This document shows positions 1 through 64,000 of a stretch of 64,000 nucleotides of DNA, piece after piece. Source of the stretch: Sporolactobacillus vineae DSM 21990 = SL153 (GTDB taxonomy: Bacteria > Bacillota > Bacilli > Bacillales > Sporolactobacillaceae). The stretch spans positions 186,001-250,000 of the forward strand of contig NZ_KB899043.1 of assembly GCF_000377985.1 (NCBI RefSeq), written 5' to 3'. The notes beneath the pieces were generated by a model. That model saw nothing but the letters and a program-made list of their open reading frames with translations, did not search any database and was not told where the DNA came from. Positions within the stretch are counted from its first letter, which is position 1. Each line of letters begins with the position of its first letter. Position numbers and translations under genes: made by a program.

Positions 1-462
1 ACCGGTAATATCCTTTCCTTTATTATATGCGGCAACAAAGAAAACCGATGAGAGCAGCGTGACAAGATTAAGAAGGATCAGATTGACCAGTGCCGCCAGC
101 AGTTTTGCCGTGATGACGCGGGCACGTGATATCGGCTTCACCATCAGGAATTCCGTCGTCTTATCACGTTCCTCTTTGGCAATAATCGTACTCCCCAGCA
201 ATGCGGCGTGGACGGCAACCGCAAGCTCAATATAAGAAAACAGGAAAGCATAAAAGCCGCTCATCGACGCGACATCAAATGACCCCATACCGAAAACCGC
301 CCGAATCGTATGCGGCAGCGCCATCAGTGCGGCACTGGCCGCGCCCCCGGAAGAGTACGTGGTATATTTGCTCATCCCGCTCAGCACGCCGATCACCATG
401 CAGATACTCCAGATGATCAGCGCTTTGCGATTTGCCTTAAGTTCCCTGAAAAACAGATTCAT
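1..462 (-). CDS. ABC transporter permease, second of tandem pair (3' end outside window)
   Basis: Membrane subunit of an ABC-2-type exporter. The frame runs open from ATG at 462 to the window edge (154 codons), so the C-terminus is missing. It begins MNLFFRELKANRKALIIWS, has hydrophobic stretches at about residues 15-30 and 68-90 and further ones after 120, and carries the segment TTEFLMVKPISRARVITAK. The upstream permease has an almost identical segment, so the two are paralogues. GGGAGG lies 8 bases before the start. It follows the first permease by about 36 bases and is the fourth visible gene of the tetR operon. The substrate cannot be told from sequence. Confidence 0.85.
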   Translation of the reverse strand, partial: MNLFFRELKANRKALIIWSICMVIGVLSGMSKYTTYSSGGAASAALMALPHTIRAVFGMGSFDVASMSGFYAFLFSYIELAVAVHAALLGSTIIAKEERDKTTEFLMVKPISRARVITAKLLAALVNLILLNLVTLLSSVFFVAAYNKGKDITG

Positions 463-498
463 GTGCTCTACCTCCCTGTTATCCGGATTCCGTGGCAG

Positions 499-1302
499 TC
501 AGCTTACCGCATGGATATCTTTTTTTGAATAAACAATATAAGTGACAAGAACCGCCGCTACCACAATTCCCGCCGCCGTGATCAGATAAGGTGCTTCATA
601 GGCGGAATGACGAATAATGTAAGCCGAGTTAAAATAATTGAACGGTGAAAAATAGCGGACCGCCGGATCGTTCTTCCCCGAATTGATCAGAGCACCGATC
701 AGATAGAAACCGATAACCACACCGAGCGAGAGCGGCAGCACGGTTTTGAGCTTGCCGAATAGAACGGACAAAGCCATGCCGACGGCAAAGAAAATCAGCT
801 GAATGAACAGCAGCGTTAAATTGATCAGGAAAAAGACTTTTCCGTCGAAATTATCTGTTTTTACCCCATTGGCGATAAGGATTGCCGCAGCATAAAAGAT
901 CCAGTAAGTGGCAAGAATCGCCGTCAGCGAGGCAAAGAGTTTGGCTGTGACGATCGCCGGCCGCGAAACCGGCTTGACGAGCAAAAAATCAGCCGTCTGT
1001 TCACGCGATTCCTTGGAGAGGACGGAGAGGCCAAGATTCATGCCCTGAATCGCACCGCACAGGACAATAAAGGAAAAAATCATCGAGTAGAAGCCCAGAA
1101 TGGAGGTGATGTAACTCAGGTTGATGCCCAGCATCGCCCGGATCTGCGGCGGATAATTGGCAAGAAGCCGGACGAAGTCTTTTGCGTCATGTGCCATTCC
1201 GGGATAAATGGATAAGTACATTACAGCCAGCCCGATCAGCACCACGGTCCAGAGCATCGTCGATTTTCTCAGAGCTTTCAGCTCATGCACGTACATATTC
1301 AT
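499..1302 (-). CDS. ABC-2 type transporter permease
   Basis: Integral membrane subunit, 267 residues, expected to pair with the adjacent ATPase and the second permease. About six hydrophobic segments are visible (about residues 16-33, 68-90, 115-140, 150-175, 180-205 and 238-258). The loop ADFLLVKPVSRPAIVTAK, between the second and third segments, is shared with the downstream permease. The start ATG is preceded by AAAGGAGCG inside the end of the ATPase gene, so translation is probably coupled. Exporters of this build (one ATPase, two ABC-2 permeases, a TetR repressor) usually expel drugs, lipids or peptides; that is family knowledge and the actual cargo is unknown. Confidence 0.88.
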   Translation of the reverse strand: MNMYVHELKALRKSTMLWTVVLIGLAVMYLSIYPGMAHDAKDFVRLLANYPPQIRAMLGINLSYITSILGFYSMIFSFIVLCGAIQGMNLGLSVLSKESREQTADFLLVKPVSRPAIVTAKLFASLTAILATYWIFYAAAILIANGVKTDNFDGKVFFLINLTLLFIQLIFFAVGMALSVLFGKLKTVLPLSLGVVIGFYLIGALINSGKNDPAVRYFSPFNYFNSAYIIRHSAYEAPYLITAAGIVVAAVLVTYIVYSKKDIHAVS

Positions 1303-1307
1303 GACAG

Positions 1308-2189
1308 TCAGCGCTCCTTTTCATAATAGTGCAGGAAAATTTCTTCAAGATCGGGTTCGCCGACCGACAGGTTAATCAGGTCGAGCCCGGCGATTTTTCG
1401 GATCACCGCATTGATGTCTCCTCTGAAAATAAAACTTGCCTCATTGTCCCTGACTTTCAGATCGCCGACACCGTCGATCTGGAAAATGTTTTTGTCGAGT
1501 CGGTTTCTCGCTTCCACATGAATCCGCTTATAATTGTTTTCCCGAAGTGTCCGGACCTTCTCGACCTGAATAATTCTCCCTTCCTTAATGAAGGCCACGC
1601 GGTCGCACATACGCTGCACTTCGGTCAGGATGTGCGATGAGAAAAAGACGGTGGCGCCTTTCTTGTTTTCCTCACGGATCAGTTCGAAAAACTTCTGCTG
1701 CATCAGCGGATCAAGCCCGCCGGTCGGCTCATCAAGAATAATCAGTTGCGGATCATGGAGGAGTCCCTGGACAATCCCGACTTTCTTCCTGTTGCCGTAG
1801 GAGAGGTCGGCAATCTTCCTTTTCAGGTCAAGATTCATCGCATCGGCCAGTTCATGAATTCGCCTGGTACAATCCTTTTTATAAAAGCTTGCGGAATACT
1901 TCAACAGATCGATAACCCGCATTTTTTCGTAGTAAAAAACCTCTGATGGCAGATAGCCCAGTTCTTTCCGGACTTCCGGATGGTCAAAGCAGCTCTTGCC
2001 GAAGATCGTTGCCGATCCGCTCGTCGGATGAATCAGCCCGAGCAGCGTCCGGATCGTCGTCGATTTTCCGGCCCCGTTCGGACCGATGAACCCGAAAATC
2101 TCTCCCTGTTCGACGTTCAGATTAACATCGTTAATCCCTCTGGATTTTCCGTAATTTTTCGTCAGGTGTTTCAGTTCAATCACGTTCAT
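1308..2189 (-). CDS. ABC transporter ATP-binding protein
   Basis: Nucleotide-binding subunit, 293 residues. Walker A is GPNGAGKST (about residues 37-45), the signature is LSYGNRKKVGI near 132, Walker B is LIILDEPTGGLD near 150, and the switch histidine lies in SSHIL near 185. The C-terminal 80 residues form the extension typical of the ABC-2 exporter class. GGGAGG precedes the ATG. The gene sits 77 bases after tetR and 5 bases before the first permease, which suggests one operon. Closest in type to the multidrug or lantibiotic-exporter ATPases of Firmicutes; the substrate is not determinable. Confidence 0.93.
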   Translation of the reverse strand: MNVIELKHLTKNYGKSRGINDVNLNVEQGEIFGFIGPNGAGKSTTIRTLLGLIHPTSGSATIFGKSCFDHPEVRKELGYLPSEVFYYEKMRVIDLLKYSASFYKKDCTRRIHELADAMNLDLKRKIADLSYGNRKKVGIVQGLLHDPQLIILDEPTGGLDPLMQQKFFELIREENKKGATVFFSSHILTEVQRMCDRVAFIKEGRIIQVEKVRTLRENNYKRIHVEARNRLDKNIFQIDGVGDLKVRDNEASFIFRGDINAVIRKIAGLDLINLSVGEPDLEEIFLHYYEKER

Positions 2190-2266
2190 AATCGAGGTCC
2201 CTCCCGCATTTTTACTTAGTTGCTTTTTGAAACCGGCCTTTTGCTCAGGACAATCTCAGGCAATCG

Positions 2267-2887
2267 TCATGACTGATAACATGCTTTCTTCAGCAGATTC
2301 AGGCAGTCCATGAATTCTGTATAAAAGGCATCAAAATCAGGGTCTGCATCGGAAGTCAGATCGTTGAAATAGCCTTCAGACATCCAGATCAGCATTTTCA
2401 GTATCAGTTTCGGATCAATGCCTTCTTTAAATTTGGACGTGTCCATGCCTTCGAAAACCATTTTTTCACGGAAAGCGGATGCCTCTTTGCCGGCGATGAT
2501 CGCATGCACTTCCGGCTTAACCTCATCGGCCGTCTCGTTCATCACACTGCTCAGAAAAGGAAGGACACCGGGCCGTTTCCGGAGCACATCGAACTTGATC
2601 TCGGCGGCCATGCGGATACGTTCAAAAAAATCGGTGTTGTTTCTGTTCAGCTTTTCACTGACTTCAGTCATGACTGTCTCGCCGCACAGCTGAATCAAAT
2701 AAAGGTAAAGTGCTTTTTTGTTTCCGAAGTAGTGAAAAATCATCGCCTTTGAAATCCCGGCTGCCTCAGCGATATCTTTTGCCGATGTTTTTTTATAGCC
2801 ATTTGATCCGAATGCGTTCAACGCCGCATCAATAATTTTGTTCTGTTTTTCCACCGGAATTTTATGAAAATGATCCAGTCCTTCCAT
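2267..2887 (-). CDS. TetR/AcrR family transcriptional regulator
   Basis: One-component repressor of 206 residues. The N-terminal helix-turn-helix spans about residues 15-60 and includes the segments KTSAKDIAEAAGISKAMIF and HYFGNKKALYLYL, classic for TetR proteins; the rest is the variable ligand-binding domain. The ATG at 2887 is chosen over a TTG three bases upstream because GGAGGCG lies at ideal distance. It is the first gene of the exporter operon, and two copies of an 11-base near-palindrome sit in its own promoter, so it very likely represses itself and the exporter until a ligand binds. Confidence 0.92.
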   Translation of the reverse strand: MEGLDHFHKIPVEKQNKIIDAALNAFGSNGYKKTSAKDIAEAAGISKAMIFHYFGNKKALYLYLIQLCGETVMTEVSEKLNRNNTDFFERIRMAAEIKFDVLRKRPGVLPFLSSVMNETADEVKPEVHAIIAGKEASAFREKMVFEGMDTSKFKEGIDPKLILKMLIWMSEGYFNDLTSDADPDFDAFYTEFMDCLNLLKKACYQS

Positions 2888-2911
2888 CAAATCGCCTCCT
2901 TATCAATTTCG

Positions 2912-2961
2912 ACCGATTCGGTTTACATTGAGAGTATATTGCTATCAACCGATTCGGTCAA
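2912..2961 (-). promoter_or_regulatory. tetR promoter with two overlapping operators
   Basis: Read on the minus strand: a -35 TTGACC (2956-2961), a 17-base spacer and a -10 TATACT (2933-2938). The near-palindrome ACCGATTCGGT (plus strand) occurs twice, at 2948-2958 overlapping the -35 box and at 2912-2922 just past the expected start of transcription. Centre-to-centre distance is 36 bases. Two identical operators placed to block both polymerase binding and escape are what an autorepressing TetR would need. Direct observation for the sites; the assignment to this TetR is inference from position. Confidence 0.82.
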
Positions 2962-3014
2962 TAGCAGAGTAAAAAAAATTGTTGCTCTCCGTCCGATTGC
3001 GGCCAGGAAAGCGC

Positions 3015-3050
3015 AAAAACTGCTCGGGTGTCTAAACCCAGAGCAGTTTT
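3015..3050 (-). terminator. Terminator downstream of lysC
   Basis: Hairpin with arms AAAACTGCTC and GAGCAGTTTT plus an inner GGGT/ACCC pairing. On the minus strand it runs into TTTTTG. It lies beyond an intergenic repeat that follows lysC and before the tetR promoter, so it should end lysC transcripts. Confidence 0.75.
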
Positions 3051-3106
3051 AGAAACAGTCTGTAAAAAGATGTGCAGTATTTTACATAGAGCTTGTTGAA
3101 AGACGC

Positions 3107-3250
3107 TGTTAAACGTGTCGGTTGTATTTCGCTGCAGACGCTCGCTTTCCGCGGGCGATCCGCGAGCTTTTCCCGCAGGAACCTCGCGCCTTCCGCTCAG
3201 AACAACACAGTATAAAACAACAGTAAACGTGAACAGAGCTTTTTGAAAAG
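3107..3250 (-). repeat. Intergenic dispersed repeat, copy 1 (short form)
   Basis: On the minus strand this 144-base stretch matches the copy at 6892-7070 almost throughout, starting near CTCTGTTCAC and ending near GTTTAACA. The core begins GTTGTTCTGAGCGGAAGGCG and ends with AACAAC-like sequence, so the ends are inverted. Inner arms such as AGGCGC and GCGTCT would fold it into one long hairpin. It lacks an inner hairpin of about 30 bases that copy 2 has. Similar GC-rich intergenic repeats are common in Bacillales as far as I recall; no protein function is evident. Confidence 0.8.
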
Positions 3251-3267
3251 GAGTGATTGACAATTCT

Positions 3268-3765
3268 TTAGAGTCTGACGGATTCCTCTTCGGTCAGACG
3301 GAACGTGTCGTGCAGCGTTTCGAGTGCTTCCTGCAGCTTGTCCTCGTCAATAATCGTCGACACTTTTATCTCAGAAGTGCTGATCATTTTCACTTTGATC
3401 CCCTTCTCCGCCAGCGCATGGAACATCTGAGCCGCTACCCCGGGATTCGAGGCCATGCCGGAACCGACAATCGACACTTTGGCAAGACCGGATTCATGGA
3501 TCAGGTGCTGAAAATGCAGAGCCTTTTCCTGTGTCTTCAGCACATCCAACGTTTCGTTCAGCAGATCGCGGTCGACGGTGAACGACAGGCTGGTCTTTTC
3601 CTGATCGAGCACATTCTGAACAATGACATCAATATTGATATGTTTGGCGGCAATCGCGTCGAATACCTTTGAAACCGCGCAGACGCTGTTCGGCAGGCCA
3701 AGCAAGGTTACTTTGGTGACATTTTTCTCAAATGCGAGCCCGCGAACGCTCTTTGACTTCTCCAT
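3268..3765 (-). CDS. lysC: Aspartokinase II, beta subunit (internal in-frame start)
   Basis: Inside lysC the frame holds AAGGAGG, then eight bases, then ATG at 3765-3763. Initiation there would give a 165-residue product consisting only of the two ACT domains, beginning MEKSKSVRGLAFEKNVTK. In B. subtilis aspartokinase II is known to be made as alpha and beta chains from overlapping in-phase starts, with a beta chain of about this size. The strong internal Shine-Dalgarno is seen directly; production of the beta chain here is inferred from that precedent. Confidence 0.75.
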   Translation of the reverse strand: MEKSKSVRGLAFEKNVTKVTLLGLPNSVCAVSKVFDAIAAKHINIDVIVQNVLDQEKTSLSFTVDRDLLNETLDVLKTQEKALHFQHLIHESGLAKVSIVGSGMASNPGVAAQMFHALAEKGIKVKMISTSEIKVSTIIDEDKLQEALETLHDTFRLTEEESVRL

Positions 3766-4500
3766 AAAAACTTCCTCCTTAATCACCGTACCCTCTTCAT
3801 CGGAAAAAGAGGAGCGAACAACCAGCTCGATATGATTATTCTTTGCATATTCAACGGCACGCGGATGAAGGACACCGGCACCGAGATAGGCCATTTCAAG
3901 CATTTCGTCATAGCTGATCTCTTTAAGTTTGCGTGCATTAACCACATAACGCGGATCCGTGGTAAAGACGCCGGTGACATCCGTGTAGATCTCGCATTTT
4001 GCCGCACCAAAAGCAGCAGCCAGCGCCACGGCAGAGGTATCTGAGCCGCCGCGGCCGAGTGTCGTGATCTCTCCGATTTCCGTGACGCCCTGAAAACCGG
4101 CAACAATCACAATCGTCCCTTTTTTCAGATGAGGTCGGATCAGCGATGTATCAATGGCACCGATCCGCGCACTTTCATGAACATCTTCCGTTTTAATACC
4201 CGCCTGCCAGCCGGTAAAGGAGATCGCATCGTACCCGCGCTGGATCAGAACCATCGACAGGAGTGCAATGGTGACCTGCTCACCGGTCGAAAGCAGGACA
4301 TCCATCTCACGCTTCGACGGCCTGTCCGAAATTTCGCCAGCCATCCGGACAAGCTCGTCGGTTGTCTTCCCCATGGCGGAGACAACAACGATCAGCTGAT
4401 CGCCGGTCTTCTTCTGTTTGATAATCCTGTCTGCAACTTTCTGAAGCCGTTCCACATTTGCCACTGATGTTCCGCCAAACTTCATCACTGTTAAAGCCAC
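3268..4500 (-). CDS. lysC: Aspartokinase II, alpha subunit
   Basis: Phosphorylates aspartate with ATP, the first step to lysine, threonine, methionine and, in spore formers, diaminopimelate and dipicolinate. 410 residues. The kinase domain opens with MALTVMKFGGTSVANVERL and contains the nucleotide-site segment TTLGRGGSDTSAVALAA near 155. Two ACT regulatory domains follow (about 265-335 and 345-405). The gene is alone behind a lysine riboswitch and terminator, so lysine should shut it off by premature termination. An internal ribosome site yields a separate beta subunit, as in the B. subtilis lysine-sensitive enzyme. Confidence 0.96.
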   Translation of the reverse strand: MALTVMKFGGTSVANVERLQKVADRIIKQKKTGDQLIVVVSAMGKTTDELVRMAGEISDRPSKREMDVLLSTGEQVTIALLSMVLIQRGYDAISFTGWQAGIKTEDVHESARIGAIDTSLIRPHLKKGTIVIVAGFQGVTEIGEITTLGRGGSDTSAVALAAAFGAAKCEIYTDVTGVFTTDPRYVVNARKLKEISYDEMLEMAYLGAGVLHPRAVEYAKNNHIELVVRSSFSDEEGTVIKEEVFMEKSKSVRGLAFEKNVTKVTLLGLPNSVCAVSKVFDAIAAKHINIDVIVQNVLDQEKTSLSFTVDRDLLNETLDVLKTQEKALHFQHLIHESGLAKVSIVGSGMASNPGVAAQMFHALAEKGIKVKMISTSEIKVSTIIDEDKLQEALETLHDTFRLTEEESVRL

Positions 4501-4630
4501 TCTCTACTCGCTCCTTTAAATTAGGCAGCAGTTCTACTGCCGCTTTCTCCCGCTCTCCCGCATCCTCTCTGAACGATTCGCCGGGATGATCTTTTGAAAA
4601 GAGCTGCACTTTCACGAAGATCTTCAGTGA

Positions 4631-4659
4631 CAAAAAGAACAGCAGGGATCCCCGCTGTT
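4631..4659 (-). terminator. Riboswitch expression-platform terminator
   Basis: On the minus strand AACAGCGGGGATCCCTGCTG and the following TT form an 11-pair self-complementary hairpin around GGGATCCC, followed directly by CTTTTTG. It lies between the lysine aptamer and the lysC start, the place expected for a lysine-induced terminator. Confidence 0.88.
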
Positions 4660-4685
4660 GAATCGATACTCTTTTTCAACATGCT

Positions 4686-4900
4686 GAGATAGTTCTCCAC
4701 CCGGACACGGATTTCCGGCATGTTTCATAACCGGTCGTCATCATTTATGTCCGTGTGACAGCCCTGCACTTGTTCAGTGCAGTTCCAGCCCGGCAACGTG
4801 ATGATCCGTTCCCCGCTTCGGCAGCGTCCCCTTTGAGCTGTGATCGCCGAAGGTCATCCTTCTCACACAGCCTACTGATGAATACTGCTCCTCTATCACT
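4686..4900 (-). ncRNA. Lysine riboswitch (L box) controlling lysC
   Basis: The minus strand shows the conserved landmarks of the lysine aptamer in order: GATAGAGGAGC with AGTA soon after (4876-4897), AAAGGGGACGCTGCCGAAG, GCCGGGCTGGAACTGCACTG, AGGGCTGTCAC, and a closing strand GGAGAACTATCTC. GATAG (4893-4897) pairs with CTATC (4688-4692) as helix P1. It lies 5' of lysC with a terminator between. P5 is unusually long, with CACGGA pairing TCCGTG around an inner ACCGG/CCGG hairpin. Confidence 0.93.
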
Positions 4901-4930
4901 TCAGATTTTTGAAAAGTTTAATTTATGCAA

Positions 4931-4959
4931 ATTATAGCAGAGCTGCTCTCCGGTGACAA
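4931..4959 (-). promoter_or_regulatory. lysC leader promoter
   Basis: Minus-strand -35 TTGTCA (4954-4959), 17-base spacer, -10 TATAAT (4931-4936). The -35 box lies only five bases past the uvrC stop codon, and the predicted start near 4924 precedes the aptamer by about 25 bases. Confidence 0.85.
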
Positions 4960-4964
4960 TGCCT

Positions 4965-6746
4965 TCAGTCCGGCGTCTTCAAATATTTCTGTACCGACTC
5001 GGCGACATGCTGCGGCAGGCCGGCATCTCTCAGGTCGGCGCTGCTGGCTTCGCGAATCTTTTTGACCGAACCGAACTTGCGCAGCAGAGCCATTTTCCGC
5101 TGGCGGCCGATGCCCGGAATATCATCAAGCACGGAATGAAGCATTTCTTTTCCATGAACCTGTCTGTGAAAAGTGATCGCAAACCGGTGCACTTCATCCT
5201 GAATGCGCTGCAGCAGATAAAAGGCCTGGCTGTTCCTTGCCAGCGGGACAAAAACCGGCGGCTCTCCGGCAACAAGCTGTGCCGTCCGGTGCTTGTCGTC
5301 CTTGGCCAGCCCGCATACCGGAATATAAAGACCGAATTCATTTTCCAGCACGTCAATGGCAGCCGACAGCTGACCCTTACCGCCGTCAATCAGGATCAGG
5401 TCGGGCAGAACCGCGCCTTCCCGCAGCAACCGGGAATAGCGCCTGCGGATGACCTCTTTCATCGTCGCAAAATCATCCGGGCCGCTGACCGTCTTGACAC
5501 GGTATTTCCGGTAGTCGCTCTTCTTCGGCCGCCCGTCTTCGAAAACAACCATCGCCGACACTGGATCGGCCCCCTGAATATTCGAATTATCAAAGGTCTC
5601 GATCCGGCGCGGTGCCGGCATATCCAGAGCTACGCCAAGCTGTTCGACGGCACCGATCGTGCGCTTTTCATCCCGTTCAATCAGCGCGAATTTCTCTTTC
5701 AGCGCAATCTGACCGTTTTTGACCGCCATATTGACCAGGTCTTTTTTCCGCCCGCGTTGCGGCTGAAGCACCGTCACACCAAGCATTTGCCCGGCAAGTC
5801 CGGCATCGGCGCGCTCCGGCAGCAGCACTTCTTTCGGCTTGATATGATTGCGATGCGAATAGAACTGTCCGATGAACGTCAGGAAGTCTTCTTCCGGCTC
5901 CTGATAAAAAGGAAATAGTGAAACGGCGCGTTCGATCAGTTTCCCCTGCCGCATGAAGAAGACCTGGACGCACATCCAGCCTTTGTCAAAGGCATAGCCG
6001 AAAACATCACAGTCATCCAGATCGTTAAAAATGATTTTCTGTTTCTCCATGATTGTCTCGATGCTGCGGATCTGATCGCGGTATTCCTTCGCCTTTTCAA
6101 AATGGAGCTGTTCCGATGCTTTAAGCATCTTTTCCTTGAGTTCCCGTTTCACATCCTGATAGCCGCCGTTCAGAAAATGGCTGATATCGTCGGTCATCTT
6201 CTGATAAACCTCCGGCGCAATCACGTTGACGCAGGGCGCCAGGCACTGGCCGATATGATAGTAAAGGCAGACGCGGTGCGGGAGTGTGCGGCACTTTCGC
6301 AGCGGATAGAGCCGGTCGAGCAGTCGTTTTGTTTCGTTCGCCGCCGTCACGTTCGGGTACGGGCCGAAGTATTTCCCGCTTTTTCGGTTAACTTTCCGGG
6401 TAATGATCAGGCGCGGATATTTTTCTTTCGTCAGTTTGATATACGGATAACTTTTGTCATCCTTCAGCATGATATTGTATCTGGGTTCAAACTTTTTAAT
6501 CAGATTGATCTCGAGCAGCAGGGATTCAATTTCCGAAGAAACAACGATGTATTCGAAATCCGCAATATCGGCGACCAGGCGTTGCGTTTTCGCATCGTGC
6601 GAACCGCTGAAATAAGAATGCACACGGTTGAATAAGTTCTTCGCCTTGCCGACGTAAATAATTTCACCCTGGCTGTTCTTCATCTGGTAGCAGCCCGGCT
6701 GTTTCGGGAGCAGGCTGAGTTTCTCTTTGATTTTCTGGTTAACCAT
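4965..6746 (-). CDS. uvrC: UvrABC excinuclease subunit C
   Basis: Makes the two incisions flanking a DNA lesion bound by UvrB in nucleotide excision repair. 593 residues, normal length. The N-terminal GIY-YIG nuclease domain (about 13-92) includes GCYQMKN and [19 protein letters not shown] cysteine cluster [21 protein letters not shown] lies near 153-173, a UVR motif near 200-230, the RNase H-like nuclease domain near 370-480 with [11 protein letters not shown], and helix-hairpin-helix repeats at the end ([19 protein letters not shown]). AAGGTG precedes the ATG. It is followed at once by the lysC promoter, and an intergenic repeat separates it from trxA. Confidence 0.97.
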
Positions 6747-6891
6747 AAACTTTTCACCTTTTGCAAAATCTGTCTGACGTATCGAAAGGAGCGAACAGAC
6801 TGTCTCATTTCATTATCAACAAAAAGACGGAAACAATCAAATGTCCGGGGTTTTGTCTCGCTGAGTCCCGCACCTTCCGTTCCAAACAATC

Positions 6892-7070
6892 TTTTCAAAA
6901 AAAGGCTCTGTTCACATTTACTGTTGCTTTATGCAGTGTTGTTCTGAGCGGAAGGCGCGAGACTCCTGCGGGATCAGTGAGCCAGGTGAGACCCCGCACG
7001 AGGAGGCTCACGGATCGCCCGTGAAAAGCGAGCGCCTGCAGCGAAAAACAACAGACAAGTTTAACATCGC
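6892..7070 (+). repeat. Intergenic dispersed repeat, copy 2 (long form)
   Basis: Plus-strand copy of the element at 3107-3250, running from CTTTTCAAAAAAAGG to GTTTAACATC. It keeps an inner hairpin with perfect arms GTGAGCC and GGCTCAC, which copy 1 lacks entirely; the sequence on both sides lines up. Core ends are GTTGTT and AACAAC. It fills most of the 380-base gap between uvrC and trxA, leaving about 140 bases upstream of uvrC in which I see no gene. Confidence 0.8.
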
Positions 7071-7071
7071 C

Positions 7072-7108
7072 AAAAAAAGAAGCTGCCCCGTTTCAGGAAG
7101 CAGCCTCT
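7072..7108 (-). terminator. Terminator downstream of trxA
   Basis: Minus-strand hairpin with arms AGAGGCTGC and GCAGCTTCT followed by TTTTTTTG, about 20 bases past the trxA stop. Confidence 0.88.
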
Positions 7109-7128
7109 TTTCAGATCAAATTGTCGAA

Positions 7129-7446
7129 TCAGCCGACATGTTCATTGATGCGGTCGAGCAATGCCTCTTTTGGCGTGAAGCCGACGATCTTATCGGCGAT
7201 TTCGCCATCCTTGAACAGGAACATTGTCGGAATGCTCATGACACCGAATTTGCTGGCGGTCGCATGATTTTCCTCCACATCAAGTTTGACGATTTTCAGC
7301 TTATCTTTTAATTCGGAATCCACTTCTTCGAGAACCGGAGCCATCATCTTGCATGGTCCGCACCATGTTGCCCAGAAATCGGCAAGCACAAGTCCCTTCG
7401 ATGTTTCATCCGCAAAATTTGCATCGTTTACCTGACTGATAGCCAT
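7129..7446 (-). CDS. trxA: Thioredoxin
   Basis: General protein disulfide reductase of the cytoplasm, recycled by thioredoxin reductase. 105 residues with the canonical WCGPC active site (Cys29 and Cys32), the cis-proline segment MSIPTMFLFKDG and the conserved FWATWCGPCKMM context. GGAGG precedes the ATG by eight bases. The gene lies 92 bases after mutS2 and has its own downstream terminator. A TATACT -10-like box lies in the short gap upstream, overlapped by a GCATCTC/GAGATGC hairpin, so it may have a promoter of its own. Confidence 0.97.
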   Translation of the reverse strand: MAISQVNDANFADETSKGLVLADFWATWCGPCKMMAPVLEEVDSELKDKLKIVKLDVEENHATASKFGVMSIPTMFLFKDGEIADKIVGFTPKEALLDRINEHVG

Positions 7447-7538
7447 TATGAGTAAACCTCCTTAATTGGTTCTTGCATCATCCTGAGAAACAGTATAGCA
7501 TCTCCGGTTCTGAGATGCCATTTCCCTGCCTGAAAAGG

Positions 7539-9899
7539 TCATTTGAAGTCGACAACGGTAACGCCGCTTCCCCCTTCGCCCTGATTGCCGAGCCGCGAGC
7601 TTTTGACATTCGGATGACGCTCGATCAATTTGGTCACGCCCTTGCGCAGGGCACCGGTACCCTTCCCGTGGATGATCGACACGCGCGGATAACCGGCGAG
7701 CATGGCTTCATCCAGATATTTTTCCACTTTCAGCATGGCATCCTCATACCGGTCGCCGCGCAGATCCAGTTCCGGACGGACCGTCTCTCCGGACGTCCGG
7801 ACATTGACAACCGGTCGGGTTTTCTTTTCTTCTTTAACCAGTTTCAGGTCCGAATCCTGAACATTCATTTTCAGTACACCGGCCTGAACCAGATATTCAT
7901 GATCATTGATTTTATCAACAATGTACCCATCCTGGCCGAAGCTCGTCATCCGGACATGATCCCCGGATTTGAAGCCGGCAGGCATCTTTTTCGGTACCTG
8001 AATCCGGTGCTTTATTTTCCGCGAGTCTGTGCTTTCCAGCGCATCAAGGGCGTGCGACAGCCGTGTTTTCGCGTCGATCAGCTGATGTTCCTTCACATTG
8101 CCGCTGTTTTTATAGTGGTGCAGGGCCGCGATAATCTCGTCAGCTTCCTGTCTTGCCTTTTTCACCGCACGTTCTGCTTTTTCCTTCGCCTGAATAAGAA
8201 TCTGTTCTTTGTTCCGCTCCAGATCGTTCAGTTTCTTCGTCAGCTCTGCTTCCCGTGCTTGAGCGTCATGTTTCAGTTTCCGGGCGTTTTCCTCTTCGGT
8301 TTCAGCCGCCTTCCGGTTCTGTTCCAGAGACGCAATCATCTTATCGATCTGGTTCGTCTCATGGCTGATCTGCAGACGGGCCTCATCGATGATTTCTTCA
8401 GGCAAACCGAGCTTCTTCGAGATTTCAAACGCGTTGCTGCGTCCGGGAATGCCAAGCAGCAGCCGGTATGTCGGACTGAGCGTTTCAACGTCAAATTCGA
8501 CGCTGGCATTCATGACACCGGGCCGTTCATAGGCGTAGGCTTTGAGTTCGCTGTAATGGGTCGTGCAGACGATCGTCGCGCCGCGTCCGTAAACCGTATC
8601 CAGAATGGCAATCGACAGCGCGGCGCCTTCCTGGGGATCCGTCCCCGCTCCAAGCTCGTCGAAAAGCACCAGGCTCTGGTCGTCAACCTGGCCAAGAATT
8701 CCGACGATGTTGGTCATATGTGAGGAAAATGTGCTCAGGCTCTGCTCAATCGACTGCTCGTCCCCAATATCGGCGAACACCTTCTTGAACACACTGACTT
8801 CCGAGCCCTCTTCCGCGGGGATCTGCAAGCCGGACTGAGCCATCAGCGTGAGCAGACCGGTTGTTTTCAGTGAAACGGTTTTTCCACCGGTGTTCGGTCC
8901 GGTGATGATCAGGGCGTGCGTCTGTTCATCGAAAAGGACATCGATCGGCACCACCCGGTCGGGACTGATCAGCGGATGGCGTGCCCTTTTCAGCCGGATC
9001 ACCCCGCGGTCATTCAGCCGCGGCCGGGATGCTTTCATCTGATGCCCGTAGGATGCTTTGGCAAAGATGAAATCCAGCTGAGCCAGTCCGGCAACCGAGT
9101 CCAGCAGTCCGTCGGCATATTCTGCCGTCTTCTCGGAAAGGACGCGTAAAATGCGTTCCACTTCGTGCCGTTCTTTCGCCCTTGCTTCACTCAGCTGATT
9201 GTTCAGGTCGACGATCGACTGGGGTTCGATAAACAGCGTGGCTCCGGAAGCCGATTGATCATGAACAATGCCCCCGAACGCCCCGCGGTATTCCTGCTTC
9301 ACGGGAATGACCTGGCGATCGTTGCGGATCGTGATGATCGCCTCGGACAGCATCTTTCCACTTGAATGTACGATATTCTCCAGCTTTTGTTTCACCCGGC
9401 TGTCGAAGGTCCGGATCTGGCCGCGGATGTGGCGCAGCGTCGTGCTGGCCGAGTCCATCACGCCGCCCTGATCGTCGATCGCGCTGCGAATCTCCCGTTC
9501 CAGGCCACCGGGCACTGTCATATGCTCAACCAGCCCGGTCAGAATCGGAAGATCCAGTTCCTGATCCTCAGCCAGATCGAGAATAAAGGACTTCATCAGC
9601 CGGATGCCGCGTATGGTGTCGGCAATGTCGATCAGTTCCTTCGCCAGCAGCATGCTGCCGATTTTCGTGCGCTTCAGCGCCGGACGGATGTCCGTAATCC
9701 CGCCGAACGGGATTGACCCTTTAAGCCTCAGTACAGTTGCCCCTTCGTCGGTTTCTTCCTGAAGATTTCTGACCGCTTCAAGAGTTTCCGCCGGCTGCAG
9801 CTGCTCAATTCGGCGCTTACCCAGCGAAGACGCTGTATAGTGCATCAGCTGCTGCTTGATTTTACTGTATTCCAATGCCTTCAGTGCATGGTCGTTCAT
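7539..9899 (-). CDS. mutS2: Endonuclease MutS2 / ribosome-rescue ATPase
   Basis: 786 residues, matching the family. The MutS-type ATPase core contains Walker A GPNTGGKTVS (about 334) and LVLFDELGAGTDP; a long coiled coil spans about 515-625, and a C-terminal Smr nuclease domain contains LDLRGDRYEDAM and IIHGKGTGALR. Family work links MutS2 to suppression of recombination and, in B. subtilis, to splitting collided ribosomes. The start at 9899 (MNDHALKALEYSKIKQQL) is chosen over an in-frame start 90 bases upstream because GAGGGTG precedes it and the longer form would overlap polX. Confidence 0.94.
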   Translation of the reverse strand: MNDHALKALEYSKIKQQLMHYTASSLGKRRIEQLQPAETLEAVRNLQEETDEGATVLRLKGSIPFGGITDIRPALKRTKIGSMLLAKELIDIADTIRGIRLMKSFILDLAEDQELDLPILTGLVEHMTVPGGLEREIRSAIDDQGGVMDSASTTLRHIRGQIRTFDSRVKQKLENIVHSSGKMLSEAIITIRNDRQVIPVKQEYRGAFGGIVHDQSASGATLFIEPQSIVDLNNQLSEARAKERHEVERILRVLSEKTAEYADGLLDSVAGLAQLDFIFAKASYGHQMKASRPRLNDRGVIRLKRARHPLISPDRVVPIDVLFDEQTHALIITGPNTGGKTVSLKTTGLLTLMAQSGLQIPAEEGSEVSVFKKVFADIGDEQSIEQSLSTFSSHMTNIVGILGQVDDQSLVLFDELGAGTDPQEGAALSIAILDTVYGRGATIVCTTHYSELKAYAYERPGVMNASVEFDVETLSPTYRLLLGIPGRSNAFEISKKLGLPEEIIDEARLQISHETNQIDKMIASLEQNRKAAETEEENARKLKHDAQAREAELTKKLNDLERNKEQILIQAKEKAERAVKKARQEADEIIAALHHYKNSGNVKEHQLIDAKTRLSHALDALESTDSRKIKHRIQVPKKMPAGFKSGDHVRMTSFGQDGYIVDKINDHEYLVQAGVLKMNVQDSDLKLVKEEKKTRPVVNVRTSGETVRPELDLRGDRYEDAMLKVEKYLDEAMLAGYPRVSIIHGKGTGALRKGVTKLIERHPNVKSSRLGNQGEGGSGVTVVDFK

Positions 9900-9939
9900 A
9901 ACTTTTATCACCCTCATCAAAGCGGCCTTTTTCCGTTCA

Positions 9940-11661
9940 TCAGCCGGGCTGCTTCCCTGCCTTGATAAAATCGGAAAACTGCGCCGCACTCATCGTATTG
10001 ATCACCGACTCCGGCCGGATCCAGCCACGTACTGCCGTCTGCACACCAAGAGCCATGTCTTCCATCATCTTTTTCGAGTGGCTGTCGGTATCGATGGCAA
10101 TTTTCACGCCGGCCTGCTGGGCTTTTCGGACCCATTTTGCCGACAGATCAAGCCGGTTTCGGTTGCTGTTTAATTCCAGTGCTGTGCCGGTTTCCTTCGC
10201 CAGGCGAATCAGCGCATCCACGTCCACCGGATAGCCCCGCCGTCTCCCAAGCAGACGTCCGGTCGGATGGGCAATCAGCCGCACAAAGGGATTCCTGCAG
10301 GCATTGGCGAGCCGCTTCATGATCTGCTTCTTACTCTGGGAAAAAGAGGAGTGGATCGATGCGATCACAAAGTCAAGCTGTTTCAGAATTTCATCACTAT
10401 AATCGAGCGATCCGTCCGGCAGAATGTCCATTTCCACTCCGGAATAGAGTGTAAAATCAGTAAACCGCGCATTGACACTGGCTACCTCGTCCAGCTGCCG
10501 AAGCAGACGGTCTTCCGAAAGGCCCGTTGCCACACGCAGCGATTTTGAATGGTCGGTCAGGCAGGCATACGCATAGCCTCTGGCTTCCATTGCCTCTGCC
10601 ATCGCCTGAATCGTCTCATTCCCGTCGCTCCAGGTAGAATGCATGTGCAGATCGCCCTTAATATCCGAGAGACGGATCAGTCCGAGCGGTGCCTCCATGG
10701 CCCGCTCGACTTCATCCGTGCCCTCGCGTACTTCCGGGGGAATGTCGTTTAACCCAAGGTGATGATAGAACGCCGCTTCGCTGGAAAACGTCAGCACCGG
10801 TCCCTGTACCGGGGTTACGCCGTACTCGCTGATCTTCTCCCCGTGTTCTTTGGCCAGATGCCTGAGCAGAATATTGTGGTCCCTGGACCCGGTAAAGTGA
10901 TGAAGCATCATGATGAAGTCCGCTGCCGAGGTAAATCTGAAATCAACGGAGACGCCGTAAGTATCCGGAAGCACGACCGTCATTTTGGCTTCGCCCTGAC
11001 CGGTCACTTCTCTAACGTTAAGGCGCTCTCTGATCTGGCCTGAAACGCCTTCCGGATCCGCCGTCTCAATCACAAAATCCAGGTCTTTCATGGATTCCCT
11101 GGCACGCCGCAGACTGCCGGCACGAGAGAAGCGGACGATCCCCGGAATAGTGACCAGTACTTTCTCAATCGACTCGGCCAGACCGACCATGTAGGCAATG
11201 GGCAGTTCTGCCGGCCGCTGGTTCAATTTCTGTACCGCTTCGAGCAATTTTTCTTCTGTTTTCTCGCCGAATCCCGGAAGTGCCCGGACTTTTCCGGATT
11301 GACATGCCTGGATGAGCGAGGCCGTATCCGTGACGTTCAGTTCACGATACAGGCGGCCGATTTTCTTACCGCCGAGCCCCTGGATCTTCACCAGTTCCAG
11401 GAGACTTGCAGGGACTTCCTGTTTCAGTGTATTCAGCACGGAAGACTCACCGGTCGCGATCAGTTCCCTGATGACATCGCCTGTTCCCTTGCCGATCCCT
11501 TTGATTTTGCTGAAGTCATCGATCCCGCCGATCGACCGTTCATCGGTTTCCAGAGCCTGTCCGGCGCGGCGGTAAGCAGTAATTTTAAACGGATTCTCTC
11601 CCTGTATTTCCAGATACAGGGCAATACGATCGAGAACATCAATGACCTGCTTCTTATCCAC
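9940..11661 (-). CDS. polX: Family X DNA polymerase / 3'-5' exonuclease PolX
   Basis: Gap-filling repair polymerase joined to a PHP-domain nuclease; 573 residues. The N-terminal part has helix-hairpin-helix motifs (IKGIGKGTGDVI, IQGLGGKKIGRLY) and the polymerase nucleotidyltransferase segment GSLRRARESMKDLDFVIET (about 185). The C-terminal PHP domain has KGDLHMHSTWSDGNETIQ, LTDHS, GVEMDIL, IAHPTGR and DTDSH, so the metal ligands look intact. The GTG at 11661 aligns with the B. subtilis N-terminus; a GTG nine bases upstream is possible. It lies between cvpA and mutS2, close enough for one transcript. Confidence 0.94.
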   Translation of the reverse strand: MDKKQVIDVLDRIALYLEIQGENPFKITAYRRAGQALETDERSIGGIDDFSKIKGIGKGTGDVIRELIATGESSVLNTLKQEVPASLLELVKIQGLGGKKIGRLYRELNVTDTASLIQACQSGKVRALPGFGEKTEEKLLEAVQKLNQRPAELPIAYMVGLAESIEKVLVTIPGIVRFSRAGSLRRARESMKDLDFVIETADPEGVSGQIRERLNVREVTGQGEAKMTVVLPDTYGVSVDFRFTSAADFIMMLHHFTGSRDHNILLRHLAKEHGEKISEYGVTPVQGPVLTFSSEAAFYHHLGLNDIPPEVREGTDEVERAMEAPLGLIRLSDIKGDLHMHSTWSDGNETIQAMAEAMEARGYAYACLTDHSKSLRVATGLSEDRLLRQLDEVASVNARFTDFTLYSGVEMDILPDGSLDYSDEILKQLDFVIASIHSSFSQSKKQIMKRLANACRNPFVRLIAHPTGRLLGRRRGYPVDVDALIRLAKETGTALELNSNRNRLDLSAKWVRKAQQAGVKIAIDTDSHSKKMMEDMALGVQTAVRGWIRPESVINTMSAAQFSDFIKAGKQPG

Positions 11662-11704
11662 ACGACTCACTCTTTTCCAACTGAAAAGTGACGCTGAATC
11701 CTTT

Positions 11705-12259
11705 TTACCGGGAAACGGAGCCGATCAGCCCGGCCCACAGACTTTGCAGCGTTTTCGAGAATCCCGGCGTATGTCCGATAATCGCCTGAGCCAGCGACGA
11801 CCCATGGATCGACGACTGCACCCAGCTGATCGGCGTTAAGGCACCAACAAACAGCAGGATGAAGACAATCAGGTACAGTTCGGCAAAACCGAACAGGCCC
11901 CCCGTCAGATGATTGACGGAACGGAGAATCGGCAGTTCCGCCAGAAAATCGAGCATATGTCCGATAATCGTTAAAATAATTTTTGTCGCCAGAAAAAGGA
12001 TCAGAAAAGCGATGGCCTGATAATAAGCCGACTGCAGATCCGTCGTGCCAAGAAAACTGAACGTCCCGCTGTTTGCGGCCGACGTCGGAAACGGAATCCA
12101 GAGTCTGACCGTCGGCGCCAGCTGCCTGTAATACAGAAAAGCAACGATATATGCGATGATGAATCCCGCCAGATGAACGAGCTGGAGCACCAGCCCGCGC
12201 CGGAACCCCATAAAGAATCCCGAAGCAAGAAGGATCAGTATAATCAGATTGAGCATCAT
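11705..12259 (-). CDS. CvpA family membrane protein
   Basis: 184 residues with four hydrophobic segments (about 2-20, 25-45, 78-100 and 118-142), matching the colicin V production protein family (YshB of B. subtilis), whose role in Firmicutes is not established. It begins MMLNLIILILLASGFFMGFRRG. The gene is separated from pheT by a terminator and precedes polX by about 43 bases. In B. subtilis rnhC and zapA lie between pheT and this gene; neither is present here. Confidence 0.87.
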   Translation of the reverse strand: MMLNLIILILLASGFFMGFRRGLVLQLVHLAGFIIAYIVAFLYYRQLAPTVRLWIPFPTSAANSGTFSFLGTTDLQSAYYQAIAFLILFLATKIILTIIGHMLDFLAELPILRSVNHLTGGLFGFAELYLIVFILLFVGALTPISWVQSSIHGSSLAQAIIGHTPGFSKTLQSLWAGLIGSVSR

Positions 12260-12420
12260 GTTAACACCAGCTTTCGATAATCATTCACTGCTCTAATCAT
12301 ATCAAAAACCTGATGGTAAATGAAGTGAGCGCAGAGGGAGCTGTGGCGCGCAGCAGTTTTTTGCTGAAGACCGAAAACTTCACTGCGAAGACCGATAAAC
12401 TTGTCCGGGCCCACTTTTGC

Positions 12421-12455
12421 AAAAAAAAAGAGAACGGGCCGGAGCCTGTCCTCTT
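12421..12455 (-). terminator. Terminator downstream of pheT
   Basis: Minus-strand hairpin with arms AGAGGACAGGC and GGCCCGTTCTCT followed by nine T residues, 15 bases past the pheT stop. Confidence 0.88.
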
Positions 12456-12469
12456 CAATCCATTCAGTT

Positions 12470-14881
12470 TCAGCCGCGCAGTTCGGCCCCGCATTCTTCT
12501 TCACACGCTTTGAGAATCCGGTCATGGACCGCATTAACCTCGTCATCGGTCAGCGTGCGTTCCGGATCAAAGTAAGTGAGCGAGAAAGCCATCGACTTCT
12601 CGTCTTTGGCCACATGTCCGCCTTCATAGACGTCGAACAGGCGGACAGACTGAAGCAGCGGTGCACCGTTTTTCTGAATCACATGGTACAGATCTGCAGC
12701 AGGGACCGTCCGTTTGACCACCAGTGCAATATCCCGGGCGGTCGACGGGAAGCGCGGCAGCCCGCTGTAGACAATTTCCGGCTGCTTCCCGCGCAGCAGC
12801 GGTTCGATCGCGATTTCGAAAACAAAGGTCGGATTCAGCTCTTCCTTTTTCAGCACGGCCGGATGGAGGGCACCGACATAGCCGATGACCTTGCCGTCCA
12901 GGAAGACGTCCGCCGTCTGTCCCGGATGCAGGCCTTCCCTTTTTGCCGGACGATAGTCGATCCGGTCCGAAAGCGCCAGCGCGTCGAACAGGTTCTCCAG
13001 AATCCCCTTTGCCGTAAAGAAATCAACCGGCTGCGGTTCGCCTTCCCAGTTGCGTTCTGTCCGGTTTCCGGTGATTGCGCCGGCAAGGTGCTCCTCTTCA
13101 TCCGGACGCGGATCTCCTGATTTGGGAAGAAAAACTTTTCCGATTTCATAGAATGCGACATCTGTCATCTGCCGGTTCAGATGATAGCCGACTGCATTGA
13201 TCAGCTGCGGTACGATACTTTCCCGCAGCACTGCGTGCTCTTCACTCATCGGCCAGATGACCCGTGTCGGCCTGCGATCCGTATCATGGATGGTATAGGC
13301 TGCGGCATTTTCGTCTGTCGTCAGTGAATAGGTGAATGCCTGGTTCAGCCCGCAGTCCTCCATCAGCTGTTCCGTCCGCCGCATCAGTTTCTGGTACGGA
13401 GTCAGGCTTGCCTTGATCGCTTCGCCTTCCGGCAGTGTTGCCGGCAGGTTATTGTAGCCGTAGATCCGTCCGACTTCTTCAACCAGATCTTCAGGAATCG
13501 ACACATCGAAGCGTCGTGTCGGAACGCTGACATGAAGCGTATCGCCCTCAATCGCGGCAGTGAACCCAAGCCGTTTCAGAATCCCGCTGATCTGTTCCGG
13601 CGGCAGCCCGGCACCGAGCACCCGGTTGATCTTCTGCCAGGGCATGGTAATCGTCTGCTCCGCCACAGTCTGCGGTCCTTGCCCGACGATGCCCCTAAGA
13701 ACCTTAGCGGATGCATATTTCGTCAGCAGCTCGGCCGCACGATCCGATGCCGCCGCGACGCGGTTGCGGTCGACCCCTTTTTCATAGCGGCTGCTCGCTG
13801 ACGTCCGCATCTGCAGGTGCAGCGCCGCCTTCCGGATCGTCATCGGGTCAAAAATGGCCGATTCAAGCAGCACCGTATGTGTGTCTGCAGTTACTTCAGA
13901 ACTCTCTCCGCCCATGACCCCGGCGACGGCTTCCGCTTTCTTTCCATTGGTAATGACGACATCCGTCGGTTCAAGCTTTCTCTGCTGCTTGTCCAGCGTT
14001 TCAATCGTCTCGTTCTCACCGGCGAAGCGGACCAGCACGTGATTCGAACCAAAGGCATCAAAATCGAAGGTGTGCAGCGGCTGGCCGTACTCCAGCATGA
14101 CGTAGTTGGAAATATCGACCACGTTGCTGATCGGCCGGATACCGGCGGCGATCAGGCGCAGCTGCATCCAGCGCGGCGACGGGCCTACCTGAATGCCCTT
14201 GATCAGCCGGGCCCCGTAGTAGGGCACCTTGTCACCGGCATCGACCGCCACACTGATGGCATCTGCTGCCGCCTCATCCGTTTCATGCGGATCAGGCACC
14301 GGAATATGGACAGGCCGGTTCAGCACCGCGCCCACTTCGTAAGCAACGCCGATCATATTCATACAGTGCGCACTGCTGACAAGAATATCCAGATCGAGAA
14401 TCGCATCGTCCAGGTTGAGATACGGCAGCGCATCCGCACCGACCGGCACCTCGTCGTCAAACACATAGATTCCGTCTTCATACGGTGCCAGCGCCTTATC
14501 GACACCCAGTTCGCTCAGCGCGCAGATCATCCCGTTCGACTCTTCGCCGCGGAACTTCGTGCGCTTGATCGATACATGGCCGGCGATCCGGGCACCGTTT
14601 GTCGCCACAGGCACCTTCTGCCCGGCGGCGACGTTCGGGGCGCCGCAGACAATCTGCACCGTCTCTGAACCGAGATCGACCTGACACAGGTGCAGGTGAT
14701 CGGATTCCGGATGCGGCTCGCACGTTAAAATTTTCCCGACGACAATGTTCTTGAGCCCTTCTCCGGGATACGTCAGATGTTCTACTTCAATTCCGGAGTT
14801 GGTGATCCGGTCGGCCAGCGCTTCCGGCGTCACCCCGTCCAGATCGACAAAATCTTTTAACCACTTATAAGAAACCAGCAT
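12470..14881 (-). CDS. pheT: Phenylalanyl-tRNA synthetase beta subunit
   Basis: Forms the alpha2-beta2 enzyme that charges tRNA-Phe. 803 residues. The N-terminal tRNA-binding (EMAP-like) domain spans about 40-150 with VVGKILTCEPHPESDHLHLC and IVCGAPNVAAGQKVPVA, followed by the B3/4 editing domain, the B5 domain (about 400-475), the synthetase core-like domain and the C-terminal FDX-ACB domain (about 708-800, with FPSTARDIALVV). It starts 16 bases after pheS and shares its T-box leader. Confidence 0.97.
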   Translation of the reverse strand: MLVSYKWLKDFVDLDGVTPEALADRITNSGIEVEHLTYPGEGLKNIVVGKILTCEPHPESDHLHLCQVDLGSETVQIVCGAPNVAAGQKVPVATNGARIAGHVSIKRTKFRGEESNGMICALSELGVDKALAPYEDGIYVFDDEVPVGADALPYLNLDDAILDLDILVSSAHCMNMIGVAYEVGAVLNRPVHIPVPDPHETDEAAADAISVAVDAGDKVPYYGARLIKGIQVGPSPRWMQLRLIAAGIRPISNVVDISNYVMLEYGQPLHTFDFDAFGSNHVLVRFAGENETIETLDKQQRKLEPTDVVITNGKKAEAVAGVMGGESSEVTADTHTVLLESAIFDPMTIRKAALHLQMRTSASSRYEKGVDRNRVAAASDRAAELLTKYASAKVLRGIVGQGPQTVAEQTITMPWQKINRVLGAGLPPEQISGILKRLGFTAAIEGDTLHVSVPTRRFDVSIPEDLVEEVGRIYGYNNLPATLPEGEAIKASLTPYQKLMRRTEQLMEDCGLNQAFTYSLTTDENAAAYTIHDTDRRPTRVIWPMSEEHAVLRESIVPQLINAVGYHLNRQMTDVAFYEIGKVFLPKSGDPRPDEEEHLAGAITGNRTERNWEGEPQPVDFFTAKGILENLFDALALSDRIDYRPAKREGLHPGQTADVFLDGKVIGYVGALHPAVLKKEELNPTFVFEIAIEPLLRGKQPEIVYSGLPRFPSTARDIALVVKRTVPAADLYHVIQKNGAPLLQSVRLFDVYEGGHVAKDEKSMAFSLTYFDPERTLTDDEVNAVHDRILKACEEECGAELRG

Positions 14882-14896
14882 TGTCTCTCTCTCCCT

Positions 14897-15940
14897 TTAA
14901 GCCCGCCTGAATTGATTCAGAAAACGGATATCGTCCGTATAGAAATGTCTGATGTCTTCAATCCCGTACTTCAGCATCGCAATCCGTTCCGGCCCCATGC
15001 CGAAAGCGAATCCTGTATAGACCGACGGATCAAAACCCGACATCCGCAGCACATTGGGATGCACCATGCCGGCGCCGAGGATTTCGATCCAGCCGGTACC
15101 CTTGCAGACGGCACAGCCATGGCCGCCGCAGCGGAAACAGGAAATATCCATTTCAACAGAAGGTTCGGTAAACGGGAAAAAGCTCGGCCGCAGCCGAATC
15201 TCGCGGTCTTCACCAAAAATATGCTTGGCAAACACGGTCAATACGCCTTTCAGATCACTGAGCCGGATATGCTTATCGACGCACAGCCCCTCGATTTGCA
15301 TGAACTGGTGGGAATGCGTCGCATCATCCGTATCGCGCCGGTACACTTTGCCCGGGCAGATAATCTTCACCGGACCCTTGCCTTTGTGCGCTTCCAGCGT
15401 CCGCGCCTGCATCGGCGACGTATGCGTCCGCATCAGAATCTCATCGGTGATGTAAAAAGAGTCCTGCATATCACGCGCCGGATGATCCTTCGGCAGATTC
15501 AGCGCTTCAAAATTGTAGTAGTCTTCCTCAACCTCGGGTCCTTCGGCAACTGAGAATCCAAGCCCGATAAACAGATCTTCCACCTCACGAATAACGGAGG
15601 CGAGTAAGTGGTGGCTGCCGGTCCGGATCTTTCGTCCCGGCAGCGTCACATCGATTTTCTCGTTTTCCAGTTCCTTTTCAAGCAGCTTTTGTTCAAGCTC
15701 CGCTTTCTTTGTATCAATGATGTTTCCAATCGCATTTCGGACATCGTTGGCCAGCTGGCCGATGACCGGGCGCTCTTCCTTACTCAGCTTGCCCATGCCC
15801 TTCAATATTTCCGTGATCGGTCCTTTTTTACCGAGAAAACGGACCCGCAGATCCTGAAGGTTCTTCAGATCTTCCGCCGACTCCACGTTTTCGAACGCTT
15901 TCCTGCGCAGTTCCATCAACTTTTCCTGCAGCACATTCAT
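14897..15940 (-). CDS. pheS: Phenylalanyl-tRNA synthetase alpha subunit
   Basis: Catalytic subunit, 347 residues. An N-terminal coiled coil (about 1-90) precedes the class II core; seen are [19 protein letters not shown], motif 2-like residues around [39 protein letters not shown] and motif 3 at [20 protein letters not shown] sits just before the ATG. It is transcribed through a T-box leader with a UUC specifier, so uncharged tRNA-Phe should switch on pheST. Confidence 0.97.
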
Positions 15941-15983
15941 TTCTTCCCTTCTGGCATTCCTCTGAAATTTTTACCGGATCACA

Positions 15984-16018
15984 AAAAACGCCCCGCCCCT
16001 GAAAAGGGACGAAGCGTC
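15984..16018 (-). terminator. T-box terminator of pheS leader
   Basis: Minus-strand hairpin of about 13 pairs, ACGCTTCGTCCCT against AGGGGCGGGGCGT, followed by TTTTT. It directly follows the T-box core, whose bases can pair alternatively to form the antiterminator. Confidence 0.88.
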
Positions 16019-16275
16019 GCGGTACCACCCTTGTTGACATTTCTGTAAGACAATGCCCACTCGATATCGGATAACGGCGAAAAACCGGCACACTCTAAAC
16101 GAAAACCTGTCTTCGAATGTACAGCTCCGGAGCGAATTCCCGCTGTCCGTTCCGCAAACACGCTTTCAGTCGGTGACGTGTTCTCCCTGAGCGGCGGTGC
16201 AGCCGTACTGCTCTCCTTCATTGCTTTTGCTTCAGCAACCATGAGAAAGCATTCAGCATTTTTCTCAGTTGGTAT
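15984..16275 (-). ncRNA. T-box leader of pheST, specifier UUC (Phe)
   Basis: The minus strand has the T-box core AGGGTGGTACCGCG (16018-16031), preceded by AACA, and a terminator right after it. Upstream lies a large stem I region containing ATGAAGGAGAGCAGTA and AGGGAGAACACG. The specifier loop is GGAATTCGCTCCGGAGCTG, giving TTC at 16134-16136, a phenylalanine codon that matches the downstream genes. The leader is about 290 bases. Confidence 0.93.
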
Positions 16276-16280
16276 CTCTA

Positions 16281-16309
16281 AGTATAGGCATTTCACGCCT
16301 GATGTGCAA
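16281..16309 (-). promoter_or_regulatory. pheS leader promoter
   Basis: Minus-strand -35 TTGCAC (16304-16309), 17-base spacer, -10 TATACT (16281-16286). The -35 lies inside the last codons of the upstream methyltransferase gene. Confidence 0.82.
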
Positions 16310-17069
16310 GTTCATCCGCACTCAACCAGTACAGCAGGATGCCCGCCGCCACGGCGACGTTCATCGACTCGGCCCGGCCGGCCATCGGAATCCTGATCTG
16401 TATATCGGTTTCGGCAAGCAGTTCCGGCTGAGCGCCGTTCCCTTCATTGCCGACGATCAGGGCATAATCATTTTTGTCCCCGTCTGTCTTTTTCATATTC
16501 TGCCCCTGCAGAGAAGAACCGTAAATCGGAATGCCCTGCTGCTTCATTGCCGCAACAACCGTAAACAGATTGCGATGGACAACCGGCAGGTGAAAATGAG
16601 AGCCCTGTGCCGACCGGAGCGTTTTGCCGTTATAGCCGTCGACGCACCCTTCACCGAGAAAAACAGCATCCAGTCCGAATGCATCTGCTGTCCGGATCAG
16701 TGTCCCGAGATTGCCCGGGTCCTGGACGCCGTCAATGAGCAGGTAACGCCCCTGATGGACGGTCACCGCCGGCTGCACCATCCGGCAGACGGCAATGATC
16801 CCCTGCGGTGTCTCCGTCTGGGATAGTTCGGTAAAAATTTTATGCGTCACCTGATAGACTTCAACATCGTCGAGCGGCCAGTCTTCCGGCAGACGGAAAG
16901 CTTCGTCAATAAGCACGGCACTCAGCAGGTGACGGGCCGAGAAAGCTGCTTCCTGGACCAGATGCGGGCCTTCCAGCAAATACATCTGTTCCCGCTCCCG
17001 CCATTTTCGCAGCTTCAGCTTTTTCCACAATTTAACTTTTTCATTTTGCATCGAAACCATTCGTCTCAA
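16293..17069 (-). CDS. ysgA: SpoU/TrmH family RNA 2'-O-methyltransferase
   Basis: Probable 23S rRNA or tRNA ribose methyltransferase, 258 residues. Residues about 10-35 (VKLWKKLKLRKWREREQMYLL) are the substrate-binding N-terminus. The SPOUT trefoil-knot motifs follow: VQDPGNLGTLIRTADAFG, LIVGNEGNGAQPEL and IRIPMAGRAESMNVAVAAGILLY. TTG at 17069 is chosen because AAAGGGG lies nine bases upstream; the in-frame ATG at 17060 is the alternative. In B. subtilis ysgA also neighbours sspI. Exact target base unknown. Confidence 0.88.
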   Translation of the reverse strand: MRRMVSMQNEKVKLWKKLKLRKWREREQMYLLEGPHLVQEAAFSARHLLSAVLIDEAFRLPEDWPLDDVEVYQVTHKIFTELSQTETPQGIIAVCRMVQPAVTVHQGRYLLIDGVQDPGNLGTLIRTADAFGLDAVFLGEGCVDGYNGKTLRSAQGSHFHLPVVHRNLFTVVAAMKQQGIPIYGSSLQGQNMKKTDGDKNDYALIVGNEGNGAQPELLAETDIQIRIPMAGRAESMNVAVAAGILLYWLSADELAHQA

Positions 17070-17101
17070 ACAAAGGAACCCCTTTAACACACTCTGAAGC
17101 G

Positions 17102-17130
17102 GTATAAACCACTGCTTTTAATCCATACTA
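17102..17130 (+). promoter_or_regulatory. Forespore (sigma-G type) promoter of sspI
   Basis: GTATA at 17102-17106, 17 bases, then CATACTA at 17124-17130. This fits the sigma-G pattern (GNATR, 17-18 bases, CATNNTA) and lies about 45 bases before the sspI start. A second CATACTG follows at 17134-17140. Confidence 0.65.
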
Positions 17131-17176
17131 TACCATACTGTCTGAAAAAATTGCTTGCAGAAAGAAGGAAGGCACC

Positions 17177-17380
17177 ATGGATCTTGATATTCGCCGCGCC
17201 GTACTGCAAAATCTGAAAGGAAATAATAAAGAGCAGCTGCAGGAAACGATCGTCGACGCCATTACCAACGGAGAAGAAAAAATGCTTCCGGGTCTCGGCG
17301 TGCTGATGGAAGTCATCTGGAACAAAGCGGACGCCCCATTCCGTGACCAGATGCTCATGCGGCTGGAACAAGGCGTCTGA
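17177..17380 (+). CDS. sspI: Small acid-soluble spore protein SspI
   Basis: 67 residues. The segment [20 protein letters not shown] followed by LMEVIW is diagnostic of SspI, a minor spore protein made only in the developing forespore and degraded at germination. AAGAAGGAAGG precedes the ATG. One of very few plus-strand genes here, divergent from ysgA and closed by its own terminator. Together with the forespore-type promoter it is the clearest sign that the organism forms endospores. Confidence 0.95.
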
Positions 17381-17410
17381 TTTCCGTTTTCCAGATCAAG
17401 CAGAGTTCAA

Positions 17411-17456
17411 ACGAGCTGCCTCATCATGATCATTGATGAGGCAGCCCGTTTTTTTA
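17411..17456 (+). terminator. Terminator of sspI
   Basis: Long hairpin with arms GCTGCCTCATCA and TGATGAGGCAGC followed by CCGTTTTTTT on the plus strand, about 30 bases past the sspI stop. It also separates sspI from the convergent azlD. Confidence 0.9.
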
Positions 17457-17468
17457 CAGATTCCTGAT

Positions 17469-17783
17469 TCACAGAAAATAACGGACCAGAAGCCCGGTCA
17501 CAATACCGATCACGACAGACGGCAGAAAGTGCCGGGTCAGCCGGACAGCCAGAGCGGCAATCAGACAGCTGATCAGGACCGGGAAAGAGAGCACGAGACG
17601 GCCCGATGTCGGAATGAAAATTTGCTTGACAATTAACGCGGTAATGATGGCAACCGGAACATAATTAAAATAAAGACGCAATGCCGAGCTCATCTTTCGC
17701 CCGGCCATGAGTTCAACACCCAGAAGGCGTGACAGGTAAGTGACAATCGCAAGAATACCGATGAACAGCCACTGATTAAGCAT
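17469..17783 (-). CDS. azlD: Branched-chain amino acid exporter subunit AzlD
   Basis: Small membrane partner of AzlC, 104 residues with about four hydrophobic segments (MLNQWLFIGILAIVTYLSRL, a proline-containing VPVAIITALIVKQIF, FPVLISCLIAALAV and the C-terminal SVVIGIVTGLLVRY). The ATG at 17783 has GGGAGG at good distance; the longer open frame upstream lies inside azlC. The azlC stop overlaps this start by eight bases, which is typical of coupled translation. Confidence 0.88.
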   Translation of the reverse strand: MLNQWLFIGILAIVTYLSRLLGVELMAGRKMSSALRLYFNYVPVAIITALIVKQIFIPTSGRLVLSFPVLISCLIAALAVRLTRHFLPSVVIGIVTGLLVRYFL

Positions 17784-18465
17784 GTTTCTGCCTCCCGTGC
17801 AGCCAGAGGCCGACGAGCGGTGCAAGCAGTCCCGTAGTGATAATCGTCAGCTGATTGCCGGGGGCAAAATAGTCCATACTGATGGCGATCACTGCCGCTG
17901 CCAGTGCCGTGGCGATCACCGGTTTCCCCTTCAGCCCCGGAACGAGCAGTGCGGCAAAGGTCACCGGAAAAGCCAGATCCAGCCCCCACTGCTGCGGATC
18001 CAGCTGACTGCCCATCAAGGCACCGAAATACCCGGCGAGAATCCAGGCAATGTAGAACATTCCGGTCACGATGGAGAAATAGACGGGGTCGGGACCGAAT
18101 TTTTTGAAACGGGAACTGGACAGAACAAATGGTTCATCTGAAATGCCGAATGCCAGTAATGCCTTCCATTTTCCTGCCGGTGCCAGACCTTCGGCGAGTG
18201 CGGCACCGTATAACAGATTCCGCAGGTTCAGCAGCATCACTGTCAGAAGGATACTGATCATGCCGGCTCCGCCCGCTGCCATGGCCACAGCCACCAGCTG
18301 TGCGGATCCGGAAAAGACCAGGACAGACATCGCCGCTGCTGTCAGCAGGCTGAATCCGGCCTGAACAGCCATGACGCCATAAGACAAGCCATAGGCGGCA
18401 ATGGCAATGGCAAGCGGCAGTGCCTCGATGCAGGCTGTTTTCACTGTACTCTTGCGATGCTCCAT
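17776..18465 (-). CDS. azlC: Branched-chain amino acid exporter subunit AzlC
   Basis: Large subunit of the AzlCD (LivHM-like) exporter, 229 residues. Several hydrophobic segments are visible, with the family features EALPLAIAIAAYGLSYGVMA near the N-terminus and VFSGSAQLVAVAM near 50. Known family members confer resistance to toxic leucine analogues by exporting branched-chain amino acids. The Shine-Dalgarno (GTGGTGAAAG) is weak. It lies just after the end of the infC-rpmI-rplT operon terminator and is probably transcribed separately; no clear promoter was recognised. Confidence 0.88.
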   Translation of the reverse strand: MEHRKSTVKTACIEALPLAIAIAAYGLSYGVMAVQAGFSLLTAAAMSVLVFSGSAQLVAVAMAAGGAGMISILLTVMLLNLRNLLYGAALAEGLAPAGKWKALLAFGISDEPFVLSSSRFKKFGPDPVYFSIVTGMFYIAWILAGYFGALMGSQLDPQQWGLDLAFPVTFAALLVPGLKGKPVIATALAAAVIAISMDYFAPGNQLTIITTGLLAPLVGLWLHGRQKHA

Positions 18466-18495
18466 TTTCTTTCACCACATCTTTCATTTCTAGGG

Positions 18496-18546
18496 TAAAA
18501 AAATATAAATGAAGCCCCCTCCTGTCATCAGAACAGGAAAGGGGCC
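18496..18546 (-). terminator. Terminator of infC-rpmI-rplT
   Basis: Minus-strand hairpin GCCCCTTTCCTGT against ACAGGAGGGGGC, followed by a T-rich tail containing TTTTTTT, about 50 bases past rplT. Confidence 0.8.
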
Positions 18547-18598
18547 GGGTCACCGTGAAGCTGCAGAATTGCATCTGTCACGGCTATTTGATTTTCAT

Positions 18599-18952
18599 TC
18601 AGATAGCAGCTTTTGCTTTTTCAGCCAGTGTGGCGAACGCTTTTTCGTCGTTCACAGCCAGATCGGCCAGCATTTTGCGGTTGACTTCAATACCGGCCAC
18701 TTTCAGGCCATGAATCAGCGTACTGTAAGAAAGGCCGTTAATCCGGGCCGCCGCATTAATCCGGGCGATCCACAGTTTGCGGAAATTCCGCTTCGTCTGA
18801 CGACGGTCGCGGTAAGCATAGGTCAGGGATTTGAAGACCTGTTCCTGAGCGACCTTGAATAATTTATGTTTTGCGCCATAATAACCCTTCGCAAGTTTCA
18901 GAATTTTCTTGTGTCTGCGCCGAGTCACAAATCCGCCTTTAACTCTTGCCAT
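18599..18952 (-). CDS. rplT: 50S ribosomal protein L20
   Basis: 117 residues, highly conserved ([40 protein letters not shown]). Early assembly protein that binds 23S rRNA domain II and, in Bacillus, also the leader of its own operon to repress it. Strong Shine-Dalgarno AGGAGG. Last gene of infC-rpmI-rplT. Confidence 0.98.
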
Positions 18953-19066
18953 TGTAAAAAACCTCCTAGAATAGCCTGCCCGTGAACAACCGGAGAAACG
19001 TCACAGTTTCCTGACGCCGCATCGGACAGTCTTCAAAAAATAGTGCAAATCTTTAGCTGCCTGTTC

Positions 19067-19261
19067 TCAGGCGTTGATCATTTTTTTGACTTTTTTAGCT
19101 AATGTAGACGTTGCGATCGCGCTCTTGCGTAGATTGCGTTTCTGCTTCTGAGACTTGTGGCTCATCATATGGCTCGTATATGAATGATTCCGTTTCATTT
19201 TTCCCGATGCAGTTTTTCTGAAGCGCTTTGCAGCACCTTTGTGTGTTTTCATTTTTGGCAT
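19067..19261 (-). CDS. rpmI: 50S ribosomal protein L35
   Basis: 64 residues, very basic, with the standard start [26 protein letters not shown] precedes the ATG. It lies between infC and rplT in the universal order. Confidence 0.98.
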
Positions 19262-19328
19262 TGAAAATTTCCTCCCGGCGGAGCAGCTGAAAGCCGTCGA
19301 CTGAACTTATGCCGCTCCAAATACTGTT

Positions 19329-19844
19329 TTACTTATCGACTTTCGGGGCAAGCACGAGAAACATGCTGCGGCCTTCCATCTTCGGCCTTGCCTCGACGAC
19401 ACTGACTTCCGCACATTCCCTGGCAAGTTTCTCGAGCACCTGGCGGCCAAGATCAGAGTGAGTGATGGCGCGTCCTCTGAAGCGGACGGACACCTTCACT
19501 TTGTCGCCCTTCTCAAGAAACTTGCGGGCATTGCGCATCTTGGTGTTGAAATCATGTTCCTCAATGCTCGGACTCAGACGGATTTCCTTGATGCTGATCA
19601 CTTTCTGATTCTTGCGGGCTTCCCGGTCCTTCTTCTGCTGCTCGAACCGGTACTTTCCGTAATCCATGATGCGGCATACAGGCGGTTTTGCGCCCGGTGC
19701 AACCATCACAAGATCAAGATTCACATTGCGGGCCATTGCCAGAGCTTCCGATTTGGACTTGATGCCGACCTGACCGCCGTTCTGGTCGATCAGACGGACT
19801 TGCTGAGCACGGATACCCTCGTTGACAATCATGTCTTTGCTAAT
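19329..19844 (-). CDS. infC: Translation initiation factor IF-3 (ATT start)
   Basis: Keeps ribosomal subunits apart and proofreads start codons. 171 residues: N-terminal domain with [16 protein letters not shown], linker with [20 protein letters not shown], and C-terminal domain with [18 protein letters not shown]. The start is placed at ATT (19844-19842): GGAGGTGG lies at correct distance, whereas the next ATG (21 bases later) has no ribosome site and the frame further upstream codes the leader. An AUU start is characteristic of infC in several bacteria, since IF-3 discriminates against it and so limits its own synthesis. Confidence 0.94.
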
Positions 19845-19904
19845 ATTGAGCCACCTCCAGATTATTTTGAGCAAAGCTTCAGGCAATTCCTTTTCAAGTT
19901 CAAA

Positions 19905-20034
19905 GGCAAAAGAAAATGCGGGCGTAAACGCCCGCATGGAAAAATCAATCGTTATACCGACCTGACAACAACATCTCTGCATCGTTCAGGTGAGAAGCGG
20001 GGCGCCTCTGCTTTACTCAAACATTAACTTACTT
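19905..20034 (-). ncRNA. infC operon leader (L20 leader type) with attenuator
   Basis: The transcript from the promoter below runs about 190 bases before infC and contains a strong hairpin, ATGCGGGCG against CGCCCGCAT (19916-19937), followed by TTTTCTTTT. In B. subtilis, L20 binding to such a leader causes early termination of infC-rpmI-rplT. The terminator is seen; the L20-binding fold was not modelled, so the mechanism is by analogy. Confidence 0.65.
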
Positions 20035-20063
20035 AATATAGCATGACATCCAATACTTTGCAA
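20035..20063 (-). promoter_or_regulatory. infC operon promoter
   Basis: Minus-strand -35 TTGCAA (20058-20063), 17-base spacer, -10 TATATT (20035-20040), placed just after the thrS stop. Confidence 0.75.
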
Positions 20064-20114
20064 GGCCGGAAATCAGAAAACGTAGCCGCCCGTTATCCCG
20101 CAAGATCTTTCTGT

Positions 20115-22040
20115 TTATTTAACGACCGGTTTTTTCGTGACCCGGTTTTTAATTTCCTCAAGTATCTTTGCTTTAAAATCCGCATAAGGTACCGTTTCCG
20201 TAGCCTTTTCACCGTATTTCCGGACCGTCACAGTGTGATCCTTGATCTCATTGTCACCGATAACCAGAGTATATGGAATCTTGTGTGTCTGTGCGTCGCG
20301 GATCTTGTAGCTCAGTTTCTCTTCACGTGTGTCGGCATGCGCACGGATCTGCAGCGCCTTCAGATCGCGTTCCAGGCCCTTTACATAATCCGTATGCACA
20401 TCGGCAACCGGAAGCAGTTCAGCCTGAACCGGTGCCAGCCAGGTCGGGAATGCGCCTGCGAAGTGTTCGATCAGAATGCCGATGAAGCGGTCAAGCGAAC
20501 CATAAATGGCGCGGTGCAGAACTACCGGGCGTGCCTTCTCGTTATTCTGATCGGTATAGGTCAGATCGAACTTCAGCGGCATCTGATAGTCAAGCTGGAT
20601 CGTCGCGCACTGATGGCTGCGTCCCAGCGCATCCTTAATATGGAAGTCGATCTTCGGGCCGTAGAACGCGCCGTCGCCTTCATTAATCGTGTAAGGCACG
20701 TCCATGACGCTCAGCGCATGCTTCAGTGATGCTTCCGCGGAATCCCAGAGTTCGATGCTGCCCATGTGATCCTCAGGACGGGTCGACAGCTCGACGGTAT
20801 AGGGGAAACCGAACGTGCCGTATATTTTCTTGATCAGACCGAAGATGTTCTGGATTTCGCTCTCAATCTGATCCGGACGGATGAAAATGTGTGCATCATC
20901 CTGACAGAATGTGCGGACACGGAACATGCCGTTCAGCGCACCGCTGAGTTCATGACGATGGACCTGTCCGAATTCAGCGATCCGGATCGGCAGGTCACGG
21001 TAGGAATGCAGCGTATTCTTGTAGATCAGCATGTGTCCCGGACAGTTCATCGGTTTCAGTGCATAGTTGACGTCATCCACTTTGGTAAAATACATATTTT
21101 CATGGTAATGTGCCCAGTGCCCTGAGTTTTCCCAAAGTCTCTGGTTCATAATCAGCGGCGTCCGCACTTCTTCGTAATCCGCCTGACGCTGCAGCTGGCG
21201 TGCAAAGTCCTCCAGCTCCGTCCGGATAATCATCCCGTTCGCCAGATAGAACGGCATGCCCGGTGCTTCTTCCGAGAACATGAACAGATCAAGCTGTTTG
21301 CCGATCTTCCGGTGGTCGCGTTTCGCGGCTTCATCAAGGAAATGGAGATAGTGATCCAGGTCTTTCTGGTTCAGGAAAGCCGTGCCGTAGACACGCTGCA
21401 GCATTTTATTATTGCTGTCCCCGCGCCAGTAGGCACCGGCCACGCTCATCAGCTTGAATGCCTTAATCTTGCCGGTCGACGGCAGATGCGGTCCGCGGCA
21501 GAGATCAACATAATCACCCTGCCTGTAGGTCGTGATCGTTTCTCCCTCCGGAAGTTCGCGGATCAGCTCTGTTTTCAGCGGATCATCGGCGAAGATTTCC
21601 AGTGCTTCGTCCCGGGAAACTTCCTTCCGTTCGATCGGCAGGTTTTCACTGACGATTTTCTTCATTTCCTTCTCAATCGCCGGAAAATCTTCCTTTGAAA
21701 GGGAGTGATCCATATCGACATCATAATAGAACCCGTTTTCAATGACCGGACCGATGCCAAGCTTGACATCGGGATACAGGTGTCTGAGCGCCTGCGCCAG
21801 CAAATGGGCGCAGCTGTGTCTCATCACCTTCAGACCTTCATCGGAATCCTGAGGAAGGATTTCAATGGTAGCGTCCGAAACAATTGGCCGGTCGAGATCA
21901 TAAAGATCACCATTGACTTTACCGAGAACAGCCTTTTTCTTCAGACTGTTTGAGATCGAAGCGGCAACGTCTTCCGTCGTTACCCCTGATTCGAAATTCC
22001 TGACACTCTGATCAGGAAACGTAAGATGAATCACTGACAT
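20115..22040 (-). CDS. thrS: Threonyl-tRNA synthetase
   Basis: Charges tRNA-Thr. 641 residues: TGS domain (1-65), editing domain with HSCAHLLAQAL and a second cluster near 180-190, class II core with MNCPGHMLIYKN and RIAEFGQVHRHELSG, and the anticodon-binding domain at the C-terminus (about 540-635). The ATG at 22040 has AAAGGAGTG eight bases upstream; the open frame before it is the T-box leader. The next gene, infC, has its own promoter. Confidence 0.97.
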   Translation of the reverse strand: MSVIHLTFPDQSVRNFESGVTTEDVAASISNSLKKKAVLGKVNGDLYDLDRPIVSDATIEILPQDSDEGLKVMRHSCAHLLAQALRHLYPDVKLGIGPVIENGFYYDVDMDHSLSKEDFPAIEKEMKKIVSENLPIERKEVSRDEALEIFADDPLKTELIRELPEGETITTYRQGDYVDLCRGPHLPSTGKIKAFKLMSVAGAYWRGDSNNKMLQRVYGTAFLNQKDLDHYLHFLDEAAKRDHRKIGKQLDLFMFSEEAPGMPFYLANGMIIRTELEDFARQLQRQADYEEVRTPLIMNQRLWENSGHWAHYHENMYFTKVDDVNYALKPMNCPGHMLIYKNTLHSYRDLPIRIAEFGQVHRHELSGALNGMFRVRTFCQDDAHIFIRPDQIESEIQNIFGLIKKIYGTFGFPYTVELSTRPEDHMGSIELWDSAEASLKHALSVMDVPYTINEGDGAFYGPKIDFHIKDALGRSHQCATIQLDYQMPLKFDLTYTDQNNEKARPVVLHRAIYGSLDRFIGILIEHFAGAFPTWLAPVQAELLPVADVHTDYVKGLERDLKALQIRAHADTREEKLSYKIRDAQTHKIPYTLVIGDNEIKDHTVTVRKYGEKATETVPYADFKAKILEEIKNRVTKKPVVK

Positions 22041-22113
22041 GAAAGAACACTCCTTTGTATCACAGCTTATTGACTGATTAATTCCGGTGACGGCAAAGCC
22101 CCTGTCTGGACGC

Positions 22114-22147
22114 AAAAAAACACCCGTCCCTGTAAAGGGACGAGTGT
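22114..22147 (-). terminator. T-box terminator of thrS leader
   Basis: Minus-strand hairpin ACACTCGTCCC against GGGACGGGTGT with loop TTTACA, followed by TTTTTTG. Confidence 0.9.
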
Positions 22148-22365
22148 CTGCCCGCGGTTCCACCCTTGTTCCCGCCCGGTACAAACCGGACAGCTCAAGA
22201 ATCTGATAACGGAAAATTTTTCCGCCGGCGGATACTGATTTCCCCGCCGAAGTTCGGAGGTGGTGAGCTTTTCACACCGCCGGGAACGTTGCACCTATGG
22301 TTCCCTCTCTGCAGACAGTCTTGAAAAGTCCGTGTCCTCGTCGTCACCGATCACTGATTAACTTA
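22114..22365 (-). ncRNA. T-box leader of thrS, specifier ACC (Thr)
   Basis: T-box core AGGGTGGAACCGCG at 22153-22166 on the minus strand, preceded by AACA and followed by the terminator. Stem I holds GCAGAGAGGGAACC and the specifier region AGCTCACCACCTCCGAAC, where ACC occurs at 22262-22264 and again at 22259-22261. Both are threonine codons, so the call does not depend on which one lies in the loop. Confidence 0.9.
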
Positions 22366-22371
22366 ATGTCG

Positions 22372-22400
22372 ATTATAGCCTGACCTGACTTGAAAATCAA
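22372..22400 (-). promoter_or_regulatory. thrS leader promoter
   Basis: Minus-strand -35 TTGATT (22395-22400), 17-base spacer, -10 TATAAT (22372-22377). An inverted repeat GCCTGACCT / AGGTCAGGC brackets the -35 region. Confidence 0.85.
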
Positions 22401-22420
22401 GACGCGCTAATAATTTTAGG

Positions 22421-22999
22421 TCAGGCCCTGACTTTATCCCGGTTTTCCATCAGAAAATCAAACAGCATCGCCTTGCTAACCTGATCCGCTTCGTTTTCCA
22501 GGCCGAGCTGACGGAGCAGTTCCAGACCGATCGGCAGTGTTGTGCCTGCCGCGCGCGATGTAATGATATTTCCTGAGACAACCACAGGGTCTTCCAGATA
22601 ATCCGCATCCTTGATGTGGCTGCGGAAGTCCGGATTGCTCGTCACTTTTTCACCTTTCAGAATGCCGGCACGTTCCAAAGCAATAGGCGCCGCACAGATG
22701 GCCGCGACCTTTTTCCCGTTGTCGTAATAATACCGGATCAGTTTCTGAACACGTGCATCATCTCTGAGCGTCTTCGCGCCTTTCGTCCCGCCGGGCAGAT
22801 AGATACCGTCGAAATCAGTCAGTCCGTCACTGTCAATGGTTGTATCCGCCTGCAGCGTAATGCGGTGTGATCCTTCGACCAGTTTTCCGCCGAGCGAACA
22901 GAGCACCACCTCAACACCGCCTCTGAGCAGGACATCAATCGCCGTTACTGCTTCGGTTTCTTCAAATCCGTTTGCAAGCAAGACAAGAATCCGCTTCAA
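22421..22999 (-). CDS. DJ-1/PfpI family protein
   Basis: 192 residues of the DJ-1 (ThiJ) fold. The active-site features are present: Glu14 in NGFEETEAV, the nucleophile Cys102 in AAICAAPIALE, and DGIYLPGGTKGAKTL. Relatives are described as protein or glyoxal deglycases, glyoxalases or redox-stress chaperones; the sequence does not choose between these. It stands alone on the minus strand with about 130 bases of empty DNA upstream and the thrS promoter right behind it. Confidence 0.9.
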   Translation of the reverse strand: MKRILVLLANGFEETEAVTAIDVLLRGGVEVVLCSLGGKLVEGSHRITLQADTTIDSDGLTDFDGIYLPGGTKGAKTLRDDARVQKLIRYYYDNGKKVAAICAAPIALERAGILKGEKVTSNPDFRSHIKDADYLEDPVVVSGNIITSRAAGTTLPIGLELLRQLGLENEADQVSKAMLFDFLMENRDKVRA

Positions 23000-23080
23000 G
23001 TCTGTCGCCTCCCAAGTGATTTCATCAGTCTCATCGTAACATACAGAGGAACGATTACAAAACGCACTGTCTCACCTGCT

Positions 23081-23130
23081 TTTTTAAAAAGAGGCCGGCA
23101 GCCGGCTGTTTTAGCAGCCCGCTGCCGGCC
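23081..23130 (-). terminator. Terminator after small-ORF transcript
   Basis: Very stable minus-strand hairpin, arms GGCCGGCAGCGGGCTG and CAGCCGGCTGCCGGCC with one mismatch, followed by TCTTTTTAAAAA. It immediately follows a possible 22-codon ORF. Confidence 0.88.
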
Positions 23131-23131
23131 A

Positions 23132-23200
23132 TTACCGGATCAGAAGTCCCCATTCCTGTACGTCCGTTACTGTGCATAGCGAATCTGCTTTTTTGATCAT
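23132..23200 (-). CDS. Possible 22-residue peptide
   Basis: ATG at 23200 preceded by AAAGGGGGAGTTCAAA, an excellent ribosome site, and a 22-codon frame starting MIKKADSLCTVT and ending in GLLIR before TAA. The stop abuts a strong terminator. It lies 64 bases after the YrzI-like gene, on the same strand. No family recognised; the well-spaced Shine-Dalgarno and position are the only evidence of translation. Confidence 0.35.
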   Translation of the reverse strand: MIKKADSLCTVTDVQEWGLLIR

Positions 23201-23263
23201 TTTGAACTCCCCCTTTGCCATGTATCTGGTAAGATCTGATTTTTCATTTCTATGCGCCGGAAA

Positions 23264-23416
23264 TCAGCGAATAAACCGGGAATAGTTCAGACGTCGGGTC
23301 AGCATATCATCCTGCATCGACCTGACGCGCTGCGCGTCACGATAACGGGCCGCCGTCATTTTCGCTCTCTGAACGGAAATCGTTACATTAAGCGCAAACA
23401 GGTTTAATTTCAGCAT
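23264..23416 (-). CDS. YrzI-like small protein (dual start possible)
   Basis: 50 residues starting MLKLNLFALNVTISVQRAKM and rich in Arg, ending in RRLNYSRFIR. Length, the hydrophobic first strand ending in VTI and the basic Arg/Tyr-rich tail resemble the YrzI family of small Bacillus proteins, whose function is unknown. GGGGAGGGG lies seven bases before this ATG. The same frame stays open upstream to ATG at 23500, which has its own GGGAGG eight bases before it and would give 78 residues with the N-terminus MDALMIRENSCAVG. Either or both starts may be used. Confidence 0.6.
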   Translation of the reverse strand: MLKLNLFALNVTISVQRAKMTAARYRDAQRVRSMQDDMLTRRLNYSRFIR

Positions 23417-23671
23417 CAAATCCCCTCCCCTCACAATTGGTATGGTTTCTTGATTATTTCCGACAGCGCAACTGTTTTCTCTGATCATTAATGCATCCAT
23501 CTTAACGACCTCCCACAAATCATTTATATAAAAGCGTCCCGAATCAGGAACGGCTTTATACCTGAGACCATTCGTGCGTTTCGTGTTTCTCTCTGCAATC
23601 AGTCCGAAGACGCAGAAAGGCCGTAGGGGCATCGGCATGAGACGGTTTTTCTGAAGCAAAATAGGGCACAG

Positions 23672-23700
23672 AAAAACCGCAGCCAGTGACCGGCCTGCGG
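23672..23700 (-). terminator. Terminator of the 23.8-kb small transcript
   Basis: Minus-strand hairpin CCGCAGGCC / GGCTGCGG with a short loop, followed by TTTTTC. It lies about 30 bases beyond the stop of a possible 28-codon ORF. Confidence 0.8.
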
Positions 23701-23732
23701 CAGTTAGTTGTGTTCTGATTGAAAAAAGCGGA

Positions 23733-23819
23733 TCAGTCAGCAGAGCGCTCTTGCCGAGGCCATGAAAAACGATATGCAGTTGATGATACCGTATGCGTTG
23801 TTCGTGTATTCATCATCAT
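23733..23819 (-). CDS. Possible 28-residue peptide
   Basis: Three consecutive ATG codons from 23819, with AAGGAGG ten bases upstream, open a 28-codon frame ending in QERSAD and TGA. It sits in a compact unit with a good promoter upstream and a terminator downstream, so a short RNA of about 170 bases is likely. An overlapping frame encodes a more protein-like hydrophobic stretch but has no start codon. No family recognised; the unit may be a small RNA rather than a gene. Confidence 0.3.
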   Translation of the reverse strand: MMMNTRTTHTVSSTAYRFSWPRQERSAD

Positions 23820-23859
23820 ATCGTGATGACCTCCTTAAATTTCTGCTGTTTACTTTTAC

Positions 23860-23888
23860 AGTATAAATGGAAATGATTTCTTTGTAAA
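23860..23888 (-). promoter_or_regulatory. Promoter of the small transcript near 23.8 kb
   Basis: Minus-strand -35 TTTACA (23883-23888), 17-base spacer, -10 TATACT (23860-23865), followed by AAGGAGG about 25 bases downstream. Confidence 0.75.
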
Positions 23889-23906
23889 CCCTTCCGGTGC
23901 CCATTT

Positions 23907-24731
23907 TTACGGATAGCCGGCCTGGTCCTCAGTATGAAATGATGAGGGCAGGAAGCAGACCCGGTCTTCGAAGACCTGGTGCAGCGTTCTCATAATGCTG
24001 TGCTCCGGCCGGTCGGTATGGACGATCACCTGCTGCGGAGCCAGTGCGATCAAGGTCAGTATGATCGATGGTTCCGCCTCGATCCCCCACTGTTTGAGCA
24101 GCGGGTAAAACGAACGGACGGACTGGTCATTGCGAACCGGCCGGTGCCGGTCGTCATAGAGTCTGAAGGGCTGTTCGTCGAAAACTTCAATCCGGTTGCA
24201 CAGCGGCCGGTAGCTTCTGATGATCCGCCGCAGTTTGTCGATAAACACTTGATACTCCTGTTCGAGCTTATACTCATCGATCGCAATTTCAACGAACCGG
24301 CGCAGCACATCCCGATAGGCCGTCAGCCGGAAGCGAAGAAATGACCCGTAAGTGAACGTCCGGCGCTCCTGAAAGACCTCATTCAGCGCGCCGACCATCA
24401 GTTCACGCCGGTCCGGAAGCGTCCCTGCCTGTGGCAGATCCTTTTTCTCTCCGGCAAAAATCGCCTGGACAATGCTCAGAATGGCGACCTTCTCCGCAGG
24501 ATCGGTAAAAAGGTAGTATTTCTCAATCATTTCGAGCAGCCAGTTTCGTTCGGACTGCTCGATGATGTGCCGCGCAGTCAGATTCGCCAGTTCTTTGTAG
24601 TCCTCATCGTTTTCGGAAACGATGGCCAGGCTGCTGTTGATCAGGAGGACTCCTGACGCCTGGCGGAACACCGCCGGGAGTTCTCTGTAAAGACCGGCTG
24701 CTTCCTCTCTGGTTTCAAATACGATCTCCAA
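23907..24731 (-). CDS. ytxC: YtxC family sporulation-associated protein
   Basis: 274 residues, matching the YtxC family (a putative sporulation protein of unknown activity) in context and overall features, for example a conserved central segment RTFTYGSFLRFRLTAYRDVL. TTG at 24731 is chosen because GGGGAGG lies eight bases upstream and the product then begins at EIVFETREEAAGLY. No signal peptide or membrane segment is seen. It follows dnaI as in B. subtilis, but a terminator and 380 bases separate them. A CATATAGT box upstream resembles a sigma-E -10, fitting mother-cell expression, though no convincing -35 was found. Confidence 0.85.
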   Translation of the reverse strand: MEIVFETREEAAGLYRELPAVFRQASGVLLINSSLAIVSENDEDYKELANLTARHIIEQSERNWLLEMIEKYYLFTDPAEKVAILSIVQAIFAGEKKDLPQAGTLPDRRELMVGALNEVFQERRTFTYGSFLRFRLTAYRDVLRRFVEIAIDEYKLEQEYQVFIDKLRRIIRSYRPLCNRIEVFDEQPFRLYDDRHRPVRNDQSVRSFYPLLKQWGIEAEPSIILTLIALAPQQVIVHTDRPEHSIMRTLHQVFEDRVCFLPSSFHTEDQAGYP

Positions 24732-25110
24732 TCGCTTATCCTCCCCGTCCACATCTTTATAAAGACTATATGGGGGACACAGCCGGATCATGCGCTGAAA
24801 AGAAGAAATAAAAAAAGACCTTTTTCAGGTCGCAGATCGCACGATAATTCAATGATAAATAAGCAGTTTTCCTGTTCAATAATTAACGAGAGGAAAGGGG
24901 ATGTTTCGTCGTTGACGGGAAATGCAAAGAAAGCGCAGGAATGTTAAGAAAGAGAACAAAATTAACAACTGCCTGATCCATTTTTCAATGTTCCTGAAAA
25001 AAAGAGACTGATTACTCCGGAATAGATCCGCCGGAAAGTGTTTTATCAGCCGATTTGAAAATATATCAGCCAAAATGAAATGCTCGATTAATCTACGATG
25101 CAGTCCGGCA
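24732..25110. other. Intergenic region between dnaI and ytxC
   Basis: 379 bases. It holds the dnaI terminator (24805-24831), the presumed ytxC promoter region and about 280 bases of A+T-rich sequence in which no ORF has a ribosome site. Two GGCTGATA direct repeats occur near 25048 and 25068. I see nothing else. Confidence 0.6.
24805..24831 (-). terminator. Terminator between dnaI and ytxC
   Basis: Minus-strand hairpin GACCTGAAAAAGGTC followed by TTTTTTTATTTC. It lies 280 bases past the dnaI stop. Confidence 0.75.
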
Positions 25111-26043
25111 TTATCTGCGGTTTGCGCCCTCCATCTTCACCTGGACTGTGAAATGGCGGATCCGTTCCATCAGCCGGCGGGCTTTCACGTATTCCACTCC
25201 GCTCTTCTGAGAATAGGAAAAATGATCCTCAAGTTCGTCGTAATTAAAGTTCGAGGTATAAAGCGTCGGCAGATGCTCCATCATCCGGTACTGAAGGACA
25301 CTTCCGAGCACCTCATCGCGGATCCACGGGGTCATGGTCTCCGCACCGATATCGTCCAGGATCAGAACAGGGGCCTTCTTCAGCACATCAAGCTTGGTAT
25401 CAACCGTATTATCCTGAATGGCACTTTTTATTTCCCTGAAAAAATCCGGTGCGTAAACGATTAATGAAGCAACATGCTTCCGTTCCGCCAGACTGTTCAT
25501 GATGGCGCCCATCAGATACGTTTTTCCGACACCGAATTGACCGCAGAGATAGAGTCCCTTTGCCGTTTCAGGATTGTCGAGATAGGCCCGGACAAAATCG
25601 CCGGCCGCTTTCAACGCAAGCTGACGGCCGCTATCCAGTTTGTCAATATTCTTAAACGTGGCACGGAGGATATCCTTGGGTACATAATAGCTTCGGATCA
25701 GCTGGCTCTGCCGCTGCTCGGCTTCCCGTTCCAGAAGCAGCGGGCAAGGCGAAAAGGTCAGTGTCAGGCTGCCTCTGTCGTTCACCAGATCGGGCCTGTA
25801 GCCGGAAAGCAGGTTGGGGCAATGATCGAGTCCCGGGCAATGGTCACAATGATTCCATTCCTCAGTAAACTGATACAGGCGGTTCAGCGATCTTGACCAG
25901 TCCTTATCGCCGAGTGATGGATTCTGAGCCGCGAAACGCTGCACTCTTGGGTTTTTCTTAAGTTCCGCCAGAACTTGTTCTCTGTCGGTCCGTCCGTTCC
26001 CGCCGTTCCCCATACTCTTCAGTAACGACTTAATCGGCTCCAT
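25111..26043 (-). CDS. dnaI: Primosomal helicase loader DnaI
   Basis: AAA+ ATPase that loads the replicative helicase at oriC and restarted forks. 310 residues: an N-terminal zinc-binding helicase-interaction domain (residues about 60-110, with HCDHCPGLDHCPNLLSGY) and a C-terminal AAA+ domain with Walker A GQFGVGKTYLMG and Walker B PVLILDDIGAE. GAGGAGGG precedes the ATG, 18 bases after dnaB. Confidence 0.95.
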   Translation of the reverse strand: MEPIKSLLKSMGNGGNGRTDREQVLAELKKNPRVQRFAAQNPSLGDKDWSRSLNRLYQFTEEWNHCDHCPGLDHCPNLLSGYRPDLVNDRGSLTLTFSPCPLLLEREAEQRQSQLIRSYYVPKDILRATFKNIDKLDSGRQLALKAAGDFVRAYLDNPETAKGLYLCGQFGVGKTYLMGAIMNSLAERKHVASLIVYAPDFFREIKSAIQDNTVDTKLDVLKKAPVLILDDIGAETMTPWIRDEVLGSVLQYRMMEHLPTLYTSNFNYDELEDHFSYSQKSGVEYVKARRLMERIRHFTVQVKMEGANRR

Positions 26044-26061
26044 CAGTGATCCCTCCTCTCA

Positions 26062-27429
26062 TCAGATACTGTTCAGATAATCATCCAGCCACTTGGCTCT
26101 TTTTCTTGCCTCTTCATCGGGAATCTTTGCCGTTTCTTTCGCAGCCGGCCGGTTCATCCACTCCGGAACCACTTCATGGTGTCCGCTTCCCGATGGCCTT
26201 CTCGCCGCCGGTTTCTTCGCCGTCGTCCGGTTCCGCCGCTTTTTTTGTTCCGCCCGGGCCACGGACATCGCCTGACGGACCGTCCGGATATTGGCGCGTG
26301 ACCACTGAGCCGCGATTTTTTCAACGAATGCCTGATTCAGCTTATTATGATTGACATGAACAATATAGTCGATCAGCACATTGATGACGCCGGGATTCAG
26401 CCTGGTCGTAAACATCAGATTTTCGACCAGGCGTAGATCCGGCGGCTGAGGTTTGCTGCCGTTTCCGAGCTGTTCCAGCAGCTGATAAGGCGAATTGGAT
26501 TCATACCAGAGAATCAGCCGCTGCTCTTCCGTCTCCGGCTTCTTCCCTGCCATTTCGCGGTCGGCAGCCGGCTGTGTGCGTTCATACAAAGCTGGCAGCT
26601 CATCGGCTCCATGCTCGAGGCGGTAAAAATCGCGTACTTCTTTCCTCAACGACTCAATATCCACGTTTCCGGTCTCAAGCGAAGCGGATTCGATCGCCCG
26701 GCTCATGTCAAAAGGATCCGTCTGATAGATAAAAGCAAGCTTTTCCACGGCGGAACGGACTTCGGCAGTAAGCGCGTCTTCGGAAACAATCGCATCCGAC
26801 AAATACCCCTTCAATGCCTTGAAATCAAATGTATGCCGGATCCGGACACCGGGCGCCTTTACGCGCTTCGCCCACTGGCTGGTTTCGTCCGTCAGCCGCT
26901 GCGTTTCCTCAGCTTCAGACTGGGGAACTGTTTCAAAAACATCATTGAAGGCAGCAGATATCTCCTCGAACGCATCCGGGGAAGGCTGCTGTTCAGCCTT
27001 AAAAAGCGTGCTGAGCCGCTGATAATCGTGCGGGCCGACCTGATGATAAAGAAATGTACTGAGCAGTCCGTCATGAAAGAAACGGTCCGGCTGCATCGGC
27101 GGATTCAGCTGATAGAGAAAAAAGCCGGGATCTGTTTGCTCCTTGCGGAATGTCCGGAGCAATCCGACAGCCTCCAGTTTCTTGCGCGCCTTCAGAATCC
27201 GGTCGAGCGAAAGGTTCATAAAACTCATAAGCTGATGATGCGTTTCAGAAATCGTTTCCCCTGCCGGATCCTGTTCCTGCCAGAACGTAAAATACAGGCT
27301 CGTCGCTTCGATCCCGACAAGCGGCTGATACAGACAAGTGATGATTCTCTGGTCGTAAACACTTAATAAACCGGCCGTTCTGACTTCATAACGGTCACCC
27401 GGGAGGATTTCCTTCCACGACTGAATCAT
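26062..27429 (-). CDS. dnaB: Replication initiation and membrane attachment protein DnaB
   Basis: Firmicute DnaB-type loader (not the helicase), 455 residues, working with DnaD and DnaI. It starts MIQSWKEILPGDRYEVRTAG. An N-terminal winged-helix-like region (about 20-110) is followed by the DnaB/DnaD C-terminal repeat near 320-390 (WYESNSPYQLLEQLGNGSKP). The C-terminus is basic (KKRRNRTTAKKPAARRPSG). It is followed by dnaI and preceded by nrdR, as in B. subtilis. Confidence 0.93.
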   Translation of the reverse strand: MIQSWKEILPGDRYEVRTAGLLSVYDQRIITCLYQPLVGIEATSLYFTFWQEQDPAGETISETHHQLMSFMNLSLDRILKARKKLEAVGLLRTFRKEQTDPGFFLYQLNPPMQPDRFFHDGLLSTFLYHQVGPHDYQRLSTLFKAEQQPSPDAFEEISAAFNDVFETVPQSEAEETQRLTDETSQWAKRVKAPGVRIRHTFDFKALKGYLSDAIVSEDALTAEVRSAVEKLAFIYQTDPFDMSRAIESASLETGNVDIESLRKEVRDFYRLEHGADELPALYERTQPAADREMAGKKPETEEQRLILWYESNSPYQLLEQLGNGSKPQPPDLRLVENLMFTTRLNPGVINVLIDYIVHVNHNKLNQAFVEKIAAQWSRANIRTVRQAMSVARAEQKKRRNRTTAKKPAARRPSGSGHHEVVPEWMNRPAAKETAKIPDEEARKRAKWLDDYLNSI

Positions 27430-27489
27430 ACCGGCAACCCCTTTCCGAACAGTTTCCGGGCCATCTTCCGCGCCCCTTCGGCTGCAGGG

Positions 27490-27972
27490 TTACCCTTTCT
27501 TACTGTTCTTCTCACGTTCAAGCTGATCTTTCAATTCCTGAATTTCTCTCGCAAAGACATTGATATCCTTGAACCGGCGGTAGACCGATGCAAAGCGAAC
27601 ATAGGCGACCTCGTCCACCTTGGCAAGCTCGTTCATCACCAGTTCGCCGATCTCATGACTGTGAACCTCAGAACGCCCGTCGTCGCGAAGCGTTTTCTCA
27701 ACTCGACTGGCGATGTCCTCAAGCTTTTCCAGCGGTACAGGGCGCTTCTCGCAGGCCTTGATCAACCCATGGAGAATCTTCTCCGAACTGAAGGCTTCAC
27801 GGGTGTCCCCTTTTTTGACAACAACCAGCGGTGTCTGTTCTACCCGTTCAAAAGTCGTAAACCGAAAATGGCAATGTTCACATTCTCTTCTTCTGCGAAT
27901 GGCTTTTCCGCTGTTCACAGGGCGAGAGTCAAGCACTTTTGTCCCATCTTTTTTACAGCTTGGACAGCGCAT
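27490..27972 (-). CDS. nrdR: Transcriptional regulator NrdR
   Basis: Nucleotide-sensing repressor of ribonucleotide reductase genes. 160 residues: N-terminal zinc ribbon (CPSC ... CEHC, residues 3-34) and an ATP-cone domain (about 45-140) starting [17 protein letters not shown]. The second of two adjacent ATGs is taken because it matches the family's MRCP start and has better spacing to GAGGTGG. coaE lies about 85 bases upstream; gapB and speD, which lie nearby in B. subtilis, are absent here. Confidence 0.95.
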
Positions 27973-28057
27973 CATTACCCACCTCAATCGCAGTTTTACT
28001 GTTACTTACATTTTATCCTAACCGAACACAGAAGAAAAGCGCCGCCCCGCCGGCGTG

Positions 28058-28651
28058 TCACAAGAGGTGCCACTGTTTCAGCAGGCCGGCGAGCTGCCGC
28101 TCGGTGGATGCGACCGAGCCGTCGTTCTGAATGACCGCGTCGGCGCGCCTCTTTTTCTCCTCAAGTGACATCTGCGACCGAATCCGCGCCAGCGCTTCCG
28201 TCTTCGACAGGTGATCCCGCTGCATCAGGCGGGACAGTTCGGTTTCCGGGGTGACATAGACGACAATTGTCCGGTCGGTCCAGCTTGTAAAAGGGCCCTC
28301 GAACAGCAACGGTACGTCGAGAACAACCACAGGGCATCCCTGCGCTTCACAGGTTGCCATCTGTTCGCGCATTCTCTTCCGGATCAGCGGATGAAGCAAA
28401 TCATCCAGCTGCTTTCGCTTCTCAGAATCATGGAAAATCATCGCACCAAGCCGGGCACGGTCAAGTTTTCCATCTGCCGCCACGACTTCCGGACCAAAGG
28501 CTTTGATGACCCGCCTCAGGCCTTCTTCCCCGGGGGCAACCACCTGACGGGCAATCCGGTCGGCATCGATCACCGGGAAACCGTGGCGCCGAAACCAGCC
28601 GGAGACCGTGCTTTTCCCGCTGGCAATGCCGCCGGTGAGCCCGATCCGCAT
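28058..28651 (-). CDS. coaE: Dephospho-CoA kinase
   Basis: Last step of coenzyme A synthesis. 197 residues, P-loop GLTGGIASGKST at residue 5, lid-region arginines around RDHLSKTEALARIRSQMSLEEKKRRAD. The start overlaps the mutM stop within TCATGATG; either of the two overlapping ATGs (28654 or 28651) is possible. Translationally coupled to mutM. Confidence 0.95.
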   Translation of the reverse strand: MRIGLTGGIASGKSTVSGWFRRHGFPVIDADRIARQVVAPGEEGLRRVIKAFGPEVVAADGKLDRARLGAMIFHDSEKRKQLDDLLHPLIRKRMREQMATCEAQGCPVVVLDVPLLFEGPFTSWTDRTIVVYVTPETELSRLMQRDHLSKTEALARIRSQMSLEEKKRRADAVIQNDGSVASTERQLAGLLKQWHLL

Positions 28652-29490
28652 CATGATTTCCGCCTTCTTGCCTGGCACTTCGGACAAAAATGCGTCCCGC
28701 GGCCACCGACCCGGGTTTTCTCAATCCGCGTGCCGCATCGGACACAAGGCTGCCCTTCTCTTCCGTAGACGCAGAGTTTCTGCTGAAAAAAGCCCATCTC
28801 ACCCTGCCCGTTGACAAACGTTCTGACACTGCTCCCGCCCATCCGGACAGCTTCGCGCAACGTTTCAACAATCGCTTTTCTTAGTGCTGAGATTTGTTTC
28901 ACGGTCAGATTTGCCGCAGGGGTCAGCGGATGGATCCGGGCGCGAAAGAGCGATTCGTCGACGTAGATATTGCCCAGGCCGACGACCGCTGTCTGATCAA
29001 GGAGCAGCGGTTTGATCGCCCGGGTTGTCTTCCGGCAGACAGAACGCAGAAACGCATCCGTGAATACCGGTGAAAAAGGTTCCGGTCCGAGCTTGCTGAG
29101 CGGAAGGCTGTCCCATTCGCGACCCTTTTCAAACAGATGCATCGTCCCGAATTTGCGTACATCGCGGTAACGAAGGGCCGTCCCATCTGTGAAATGAAAA
29201 ATGACATGCGTATAACGGTCAACCGGCACTTCTTCAGATTCCAGCCGGTATCTCCCTTCCATTCGCAGATGGGAGACGACGACTTCATCATCAAAACAAA
29301 GCAGAAGAAATTTTCCTCTCCTGCCGACATGGTGCAGCGTTTCTCCTATTAATAGGCGGGCAAACTGCCGGCTGTCCTGCGGCCGGCGGATGATGTGCGG
29401 CCAGCGGATCTCAACGTTCGCCACCGTTTTCCCTATCACGAGTTCATTCAATGTTCTTTTGACCGTTTCCACTTCGGGCAGTTCGGGCAC
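28651..29490 (-). CDS. mutM: Formamidopyrimidine-DNA glycosylase (GTG start)
   Basis: Base-excision repair of 8-oxoguanine and FapyG. 279 residues. The product must begin PELPEVETVKR because the catalytic residue is the N-terminal proline after Met removal; this fixes the start at GTG 29490, with AAAGGGG eight bases upstream. Also visible: catalytic Glu3, a conserved lysine region (LRMEGRYRL), the H2TH segment (GLGNIYVDESLFRARIHP) and a C-terminal zinc finger (CVYGREGQPCVRCG ... FCPKCQ). Lies between polA and coaE. Confidence 0.96.
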   Translation of the reverse strand: MPELPEVETVKRTLNELVIGKTVANVEIRWPHIIRRPQDSRQFARLLIGETLHHVGRRGKFLLLCFDDEVVVSHLRMEGRYRLESEEVPVDRYTHVIFHFTDGTALRYRDVRKFGTMHLFEKGREWDSLPLSKLGPEPFSPVFTDAFLRSVCRKTTRAIKPLLLDQTAVVGLGNIYVDESLFRARIHPLTPAANLTVKQISALRKAIVETLREAVRMGGSSVRTFVNGQGEMGFFQQKLCVYGREGQPCVRCGTRIEKTRVGGRGTHFCPKCQARRRKS

Positions 29491-29549
29491 AAAAATTTCC
29501 CCTTTACTTCTGTTTATTGACCACAGATGCAGTGAATTTCCCACACAAT

Positions 29550-29592
29550 TAAATAGAAACGGAAAAGCTGAAATACTTCCCAGCCTTTCCGT
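29550..29592 (-). terminator. Terminator downstream of polA
   Basis: Minus-strand hairpin ACGGAAAGGCTG / CAGCTTTTCCGT followed by TTCTATTT, about 15 bases after the polA stop. Confidence 0.75.
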
Positions 29593-29607
29593 CTTTACAA
29601 AATGCGG

Positions 29608-32241
29608 TCATTTTGCATCATACCATGTGGGTCCGTAGGCACATTCGACTTTCAGCGGTACTTTAAGCTGAATGGCATGTTCCATGACATCGGGTACGAT
29701 TTTCTTCATCGTCTCAAGCTCGTCCGCGGGTACTTCAAAGATCAGTTCGTCATGCACCTGAAGCAGCATTCGTGCCTTGAGCCGTTCCTGCTCGAGCCGG
29801 TCTTGCATCTGGATCATCGCCAGTTTAATCACGTCTGCCGCGCTGCCCTGAATCGGCGTATTCATTGCCGTCCGCTCCGCAAAACTGCGCCGATTGAAAT
29901 TCCGGCTGTTGATATCCGGCAGATAGCGGCGCCGGTTAAGCAGTGTCGTGACATAGCCTTCCTGATGCGCTTTGGCAACAATTTCCGCCATATAATTCCG
30001 GACACCGGGATAACTTTTCAGATAAGTTTCAATGAACTGCCCGGCCTGTTTGCGCGTAATCCCGATGTTCTGAGAGAGGCCGTAATCGCTGATTCCATAA
30101 ATGATACCGAAGTTGACTGCTTTGGCATGCCGGCGCATCAGCGGTGTGACGTCTTCCTTCGGTACACCGAAAACATCCATGGCTGTCCGCGTGTGAATAT
30201 CCATACCGTCGATGAACGCCTGCTGGAGATTGGCATCATCGGCAATATGCGCAAGCACGCGCAGTTCGATCTGCGAATAGTCGGCCGAAAACATTTGCCA
30301 GCCTTGTTCCGACGGCAGAAATGCCTTGCGAATCTTCCGGCCCTCTTCCATACGGATGGGAATATTCTGGAGGTTCGGATCATTGGAACTTAACCGGCCG
30401 GTCTGCGTCAGCGCCTGATTGTATACGGTATGGATCTTGCCTGTTTTGGGATGGATGACTTTCAGTAAGCCTTCAACATAGGTTGATTTCAGTTTGCCGA
30501 GCTGCCGGTAATCCAGGATCCGGTCAATGATCTCATGACGCCCGCGTAATTTTTCCAGAACATCGGCTGCCGTTGAATAGCCTGTCTTGGTCTTTTTGAT
30601 GGCCGGAAGCTGCAGTTTCTCAAACAGAATTTCACCCAGTTGCTTCGGTGAGTTGATATTGAATGTCACGCCGGCCATCTGGTAAATCTCATTCTCGATG
30701 ACTTCAAGTGTCCGGTCGAGTTCGCTGCCCATGGCGGTTAACGTCTCTTTACTTGTTCGCACGCCGGTGAACTCCATTCTCGCCAGCACCCGCGAAAGCG
30801 GCATTTCCAGATCAAAGAGCAGCTTCTCCTGCTGATTGGCTTTCAGCTTCTCCATCAGTTTCGGCTGCAGCTTCAGAAGCGCATCGGCCCTCTCGCCGAG
30901 ATGCTGCGCCTGTCCGTCATCCGGAGGTATCTGCCGCTTCGCTCCTTTTCCATAGAAAACGTCGTCGGTCTTCAGATTCGGAATGCCGTATTTACCGGCA
31001 AGCAGCGCCACGTCCTGACCAGCTTCAGACGGATCAATCAGATAAGCGGCAAGGCGGATGTCGAAAGAGATCCCTTTTAGCGTCAGCCCGCGCCATTTAA
31101 GCGCTACCTCGGCCTGTTTGCCGTCAAGCACGACTTTCTTGCGCGCACTGTCGGCCAGCCACTCGGCAAAACAGGCATCCTTCAATGCCGCTTCGGTCTG
31201 AATAAAATATGTGCCTGTGCGGTTTGCAACGCTAAAACCGGTGATGGCCGCATAATGATAATTGTCGTCAAGCATGTTCACAAGCAGTGCAGAAGGCGAG
31301 ACCAACTGCTCTTTGGAGAAAGCATCGACTGAAGTCACTTTAATTTCTTCAGATGCCTTAACGTCCTCTTCTTCTGTCGGCACATCCATTTTTTCCAGCA
31401 TCGACTGGAAACCGAGTTCATGAAACAGATCTGTCAGTTCCGGTGTCACGCTTTCTTCAAAAGCGCAGTCCTCTACCTTCAGCGCAACAGGGGCATCACG
31501 GTCAATCGTCGCTACCTGCTTGCTCATCATTGCCTGTTCCCGGTTGTTTTCCAGTCTCTCTTTCAGCTTCTTGCCGGAAACCTCATCAAGATGCCCATAG
31601 ACGCCCTCAACTGTTCCGAAGCGGCTGAGCAGCTTGACGGCGGTCTTTTCTCCGACACCGGGAACTCCGGGGATGTTGTCCGAGGCATCGCCCATCAATC
31701 CCTTTAAATCGATCACTCCTGACGGTTTCAGCCCTCCGTAGCGCTGTCCGACCTGATCGACATTATAATCCACCGTATCGGTGATTCCTTTTTTGATTAA
31801 AGAGACATGGATGTGGTCACCGACCAGCTGGAGGTAATCCTTGTCCCCTGTGATGATCCGGACTTCGAAACCTTCCTGCTGTGCCCGTCTGGACAGTGTG
31901 CCGACAATATCGTCCGCCTCATAGTTATCCAGTTCATAACGCTTGATGCCCATTGCATCGAGCAGCTCATAGACAAAAGGAAATTGCTGCGAAAGTTCAG
32001 GAGGCGTTTTCTGCCGACCGCCTTTATAGTCTTTATATGTCTTGTGCCTGAAGGTCGTTTTTCCCGCATCAAAAGCAACCAGCAGGTGTGTCGGTTTCTC
32101 TTCCATGATCACTTTCATCAGCATCGTTGTAAATCCATAGATTGCATTCGTGTACATACCCTGATTATTGCTTAGTAAGGGAAGCGCAAAAAAAGCGCGG
32201 TAGACGACATTGTTGCCGTCAATCAGTACGAGTTTTTTCAT
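29608..32241 (-). CDS. polA: DNA polymerase I
   Basis: Repair and Okazaki-fragment maturation polymerase, 877 residues. The 5'-nuclease domain (1-290) has IDGNNVVYRAFFALP and GLMGDASDNIPGVPGVG. The central 3'-5' exonuclease domain (about 300-470) lacks the usual acidic DxE motif (LLVNMLDDNYHYAAITGFS occupies that position), so proofreading is probably lost, as known for Bacillus Pol I. The polymerase domain has DYSQIELRVLAHIADD (motif A), motif B around RRHAKAVNFGIIYG and VHDELIFEVP (motif C). Downstream of phoR, upstream of mutM. Confidence 0.97.
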   Translation of the reverse strand: MKKLVLIDGNNVVYRAFFALPLLSNNQGMYTNAIYGFTTMLMKVIMEEKPTHLLVAFDAGKTTFRHKTYKDYKGGRQKTPPELSQQFPFVYELLDAMGIKRYELDNYEADDIVGTLSRRAQQEGFEVRIITGDKDYLQLVGDHIHVSLIKKGITDTVDYNVDQVGQRYGGLKPSGVIDLKGLMGDASDNIPGVPGVGEKTAVKLLSRFGTVEGVYGHLDEVSGKKLKERLENNREQAMMSKQVATIDRDAPVALKVEDCAFEESVTPELTDLFHELGFQSMLEKMDVPTEEEDVKASEEIKVTSVDAFSKEQLVSPSALLVNMLDDNYHYAAITGFSVANRTGTYFIQTEAALKDACFAEWLADSARKKVVLDGKQAEVALKWRGLTLKGISFDIRLAAYLIDPSEAGQDVALLAGKYGIPNLKTDDVFYGKGAKRQIPPDDGQAQHLGERADALLKLQPKLMEKLKANQQEKLLFDLEMPLSRVLARMEFTGVRTSKETLTAMGSELDRTLEVIENEIYQMAGVTFNINSPKQLGEILFEKLQLPAIKKTKTGYSTAADVLEKLRGRHEIIDRILDYRQLGKLKSTYVEGLLKVIHPKTGKIHTVYNQALTQTGRLSSNDPNLQNIPIRMEEGRKIRKAFLPSEQGWQMFSADYSQIELRVLAHIADDANLQQAFIDGMDIHTRTAMDVFGVPKEDVTPLMRRHAKAVNFGIIYGISDYGLSQNIGITRKQAGQFIETYLKSYPGVRNYMAEIVAKAHQEGYVTTLLNRRRYLPDINSRNFNRRSFAERTAMNTPIQGSAADVIKLAMIQMQDRLEQERLKARMLLQVHDELIFEVPADELETMKKIVPDVMEHAIQLKVPLKVECAYGPTWYDAK

Positions 32242-32298
32242 AGACTGCCTCCCGGATTCATGCCGCTTATTCTTATATTTTAAGGCATGACCGGCAAA

Positions 32299-34014
32299 TT
32301 ATCCATTCGGCGGCGACGTTCTCCGGAAAGATATGACAAAAGTTGTCCCTTTTCCCGGTTCACTCTGTACCTCAATATGTCCCTTATGCGCTTCAACCAG
32401 ATGCTTAACAATAGCCAGGCCCAGACCCGTACCGCCTGAATCCCGGCTTCTGGCCTTATCCACACGGTAAAAGCGTTCGAATATCCTCGGAATCTGTTCT
32501 TTTTCAATACCCATACCATTATCCGTTATCGTAAAGGCGGACGTTTTCTCCTTTTCACTGATGGAAAGACGAACCGTTCCGCCTTCCGGAGTGTAGGCAA
32601 TCGCATTAGAAATCAGATTAATCATGATCTGACGGATTCGGAACGGGTCGCCGAGCGCCCAGCCTTCATCCCCTGGAACGCGGATCAGACGGATTTTCTT
32701 CGCATCTGCCTTTTCCCTGAAGATCAGCAGGGCAGCATCCATAATCTTTGTCAGCGACACGGTCTGCCAGTCAATCGAGAAATGTTCGCGTTCAATCTTC
32801 GAGAGATCGAGCAGATCCCGGACGAGGTCCTGAAGGCGTCTTGCTTCATGAAGCATGATATTCAGAAACTGTTCTTCAAGTTGTTTATCGTCTTTCGCTC
32901 CGTCGAGCAGTGTCTCTGTGAAACCGATCAGGGAAGTGATCGGTGTCTTCAGTTCATGAGAGACATTGGCAACAAAATCGCGGCGGATATTTTCAAGCTT
33001 CTTGAGACTGGTAATATCATGAAATACCGCGACGATACCGCGTACTTTCTGCCGTCTATCAAGAATCGGCGCACAGGACACATCAAAATGTTTCCGCTCA
33101 ATATCGACCGGAAGCTGCACCTGACGAATCGCTCTCTTCTTACTTTGATAGACACCGGCAATCATCTCATTAATTTCAGGATAAGGGATCACTTCCTGAT
33201 ACTCCGCGAAATCCCAGTGCGCGGCCTCTGTTTTGAAATCGTCCTTGAACGTCCGGTTGACATAGTCGATCCGGCCGTTGCCATCAATGAAAATCAGGCC
33301 GTTTCCAATATTCTCAATCAGTGTTTCCATGCTGTCGCGCTGCTCTGTATAGGACCGGTTGATTTCATGAAGAGATTCGGAGAGCCGGTTCATAGCCAGA
33401 TTAAGCCGCAGGACACTGTCATGCCGCTCACTGTTTGAAGCGATCATGGTGTACTTACCGTCAAGCATATTCTCTGCCATATTTGCAGCAAAACGTACCG
33501 GTGCTTTATAAGAGTGGACAAGAAAATCCCGGTAAAACAGCAGAGCGATCCCTGATAAAAAGATAAGCCAATAGAACAGTCCCAGCCCAACAATGACGGT
33601 TCTGGGACTCCGCAGTTCCAGATAACCGATTGTCTGATGGTCTGCCCTGATCGGCGTCATCAAGTAAGCGAACTGACCACTGAGCCTGAACGGTTTCGAG
33701 TCTGCAGAAAGCTTAGGGTTCAGCATTGAATCCGATGTATAAACCGGCTGCCCTGCCGCATTATAGACAGAGATCCGCACCTTTTTCTGATGTCCATAAT
33801 TTGTGAGTCCGGGTCCGACAGCCGAAAGGTGGATTTTCCCCTGACGAACAATAAGGGTACTGATCCACTCCGAACGCTCGTCAAGAAGCTGGCGGTCCTG
33901 TTCGGCACAGGCGATCAGGATCACCTGATGGACTACATAGATTAAGAACAGCAAACAGGCGATGACATATGACCAGCGAATCCACTGCCTTGTCTCAAAC
34001 CTTTGGCTCTTCAA
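32299..34014 (-). CDS. phoR: Sensor histidine kinase PhoR (TTG start)
   Basis: Membrane sensor of the phosphate-starvation two-component system. 571 residues: TM1 about 14-36, extracytoplasmic domain 37-140, TM2 about 141-161, HAMP about 165-220, PAS about 230-330, HisKA with phospho-acceptor His353 in FVANVSHELKTPITS, and ATPase domain with MINLISNAIAYTPEGG, DNGMGI and GGTGLGLAIVKH. The gene overlaps the end of phoP by 20 bases. TTG at 34014 fits the first membrane helix; GAGGG lies about 13 bases before, slightly far. Confidence 0.93.
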   Translation of the reverse strand: MKSQRFETRQWIRWSYVIACLLFLIYVVHQVILIACAEQDRQLLDERSEWISTLIVRQGKIHLSAVGPGLTNYGHQKKVRISVYNAAGQPVYTSDSMLNPKLSADSKPFRLSGQFAYLMTPIRADHQTIGYLELRSPRTVIVGLGLFYWLIFLSGIALLFYRDFLVHSYKAPVRFAANMAENMLDGKYTMIASNSERHDSVLRLNLAMNRLSESLHEINRSYTEQRDSMETLIENIGNGLIFIDGNGRIDYVNRTFKDDFKTEAAHWDFAEYQEVIPYPEINEMIAGVYQSKKRAIRQVQLPVDIERKHFDVSCAPILDRRQKVRGIVAVFHDITSLKKLENIRRDFVANVSHELKTPITSLIGFTETLLDGAKDDKQLEEQFLNIMLHEARRLQDLVRDLLDLSKIEREHFSIDWQTVSLTKIMDAALLIFREKADAKKIRLIRVPGDEGWALGDPFRIRQIMINLISNAIAYTPEGGTVRLSISEKEKTSAFTITDNGMGIEKEQIPRIFERFYRVDKARSRDSGGTGLGLAIVKHLVEAHKGHIEVQSEPGKGTTFVISFRRTSPPNG

Positions 34015-34690
34015 ATTTATAACCCAACCCTCGCACTGTCTTGATATAGAGTGGTTTTCGTGTAACCTTCTCTATTTTTTCGCGCAGATGGCTGACGTGC
34101 ACATCCACGATCCGGGTATCTCCGGCAAAATCATAATTCCAGACGGCGTTAAGCAATTGTTCACGCGTCAGAACAATGCCCTTATGTTTCAGCATATAAA
34201 CAAGCAGTTCAAATTCCTTGGGTGTCAGCAGTAATTCCTCATCTTTGAACTGCGCTTCAAACTTATTCGGATAAACCTTCAGATCACCGGCTGTCAGTAC
34301 TTCACCCTGAGGCTGGCGGCCAAGATCGGCCCGGCGAAAGATGGCTTTGACCCTTGCAACTACTTCGCGGGGACTGAACGGTTTCGTCATATAATCGTCG
34401 GCACCCAGTTCCAGGCCAAGCACCTTATCCAGTTCGTCATCTCTGGCCGTAAGCATAATAATTGGAATATAGATAAATTCCTGACGCAGTTGTTTGCAGA
34501 CATCCATCCCGTCCATCTCCGGGAGCATCAGATCGAGAATGATCAGATCCGGATGCTTCTCTTTGACAAGCGGCAGAACTTCCGTCCCTTTACCTGCGGT
34601 GATGGTTTCATAACCTGCTTTTTTCAGATTAAATGCAAGCAGCGTCACAATTGACGGTTCATCGTCAACAACCAGTATTAACTTCGCCAT
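33995..34690 (-). CDS. phoP: Phosphate response regulator PhoP
   Basis: OmpR-family regulator, 231 residues. Receiver domain with the acidic pair DD9-10, phosphorylation site Asp53 in LIILDLMLPEMDG and conserved Lys near 102; winged-helix DNA-binding domain from about 135 (LTPKEFELLVYMLKHKGIVL, TRIVDVHVSHLREKIE). AGGGAG precedes the ATG at 34690; the longer open frame upstream has no ribosome site. PhoP binds TTAACA-like repeats 11 bases apart, which occur at pstS close by. Confidence 0.95.
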   Translation of the reverse strand: MAKLILVVDDEPSIVTLLAFNLKKAGYETITAGKGTEVLPLVKEKHPDLIILDLMLPEMDGMDVCKQLRQEFIYIPIIMLTARDDELDKVLGLELGADDYMTKPFSPREVVARVKAIFRRADLGRQPQGEVLTAGDLKVYPNKFEAQFKDEELLLTPKEFELLVYMLKHKGIVLTREQLLNAVWNYDFAGDTRIVDVHVSHLREKIEKVTRKPLYIKTVRGLGYKFEEPKV

Positions 34691-34823
34691 GTCTGATCGC
34701 TCCCTCTCTGTTCTCACTCTTATCATACCTTTTTTTAAAATCGGATACATCCGCCGGTTGACCGGATATCATGAGTGAGGACCAGCGACTTCAGGGGATC
34801 GCAGCAGGGCACATCACAGCAGA

Positions 34824-35636
34824 TCAGCCGAAACGTCCCGAAATATAATCGGCCGTAGCCTTTTTCACCGGGTGCGTGAACAGGTCTTTAGTATGGCCGA
34901 ATTCCACAAGCTCGCCTTGATAGAAGAAAGCTGTATAGTCAGCAATACGTGCGGCCTGCTGCATATTATGTGTGACGATAACAATCGTATATTTTTTCTT
35001 AAGTTCAAGCAGCTGCTCTTCAATTTTTGATGTTGAGACCGGATCCAGTGCAGAAGTCGGTTCATCCAGAAGCAGGACACTCGGCTTCAGGGCCAGTGCT
35101 CTGGCAATGCAGAGACGCTGCTGCTGGCCACCGGACAATCCGGTTGCCGAGTGATCCAGACGGTCTTTCACTTCGTCCCACAAGGCCACCTGTTTCAGAC
35201 TGTCCTCTGTCGTCTCGTTCAGCAATCTCTTATTGTGAACGCCGGCAAATTTCAGCGGCAGCTGAATATTTTCACTGATTGATTTGGGAAACGGGTTAGG
35301 CTGCTGAAAGACCATACCGATTTCTTTGCGCAGCTGTACCACATCGATCTTTTTATTTAAAATATTATAGTCCCTATAGTTGATTTCTCCTTCACACCTG
35401 GCCGAAGGAATCAGATCATTCATCCGGTTAATCGAGCGGATGAATGTCGACTTGCCGCATCCGGAAGGCCCGATCAGCGCCGTAATTGAATTCCGGTGAA
35501 TCGGCATATTGACATCCTTGACGGCGTGATTCGACCCATAATAAATATTCACATGATTTACTTGTATTTGGATTGGCGTTTCATCTGTTTGCCCGTTCAT
35601 AAAATTTTCCATTTTTGTATTCAGCTGAATCATCAT
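34824..35636 (-). CDS. pstB: Phosphate ABC transporter ATP-binding protein
   Basis: Energises high-affinity phosphate import. 270 residues with Walker [23 protein letters not shown]-loop FQQPNPFP, signature LSGGQQQRL, Walker [13 protein letters not shown] and switch His in [16 protein letters not shown] lies nine bases before the first of two ATGs. Single copy; B. subtilis has two pstB genes. Last of pstSCAB and 133 bases before phoP. Confidence 0.96.
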
Positions 35637-35650
35637 TCAACTCGACCCCC

Positions 35651-36538
35651 TCAGGATTTTCCTGACAATTTCCGATTGATTGCTTTCCCTAATCCCCGTG
35701 CCAGCAGGTTAAACAGCAGGACACAGATAACCAGAACTGCGGCTGAGCCATTGGCCACTGTCTGAATATCCGGTATGATCCCTGAAGTATTTACCGCCCA
35801 GATGTGAACGGATAACGTTTCAGCCGATCTGAAAATATTCAGCGGCGAATTGGGTGCTGCCGGATTCCAGTTTGTAAAATCAAGGTTCGGTGTGGAAAGT
35901 CCGGCGGTGAAAAGAAGTGCCGCTGATTCACCGAAGACTCTGCCGGCTGAAAGGATAACCCCCGTAAGAATGCTTGGGAATGCCGCAGGTAAGAGAATGG
36001 TTTTAATTGTGTGCCAATGTGTCAGGCCAAGCGCCAGCCCGCCTTCTTTCTGGTGCAGCGACAAGGCGCTGAATCCATCTTCGGTGACGCGGACGATAAC
36101 CGGCAGATTAAACACGGTCAGTGCCAGGGCACCTGAGAGAACAGAGTAATGAAATCCGAAATAGTTAACAAAAATCAGCATCCCGAACATGCCGACAACA
36201 ATGGACGGAAGTGAAGCCAATACTTCGACACAAGAGCGAATGAACGAAGTCAGTTTGCCCGGTTTTGCATATTCGGCAAGATAGATGCCTCCGCTGACGC
36301 CGATCGGAATCGTGATCAGCATCGTAATCAGCAGAACATAGAATGAATTCCAGAGCTGGTCCTTAATGCCCCCGCCGGCCAGAAAGGGATTGGATTCGGA
36401 AGTCAGAAAGTGCCAGGATATACTGCCAAGCCCCTGGTATAAAATATAGCCAAGCAATGCCGCAAGTGTCCCGGCCATGATGACCGCACAGAGAACGATC
36501 AGAGACAGGGCTACCCGGTTGGTTATCTTACTGTTCAT
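35651..36538 (-). CDS. pstA: Phosphate ABC transporter permease PstA
   Basis: Inner-membrane channel subunit, 295 residues with six predicted helices and the permease-ATPase contact loop around GLALGLTHWHTIKTILLPAAFPSI. The start overlaps the pstC stop by one base (TGATG), so the two permeases are coupled, and it ends 15 bases before pstB. Confidence 0.95.
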   Translation of the reverse strand: MNSKITNRVALSLIVLCAVIMAGTLAALLGYILYQGLGSISWHFLTSESNPFLAGGGIKDQLWNSFYVLLITMLITIPIGVSGGIYLAEYAKPGKLTSFIRSCVEVLASLPSIVVGMFGMLIFVNYFGFHYSVLSGALALTVFNLPVIVRVTEDGFSALSLHQKEGGLALGLTHWHTIKTILLPAAFPSILTGVILSAGRVFGESAALLFTAGLSTPNLDFTNWNPAAPNSPLNIFRSAETLSVHIWAVNTSGIIPDIQTVANGSAAVLVICVLLFNLLARGLGKAINRKLSGKS

Positions 36539-37503
36539 CAGACCACCCTCTTTCGTGACAGATAACGGATGATCAGGATAAAGATATAGGAAATTGCCAG
36601 AAGGATCAGCCCAAGCGACCAGAGGGCATCATTCAGCACGCTTCCGGTTGTGGTGTTTCCCATACTGAGCGTAATGATGGTTGTCAGCGTTGCCGACGGA
36701 TCAAAAATCGAATGCGGCAGATTGCGTGCATTGCCAATCACCATCTGGACCGCCAGCGCCTCTCCGAAAGCCCGGGACATGCCAAGTACAATAGCGGTCA
36801 TCAGACTCGATCCGGCTGCGGGAATCACGACTTTCCAGATCGTCTGCCACTTGGTTCCACCGATCGCGTAGGATGCTTCCCGGAGTTTGTCCGGGACAGC
36901 TCGGATACTGTCGGCGGCAATACTCGCCACAGTCGGCAGGATCATAATGCCGACCACAAGTGCGCCGGCCAGTAAATTGAAACCTGAGCCGCCGAAATGC
37001 GCGCGCATAAGCGGAACGAAAACCGACAAACCGATCAGCCCGTAAACAACTGAAGGGATCCCCACAAGGATCTCGATAACCGGCTGCATGATTCTCTGAC
37101 CCCATTTGTTCGCCAGCTCAGCCATGAAAATTGCTGTGCCGATGGCGATCGGAGTAGCCAGCAGGGCGGCAAGAAGCGTTACGGCCACGGAACCGAAAAT
37201 GAATGGAAACGCGCCAAACTGAGGGTTACTCGCGCGATCCGGATACCATTCAGTCCCAGTGAGAAAATTCCATATGTTCAAATGATCAATGACGAAAGAA
37301 CGGAGCCCCTGAAGGGTCAGAAACAATGTGATGGCCACTACCGCAATAATCATCAAAAAGGCACTGCTGTAGATGATCGCTTTTCCTCTGCTCTCACTGT
37401 AGCGGTCCGTAAATCGTTTAATGATCCCTTTTTCTCTAAGTAACGACGGCCCGGCCGGAACATTAGCCGCCGAATCAGCCATTGCTTTTCTGGTATTCAT
37501 CAT
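36538..37503 (-). CDS. pstC: Phosphate ABC transporter permease PstC
   Basis: Partner channel subunit, 321 residues, six helices and the contact loop SYAIGGTKWQTIWKVVIPAA. A longer open frame begins at 37560, but that start lies within the hairpin between pstS and pstC; ATG at 37503 (or 37500) with TGGGGTG upstream is preferred. Forms the membrane channel with PstA. Confidence 0.93.
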   Translation of the reverse strand: MMNTRKAMADSAANVPAGPSLLREKGIIKRFTDRYSESRGKAIIYSSAFLMIIAVVAITLFLTLQGLRSFVIDHLNIWNFLTGTEWYPDRASNPQFGAFPFIFGSVAVTLLAALLATPIAIGTAIFMAELANKWGQRIMQPVIEILVGIPSVVYGLIGLSVFVPLMRAHFGGSGFNLLAGALVVGIMILPTVASIAADSIRAVPDKLREASYAIGGTKWQTIWKVVIPAAGSSLMTAIVLGMSRAFGEALAVQMVIGNARNLPHSIFDPSATLTTIITLSMGNTTTGSVLNDALWSLGLILLAISYIFILIIRYLSRKRVV

Positions 37504-37529
37504 CACACCCCATTTATCTGACAGTCTGT

Positions 37530-37576
37530 ATACGGCGGTAAGCGGGATTAAGTGACTCATCCCGCTTCGCCGTATT
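37530..37576 (-). other. Intercistronic hairpin between pstS and pstC
   Basis: Large inverted repeat, ACGGCGAAGCGGGAT against ATCCCGCTTACCGCCGT, without a T-run. It sits after pstS and before pstC. Such hairpins commonly slow 3' decay or partly stop transcription, giving more binding protein than permease; that use is inference. Confidence 0.7.
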
Positions 37577-37597
37577 GACTGATTTTAGCCGTATGAA

Positions 37598-38518
37598 TTA
37601 TTTATTCGTCGTTTTGCCGGATGCGTCACGCTGAACCGTCATCTTCGATTCTGAGAAGTAGCCCTGAGCCGGTACGTCTTTACTCTGAACCGCATCGCTC
37701 ATCACGAAGTCGATAAACGCTTTGGTCAGACCGGTCGGTGCGCCTTTCGTATACATGTGTTCATATGCCCAGACAGGGAACTTTCCGGATGCAACATTTT
37801 CATAAGTTGCATCGACACCGTCGATGGACAGCTTAACCACTGAATGATCGTTTGCTGTGAAGTAGGAAAGTGCCATGTAGCCGATCGCCCCCGGCGTCTG
37901 AGCAACAATTTTCTTAACGGTGTTCGTTGAATCCTGAGTGATTCCTTCTGCCGGAGTCTGTTTGTCCAGTGCGAACTGGTCAAAGGTTGCCCGTGTTCCT
38001 GAACCATCCGGACGGTTAACGAGCGTGATCTTAACATTCTTTCCGCCCACCTGCTTCCAGTTCCTGACTTTGCCTGTGAACACTTTGATCAGGTCTGCTT
38101 TGGACAGGTTCTTGACGCCCGCTTTCGGGTTGACTGCCGCGGTCATGCCGACAACAGCAACCTTATTGTCTGTCAGAGCTTTTGCATCGATATTCTTACC
38201 GTTCTCAGCAAAGATATCGGACATGCCGATATTAAAGTTCCCTGCAGAAACTTCGCTCAGGCCTGTGCCGCTGCCCCCGCCCTGGACGTCAATCTGCACG
38301 CCCGGATTCTTGTCCATAAACTCTTTTGCCGCCTGTGCCGCCAGAGGCTGGAGCGCTGTCGAACCGCCGATAGTCAGTTTGCCGGAAAGTGCTTTGGAAC
38401 TTGACGCCGAACTGCTTGAAGAGCTGCTTCCTGCCGTGCTGCTTCCACATGCACCCAATACCAGGATGAATGACAGTGCGAGAAGCATTCCAAGTGTGAG
38501 CAAACTTTTCTTTTTCAT
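37598..38518 (-). CDS. pstS: Phosphate-binding lipoprotein PstS
   Basis: Extracellular phosphate receptor, 306 residues. A lipoprotein signal peptide ends in SFILVLGACGSS, so Cys24 should be lipidated and anchor the protein outside the membrane; a Ser-rich linker follows (about 25-45). Phosphate-site segments: GGSTALQPL, QGGGSGTG, RPDGSGTRATFDQF. GAGGGGG precedes the ATG. First gene of pstSCAB behind four PhoP boxes. Confidence 0.96.
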   Translation of the reverse strand: MKKKSLLTLGMLLALSFILVLGACGSSTAGSSSSSSSASSSKALSGKLTIGGSTALQPLAAQAAKEFMDKNPGVQIDVQGGGSGTGLSEVSAGNFNIGMSDIFAENGKNIDAKALTDNKVAVVGMTAAVNPKAGVKNLSKADLIKVFTGKVRNWKQVGGKNVKITLVNRPDGSGTRATFDQFALDKQTPAEGITQDSTNTVKKIVAQTPGAIGYMALSYFTANDHSVVKLSIDGVDATYENVASGKFPVWAYEHMYTKGAPTGLTKAFIDFVMSDAVQSKDVPAQGYFSESKMTVQRDASGKTTNK

Positions 38519-38566
38519 GAGAACTTTTTTCCCCCTCAGTTTTAACGTACCCTCATTGCATAATTA

Positions 38567-38620
38567 ATAATAATCTTGCTCTTTTAAAGGCATATAAACC
38601 TAATGTAAATAAATTGTAAA
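38567..38620 (-). promoter_or_regulatory. PhoP-activated pstS promoter with four Pho boxes
   Basis: Minus strand: TTTACA, TTTACA, TTTATA, TTAAAA, each separated by exactly five bases (38582-38620). Four direct repeats in 11-base steps match the known Bacillus PhoP operator (TT(A/T/C)ACA, two or more pairs). A -10-like TATTAT follows at 38567-38572 with no standard -35, typical of an activator-dependent promoter. Confidence 0.9.
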
Positions 38621-38666
38621 GACGCTTTTTGTCGGTTCATACAGACGATATACACCCTGGCGCATC

Positions 38667-38709
38667 AAAAAAGCGGCAATTCGCATGTTCTGCGAATCGC
38701 CGCTTTTTG
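38667..38709 (-). terminator. Terminator downstream of mdh
   Basis: Near-symmetric hairpin, arms AAAAAGCGGCGATTCGCA and TGCGAATTGCCGCTTTTT, with T-runs at both ends, 20 bases past mdh. It separates the TCA genes from the pst operon. Confidence 0.92.
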
Positions 38710-38728
38710 TGTGCCGCTGCACGTTCAT

Positions 38729-39664
38729 TCAGATGTTACCCAGCACCGCCTTGACGGATGCCACTGAACGATCCAGTGCCGACTTTTCTTCCTTGGTCAG
38801 GCTCAGTTCAACAATTTTTTCAATCCCGTTGCGTCCAAGGACAACCGGAACGCCCAGATAAATGTCGTTGTAACCATATTCACCGTCGAGATAGGCAATA
38901 GCCGGGAGAACACGGCGTTTATCTTTCAGGATCGCTTCCGCCATTTGAAAGAGTGCCGCCGCAGGAGCATAATAAGCGCTTCCATTTCCGAGCAGGGAAA
39001 CAATTTCTCCGCCGCCCTTGCGCGTCCTTTCAATAATCGCATCAATCCGCTCGCGGGAGATCAGCCTGTCGATCGGAATACCGCCCGCATAGGAATATTG
39101 AATCAGCGGAACCATGGAGTCGCCATGGCCGCCCAGAACAAAACCGCTGACGTCGGCCACCGACAGATTCAGCTCATCGGCAATAAAGGTGCGGAACCTC
39201 GCCGTATCGAGCACGCCCGACTGCCCGATGACTCTGTTCTTCGGGAATCCTGATTCCTTATATACTGTGTAAGTCATCGCATCGACCGGATTGCTGAGCA
39301 CGATGATCGTCGTATCGGGTGAATAGCGAACCACATTTTTTGTGACTTCCTTCATGATCCCGACATTAATCGACACAAGGTCGTCACGGCTCATTCCCGG
39401 TTTTCTGGCAATACCTGCAGTAATAATCACCAGATCCGAATCTGCTGTTTCGCTGTAATCTGAAGTGCCGGTGATTTTGGAATCGAAGCCGAGAATCGGG
39501 GAGGACTCACGCATATCCAGTGCTTTTCCCCGAGTCGGGCTTTCCATCCCGGGTATATCCACAAGCACGACATCCGCCAGCTCCTTCTGGGCTATAAGGT
39601 AAGCAGTTGTAGCACCCGTGAATCCCGCACCAACGACAGTGACTTTTCTGTGACGAACAGACAT
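38729..39664 (-). CDS. mdh: Malate dehydrogenase
   Basis: Oxidises malate to oxaloacetate with NAD in the TCA cycle. 311 residues of the lactate/malate dehydrogenase family: nucleotide fold [19 protein letters not shown] with acidic Asp36 in VVLVDIPG selecting NAD, substrate arginines near 85-95 and 155, catalytic His in [10 protein letters not shown], and [11 protein letters not shown], a malate-type loop. AAGGAGG precedes the ATG. Order mdh-icd-citZ is as in B. subtilis. Confidence 0.95.
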
Positions 39665-39830
39665 GATGATTCCTCCTTGATTTCTGGCACAGGCATTCCA
39701 AGACGCAAAATGTATGCGCTATCATTTTTTTGAAAAAGTCTGGAGGCAGTGCCTCTCACGCCGGATACTGTCTCCATGGCTTTATCCTGTCTCTATTATA
39801 GTGCATGATTCGGAATGGCGGCAACTTCAG

Positions 39831-41099
39831 TTACAAATTTGCAATAACCGCATCCGCAAATTCCGAACATTTTACTTCATGCGCATTCTCCATCAGGCGG
39901 GCGAAATCGTAGGTCACCGTTTTGCTCGAGATGGTCTTCTCAATCGCCTGAATGATCAATTTGGCCGGTTCATACCATTTCAGATGTTCAAACATCAGGA
40001 CACCGGAAAGAATGACCGAGGAAGGATTGACTTTGTCCAGCCCGGTATATTTCGGTGCTGTGCCGTGTGTTGCTTCAAAAATAGCGATGCCGGTCTCATA
40101 GTTGATATTCGCACCCGGTGCGATGCCGATCCCTCCGACCTGAGCCGCAAGGGCGTCGGAGATATAATCCCCATCGAGATTCATCGTTGCCACGACATCA
40201 TGATCTGCAGGACGGGTGAGAATCTGCTGCAGAAAATTATCGGCGATGGCATCCTTAACGATGATCTTCCCCTCGGACTGCGCCTGCTTCTGAGCTTCAG
40301 CGGCGGCCGCTTTGCCGCGCTTCGCCGCAATGGCATCAAACTGGCGCCAGGTGAACGTTTGCTCCGGAAATTCCTTTTCAGCGACATCATAACCCCAGTT
40401 TTTAAATGCGCCTTCTGTGAATTTCATGATGTTGCCCTTGTGAACCAGCGTAACACTCTTACGGTGCTCACTGATGGCATAACGGATCGCTGCCCGGACC
40501 AGTCGGCTCGTGCCTTCTTTGGAAACCGGTTTGATGCCGATACCTGAAGTTTCAGGGAAACGGATCTTGTGTACACCCATTTCATCCTGCAGGAACCGGA
40601 TCACCTTTTTCACTTCAGGCGTACCAGACTCGAATTCAATCCCGGCATAGATATCTTCCGTATTTTCACGGAAAATGACCATATCGACAAGTTCCGGATG
40701 CTTGACCGGCGAAGGCACGCCGTCAAAGTAGCGGACCGGGCGCAGACAGGTAAAAAGATCAAGCTGCTGCCGAAGTGCCACATTCAAGGAACGGATCCCG
40801 CCGCCGACCGGTGTCGTCAGCGGTCCCTTGATCGCAATCACATATTGCCGGATCGCATCAAGTGTCGCCTGTGGGAGCCACTCCCCTGTCCGGTCGAATG
40901 CTTTCTGTCCGGCAAGGACTTCCTTCCAGACGATTTCTTTCTTCCCACCGTATGCTTTCTCCACAGCAGCATCAAACACCCGCGACGCTGCCCGCCAGAT
41001 GTCCGGCCCGATTCCGTCGCCTTCAATAAACGGAATCACCGGACGGTCCGGTACGTTTAATACACCATCATTGACTGTAATCGGTTCACCCTGTGTCAC
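39831..41099 (-). CDS. icd: Isocitrate dehydrogenase (NADP) (GTG start)
   Basis: Converts isocitrate to 2-oxoglutarate. 422 residues. Seen: [12 protein letters not shown], substrate-site segment [13 protein letters not shown] with [34 protein letters not shown], and [14 protein letters not shown] at 41099 begins [17 protein letters not shown], matching the usual N-terminus, with GGGAGG seven bases before; the longer frame upstream lacks a ribosome site. Between citZ and mdh. Confidence 0.95.
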
Positions 41100-41181
41100 T
41101 TCATTGCCTCCCTGCATCAATCTGATTAACAAAAGTTACTAAATCCATTATATCAGTTCCATAAACCGCAACGTGTGCGAT

Positions 41182-42297
41182 TCACCGCTCATTCAACGGA
41201 AGAAATGCCCGCTGTGACGGCCCGTTATACTCCGCTCTCGGACGGATGAGCCGGTTATCACTGTACTGTTCCAGAATGTGCGCTGCCCAGCCGGATATTC
41301 TGCTCACCGCAAATACCGGTGTGAATAAATCTTTTTCAATGCCCAGCGTGTGGTATAGCGTTGCCGAATAGAAATCCGTATTCGGCAGCAGGTGCTTGCG
41401 TTCTTTCATCAGTTCTTCAATCCGCTCAGACATCTCAAAATAGTGTTCATCTCCGCTCAGCCGGCAGAGCTGAGCAACCATTTTTTTAATGATGCGTGCA
41501 CGCGGATCGCCGTTTTTATACACTCTGTGTCCAAAACCCATGATCTTCTTCTTCTCGTCAAGCGCATTTTCAATATAATCGTCAACCCGATCGATCGATC
41601 CGATCTCCTCAAGCATTTTCATGACCTGTTCATTGGCACCGCCGTGAAGCGGTCCCTTCAGAGCGCCGATCGCCGAAGTGATCCCGGAATAAATGTCTGA
41701 GAGCGTCGCCACACAGACCCGTGCCGTGAATGTCGAAGCATTCAGTTCATGATCGGCGTGGAGGATAAGCGCGGTATCAAAGTCTCGTGCTTCAACTTCG
41801 GTCGGTACACGCCCTTTGAGCATATATAAAAAATTGGCCGCAAGACTGAGATCTTTTCTTGGTGCGATCGGTTCCTGACCCTTCCGTATCCGAGCAAATC
41901 CCGCGACCAGCGTCGGTGCCTTTGCCTGGATCCGAATCGCTTTTTCTTTGTTCGACAGCAAATCCATCCGGTCGGCATCTGAATCAAGCACCCCAAGAGT
42001 TGAAATTGCTGTGCGCAGTACGGCCATGGGATGAACGCTTTGCAAAGGAAAAGCCTTCATTGATTCAAAAAGTTGATCGGGAACATCGGCATTGTCGGCC
42101 AGTCGCTTTTTGAAATCTTCCAGCTGGTCTTCCGTCGGCAAATCACCATTCCAAAGCAGATAGATGACTTCTTCAAAATTTGAATGCTCTGCCAGATCCT
42201 GTATGCTGTATCCACGGTAAGTCAGTACGTCCTGATGAATCGAACTGATTGCTGAAGTCGTTGCGACAACACCTTCGAGACCCTTAGTCGTTGTCAA
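41182..42297 (-). CDS. citZ: Citrate synthase (TTG start)
   Basis: Condenses acetyl-CoA with oxaloacetate. 371 residues of the Gram-positive short type. Catalytic His regions HADHELNASTF and GGANEQVMKML, plus GFGHRVYKNGDPRARII. TTG at 42297 follows GGGAGGGG. A sigma-A promoter and a cre-like site lie upstream, and icd and mdh follow. Confidence 0.95.
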   Translation of the reverse strand: MTTTKGLEGVVATTSAISSIHQDVLTYRGYSIQDLAEHSNFEEVIYLLWNGDLPTEDQLEDFKKRLADNADVPDQLFESMKAFPLQSVHPMAVLRTAISTLGVLDSDADRMDLLSNKEKAIRIQAKAPTLVAGFARIRKGQEPIAPRKDLSLAANFLYMLKGRVPTEVEARDFDTALILHADHELNASTFTARVCVATLSDIYSGITSAIGALKGPLHGGANEQVMKMLEEIGSIDRVDDYIENALDEKKKIMGFGHRVYKNGDPRARIIKKMVAQLCRLSGDEHYFEMSERIEELMKERKHLLPNTDFYSATLYHTLGIEKDLFTPVFAVSRISGWAAHILEQYSDNRLIRPRAEYNGPSQRAFLPLNER

Positions 42298-42342
42298 TGG
42301 AACCCCTCCCTGTTTGAATCCTGAATAATACGAATGCTAGTT

Positions 42343-42356
42343 TGTAAGCGCTTAAT
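42343..42356. promoter_or_regulatory. cre-like CcpA site upstream of citZ
   Basis: TGTAAGCGCTTAAT, 12 of 14 positions fitting TGWNANCGNTNWCA, about 30-45 bases downstream of the predicted citZ transcription start, where bound CcpA would block polymerase. B. subtilis citZ is known to be repressed by CcpA. Confidence 0.55.
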
Positions 42357-42391
42357 TATTTCTGACCCAAAAAAGCCGACCTTTTAAATTG

Positions 42392-42420
42392 ATTATATCG
42401 GTTTGTAACAATATTGTGAA
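42392..42420 (-). promoter_or_regulatory. citZ promoter
   Basis: Minus-strand -35 TTCACA (42415-42420), 17-base spacer, -10 TATAAT (42392-42397). The leader is about 85 bases. The rest of the 302-base gap up to ytvI (42421-42599) shows no further feature I can name. Confidence 0.8.
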
Positions 42421-42599
42421 CAGAAATGCTCTGCCGGGGACGGCCGGCCTGAAGATTGGGACATACTCCCATGTTTTCTGCATAGCTATTGAGAAGGACT
42501 TTTTAAGCGTTGCCTGCCGTTCTGCATGCCGATCCTGCCAAATGAAAGAAGCCGCATTCAACGGACACAAAGCATTAAGAAAAAGGATGGATTCGTGCG

Positions 42600-43742
42600 A
42601 TGAATTCAGCGGAGAAACGCTCCTTAACGAAACAAATACGGATATTTTTAAGGGCACTCTGCGTGATCTGTGCCGCTCTGCTGTTCGTCCTCGCTGTTTA
42701 TTTTGCGGTTCGTCTTGCACTCCCGCTCCTGCTTGCCTGCATCCTGTCGGCATTCTTAAATCCGGTGATCTCCAGGATTGTCGAACGGACCGGGCTGTCC
42801 CGCGGGCTGGCAACGTTTGTGATCCTGTTCTTACTCTTCTCGCTGACATTGAGCGCCCTTGTGCTGCTTGCGATGACACTGGTCAACGGCCTGTCTTCAT
42901 TCAGCCGCACCATCCCCGGAAATTTCTCAACACTGGCGGGCGATCTGCAAAGCCTCTTCTTTTCACGGCTGCTTCCCTCCTGGGAGAACGCCATTCGTCT
43001 CTATTCCGGCCTGAGTCCGGACCACCAGCATCTGATTCAGCTGAATATTGAGAAAATGGCCGGAACACTGATCCAATTTCTCAATGATCTGGGCACCCGG
43101 CTGCTCCGCAGTCTGACACAATTTATCTCATCCCTGCCACAGACACTCATTTCTGTTCTGTTTATCTTTCTTGCCGCTTTTTTTCTTTCAAAAGATTTGG
43201 AAGTAATCCGTACCCGTCTGAACCGGATCCCTTTCCTTAAGTCGTGTATCGACTCCATACAAAAAATATGGCAGGATTTGAAAAATACATGTGCCGGTTT
43301 TCTGCGTGCCCAGCTGCTGCTTGTCATGATGACCGTGGGACTGATCTATCTCGGACTCCTGATCCTCAGAGTCGATCATGCGTTCACGATTGCTTTTATC
43401 ACTGGGTTCTTTGATCTGATCCCCTACCTGGGCACCGGTGCTGTTTTCATCCCATGGATGCTCTACATGTTCCTGATCAGCCGCTTTTCATTTGCCGTCT
43501 GTCTGGCAGCCCTTTATCTGGCGGTTATTATTCAGCGCCAGCTGGCAGAGCCTAAAATGCTTGCCTCCGGTACAGGGCTTGATCCGCTCGCCCTCCTGGT
43601 CGTCATTTATTTCGGATTCCGGTGGTTTGGATTTACCGGCATGCTGGTCGGCCCCGTCCTGCTCATTCTCTTCCGCGCTGTCTATCGGACCGGGTCATGG
43701 CACCGCGTATGGCAGTACATCCTGAATGGAAAGACACATTAA
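42600..43742 (+). CDS. ytvI: YtvI-type sporulation integral membrane protein (AI-2E transporter family)
   Basis: 380 residues with about seven hydrophobic segments (about 18-55, 68-92, 178-198, 240-262, 268-295, 300-325 and 335-365) in the AI-2E/PerM family arrangement, including FFDLIPYLGTGAVFIPWML. The name follows position: in B. subtilis ytvI also lies between citZ and the fxsA-like ytwI. Transport substrate unknown. It is one of three plus-strand genes, divergent from citZ and convergent with fxsA. AAAAAGGATGG precedes the ATG at a slightly long distance. Confidence 0.82.
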   Translation: MNSAEKRSLTKQIRIFLRALCVICAALLFVLAVYFAVRLALPLLLACILSAFLNPVISRIVERTGLSRGLATFVILFLLFSLTLSALVLLAMTLVNGLSSFSRTIPGNFSTLAGDLQSLFFSRLLPSWENAIRLYSGLSPDHQHLIQLNIEKMAGTLIQFLNDLGTRLLRSLTQFISSLPQTLISVLFIFLAAFFLSKDLEVIRTRLNRIPFLKSCIDSIQKIWQDLKNTCAGFLRAQLLLVMMTVGLIYLGLLILRVDHAFTIAFITGFFDLIPYLGTGAVFIPWMLYMFLISRFSFAVCLAALYLAVIIQRQLAEPKMLASGTGLDPLALLVVIYFGFRWFGFTGMLVGPVLLILFRAVYRTGSWHRVWQYILNGKTH

Positions 43743-43745
43743 AGT

Positions 43746-44201
43746 TCACCGCCTGAAATCGTCGAAATACCAGATCCCCCCCTTGAATTGATTCCGCAGC
43801 CAGCCGTTCAGCCGCCGCAGAAGTCCCCGGCGCACAGCCGGAACCAGAAGCAGCAAACCTGCGGCATCACTGATGAACCCCGGAATGGCAATCAGGATAC
43901 CGCCGATGATCCGGACAAAACCATCCAGCAGAGGCAGCCCGGGCAGCCGATGCTCGCTCAGTTCCCTCCAGATGGCTTTGAATAGGGACACGCCTTGCTT
44001 CATCACCAGCCACAGACCAATGACGGCACAGACAGCCAGCAATAAGATGGTGTTCAGCGCACCGAACCGGCGACCGACCCAGATCAGCAGACTGATTTCC
44101 GCAATCAGATAAACAAGCAGGATCAGCGGAATGTATTTGAATCTGATCCGGATTCCGGAGGGCCTGATTCTGCGGATCTTATGAATCCGGCTCATCGGCA
44201 T
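43746..44201 (-). CDS. fxsA: FxsA family membrane protein
   Basis: 151 residues with about three to four hydrophobic segments (23-42, 48-65, 98-125) and a basic N-terminus, ending in a polar tail. FxsA proteins are named for suppressing phage exclusion in E. coli when overproduced; the role in Bacillus (YtwI) is unknown. The start overlaps the thioesterase stop by ten bases, so the two are co-transcribed. Confidence 0.85.
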   Translation of the reverse strand: MPMSRIHKIRRIRPSGIRIRFKYIPLILLVYLIAEISLLIWVGRRFGALNTILLLAVCAVIGLWLVMKQGVSLFKAIWRELSEHRLPGLPLLDGFVRIIGGILIAIPGFISDAAGLLLLVPAVRRGLLRRLNGWLRNQFKGGIWYFDDFRR

Positions 44202-44614
44202 TCCTTTTCCTGGCTGAGCAGCCGGTTCAACTCCGGATCCTTTTTTCGCAGTGAAACCGGACGCATCCGGTCATCGGTCCAGCAATGTTCACTGTAGCCA
44301 TCAACCAGTAATTGGCCGTCCTCCTCACGAATAATCCGATAATTAAAGCTTAATTTAATGGTGTCGTAATCTTTCATCGACGTTTCCACAATGACTGCGT
44401 CGTCAAATCGTGCAGAAGCATGGTAGCGTACACGGATACCGATCACCGGAAGCATCAGCCCCCTTTCCTCGATCTGCCTGAAACTCAGGCCGAATTGGCG
44501 GACCCAATCTGTTCGTGCCACCTCAAACCAGTTGACATACTGGCTGTGATGAACAATGCCCATTTTGTCCGTTTCATTGTATCTGGCAACGATTCTGGTT
44601 CGTGTCGTGGTCAA
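44192..44614 (-). CDS. Hotdog-fold acyl-CoA thioesterase (TTG start)
   Basis: 140 residues of the 4-hydroxybenzoyl-CoA thioesterase type. The signature RYNETDKMGIVHHSQYVNWFE holds the catalytic Asp. It probably hydrolyses acyl-CoA; the substrate is unknown. AGGAG sits eight bases before TTG at 44614; TTG at 44617 and GTG at 44623 are less well spaced. Upstream of fxsA and downstream of the pyk terminator. Confidence 0.87.
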   Translation of the reverse strand: MTTTRTRIVARYNETDKMGIVHHSQYVNWFEVARTDWVRQFGLSFRQIEERGLMLPVIGIRVRYHASARFDDAVIVETSMKDYDTIKLSFNYRIIREEDGQLLVDGYSEHCWTDDRMRPVSLRKKDPELNRLLSQEKECR

Positions 44615-44656
44615 CAAGAACACTCCTGTCTGTAATAAAATGACGCTGAATAAAAG

Positions 44657-44690
44657 TTAAGAGAAGGTACGGTGCTTGTACCCTCTCTTA
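44657..44690 (-). terminator. Terminator downstream of pyk
   Basis: Minus-strand hairpin TAAGAGAGGGTAC / GTACCTTCTCTTA followed by ACTTTTATT, about 45 bases past pyk. Confidence 0.82.
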
Positions 44691-44736
44691 CCATAAATCA
44701 TTGAATTTCTGATAAAAAACAGTGTTTCTTAATGAA

Positions 44737-46179
44737 TCAGGCTTCTGACAGACTTTCACCGACGCGATGAACTCTGAGCACGTTGGTCTTGCCTTGTGCC
44801 GCTACAGGCAGGCCGGCCGTGATGACTACCAGATCATCGTCTTTGACAAGTCCTGTTTTCTCGCCGCTGTCTACAGCAATCTCGAACATTTCATCAGTTG
44901 TCTTTGCCTGTTCTGCCAGAACCGGTGTCACACCCCAGGCAAGACACATTTTATGTGCCACACGCTCTGAGTTTGTCACTGCAACGATCGGCGCTTTCGG
45001 ACGATAATGAGAAACAACGCGAGCCGTATAGCCGCTGACCGTTGCCGAAATAATCGCGCTGACATCAAGACTGAGGGCCGTATGCGCCACAGCTTCGCCA
45101 ATCGCTGCGGTCACGGACGGTTCACTCTTTTCACTCAGTCTGTTCAGGATTGCATGATAATCGAGAGCCGTTTCCGTCTTCTTGGCGATATGATCCATCG
45201 TCGTTACAGCTTCCACCGGATATTTACCGGAAGCCGTTTCACCGGACAGCATGATGGCGTCGGTGCCGTCAAAGATGGCGTTGGCCACGTCGCTGGCTTC
45301 TGCACGGGTGCAACGTGGATTGCGAATCATCGAATCCAGCATCTGAGTCGCCGTAATAACTGTCTTGCCGGCCTTGTTGCACATCTTGATCAGACGTTTC
45401 TGAACCAACGGAACATCTTCCGGAGGAATTTCCACGCCGAGGTCGCCACGGGCAACCATCAAACCGTCTGAAGCTTCGAGAATTTCATCGATATTGTCGA
45501 CAGCTTCCTGGCTTTCGATCTTCGGGAAGATGTGAATATCGTTTGCGCCGTGTTCCTTGCAGAGCTTGCGAATCGCATGAACATCAGATGCGTGACGGAC
45601 GAACGAGGCGGCAATGAAATCAATACCCTCACCGATACCGAAGACGATGTCATTGGCGTCTTTATCAGTCATGCCTGGAAGATTAATGCTGACATTAGGA
45701 ACAATAATCCCTTTTTTGCTCTTCAGCACACCGGTATTCATAATCTTGTTATGAATCAGGCCTTTTTCCTTATCGATGCCGGTAACGACCAGTTCGACCA
45801 GTCCGTCATCAATCAGAATTCGTGAACCTACCTTGACGTCATTAATCAGATCCGCATAAGTAATTGAGAACTTTTCCGCCGTTCCGGCAACTTCCGTCGT
45901 TGAAATATCAACTGATTTGCCTTCTTCAAGCAGAACTTCCGGAGTCGCCATATCATGTGTGCGAATTTCCGGTCCTTTTGTATCCAGCAGAATACCGATC
46001 GTCTTCCCGGTAATCTTCATCGCTTTTCTCAGATTGATCACTTTCTGATGATGCTCTGCATGATCACCGTGTGAAAAGTTGAAGCGTGCCACATTCATTC
46101 CTGCATTAATCAGTTGAACGAGCTTTTCAACCGTATCACTTGCAGGGCCTAACGTGCAGACAATCTTGGTTTTTCTCAT
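44737..46179 (-). CDS. pyk: Pyruvate kinase, short form
   Basis: Final step of glycolysis, PEP plus ADP to pyruvate plus ATP. 480 residues: barrel with RKTKIVCTLGPASDTVEKL, MARGDLGVEIPPEDVPLVQK and TATQMLDSMIRNPRCTRAE, B domain about 70-170 and C-terminal allosteric domain ending at residue 480. Enzymes of Bacillus and Geobacillus usually carry an extra C-terminal domain of about 110 residues similar to PEP-utilising enzymes; this one lacks it. GGGGG precedes the ATG. Downstream of pfkA by 103 bases. Confidence 0.97.
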   Translation of the reverse strand: MRKTKIVCTLGPASDTVEKLVQLINAGMNVARFNFSHGDHAEHHQKVINLRKAMKITGKTIGILLDTKGPEIRTHDMATPEVLLEEGKSVDISTTEVAGTAEKFSITYADLINDVKVGSRILIDDGLVELVVTGIDKEKGLIHNKIMNTGVLKSKKGIIVPNVSINLPGMTDKDANDIVFGIGEGIDFIAASFVRHASDVHAIRKLCKEHGANDIHIFPKIESQEAVDNIDEILEASDGLMVARGDLGVEIPPEDVPLVQKRLIKMCNKAGKTVITATQMLDSMIRNPRCTRAEASDVANAIFDGTDAIMLSGETASGKYPVEAVTTMDHIAKKTETALDYHAILNRLSEKSEPSVTAAIGEAVAHTALSLDVSAIISATVSGYTARVVSHYRPKAPIVAVTNSERVAHKMCLAWGVTPVLAEQAKTTDEMFEIAVDSGEKTGLVKDDDLVVITAGLPVAAQGKTNVLRVHRVGESLSEA

Positions 46180-46282
46180 CTTAATACCCCCAGCTTTTAT
46201 TTGGAAAAATGTCAGAGATTGTTCAATAGATCACAAGGAGAGGCAAACTAATAGAAAGCCGCCCATTCCTCCGAACGCTCTC

Positions 46283-47278
<996 letters not shown>

Positions 47279-47302
47279 TTATGATAAATAAGTAAATCCG
47301 GA

Positions 47303-48277
47303 TTAATCCTGAGTCTGATTCTCTATGGTGTCAAAATCGCCGATTTTCCGATACTTCAACCGGCGCTGCTGTTGCAGCTCCGCACTGTTCATCTTGTCGA
47401 GTTCTGTCAGGGCAGCGGACAATGCGGTGTCGATCAGCTCCGACTGTTTCTTCGGATCGTGGTGCGCACCACCTAAAACCTCCGGAATTAGTTTATCAAT
47501 AATGCCAAGTTTTTTCAAATCCAGTCCGGTGATTTTCATCGTTTCAGCAGCCTTTTCAGCCTGGCCTGCATCTTTCCAGAGAAGTGCCGCCGCACCTTCC
47601 GGAGAAATCACCGAATACCAGGAATTTTCGAGCATCAGAATCTGGTTTCCGACACCAATCGCCAGGGCGCCGCCGCTGGCTCCTTCGCCGATCACCACGC
47701 TGATTACCGGCACGCCCAGGCCGGACATCTCATACAGATTCCGGGCAATGGCTTCACTCTGGCCGCGCTCTTCAGCCGCCTTTCCGGGAAAAGCGCCTTT
47801 TGTGTCAATAAACGTAATTATCGGCCGATGAAATTTATTCGCCTGTTTCATCATTCTCAGAGCCTTACGGTAGCCCTCCGGATGCGGCATACCGAAATTT
47901 CTCCGGATGTTTTCCTTCGTATCCCTGCCGCGCTGCTCTCCAATAATGGTTACCGGCCGGCCGTGAAATTTGGCAATGCCGGCGACAACCGCTGCGTCGT
48001 CTCCAAACAATCTGTCTCCGTGACATTCGAGAAAATCCTTAAAAAGCAGCGGAATATAGTCCAGCGTTGTCGGCCGGGTAAACTCTCTGGCAATCTGAAC
48101 ACGTTCCCATGGCGACAGCTTCCCGTAAGTCTCTTTTTCAAGGGCGACAAGACGCTCTTCCAGCTTGCCCACTTCACCGGACAGATCGATATCTTTCTCG
48201 TCCATAAACCGCTTCAGTTCGGCAATCTTGTCTTTAATTTCCCGGATCGGTTTCTCAAATTCCAGTTCCGGACCCAC
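47303..48277 (-). CDS. accA: Acetyl-CoA carboxylase carboxyltransferase alpha subunit (GTG start)
   Basis: With AccD transfers carboxyl from biotin to acetyl-CoA, making malonyl-CoA for fatty acids. 324 residues: [20 protein letters not shown] at the start, [46 protein letters not shown] and [17 protein letters not shown] at 48277 has GGGAG eight bases before and fits the family start; it overlaps accD by 23 bases, implying coupled translation in equal amounts. Confidence 0.95.
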
Positions 48278-49115
48278 CTGCAGCACTCCCTTCCGCATGT
48301 ATCGACAGGACATTTGCCAGCACGTGTTTCAGTTTGCTGCGCGGAATAACCTGATCAAGCTGGCCGTGTTCCAGCAGAAATTCAGCTGTCTGAAAATCTT
48401 TCGGCAGCTCTTCACCGATCGTCTGTTCGATAATCCGTCTGCCGGCAAAACCAATCAGAGCCCCGGGTTCGGCAAAATTATAGTCGCCCAGGGATGCAAA
48501 GCTGGCTGAAACACCGCCGGTTGTCGGATGCGTCATCACGGAGATATACAGGCCGCCGTGTTCGCCGAATACCTTCAACGCCGCACTTGTTTTCGCCATC
48601 TGCATCAGGCTGAGCATACCCTCCTGCATTCTTGCGCCGCCGGACGCCGAAAAAATAATCACGGGAATATGCTGCCGGTCGGCGTATTCAATCACACGTG
48701 TGATCTTCTCACCGACAACAGAACCCATGCTGCCCATCCGGAACCCTTTGTCCATAATGGCAACGGCGGCTGAGAATCCCTCGATTTTCCCCTTGCCGGT
48801 CAGCACGGCTTCATTCAAACCGGTTTTCTTCCTGTCCTTATCCAGCTTGTTCATGTAATTGGGAAACTGAAGCGGATTTTCCGAGATCATGTCTTTGTCA
48901 AATTCTTCAAAAGTGTCTTCGTCAAAAATCATCGCTGCCCGGTCAAAGGCTCCGAGCGGATAATGATAGCCACAGGACTGGCAGACATAAAGATGCTTTT
49001 TCAGTTCTTTGACATACATGATTTTCTTACATTTCGGACATTTCATCACAATGCCTTCCGGGACTTCCTGCCCGGATCGTTTCGAAGGCACCGTCGCATA
49101 TTTTTTCTTTTTCAT
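48255..49115 (-). CDS. accD: Acetyl-CoA carboxylase carboxyltransferase beta subunit
   Basis: 286 residues: N-terminal zinc ribbon (Cys26, Cys29, Cys45, Cys48) that binds nucleic acid or helps assembly, then crotonase-like carboxyltransferase domain with [39 protein letters not shown] and [15 protein letters not shown] at 49115 follows AAAGGA; the TTG 18 bases upstream has no ribosome site. First gene of accDA. Confidence 0.95.
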
Positions 49116-49275
49116 GAAAAAGTCCTTTATCAAAGTATATCACCCTCTATCCTGGTCAAGCCTTTGTTCCGATCGACTGCCCGACAGTTCATATATTCTT
49201 CATGAATTCTCCAACAAATCGTCGATCATCCGGTTTTCCGGTCGGGTTTCCTGTCTGACAGGCCTAAACTTCATT

Positions 49276-49284
49276 ATTATAACA
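49276..49284 (-). promoter_or_regulatory. Possible extended -10 promoter for accDA
   Basis: TGTTATAAT (TGN plus perfect -10) on the minus strand, about 160 bases before accD and just after the dnaE stop. No good -35 is visible. Confidence 0.5.
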
Positions 49285-49300
49285 GAGGGGTCGGCAAAAA

Positions 49301-52300
49301 TTAAGGATTATTCCTGCCTGCCCCGACAATCACATTTTCATTTCCCAGAAATTGTTTCAGCCATCCGATGAATCGTCCGCCGACCGATGCCGTGTATTCC
49401 TCTGCGAGTGCCAGTGTTTTTCCACTTTGCACGTAGTGAATCACCACGCGATGGTGATCCGGGCAGGCAAGAAGCTGCTCTTTCAGACGATCGAGCAGCT
49501 CTGTCCGCTGATGTGCCCGGTCGATCTGCAGGAAAACGACGGCCCGCTTCCGCTTCATATAGTCTCTAAGAGGGATCACCTGATCAATGATCAGCTGGTT
49601 CCCGTCCCTCCCCTTTCGTCCGGAAACAGATGCCTGGATCAGCAGCAGCCGGCCTTCCTGGAGCTCGGGCTGAACGCGGCTGTAGCATTCCGGGAAGCAG
49701 ATTGCTTCCGCCGCACCCGATTCGTCGCTGACCGACAGAAAAGCCATCGTTTTCCCTGCTTTTGTCCGGATAACTTTCACGTCTTCGATCATAATCGCAA
49801 GCGGGAGCGCCCGTTTCATTTCTGCACCGGTCCCAGTGAATTCGGAAATTTTCGGAAATGCCGTCGGAAGATCTTTCCGGTACCGCTGCAGCGGATGTGC
49901 GGAAAGATACACTCCGAGTACTTCCCGTTCATAATGCAGTTTTTCCATTGCTGTCAGCGGCGGTACCTCAATATAACTTTCCTCTTCGTTCTCCGCAAGA
50001 TTCATCGATTCCTGGCCCGCAGCGTTCTTCTGGTCCTCTTCACCAGCCTGAATGGCCCGGTCGAGTGAGGCCAGAAGAACCGCCCGATCCGTGCCGAAAT
50101 CATCCATCGCGCCGGCAAAGATCATCGATTCAATGGCTTTTCGGTTGACTTTTCGCAGCGACACACGTCGGCAGAAATCAAATAAATTGCGGAACATGCC
50201 GCCGTTTCGGCGCTGATGAATCAGTTCATCGATCGCTCCGTCGCCAAGATTTTTAATGGCCGACAGCCCGAACCGGATTCCGTCCTGTTCCTGTTCAAAA
50301 GTCTTTCGGCTCTTATTGACCGAAGGCGGAAAAACAGCAATCTCATGCCGGCGAAGTTCCTGAAGTGCGGCGTTTACTTTCTCATCATTTCCGGAAATGC
50401 TTGACAGATGGCAGGCCATAAATACTTGCGGATAATGGGCTTTAAGAAAGGCCAGCCGGTAAGAAACCATTCCGTAGGCGACCGCATGCGACCGGTTGAA
50501 CCCATAGTTGGCAAACCGGACGATCAGATCAAATATCGATTCCGCCACTTCTGAGCGATATCCGTTCCTGATACTGCCGGCAAGAAAATCTTTCTTCTGA
50601 TCCTCCAGCAGATCACGCTTCTTCTTTGCAACCGCCCGCCGGAGAATATCGGCCTGTCCAAGGGAATAGCCGGCCATCTTAACCGCGATCTGCATGATCT
50701 GTTCCTGATAGACGAGAACGCCGTACGTCGGTGCCAGTATCTTTTCCAGATCCGGATGGGGATAGGTGACGGCCTCTTCGCCATGCTTTCGTTTAATATA
50801 ACGGTCAATGAACTGCACGGGTCCGGGCCGGTAAAGCGAGATAACGGCGACAATATCTTCAAAGTCCGTCGGTTTCAGTTTGCGTAAAAACTGCCGCATG
50901 CCTTCCGATTCAAGCTGAAAAATACCAGTCGTGTCGCCGCGTCCCAGCATTTCATATGTTTTCTGATCCTCAACCGGAATGGTCTCCGGAGACAGTGGTT
51001 TTCCGGAAAGTGCAGTCACTCTCTGGATCACTTCTCTCAGGAAGGTCAGATTGCGCAGTCCGAGAAAATCAATTTTCAGCATCCCCAGCGACTCCAGAAC
51101 GTCCATGGGATACTGCGTCACCGGTATGTCCTCGTGCCCCTCCTGCAGCGGAACAGTGTCCGTCAAAGGACGATCGCTGAAGACGACGCCTGCAGCATGG
51201 ATCGACGAGTGCCGCGGCAGCCCTTCAATCTGACCGGCAAGCCGGAACAGTTCAGCCGCATCTGCAGAAGTCTGAATCAACGTCCGGAGTTTCGGTGCCT
51301 CGCTTAAAGCTCTTTTTAACGTCATTTTGGGGACCGACGGGATCAGCCGCGCCATTTTGTCCGGCAGACGGGGATCCGAATCCATCGCCCTTCCCGCATC
51401 ACGGACAGCCGCCCGGGCTGCCAGCGTTCCGAAAGTGACGATCTGAGCCACATGATCCCGGCCGTATTTATGGCTGGCATAGACAATCATCTTGTCCCGG
51501 TCGACGTCGGGAAAATCCATGTCGATATCGGGCATCGTCACACGCTCCGGATTCAGGAATCGTTCAAACAGCAAATGATATTTTATCGGATCTACTTCCG
51601 TAATGTTCAATATGTAGGCGACCAGCGAACCGGCCGCTGAACCCCGGCCCGGACCGGGGGTGAATCCGGATCTTCTGGCGTGATCGATCAGGTCGCTGAC
51701 AATCAGAAAATAATCGTCGAATCCCATCTGGCCGATGATCGCCAGTTCCTTCTCCAGCCGCGACCGGACTTGATCGGTGACGACCGGATATTTATTTTGC
51801 AAGCCGCGTTCGCAGTCTTCTCTCAATACCTGGGCCGAAGTCTTTCCGGCAGGCACCGGATAGGCGGGCAGCTGCATCCGGCCGAACGAAAAAGTCACAC
51901 GGCACTGAGCGGCGATTTTCATCGTGTTTGCCAGTGCCTCCGGTAAATCGGAGAACCTGCGCTCCATCTCGCCGGTGGATTTGAAATCGTTGTCATGCGA
52001 TTCCGCATCCTGTTCATCATTCAGTCTTGTCCCGTTCTCGATACACCTGAGGCAGGCGTACGCACGCGATTCCCCGGCATCAAGATAATGAATACTGCCG
52101 GTCGCAACAAGCGGCACCGACAAGGCACGGCTCAATCCAATGATCGCCTGCTCGTTCTGTGTTCCGCGTGCCGACCCGCGGCGCTGCACTTCAAGATAAA
52201 ACCGGCCGGGAAAAATTTTTGCCAGCGTTCCGGCCGCTTTCTCTGCGCATTCTGGATTCCCGGCAGCAATCAGCTGGTCGATCAGACCTGCCGGCCCGCC

Positions 52301-52681
52301 GGAAAGGGCAATCAATCCGCTGGCATAAGCTGCCAGCTTCTCCAGGCCGACCTGATGTTCCTCATGCAGCTGAACAAGCGATGCGAGCTTGACAAGGTGA
52401 ACATATCCCTGCTGATTCTCAGCGAGCAGAACAAGCGTCCCCTGTGCCTTGTCCGGACGGACTGCACCCCACTGGACGGATAACTCGATCCCGATCACAG
52501 GGTGAATGCCCGCTTCTTTACAGGCATTATAAAAAGGGATCACACCGTACATGACATTTTTGTCCGTCAGTGCAAGTGCTGTCTGCCCCTCTTTCACCGC
52601 CCGGGCGACCAGCTGCCTGATCCGGCAGGTACTGTGGAGCAGGCTGAATTCACTGTAAACATGGAGATGGGCAAATGACAT
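49301..52681 (-). CDS. dnaE: DNA polymerase III alpha subunit DnaE
   Basis: Error-prone or primer-extending replicative polymerase of Firmicutes, paired with PolC. 1126 residues: PHP domain at the N-terminus (FAHLHVYSEFSLLHSTCR), polymerase catalytic aspartates in MPDIDMDFPDVDRDKM (about 394), GPGRGSAAGSLVAYI, tandem HhH near 835-880 and OB domain near 970-1060. It has no exonuclease domain, as usual for DnaE. The malic-enzyme gene between accD and dnaE in B. subtilis is absent. nrnA lies 47 bases upstream. Confidence 0.96.
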   Translation of the reverse strand: MSFAHLHVYSEFSLLHSTCRIRQLVARAVKEGQTALALTDKNVMYGVIPFYNACKEAGIHPVIGIELSVQWGAVRPDKAQGTLVLLAENQQGYVHLVKLASLVQLHEEHQVGLEKLAAYASGLIALSGGPAGLIDQLIAAGNPECAEKAAGTLAKIFPGRFYLEVQRRGSARGTQNEQAIIGLSRALSVPLVATGSIHYLDAGESRAYACLRCIENGTRLNDEQDAESHDNDFKSTGEMERRFSDLPEALANTMKIAAQCRVTFSFGRMQLPAYPVPAGKTSAQVLREDCERGLQNKYPVVTDQVRSRLEKELAIIGQMGFDDYFLIVSDLIDHARRSGFTPGPGRGSAAGSLVAYILNITEVDPIKYHLLFERFLNPERVTMPDIDMDFPDVDRDKMIVYASHKYGRDHVAQIVTFGTLAARAAVRDAGRAMDSDPRLPDKMARLIPSVPKMTLKRALSEAPKLRTLIQTSADAAELFRLAGQIEGLPRHSSIHAAGVVFSDRPLTDTVPLQEGHEDIPVTQYPMDVLESLGMLKIDFLGLRNLTFLREVIQRVTALSGKPLSPETIPVEDQKTYEMLGRGDTTGIFQLESEGMRQFLRKLKPTDFEDIVAVISLYRPGPVQFIDRYIKRKHGEEAVTYPHPDLEKILAPTYGVLVYQEQIMQIAVKMAGYSLGQADILRRAVAKKKRDLLEDQKKDFLAGSIRNGYRSEVAESIFDLIVRFANYGFNRSHAVAYGMVSYRLAFLKAHYPQVFMACHLSSISGNDEKVNAALQELRRHEIAVFPPSVNKSRKTFEQEQDGIRFGLSAIKNLGDGAIDELIHQRRNGGMFRNLFDFCRRVSLRKVNRKAIESMIFAGAMDDFGTDRAVLLASLDRAIQAGEEDQKNAAGQESMNLAENEEESYIEVPPLTAMEKLHYEREVLGVYLSAHPLQRYRKDLPTAFPKISEFTGTGAEMKRALPLAIMIEDVKVIRTKAGKTMAFLSVSDESGAAEAICFPECYSRVQPELQEGRLLLIQASVSGRKGRDGNQLIIDQVIPLRDYMKRKRAVVFLQIDRAHQRTELLDRLKEQLLACPDHHRVVIHYVQSGKTLALAEEYTASVGGRFIGWLKQFLGNENVIVGAGRNNP

Positions 52682-52728
52682 CGGACAAGCCCCTTTCAGA
52701 CGGAAATGCTAGGAACACCGCAGCGCCT

Positions 52729-53664
52729 TCACTTTTCCGGCCGGCATAAAGCGACTAGCGCATCGATCAGACGGTCGGCCTCATCCCAGCTGTAAACCGT
52801 TGCCCCCGAAGCAAGCGGATGCCCGCCGCCGTGATAGTCTGCAGCAAGGCTGTTAATCACCGGGCCTTTCGAACGGAGACGTACACGGATCCGGCTTTCC
52901 TCCTCGGAAAAGAGGGCCCATGCCTTCAGTCCTTCAGTCATCGAAAAGCTGTTCACCAGGGCGGCGGCATCAGACGGCTCGAGATGGTAGGACCGGATCA
53001 GATCAAGCGGCAGCTTAATATATCCCGCACCTTCACGGGTCAGCGTAAAATGCTGAAGGACATAACCGTTTAAACGGACCAGATCCAGCTTTTTCTGATA
53101 GAGCCGGTCAAAGAAAGCCTGTCTGTCAAAAGGGCGGCTGACCAGTCTGGCCGATGCAAGAAAGGTCTCTTTCGTGACATTGCTGAACTGAAAGCGCCCG
53201 GTGTCGCCGACGATCCCCGCAAAGAGCAGTCTTGCCGCCGCATCGGAAAGCGTCAGTTCCGGATGTTTCATGTATATCGAGGTAATCATTTCACTCGTTG
53301 AGCTGGCTTCCGTCCGGACCCACTGCGGATCTCCGTAAGCATCGACGACCGGATGATGATCGATTTTGATCAGCGCGTCACCGAGTGTATAGCGGGCATC
53401 GGAAATGCGTGCCTGATTGGCGGTATCACAGACAATCACCAGTGCGCCACGGTATGCCGCATCCTCAATCCGGTCCATGCGTACCAGAAAGCGCAGGTCG
53501 GCCGCTTCCTCACCGACGGAATAGACCTTTTTTTCCGGAAAGTTATCGCGGATCAAGCGTGCAAGCCCGCCCTGCGACCCAAGTGCATCCGGATCCGGAC
53601 GGACGTGGCGATGAATGATAATGGTGTTGTAGTGACGTATTTTGTCAAGTATCTGTTCGATCAA
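52729..53664 (-). CDS. nrnA: NanoRNase / pAp phosphatase NrnA (TTG start)
   Basis: DHH-DHHA1 phosphoesterase that degrades 2-5 nt RNAs and pAp. 311 residues: HRHVRPDPDALGSQGGL (motif I), VIVCDTANQARISD (motif II), KIDHHPVVD (motif III), GIVGDTGRF (motif IV) and the DHHA1 glycine loop GGGHPLASGA. TTG at 53664 has GGAGG at six bases; the longer frame contains that ribosome site as codons. Downstream of ytoI. Confidence 0.94.
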   Translation of the reverse strand: MIEQILDKIRHYNTIIIHRHVRPDPDALGSQGGLARLIRDNFPEKKVYSVGEEAADLRFLVRMDRIEDAAYRGALVIVCDTANQARISDARYTLGDALIKIDHHPVVDAYGDPQWVRTEASSTSEMITSIYMKHPELTLSDAAARLLFAGIVGDTGRFQFSNVTKETFLASARLVSRPFDRQAFFDRLYQKKLDLVRLNGYVLQHFTLTREGAGYIKLPLDLIRSYHLEPSDAAALVNSFSMTEGLKAWALFSEEESRIRVRLRSKGPVINSLAADYHGGGHPLASGATVYSWDEADRLIDALVALCRPEK

Positions 53665-53706
53665 GGTGAATCCTCCAGGTAGTAAATTTTTAGACTGCGG
53701 CGGCAA

Positions 53707-55029
53707 TCAGAAACGGTCAATAAACTGAGCCGTCAGAAGCGCCTTCCCGGCGAGCTGGCCGTCGGCAAATAATTCCATATCCAGTTTCCCATTGCGTCGC
53801 GTTCGTTCCAGCACTTTCGGCCGCACCGTCACATTTTGCTCCAGCTGTACCGGTTTGAAAAAGTAGAAGGATAGATTGTCGACTACCAGATCCCCTTTCT
53901 TAATCCGGTTCAGAACCCTTCTGCCGACTACAGTCACCAGTGCGGTCATCACGCCATATGAGAGAAAGCCGAGATAATCCGTCATCTGCGGCGTCACGGC
54001 AAAGCGAAAGACATCATGATCCTCGTCCGATTCGTCGGTCAGATTTGCAGAGACGAGATCATCGATCGTCTCCCCCATCTGAGGCTGCTGCTGAACCATC
54101 TGCAGCGCCTTGAGCACATCGCGCCGGGTAATGATGCCGATCAGAAGAGAATGATCATGGTCGACTACCGGAAGGCACTCGATTCCCTCCCAGATCATCC
54201 GGTGTGCTGCCGCAGCCACCGAAGTCCCCGGTGTGACGGTCAGCGGATCCGACGTCATCACATCACGGATCCTGTCCGTTTCCTGATGTCCGATCACATC
54301 TTTCATGGTTACGATGCCGACTACTTTCATTTTGCTGTCGACAACGGGAAAGCGGCCGTGCGTCGTCGTCCGGTTCAGTTCCTCCCAACGGGTCAGCGGA
54401 TCAGCGGAAAAGAGAAAACGGGTTTTGGATAAGGGGATCAGAATATCGGAAACATGGACGATCTCTTTTTTGATCATCTGGTCATAGATGGCCCGATTGA
54501 TCTTTGCGGCTACCGTAAAGGTATCATATGAGGTGGAAATGACCGGAAGCTCAAGCTGATCCGCCAGTGACCGGATCTTCTCGCTTGCCTCAAAACCGCC
54601 GGTAATCAGCACGGCTGCTCCGCTGTTCAGGGCGCAGCGGTGAACGGCTTCCCGGTTGCCGGCAATCATCAGATCGTCGGTTCCGATATATCTCTTCATC
54701 GCGTCAATTTCCATTGCCCCGATGACAAAATGATGGAGCGATTTCGACAGCCCGCCTCGTCCGCCGAGAACCTGGCCGTCAACCATTTTCACCACCGAAT
54801 CAAAAGTCAGTTTCTCGATGCTCGGTTTCTGCTTCTTCTCAATCCGGATTGTCCCGACGCGTTCGACGGTACTGACGAAGCCCTGCGCCTCGGCATCTTT
54901 AATCGCCCGGTATGCGGTGCCTTCACTCACATTGAGTGTTTTCGCCGTCTGACGCACCGAAATCCGGCTTCCGGTCTCTAAGTCCTGAATATATTTCATA
55001 ATCAGGTCATGTTTTGTTTCTGTCTCCAC
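53707..55029 (-). CDS. ytoI: YtoI-type HTH-DRTGG-CBS-thioesterase protein (GTG start)
   Basis: 440 residues in four parts: a helix-turn-helix (about 20-65, SRISVRQTAKTLNVSEGTAY), a DRTGG domain (about 75-190), two CBS domains (about 195-315, GRFPVVDSKMKVVGIVTMKDV and GIECLPVVDHDHSLLIGIIT) and a hotdog-fold domain at the C-terminus. The CBS pair suggests sensing of an adenine nucleotide; the B. subtilis homologue has no settled function. The start codon is GTG, with a poor ribosome site. Upstream of nrnA by about 40 bases. Confidence 0.88.
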   Translation of the reverse strand: METETKHDLIMKYIQDLETGSRISVRQTAKTLNVSEGTAYRAIKDAEAQGFVSTVERVGTIRIEKKQKPSIEKLTFDSVVKMVDGQVLGGRGGLSKSLHHFVIGAMEIDAMKRYIGTDDLMIAGNREAVHRCALNSGAAVLITGGFEASEKIRSLADQLELPVISTSYDTFTVAAKINRAIYDQMIKKEIVHVSDILIPLSKTRFLFSADPLTRWEELNRTTTHGRFPVVDSKMKVVGIVTMKDVIGHQETDRIRDVMTSDPLTVTPGTSVAAAAHRMIWEGIECLPVVDHDHSLLIGIITRRDVLKALQMVQQQPQMGETIDDLVSANLTDESDEDHDVFRFAVTPQMTDYLGFLSYGVMTALVTVVGRRVLNRIKKGDLVVDNLSFYFFKPVQLEQNVTVRPKVLERTRRNGKLDMELFADGQLAGKALLTAQFIDRF

Positions 55030-55060
55030 TTTGTCCGCACACCACGCTTCTTAAAATGAC

Positions 55061-55744
55061 TTACAGCTCCAGTGACCGGCCGGGTTCCAGAACCAGGCCG
55101 TGGCCATCGAGCCCGGACACAAACTTTTCGGGATCCTGGCGAATCACCGGGAATGTATTGTAATGAATTGGAACAACCTTCTCGGCACCGATCCATTTTG
55201 CAGCGGTCTGCGCGTCTTCCGGACCCATCGTAAAGTTATCGCCGATCGGCAGGAAGGCCAGATCGATCGAGTAGCGTTCACCCAGCAGTTTCATGTCTGA
55301 GTAAAGTGCCGTATCCCCGGCATGATAGATCGTCTTGCCGTCCAGCTGCAGCAGAAGACCGGCTGGCATTCCGGTATAAACGATCTGCCGGCGTTCGGGA
55401 TCGGCAATGCTCGATCCGTGAAAAGCCTGCGTCAGTTTAACCGTTCCGAACGGAAAAGTATACGCGCCGCCGATCGACATACCATGGGTCCGCAAGCCTT
55501 TCCAGCCGAACCAGGTGGCCAGTTCCGCAACAGCTATGATCAGCGATCCGTCGCGCCTGGCGATCGCCTCCACATCCTGAGTATGGTCACCGTGGCCATG
55601 GGTCAGAAGAATGGCATCGATTTTCGGAAGATCTTCAATCCTGGTCTTGATCAGACTGTTTCCGGTGATAAACGGATCAATCAGCAGATTTGCCTGACTG
55701 GTCTGAAGCAGGACTGTTGCGTGACCGATATAAGTGATTTTCAT
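55061..55744 (-). CDS. ytkL: Metal-dependent hydrolase YtkL (UPF0173, beta-lactamase fold)
   Basis: 227 residues of the metallo-beta-lactamase superfamily: [10 protein letters not shown] carries the HxHxDH metal motif, with further ligands at [22 protein letters not shown] and the C-terminal VPIHYNTFP. Physiological substrate unknown. ATG at 55744 follows GGGAGG; an in-frame TTG directly before it is less likely. A TATAAT box lies in the divergent gap to the M24 gene. Confidence 0.88.
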
Positions 55745-55988
55745 CAAATTCCCTCCCGAAAGGAATAGTTTTAATTCTTCAGTACGCTTCAGATTTTTCT
55801 CACCGAATGACTGTTCGGTTTAACTTTATCAGTATCATTATACACTACGCCCTGCCGGATTCGTGAAAAAGGCATCATGATAACTGCCTGAGGAATGGAT
55901 ATATTTTGTAATTTTCTTTCATCCTGTGACGACAGGCAGCAAATTTATGTTACATTTAAAGTATTATTATTTATTGGAGTGACTTTTA

Positions 55989-57086
55989 TTGGCAGACAAA
56001 ATTTCTGAAATCGAAACCTGGCTGCAGCAGCATGACGGCAGTTTTGCCTACATTGCCGACCCAACCAATGTTTTCTACCTGACCCATTTCAAATGCGACC
56101 CGCACGAACGGTTTCTCGGACTGTTTGTCTTTCCCGAAGCAGCGCCTTTTTTGGTCTGTCCGGAGCTTGAAGTCGGTCAGGCGCGGGATTCAGCCTTTGG
56201 CCGCGAAGTGATCGGCTATCGTGACGACCAGGATCCCTGGTCATTTGTCAATAAGGCGCTGGAAGCACGCAAACCTTCTTCAGGAAAAATCTATATCGAA
56301 CCGTCCACGCTTCCGTTCCGCAAGGCGATGGCCGTTAAAGAATTGTATCCTGAAGCCGTCTTTGCTTCAATCGAAAATTTCCTGGCGTCACTGAGAAAAA
56401 TCAAAGATGCGCACGAACTTGCAGCGATGCGAAAGGCCGGTGAGCTGGCCGATTATGCTGTAAAACTGGGTATCGAAGCGATCAAGAAGGGCCGGACCGA
56501 GCAGGCAATCATCGCTGAGATCGAGCATGAACTGGCCAAGCAGGGCTATTCTGAAATGGCTTTCGAGACGATGTGCCTGACCGGTGAGAACAGTGCGAAG
56601 CCGCATGGTCGTCCGGGAAGCCGCCAGATCAAGGAAGGGGACTTTGTTCTCTTTGATCTCGGCGTTGTGATCGACGGGTACTGCTCGGATATCACCCGTA
56701 CGGTCTGCTACAAATATATTTCGGATGAACAAAGAAAAATATACGAGACAACTCTTGCGGCCAACAGGGAAGCCATTAAGGCGGTGCACGAGGGCCTGCG
56801 TATCGGCGACCTGGACGGTGTGGCAAGGAAAGTGATCACCGATGCCGGTTACGGCGACTACTTCACGCATCGGGTCGGCCACGGTCTCGGACTTGGTGAG
56901 CATGAGGAGCCTTCGATGAGTGCCGATAATGACCAGACATTGGAAACCGGTATGGTCTTCACGATTGAACCGGGCATTTACGTACCGGATGTCGGCGGTG
57001 TACGGATTGAGGACGACATCTATCTGGGCGCAGACGGCCCCGAAACACTGACCCATTATCCCAAGGATCTGCAGATTATTTCCTGA
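55989..57086 (+). CDS. M24 family Xaa-Pro aminopeptidase/dipeptidase (TTG start)
   Basis: 365 residues: a creatinase-like N-terminal domain (1-130) and the pita-bread metallopeptidase domain. Metal ligands are visible at VLFDLGVVIDGYCSDITRT (two Asp), HRVGHGLGLGEHE (His), FTIEPGIYV (Glu) and RIEDD (Glu). It cuts X-Pro bonds or dipeptides in the cytoplasm; no signal peptide is seen. TTG at 55989 follows GGAGTG. Plus strand, flanked by ytkL (divergent) and a glycosyltransferase (convergent). Confidence 0.92.
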   Translation: MADKISEIETWLQQHDGSFAYIADPTNVFYLTHFKCDPHERFLGLFVFPEAAPFLVCPELEVGQARDSAFGREVIGYRDDQDPWSFVNKALEARKPSSGKIYIEPSTLPFRKAMAVKELYPEAVFASIENFLASLRKIKDAHELAAMRKAGELADYAVKLGIEAIKKGRTEQAIIAEIEHELAKQGYSEMAFETMCLTGENSAKPHGRPGSRQIKEGDFVLFDLGVVIDGYCSDITRTVCYKYISDEQRKIYETTLAANREAIKAVHEGLRIGDLDGVARKVITDAGYGDYFTHRVGHGLGLGEHEEPSMSADNDQTLETGMVFTIEPGIYVPDVGGVRIEDDIYLGADGPETLTHYPKDLQIIS

Positions 57087-57099
57087 TTCAGACTTATTG

Positions 57100-57146
57100 A
57101 AAAAAACACAGGAATCGCAATTATGGCGATTCCTGTGTTTTTTACT
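57100..57146. terminator. Bidirectional terminator between the peptidase and glycosyltransferase genes
   Basis: Symmetric hairpin AAAACACAGGAATCGC / GCGATTCCTGTGTTTT with A/T tracts on both sides, suitable for both convergent transcripts. Confidence 0.92.
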
Positions 57147-57158
57147 AACTATGTATGA

Positions 57159-58010
57159 TCAGTCGGCATAAGGCCCACCGGTTACCTGTTTCCGGGTTCC
57201 GGTATCTTCCGCATAGCAGCGAAATAAGAAGCCAAGTTCTCCGCGGTAATTCTTCTGCCAGGGTTTCTGTTTTCCGCAAAAATGCAGAAAAACAGTATGC
57301 GTTTCAATCCATGACAGCTGACTTGCCTTCTTACGATTCGGCAGCAGCTTTGCCAGATCGTAGTACCGGGCATCATAATTATAATATGGCCAGGCGGCAG
57401 GGATAACCTGGTCCCAGTAGAGGGCATTAAAGACATCCTGGTCCGGGAGCAGCAGCTGGTGACGATGGCTTTCGATAAATCGAATAACCGGGCAAAACGG
57501 CTGATCGCTTTTCAGTTTGCGAACATTGATTAACAGTACGCCGGTATTATAATAGCCCTTTGCAGCCGGCGTTTTGAGACGGATCTTATTAAATGTCCGG
57601 GCCATCCTGGCTGAATAACCATGTTCCGCCGCAATATACCGGGCGTGGTGAAAAGAGCGGCCATAGAATTTTTCGACAGAATTCAGAACAACAATATCCG
57701 GATCCAGATAGAGGATACGGTCTACCGAATCAGGAAGATAGCGACAGGCAATCAGCCTGTAATACATTTCTGAAGAGAAATGACGGTGCACGGCGGCATG
57801 GCCGAACAGATCCGGACTGACGTAGATCGGAGACAATTCCTGTCCTTGACGGGCAACAAAAAGACGCAGCTTCTCGATCTGGTTCCGGGTCAGTTCTGAA
57901 TGCATCAGATAGATATGAAAATGAGCCTCAGGATTATTAATAAATAAAGAGCGGAGCATAACCCTGAGCGGGTACAGATAATTTGCATTCAGTGCAACAA
58001 GAATATTCAT
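57159..58010 (-). CDS. Family 8 glycosyltransferase
   Basis: 283 residues starting MNILVALNANYLYPLRVML, a GT-A fold enzyme of GT8. The metal-binding DxD motif is DPD in RILYLDPDIVVLNS, and the nucleotide-sugar region AKGYYNTGVLLINVRKL and LLPDQDVFNALY fit the family, as does HFCGKQKPW near the end. No membrane segment. Likely adds hexoses to a cell-surface or glycogen-like acceptor; acceptor unknown. GAGGTGAGG precedes the ATG. Not part of the usual neighbourhood, so possibly a local insertion. Confidence 0.9.
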   Translation of the reverse strand: MNILVALNANYLYPLRVMLRSLFINNPEAHFHIYLMHSELTRNQIEKLRLFVARQGQELSPIYVSPDLFGHAAVHRHFSSEMYYRLIACRYLPDSVDRILYLDPDIVVLNSVEKFYGRSFHHARYIAAEHGYSARMARTFNKIRLKTPAAKGYYNTGVLLINVRKLKSDQPFCPVIRFIESHRHQLLLPDQDVFNALYWDQVIPAAWPYYNYDARYYDLAKLLPNRKKASQLSWIETHTVFLHFCGKQKPWQKNYRGELGFLFRCYAEDTGTRKQVTGGPYAD

Positions 58011-58094
58011 TCATCCTCACCTCCGTTTTCTCTGCGTCCGGATCAGGGATTCAGGCAGTGAGGAACAGCTCGGTACTGGATCGGCCGCTGCCGA

Positions 58095-59297
58095 TCAGAT
58101 TTTCTGGTGCTGCCGGGAGAGACGAACCGTATCTCTGGCGATCATAACTTCCTCATTTGTCGGTATGACCAGTACTTTAACCGGAGAATGCGGCGCACTG
58201 ACCACTGCTTCTTCACCGATCACCTGATTTTTCTCATGATCCGCATAAATGCCCATGAATTCCAGTCCCTCCATAACCCGTTCCCGGATCATCGGACTGT
58301 GTTCACCGATACCTGCAGTAAAAATAACCGCATCGACGCCGGATAATTTAGCCGCATAGGCCCCGATAAACTTCTGGATGCGCTCGATAAACACATCAAT
58401 CGCCATTTTGGCACGCTTGTTCCCGCGTTTCGCCTCTTTCTCGATATCCCGCAGGTCGCTCGAAAACCCGGTCAGTCCGAGGAGACCGCTTTTCTTGTTC
58501 AGTACATTGACGACTTCAGTCGCGTTCATACCCGTTTTATCCATAATGTACGGAATCAGGGCCGGATCAATGTCACCCGACCGGGTACCCATCGTCAGTC
58601 CGGCAAGCGGTGTGAAACCCATCGAAGTATCAATCGATTTTCCGCCCTTTACCGCTGTGATACTGGCACCATTGCCCAGGTGGCAGGAAATCAGCCGGAG
58701 TTTTTCCAGAGGACGGTGAAGCAGTTCCGCAGCCCGGCCGGTTACATATTTGTGACTTGTCCCGTGAAAACCATATTTCCTGACTCCATATTTCGTGTAA
58801 TAGTCATAGGGGACACTGTAAAGATAAGCTTCGCTGCCCATGGTCTGATGAAAAGCCGTGTCGAAGACCACTACTTCAGGGACGTCGGGAAGTACCTGTC
58901 GGAAGGCTCTGATACCGACAAGGTTGGCCGGGTTGTGCAGCGGTGCCAGGTCGGACAGATTCTCTATCTTCTTGATCACCTCATCGGTGACCAGTGCCGA
59001 ATCATTGAACGTTTCGCCCCCGTGGACGACACGATGGCCGACACCGTCAATTTCCTTCAGTGAATGGATGATTTTCAGCGAGACCAGTTTGTCGAGAAGC
59101 AGCCGCACAGCTACTTCATGGTCCCCGATGGCTTCGATTTTCTGAATTTTTTCTCCGTTTACACTGATCGTGAAAATCGAATCCGACAGGCCGATTCTTT
59201 CTACGGAACCTTTTGTAACCAGTTTTTCAGCGGGCATATTCAGAAGCTGGAATTTAAGTGAGGAACTGCCAGCATTGATTGCAAGAATTAAAGCCAT
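58095..59297 (-). CDS. ackA: Acetate kinase
   Basis: Makes ATP and acetate from acetyl phosphate and the reverse. 400 residues, with [15 protein letters not shown] at the start, [41 protein letters not shown] and [13 protein letters not shown] at 59297 follows GGGGGTG; the GTG nine bases upstream overlaps that ribosome site. It follows ytxK by 25 bases, and both are likely under a CcpA-controlled promoter as in B. subtilis. Confidence 0.97.
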
Positions 59298-59321
59298 GCC
59301 CTTCACCCCCTTCTTAACTTC

Positions 59322-60296
59322 TCAGGCTGAATGTTCAGCAAGCCAGTCATTCAGCTGAGCCATAAAAGCAGTCATCTTGTCTTCTTCCATGAAATCAGGC
59401 ATTTCTGCAAGCAGCGTTTGTTTCGGAACCTTCACGTGTTCGCCCTTCTTCTGCATCAGAATAATGCTTTTGGCGTTTTTCGCGTCCTGGAACAGACCGG
59501 CAGGCAACTGGAGCAATGCCAAAATGATTGCGCTTTTTTTCACATAATCATGGAAAAGGCGATCCTTATCCTCTGTAAAAAGGCTGTTTGGAATCAAATA
59601 GACCAGATAACCCGCCTCTTTCAGATGATTCAGCCCTTGTTCGATAAATAAAAAGTGCGTGTAAGCTTTGCCGTTAATCCCGTTTAACGCATATTGCTCC
59701 GCCGATTCCTGATCCGGGTAATAGCCGACAGGTACATCGCAGACAACAAAATCGGCAGGGTCGCAGGGAATCGGCTTCAGACCGTCCTGATGCAGCAGGT
59801 GAACGTCTTTTTGCTGCAGATTGGCGCTGGTGTAAGCCACTTTAATCAGAAGATCGTCCGTGTCTGCCCCGAATGCATCAACCTGATCGGTCTCAGACTG
59901 GTTCAGGATACCCGTCAGCAGATTTGCGGTACCGACAGCCGGATCAAGCAAAGTATACGGACGGCTGCCGGCAAGTACGGATACAATATGCCCGATCAGC
60001 AGCACGAGCGTATCCGGTGTCATCTCGCGACCGGGTTTCGGGTCCGCCTTCATCCCTTTGAGCACGGCAAGCTGAAAAGCACGCCGCACGTCCTCACTGG
60101 TCATCTTCTCACGGAAGAACGACCGGTTCAGCTTTTCCAGCTGATCCCGGAGTGAAGCATCAACGACCTGCTCCGTATAGATTCCCTCACCTGCGAGGCA
60201 GAGTGCTTCCAGATAAGTGATTTTCTTCTTTTCCTTTAATAATGATGCCGCCTGATCCAGGTCGGAAAACAGATCGCTAACCAGTGTTGTCTCCAA
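59322..60296 (-). CDS. ytxK: YtxK-type SAM-dependent methyltransferase
   Basis: 324 residues, resembling the N6-adenine DNA methylase class: LLDPAVGTANLLTGILNQ (SAM loop, about 118) and VVCDVPVGYYP, which replaces the usual NPPF-type catalytic motif. No target-recognition domain is present, so it is probably not a restriction methylase. The ATG at 60302 lies too close to GGAGGA; TTG at 60296 has proper spacing and is preferred. Operon with ackA; tpx, its neighbour in B. subtilis, is missing. Confidence 0.86.
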   Translation of the reverse strand: METTLVSDLFSDLDQAASLLKEKKKITYLEALCLAGEGIYTEQVVDASLRDQLEKLNRSFFREKMTSEDVRRAFQLAVLKGMKADPKPGREMTPDTLVLLIGHIVSVLAGSRPYTLLDPAVGTANLLTGILNQSETDQVDAFGADTDDLLIKVAYTSANLQQKDVHLLHQDGLKPIPCDPADFVVCDVPVGYYPDQESAEQYALNGINGKAYTHFLFIEQGLNHLKEAGYLVYLIPNSLFTEDKDRLFHDYVKKSAIILALLQLPAGLFQDAKNAKSIILMQKKGEHVKVPKQTLLAEMPDFMEEDKMTAFMAQLNDWLAEHSA

Positions 60297-60315
60297 ATCC
60301 ATTCCTCCAAAACAT

Positions 60316-60331
60316 TTAAAAGCGCTTACAA
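60316..60331. promoter_or_regulatory. cre-like CcpA site upstream of ytxK-ackA
   Basis: On the minus strand TTGTAAGCGCTTTTAA; the 14-base core TGTAAGCGCTTTTA fits 13 of 14 cre positions and matches the citZ site over TTTGTAAGCGCTT apart from one base. Its distance to the promoter could not be fixed, so activation or repression is open; ackA is CcpA-activated in B. subtilis. Confidence 0.6.
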
Positions 60332-60356
60332 TACCCAACAAAGGCAAAAAAAATAT

Positions 60357-60491
60357 TTATATTGCAGCTCTATCCCCTGCAGAGGGTTCGGCTGATGTCT
60401 GACACATCGCAGAGGGTGCCGTATTGTTCCCATTCTTCAAGAACACGGTGCGGCATTTACCGGACATCACTCTGCGCTCTGCAGCCATCAT
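60357..60491 (-). CDS. Possible 44-residue protein in the ytxK-ytfJ gap
   Basis: ATG ATG at 60491 behind GGAGGGGGCG, an extremely good ribosome site, opens 44 codons beginning MMAAERRVMSGKCRTVF. No family recognised; composition (Ala, Ser, Thr, two Cys) is not clearly protein-like. It occupies the place of tpx, so it could also be degenerate DNA. The rest of the 412-base gap (60297-60708) holds the cre-like site and the ytfJ terminator. Confidence 0.3.
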   Translation of the reverse strand: MMAAERRVMSGKCRTVFLKNGNNTAPSAMCQTSAEPSAGDRAAI

Positions 60492-60648
60492 CGCCCCCTC
60501 CGCCTTACAGTAAAAGTCCGTAATTATTCAGGTTTTACACTTTTAATTTTAACGACCACGCACTAAGAACGCAAGCAGCTTCTGATTTCTTCACAAACCG
60601 GAATTTCCGGACACTGTTTCCGCTTTGGCAAAGTTCCCCAGCCGTGAA

Positions 60649-60692
60649 AGAAGCACCGAAACGGTGACAGGTCACTTGTTCCGGTGCTTCTT
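60649..60692 (-). terminator. Terminator downstream of ytfJ
   Basis: Minus-strand hairpin AAGAAGCACCGGAAC / GTTTCGGTGCTTCTT with an inner GTGACC/GGTGAC-like pairing, followed by TTC, 17 bases past ytfJ. Confidence 0.8.
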
Positions 60693-60708
60693 ATTAACGT
60701 GCTGATTG

Positions 60709-61188
60709 TTAGTCATCTTCATCGTACCAGCGATTTTTGTCCTTCCGTCTGGAAACGTCCGCTTTTTGCTTGCTGTTTCGACCGGGGACTGCCTGTTCCA
60801 GTACATCCTTGATTTTTTCAATCGTCTGCGGCGTGAGATCGAGTACCCGCTCGTAGAGATGCGTCCGGTTATCCAGATGAATGGTCTTGACGCCTCGAGG
60901 ACCGATGATCAGGAAGGCAATCGGTGTGATCGATACGCCTCCCCCGGCGCCGCCGCCAAAAGGAAGATAGGCTTCCGTTTCTTCTGAAGGATCTTCATCC
61001 TGATTTTCATTTTGTGTATTAAATTCGCTTCCGCCGGCGACAAAACCGAAACCGACCTTGGAAATCGTAATGATCAAGTGACCGTCCTCAGTTCGGATCG
61101 GTTCGCCAATGATGGTCCTGACATCAGTCATCGACCGTAAACTTTCAAGCGCTGTTTTCATCAGCCCCTGGATCGGATGATCGGCCAT
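60709..61188 (-). CDS. ytfJ: GerW/YtfJ family sporulation protein
   Basis: 159 residues with the family core GEPIRTEDGHLIITISKVGFG, the glycine-rich LPFGGGAGGGVSITPIAFLI and a charged tail ending in WYDEDD. In B. subtilis GerW is made in the forespore and needed for germination with alanine. It overlaps the end of ytfI by 44 bases, so both are in one operon. Confidence 0.93.
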   Translation of the reverse strand: MADHPIQGLMKTALESLRSMTDVRTIIGEPIRTEDGHLIITISKVGFGFVAGGSEFNTQNENQDEDPSEETEAYLPFGGGAGGGVSITPIAFLIIGPRGVKTIHLDNRTHLYERVLDLTPQTIEKIKDVLEQAVPGRNSKQKADVSRRKDKNRWYDEDD

Positions 61189-61783
61189 TGGCTGTTCCCT
61201 CTTTCTGCTTCTGCCTGATTTTCAGCATGACAGTCATAGCTTCTCCCACCTTGATGGTCATCATGCATGAAAACCATGATTCAAAACGCCGCTCCTGGAA
61301 AAAAGGAACAACATCGATCCGGGCATCCTCCGCAGAATGCAGAAGCGGACAGAGCAGTGACTGGGCCGACCGGATCAGGCCGCAGAAAATGGCGGTCTGT
61401 GCGGCATCACCGGACCCGTATTCAGTGATCCAGGAGATGCGGCGAAGCCGGAGCCTGCCGGATCGGAAGACCTGCCGGCCGGCAGCCGTCAGGTCCGAAC
61501 ACAGCCGTTTCCAGTCGGCGATCGAATGCAGCAGGTCCGCTCTCTCGGCCGGCTGTCTCTGCAGCTCACCGGAAAGCTCTGCCATCCATTTTTCTATCTC
61601 CCGTTTATTTAATTGCAGACAATAGACTTCTTTCTTCCAGAGAATGAGCCGGATGATGGCGCTGTTTTCCAGCCTGCCGACATGTGCTTCAATCGTGATT
61701 CCCAGCAGACTTCGCAGAAGCAGAAAAATGATGATGGCAAGAACCGCAGCACCGGTACCGATAATAAGCAATACGGTGATCAT
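61145..61783 (-). CDS. ytfI: DUF2953 family membrane-associated protein YtfI
   Basis: 212 residues: one N-terminal membrane helix (1-25, VLLIIGTGAAVLAIIIFLLL), then a soluble domain of the DUF2953 type. A very basic segment with LRLRRISWITEYGSGDAA lies near 110. Function unknown; the gene always travels with ytfJ in spore formers as far as I know. AAGGAG precedes the ATG. Confidence 0.88.
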   Translation of the reverse strand: MITVLLIIGTGAAVLAIIIFLLLRSLLGITIEAHVGRLENSAIIRLILWKKEVYCLQLNKREIEKWMAELSGELQRQPAERADLLHSIADWKRLCSDLTAAGRQVFRSGRLRLRRISWITEYGSGDAAQTAIFCGLIRSAQSLLCPLLHSAEDARIDVVPFFQERRFESWFSCMMTIKVGEAMTVMLKIRQKQKEGTANGRSSDPGADENSA

Positions 61784-61860
61784 CCAGCAGGACTCCTTAA
61801 GTGGCAGCTTTTTAATTAGTTTTCTGACGTTCCCGGCTTTTTATCCATGATCGGAGGTAC

Positions 61861-61894
61861 AAAAAAAGGCCCTCACACCCCGAGGTACCTTTTC
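61861..61894 (-). terminator. Terminator of the his operon
   Basis: Minus-strand hairpin AAAGGTACCTC / GAGGGCCTTT followed by TTTTG, about 12 bases past hisI. Confidence 0.78.
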
Positions 61895-61905
61895 CCCTGT
61901 TGATC

Positions 61906-62577
61906 TCAGTCCAGTTTCTTTGCTTTTTCACGCTGAAATTCACTTTTTTCACGGTGACGTTTTTCCAGAACATGCAGCACGCGGTCGAAACCGACGTTCT
62001 GTTCCCGGAGCATTACCAGCGTATGATAGATGACATCGGAAACTTCCCATTCGAGTTCCTCGGCCGAGCGATTTTTGGCGGCAATGATGACTTCCGAAGT
62101 TTCTTCGCCGATCTTCTTCAGGATCTTATCAATGCCCTCGTTAAACAGGTAAGTGGTATACGTCCCCTCGGGGCGCTCGGCTTCCCGTTTCGCAATCACA
62201 TGCTCCAGTTCGGCCAGAATGCCGAAACGGTCACTGCCGCTCTGAACAGCTTCCTGTTTATCGCTTTTCTCGTCCCGGAAGCAGCTGTAAGTGCCGGTAT
62301 GACAGGCAGGTCCCGCCGGATTGACTTTAAGCAGCAGCGTGTCGGCATCGCAGTCCAGCGCCCAGTCGATGATCTTCTGAGTATTTCCTGATGTTTCTCC
62401 CTTGTGCCACAGTTTCTGACGCGACCTGCTGAAAAACCAGGTCTCACCGGTTTCCAGAGATTTCTCCAACGATTCCTTATTCATATAAGCAACCATCAGG
62501 ATTTCTTTGCTTTGGGCATCCTGTATTACGGCAGGTACCAGCCCCTTTTCATCAAACTTAACATCTGCTACATTCAT
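61906..62577 (-). CDS. hisI: Bifunctional phosphoribosyl-AMP cyclohydrolase / phosphoribosyl-ATP pyrophosphatase
   Basis: Steps 2 and 3 of histidine synthesis in one chain, 223 residues. HisI domain (about 1-105): [36 protein letters not shown], metal ligands in [11 protein letters not shown] and the Cys in [12 protein letters not shown]. HisE domain (about 120-210): [20 protein letters not shown] and [16 protein letters not shown]. The start overlaps the hisF stop by four bases (ATGA). Confidence 0.96.
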
Positions 62578-63338
62578 CGAACGGCCACTCCTTCTTCTCT
62601 CAGATATGCTTTGACTTTGCTGACTGATGTTTCTTTATAATGAAAAATTGATGCAGCGAGCGCAGCGTCCGCTTTGCCTTCCTGAAAGGCATCCAGAAAA
62701 TCCGATGCCTTGCCTGCACCTCCGGAAGCAATGACCGGAACGGCAACGGCTTCGCTGACTTCGCGCGTCAGGTTCAGTTCAAATCCGTCTTTTTCACCGT
62801 CGCGGTCCATGCTCGTCAGCAGAATTTCTCCGGCGCCCAGAGCCACCGCTTTTTTCGCCCATTGAACGGCATCCAGACCGGTTTTCTCCTGTCCCCCGTG
62901 GGTATAGACGCGATATGTACCTGATTCTTTATCCCACTTGGCATCGATGGCGCAGACGATGCACTGACAGCCGAAGAACTCCGCGCCGGCAGTAATCAGT
63001 TCCGGATGGGCTACCGCCGAACTGTTCAGTGAGACTTTGTCAGCACCGGCACGGAGCAGATTTTTAATATTCGCCATTGAATGAATCCCGCCGCCGACCG
63101 TAAAGGGAATGGCCAGTTTCGCAGCGACTGCACGGACAACGTCGACCATCGTATTTCTTCCTTCATTTGTTGCGGAAATATCAAGAAATACGAGCTCATC
63201 GGCACCTTGCTGGTTATAATACATGGCCAGCTCAACCGGATCACCGGCATCGTGCAAATGAATAAACTTTTTCCCCTTAACGACGCGGCCGTCTTTCACG
63301 TCAAGACATGGGATGATTCGTTTTGCCAGCAATGGCAT
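62574..63338 (-). CDS. hisF: Imidazole glycerol phosphate synthase cyclase subunit
   Basis: Barrel enzyme joining PRFAR with ammonia from HisH. 254 residues: [16 protein letters not shown] with catalytic Asp11, [38 protein letters not shown] with the second catalytic Asp, and [14 protein letters not shown]. It starts 38 bases before the end of hisA, so translation is coupled. Confidence 0.97.
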
Positions 63339-64000
63339 TCACCGTCCTTATGGCCCGGCCAAGATCAATCTGTCCGGTATACAGTGCCCGGCCAATGATG
63401 ACGCCGCTGATTCTGCCGGAACTTCTTCCGGCAATTTTTTCAAGTTCGGTTTGTGTCGTGACACCGCCGGACAGAACCACAGGCAGGCCGATTTTTTCCG
63501 CCAGTTGCTCCGCGCCGTTAAAGTCGGCGCCCTTCAAGGCCCCGTCCCGGCTGATATCCGTATAAATAAACTGCCGGGCGCCGGCCTGGATCAGTTCAAC
63601 GGCCAGCGCTTCAGCACTGATCCCGGACACTTCCCGCCATCCTTCAACCGCAACCTTGCCGTCTTTGACATCCAGGCCGATAGCCACAGCATAGGGATAC
63701 TGGCGCAGCGCTTCTCTAGTAAAGCCCGGATCAGAAATTGCCGAGCTGCCAAGGACCACTCTGCTTACTCCGCTGTCCAGGTAGGCCTTCACCGTATCCA
63801 TATCGCGGATGCCGCCGCCGACTTCAATTTTCACCGATACGTCTCTTGCAATCTTTTTGATGACCCGGTCATTGACCGGCCGTCCGCTTTTTGCGCCATC
63901 CAGATCGACGATATGAATCCAGTCCGCACCCTGATTGCAGAACTTTGCGGCAATCCGGTCAGGTGAGTCATCATAGACCATTGACTGGCCGTAATCTCCC
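63301..64000 (-). CDS. hisA: Phosphoribosyl-formimino-AICAR-P isomerase HisA (5' end outside window)
   Basis: Step 4 of histidine synthesis. The frame is open to the window edge: codons before the first internal ATG read GDYGQS, matching the family, so the start and about the first 15-20 residues are missing. Seen: [44 protein letters not shown] with the catalytic Asp, and [15 protein letters not shown]. Followed by hisF and hisI in the common order. Confidence 0.95.

Follow-up and report, generated by a model that had tools for sequence, protein, structure and literature searches.

A conserved leader as a candidate ribosome-mediated attenuator of the yrzI operon in Sporolactobacillus vineae

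The interval between the DJ-1 gene and ytxC in a 64,000 nt stretch of the Sporolactobacillus vineae DSM 21990 = SL153 genome, hereafter the window, is, as read from its sequence, a single yrzI locus and not three independent micropeptides. The yrzI operon of tiny proteins is already known, though poorly understood; its leader, which many spore formers share, is likely to be a ribosome-mediated transcription attenuator, triggered by ribosomes that stall soon after starting on it. The order of the elements, the promoter, the pairings, the terminators and the leader frame all appear conserved in the loci compared, and it is the switching of the leader, the readthrough and the trigger that we infer.

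The locus lies on the minus strand throughout, in the order promoter, 28-codon leader ORF, terminator hairpins, yrzI, 22-codon ORF C and strong terminator. The leader's promoter, TTTACA-17-TATACT (23860..23888), which may serve the whole operon, is followed by segment 1, the leader Shine-Dalgarno region GGAGGTCATC (23825..23834), and by the leader ORF itself (23733..23819; Shine-Dalgarno AAGGAGGT), the counterpart of S1026 in Bacillus subtilis. Inside the leader are CAACTGCATAT (23772..23782), an instance of the frame-independent motif CAAYTNNATAT recognised by eye in alignments, and segment 2, CATGGCCTCGGC (23753..23764), which is complementary to segment 1 and can pair either with it or with T1 at the 5' arm. 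T1 (segments 3 and 4; 23671..23701), the first intrinsic terminator, has a stem that aligns in 15/15 genomes of the genus, while the T2 position (23616..23651) is weak in the window and holds a second terminator hairpin in many relatives; a third hairpin, TATAAAGC...GCTTTTATA (23527..23560), stands ahead of yrzI, with a stem recognisable by eye in most of the genus. Read from an upstream in-frame ATG at 23500, yrzI would comprise 78 codons (23264..23500), an extension open in 15/15 genus genomes, of which the 50 aa core (23264..23416) corresponds to PF09501. ORF C (23132..23200), preceded by AAAGGGGGAG, is the positional counterpart of S1025, and the operon terminator, with a 16 bp stem (23093..23130) that a terminator scan caught in part, begins one base past the ORF C stop codon.

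The original prediction had listed the promoter, the 28-codon frame with its terminator, a YrzI-like gene and the 22-codon frame with its strong terminator, all of which are present, with real ORFs; further hairpins were observed between the leader ORF and yrzI. Its division of these elements into discrete transcription units was not borne out, as a scan finds only the one promoter and none recognisable for the second unit, and its three separate micropeptides give way to one conserved operon with a regulatory leader. Between 22700 and 24200, five terminator-like sites (at three places) were found, against 1.2 +/- 1.2 in shuffled sequences, and one promoter-like site against 1.4, so the predicted consensus promoter, though present, is unremarkable by consensus alone. 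Its weight lies in its conservation: a TTTAC.-type promoter precedes the leader ORF in 76/82 loci, with a spacing of 17 in 75 and 18 in one. These 82 loci comprise 63 of 79 order-level yrzI loci, 15 from the genus and four of 26 named loci, the 16 omitted order-level loci, by a count made by eye, either resembling an included locus (8) or having no clear leader ORF (8). Leader ORFs were chosen by eye from their position and Shine-Dalgarno sequence, and the loci are related, such that counts across them are not independent.

In each of the 15 genus genomes fetched, the leader, yrzI and ORF C occupy the interval from ytxC to DJ-1, a position where they were not seen in 11 other genomes of the family. 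A leader covariance model trained without the genus finds the window (33.8 bits, E 4.5e-5 with 19 loci searched, 23754-23890), and finds it together with all 14 relatives in searches of their fetched loci; in a whole-genome search with a stricter filter, only 7/9 genus genomes drawn gave a leader match. Across the order, 225/397 genomes contain matches to the leader model, by our own count two per genome in 15 of the 225 and one in most. Of 150 listed matches compared with yrzI positions, 105 came from genomes for which a yrzI was listed, and all but one of them (104) were at most 1.5 kb upstream of the gene on the same strand. A yrzI-family frame also follows the leader in 20/20 further loci fetched, consisting of 19 of the 45 without a listed yrzI and the one exception.

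What is conserved in the leader seems to be RNA, and small RNAs were among the options originally offered. Of the checks that had been proposed, that for synonymous bias distinguishes the two genes: yrzI is clearly coding, with codon-position differences of 0.42/0.25/0.61 and a strong third-position excess in 15 genomes, whereas the leader ORF gives 0.45/0.43/0.43 and no synonymous bias in 14, the window's copy having been excluded because of its frame shift. The check for frame conservation went against a leader peptide, as the window's copy, compared with its neighbours, shifts frame towards its end, and the shared motif TTCG[AG]CC, present in 38/82 loci, falls in different frames in different lineages, three in all (19, 14 and 5 loci). 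The lack of synonymous bias, combined with a shared motif in three frames, indicates that RNA rather than peptide is conserved, and the leader ORF is accordingly best classed as regulatory and not peptide-coding. The start codon and Shine-Dalgarno sequence are kept, and the frame is open through segment 2 in 77/82 loci, compared with 21/82 for the +2 and 1/82 for the +1 frame from the same start, the latter being a weak control because ATGA-type starts close that frame. The leader was also considered as a member of a known RNA family, but Rfam has no match on it, either in the window or in 8 further loci; from 22000 to 24200 the only hits are the thrS T-box and a sub-threshold Chloroflexi-1 match that overlaps the operon's final hairpin.

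Pairing of segments 1 and 2 reaches p <= 0.05 in 55/82 loci against mononucleotide shuffles (p 0.06 for the window alone), and in an alignment of 34 sequences 97.4% of cells are paired, with both-side changes in three of eight pairs. This helix ranks at <= 0.05 against other families in 15/15 genus genomes, a biased comparison in that segment 2 was selected for this pairing. In most families it involves the spacer and, from the Shine-Dalgarno sequence, no more than the final Gs; a count of helices touching the Shine-Dalgarno sequence (28/82) was set aside, its pattern catching the wrong letters in many loci. The alternative helix, between segment 2 and the T1 5' arm, has a predicted energy of -17.2 kcal/mol in the window (p 0.005) and reaches p <= 0.05 in 32/82 loci, against 5/64 for the second terminator; segment 2 pairs better with T1 than with the second terminator in 58/64. 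When T1 was compared with the terminators of other families, a test that is unbiased, unlike that of segments 1 and 2, ranks of <= 0.05 were obtained in 9/15 genus loci (T2: 0/13) and in 17/82 overall (T2: 4/64).

At least one terminator separates the leader from yrzI in 82/82 loci, and two or more in 64, according to our own scan, which had no shuffled control and in which a few second hairpins overlap the first. T2 is degenerate in the window, where the scan does not call it as a terminator, and its 5' part, GAAAAACCG, complements the 3' arm and U tract of T1, a pairing that appears in folds. This pairing of the T1 3' arm with the T2 5' arm ranks at <= 0.05 in 13/64 loci, a specificity that is only moderate, and a cascade of tandem terminators has moderate support. 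In equilibrium folding the response of T1 was modest: placing a ribosome on the leader start lowered T1 by more than 0.1 in 18/82 loci and raised it by that much in none, any shift being 0.1 or less in 64/82, including the window (0.91 in all three states); three loci gave 0 in every state, probably through a misplaced hairpin. When the window's leader is folded together with T2, the preferred states lack an intact T1, meaning that termination there would have to be decided kinetically.

These features are consistent with the following mechanism. Transcription would begin at the TTTACA/TATACT promoter. While the leader ORF is freely translated, the ribosome would cover segment 2, and when it is untranslated segment 2 would pair with the Shine-Dalgarno region; either way T1 could form, transcription would stop and a short RNA would remain. 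A ribosome stalled near the leader start, by an antibiotic or a lack of charged tRNA, would instead cover segment 1 and free segment 2, whose pairing with the T1 5' arm would disrupt the terminator. Once released, the 3' arm of T1 could anneal to the hairpin that follows, at its 5' arm, allowing RNA polymerase to read into yrzI and ORF C. Rae1 is a ribosome-associated A-site nuclease which, in B. subtilis, cuts the yrzI operon mRNA within S1025, and the mRNA resulting from readthrough would there be cut by it in turn.

A number of published observations, taken from those parts of the cited papers that were covered, bear on this mechanism. A yrzI-luciferase fusion appears in a table of B. subtilis reporters as one that indicates inhibited protein synthesis, which is what the attenuator model predicts, and yheI is listed for the same purpose (PMC7604286); YheI is BmrC. 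The yrzI and bmrCD mRNAs both increase on depletion of RNase P or RNase Z (PMC10100781) and in a whiA mutant (PMC10714963), and in Bacillus licheniformis yrzI is given a 301 nt untranslated region in what is apparently a table of 5' UTRs (PMC3871023). Stabilisation of the message could also account for higher yrzI mRNA levels under translation stress. In the passages covered, a part of the literature on the operon, no attenuator is described at yrzI and no account is given of how the reporter senses the inhibition; the model offers a mechanism for this sensing, and links a small RNA associated with Hfq, an operon degraded by Rae1 and a family of tiny proteins. The leader also illustrates how a small ORF can be preserved on account of its RNA and not of its peptide. 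There is perhaps an even chance that it represents an order-wide class of stall sensor not yet described, in which a leader of 21-41 codons with an irrelevant peptide shares segment 2 between its Shine-Dalgarno sequence and the first of two similar tandem terminators, and a stall at the leader start relieves both terminators in turn, switching on an operon of the peptide toxin-antitoxin kind whose mRNA Rae1 then destroys.

The YrzI core scores 30.0 bits against PF09501, above the Pfam gathering cut-off of 23, which upholds the original YrzI-like call, and 16.5 bits against NCBIfam TIGR02413, below its cut-off of 47.05; by these scores it is a divergent member of the family. Pfam marks the family as 'probable sporulation'. 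No credible match to a solved structure was found (best E 0.11). YrzI was considered as a membrane toxin, but in the window its hydropathy over 19 residues peaks at 0.7 and its net charge is +8, making a transmembrane segment unlikely; it is a small cationic protein, perhaps the toxin half of a peptide pair, as suggested by spyTA, another name of the operon, taken from a reference title.

ORF C has a counterpart in 15/15 genus genomes, and in eight relatives, the window not among them, its final nine codons show coding constraint. Across the order, a short ORF led by a Shine-Dalgarno sequence adjoins yrzI in 46/79 loci without hand-picking, compared with 2/79 in an antisense control. The window's ORF C ends in DVQEWGLLIR and has no Glu/Asp-Lys motif, the presumed Rae1 site, near its C-terminus; the motif is present there in 2/15 of the genus. 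Beyond the genus it occurs in 23/49 ORF C peptides (1.1% when shuffled), which were picked by eye and partly by this motif, and in 16/79 loci free of that choice. S1025 is, judging by its length, presumably the 17 aa ORF ending MEKDQV. Rae1/YacP (PF05991) is encoded in the window's genome (C10:13694-14188, E 1.9e-52) and in 28/28 genomes searched. The ORF C stop codon and final terminator were also considered as an attenuator of DJ-1, a candidate set aside on finding the adjoining hairpin, by eye, in only 5/15 genus genomes.

Other explanations of the leader differ in how well they fit these data. That it encodes a functional micropeptide, for sporulation or signalling, would accord with its preserved start, Shine-Dalgarno sequence and frame, and the sporulation link in the original prediction survives in that S1026 and yrzI fall in B. 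subtilis expression cluster C2 with cotT, yodI and ymaG (PMC3498285, in the part covered); a leader micropeptide is nonetheless very improbable given the codon-position statistics, a motif whose frame varies by lineage, the shifted copy in the window and lengths ranging from 21 to 41 aa. It is rather less improbable, though still unlikely, that the leader ORF gives rise chiefly to a small RNA, acting in trans or with a dual function, or else to an mRNA for a peptide, with a sequestered Shine-Dalgarno sequence, and that yrzI is expressed through incidental readthrough. The 234 nt yrzI-yrhG RNA ncr2184/ncr60 of B. subtilis is listed as Hfq-associated (PMC3574147), the yrzI-yrhG small-protein transcript of FZB42 was earlier called an sRNA (PMC4634765), a leader ending at T1/T2 would be about the size of ncr2184/ncr60, and leaders have the CAAYTNNATAT motif in common; but a freely acting sRNA would not have to remain as closely linked to yrzI as is observed, and the pairing of segment 2 with T1 and not T2 would have no role.

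A further reading, to which we likewise assign a low probability, treats yrzI and ORF C/S1025 as a peptide toxin-antitoxin pair whose mRNA is merely stabilised against Rae1 by stress, the leader being no switch. The name spyTA and the ubiquity of Rae1 among the genomes searched favour it, as does the increase of S1024, S1025, S1026 and yrzI, candidates for direct degradation, in a B. subtilis rae1 mutant (PMC10632193). However, the leader architecture is more tightly conserved than this reading needs, and the window keeps its leader and T1 despite an ORF C lacking the Glu-Lys motif common elsewhere. The toxin-antitoxin reading and the attenuator are not mutually exclusive, and the attenuator remains the account that we prefer.

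The closest known system is S1026-yrzI-S1025 of the B. subtilis group, which has the same order of promoter, leader ORF, terminator, YrzI and short ORF, with S1026 upstream of yrzI like the window's leader (PMC3498285); the Bacillus spizizenii locus shares the promoter spacing and the T1 core CCGCAGG...CTGCGG. The window differs from that group in its chromosomal place between ytxC and DJ-1, in the in-frame N-terminal yrzI extension kept throughout its genus, in an ORF C whose C-terminus has no EKD and in the sequence of segments 1 and 2 (GGTCATC type). The place and size of ncr2184/ncr60 fit a terminated leader, although the table entry is for an RNA and mentions no leader ORF or attenuation there (PMC3574147). 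Mechanistically, the nearest parallel in the sections of the literature covered is bmrB, the leader of bmrCD, an attenuator that similarly combines a leader ORF, alternative stem-loops and an intrinsic terminator and is induced by translation inhibitors (PMC4191407), an induction that for yrzI would be expected by the model. The bmrCD and yrzI mRNAs respond together (PMC10100781, PMC10714963), and bmrCD is, like yrzI, a candidate for direct degradation by Rae1 (PMC10632193). Compared by architecture and not by sequence, the bmrB terminator lies inside a 53-codon leader ORF, whereas those of yrzI, usually two, follow an ORF of 21-41 codons, and segment 2 of the yrzI leader, unlike bmrB, can pair with the Shine-Dalgarno region.

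The yrzI operon lies on the minus strand of a 2.86-Mb genome (contig C2:186001-250000, the window), between ytxC (PF08812) and a DJ-1 family gene (TIGR01383), both identified by profile matches. The array begins with the promoter TTTACA-17-TATACT and a 28-codon leader ORF (23819-23733) behind AAGGAGGT, followed by the terminator hairpin T1 (23701-23671), additional hairpins, the YrzI-like gene, the 22-codon ORF C (23200-23132) behind AAAGGGGGAG, and an operon-end terminator with a 16-bp stem. All components of the original prediction are present on this strand: the 28-codon ORF with its promoter, strong ribosome site and terminator, and, in the claimed order, the YrzI-like gene, 22-codon ORF and strong terminator. 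The elements form one locus, not discrete transcription units: a scan of 22700-24200 gave a single promoter-like site, that of the leader, so none can be recognised for the YrzI part. A T-box leader (RF00230, 98.3 bits) is also found on the minus strand at 22133-22353, between the DJ-1 gene and thrS.

When the regions downstream of ytxC were compared between the window, 14 relatives in the genus and 11 family members outside it, the leader, yrzI and ORF C preceded the DJ-1 gene in 15/15 genus genomes, including that of the window. ORF listings inspected by eye showed no such array downstream of ytxC in the 11 other genomes, where this region mostly continues to T-box/thrS or infC genes; those of the 11 that have a yrzI carry it elsewhere. 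By sequence comparison YrzI is coding, with differences by codon position of 0.42/0.25/0.61 and 1195 synonymous against 655 non-synonymous single-base codon differences over all pairs of the 15 genomes. An upstream in-frame start, open in 15/15 genus genomes, adds 27-31 codons (23500-23417 in the window, with its own Shine-Dalgarno); this extension has a mild third-position excess within the genus (0.52/0.47/0.59; 324 synonymous, 538 non-synonymous), and possibly two protein forms are made. The synonymous-site check went against the 28-codon leader ORF as a peptide gene, there being no third-position excess in 14 genus genomes with the window copy left out (0.45/0.43/0.43), and the window's ORF is frame-shifted near its end relative to its neighbours' copies. 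The 22-codon ORF fared better in part: in eight relatives, the window not among them, its last nine codons are constrained (by position 23/28/86 differences; 47 synonymous against 34 non-synonymous), but the preceding codons are not (102/148/127; 19 synonymous, 69 not).

Matches to PF09501 occur in 192/397 genomes of the order. Cataloguing of Shine-Dalgarno-led ORFs around 79 order yrzI loci identified, by eye, an upstream leader ORF in 71; a short ORF of 17-24 codons frequently sits beside yrzI. Without hand-picking, an ORF of 14-25 codons was found within 130 nt of yrzI in 46/79 loci, versus 2/79 on the antisense strand. The 26 named yrzI loci include that of B. spizizenii TU-B-10, whose 17-codon ORF, with the C-terminal end MEKDQV, is probably S1025, a peptide of 17 aa. 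In some lineages (six individual loci and some loci of three families) the S1025-like ORF stands before, not after, yrzI, sometimes overlapping another short frame by ATGA. Tandem yrzI copies occur at nine loci; certain lineages have them interleaved with S1025-like ORFs, a pattern that would fit duplication of the two as one unit. At five loci from part of the B. subtilis group, a 14-codon ORF (MPRVISL...ERG) just upstream of yrzI ends inside the yrzI Shine-Dalgarno, making translational coupling possible.

The linkage between leader and yrzI was checked with R1, a covariance model of the promoter, Shine-Dalgarno and segment 2 (an RNA stretch inside the leader ORF) built from 34 non-genus sequences. 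In a search of 19 loci, R1 recovered the window (E 4.5e-5) and 14/14 genus relatives. A whole-genome search under stricter filters gave matches in 225/397 order genomes, usually one and in 15 genomes two, and in 7/9 of the genus genomes drawn. Comparison of 150 of the listed R1 matches with the listed yrzI places put 104 upstream of yrzI and in its orientation, at a distance of 0-1500 nt (median 172 nt), 45 in genomes without a listed yrzI, and one outside that range although its genome has a listed copy. This exception and 19 of the 45 were examined further using a purpose-built HMM, which found yrzI-family frames downstream of the leader in 20/20; by eye, 16/20 also have a short ORF whose end resembles that of S1025. 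Within the listed and examined matches, the leader is dedicated to yrzI.

The RNA of the leader, whose ORF is 21-41 codons long, was analysed in a set of 82 loci, made up of 63 from the 79 order loci, 15 from the genus and four from named Bacillus. A search for complementarity between its Shine-Dalgarno region (segment 1) and the ORF body showed that many families can pair GGTCGAAT to ATTCGACC, most members of the genus GAGGTCATC to GATGACCTC, and B. spizizenii AGGCTGAA to TTCAGCCT. Compared with 200 mononucleotide-shuffled versions of each locus, pairing of segments 1 and 2 reached p <= 0.05 in 55/82 loci and <= 0.01 in 27/82, with p = 0.06 for the window alone. Outside the genus the helix often consists of the spacer plus just the final Shine-Dalgarno Gs. 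Across the 34 aligned non-genus sequences 97.4% of its cells are paired, both sides vary in three of the eight pairs, and pairing falls to 13-54% when the partner is slid along the alignment. The motif TTCG[AG]CC, present in 38/82 leaders, falls in frame 2 in 19 loci, in frame 1 in 14 and in frame 0 in 5, so the encoded residues differ (mostly YST/HST, IRP and FD) while the RNA is constant. The leader ORF is open across segment 2 in 77/82 loci and, when shifted by +2, in 21/82. On this sequence evidence, the leader ORF is conserved as a frame that carries translation through an RNA segment. A further frame-independent motif, CAAYTNNATAT (23772-23782), seen by eye in most aligned families, is not explained by the segment-pairing model. 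Likewise by eye, many order families have a TTACCAATGTAA-like inverted repeat directly after the -10 box (-10 to +15 of the leader), absent from this genus, which is a possible operator.

Such a leader probably acts as a ribosome-mediated transcription attenuator. A hairpin-plus-T scan without shuffled control detected at least one terminator between the leader ORF and yrzI in 82/82 loci, and two or more in 64. In non-genus loci the last of these ends a median of 49 nt upstream of yrzI (within 50 nt in 35/67), leaving little space for a promoter directly before it; a 301-nt untranslated region, given for B. licheniformis yrzI in an apparent 5' UTR table (PMC3871023), would fit a single promoter serving leader and yrzI. 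A ribosome stalled on the leader start would weaken T1, since segment 2 can alternatively pair with that hairpin along its 5' arm and loop. This complementarity had p <= 0.05 in 32/82 loci (median 0.09), versus 5/64 (median 0.5) for the next hairpin, T2, with T1 the better partner in 58/64. Ranked against terminators of other families, it was at or below 0.05 in 17/82 loci for T1 and 4/64 for T2 (9/15 and 0/13 in the genus), and the window's pairing with T1 is strong (-17.2 kcal/mol, p 0.005). In folding calculations mimicking a stalled ribosome by blocking the leader start, predicted T1 fell by more than 0.1 in 18/82 loci and rose by as much in none, the window's T1 being unchanged; blocking segment 2 left its mean and median over the 82 loci as when unblocked. 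The freed 3' arm of T1 may then pair with the 5' arm of T2, for which support is moderate (rank <= 0.05 in 13/64 loci); in the window the T1 3' arm and U tract are complementary to the 5' part of T2, which is degenerate there. That the leader switches, what sets it off and what YrzI does for the cell are inferred.

The ribosome-associated nuclease Rae1 is encoded in 28/28 genomes searched, including the window's. Passages of published work name S1025 as its first characterised substrate (PMC11780869) and S1024, S1025, S1026, yrzI, bmrC and bmrD as candidates for direct degradation (PMC10632193). Rae1 control may differ between the window species and other lineages, because ORF C of the window has no Glu-Lys motif, a feature found in 2/15 genus members and 23/49 hand-picked peptides elsewhere.

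The passages of published work on yrzI covered here describe no attenuator, so one is only provisionally considered unreported. They place S1026 'upstream of yrzI' in B. subtilis (PMC3498285), a position that fits the leader ORF, and an Hfq-associated RNA between yrzI and yrhG (PMC3574147); the title of a 2025 paper, as referenced, gives the mRNA the name spyTA. A parallel is bmrCD, as bmrB, the leader of bmrC, is a reported ribosome-mediated attenuator (PMC4191407). According to these passages, the bmrCD mRNA responds alongside that of yrzI, both rising on depletion of RNase P or Z (PMC10100781) and in a whiA mutant (PMC10714963). Similarly, a review table citing Hutter 2004 assigns both yrzI-luciferase in B. 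subtilis and a yheI reporter to inhibition of protein synthesis (PMC7604286), YheI being BmrC (PMC4191407).
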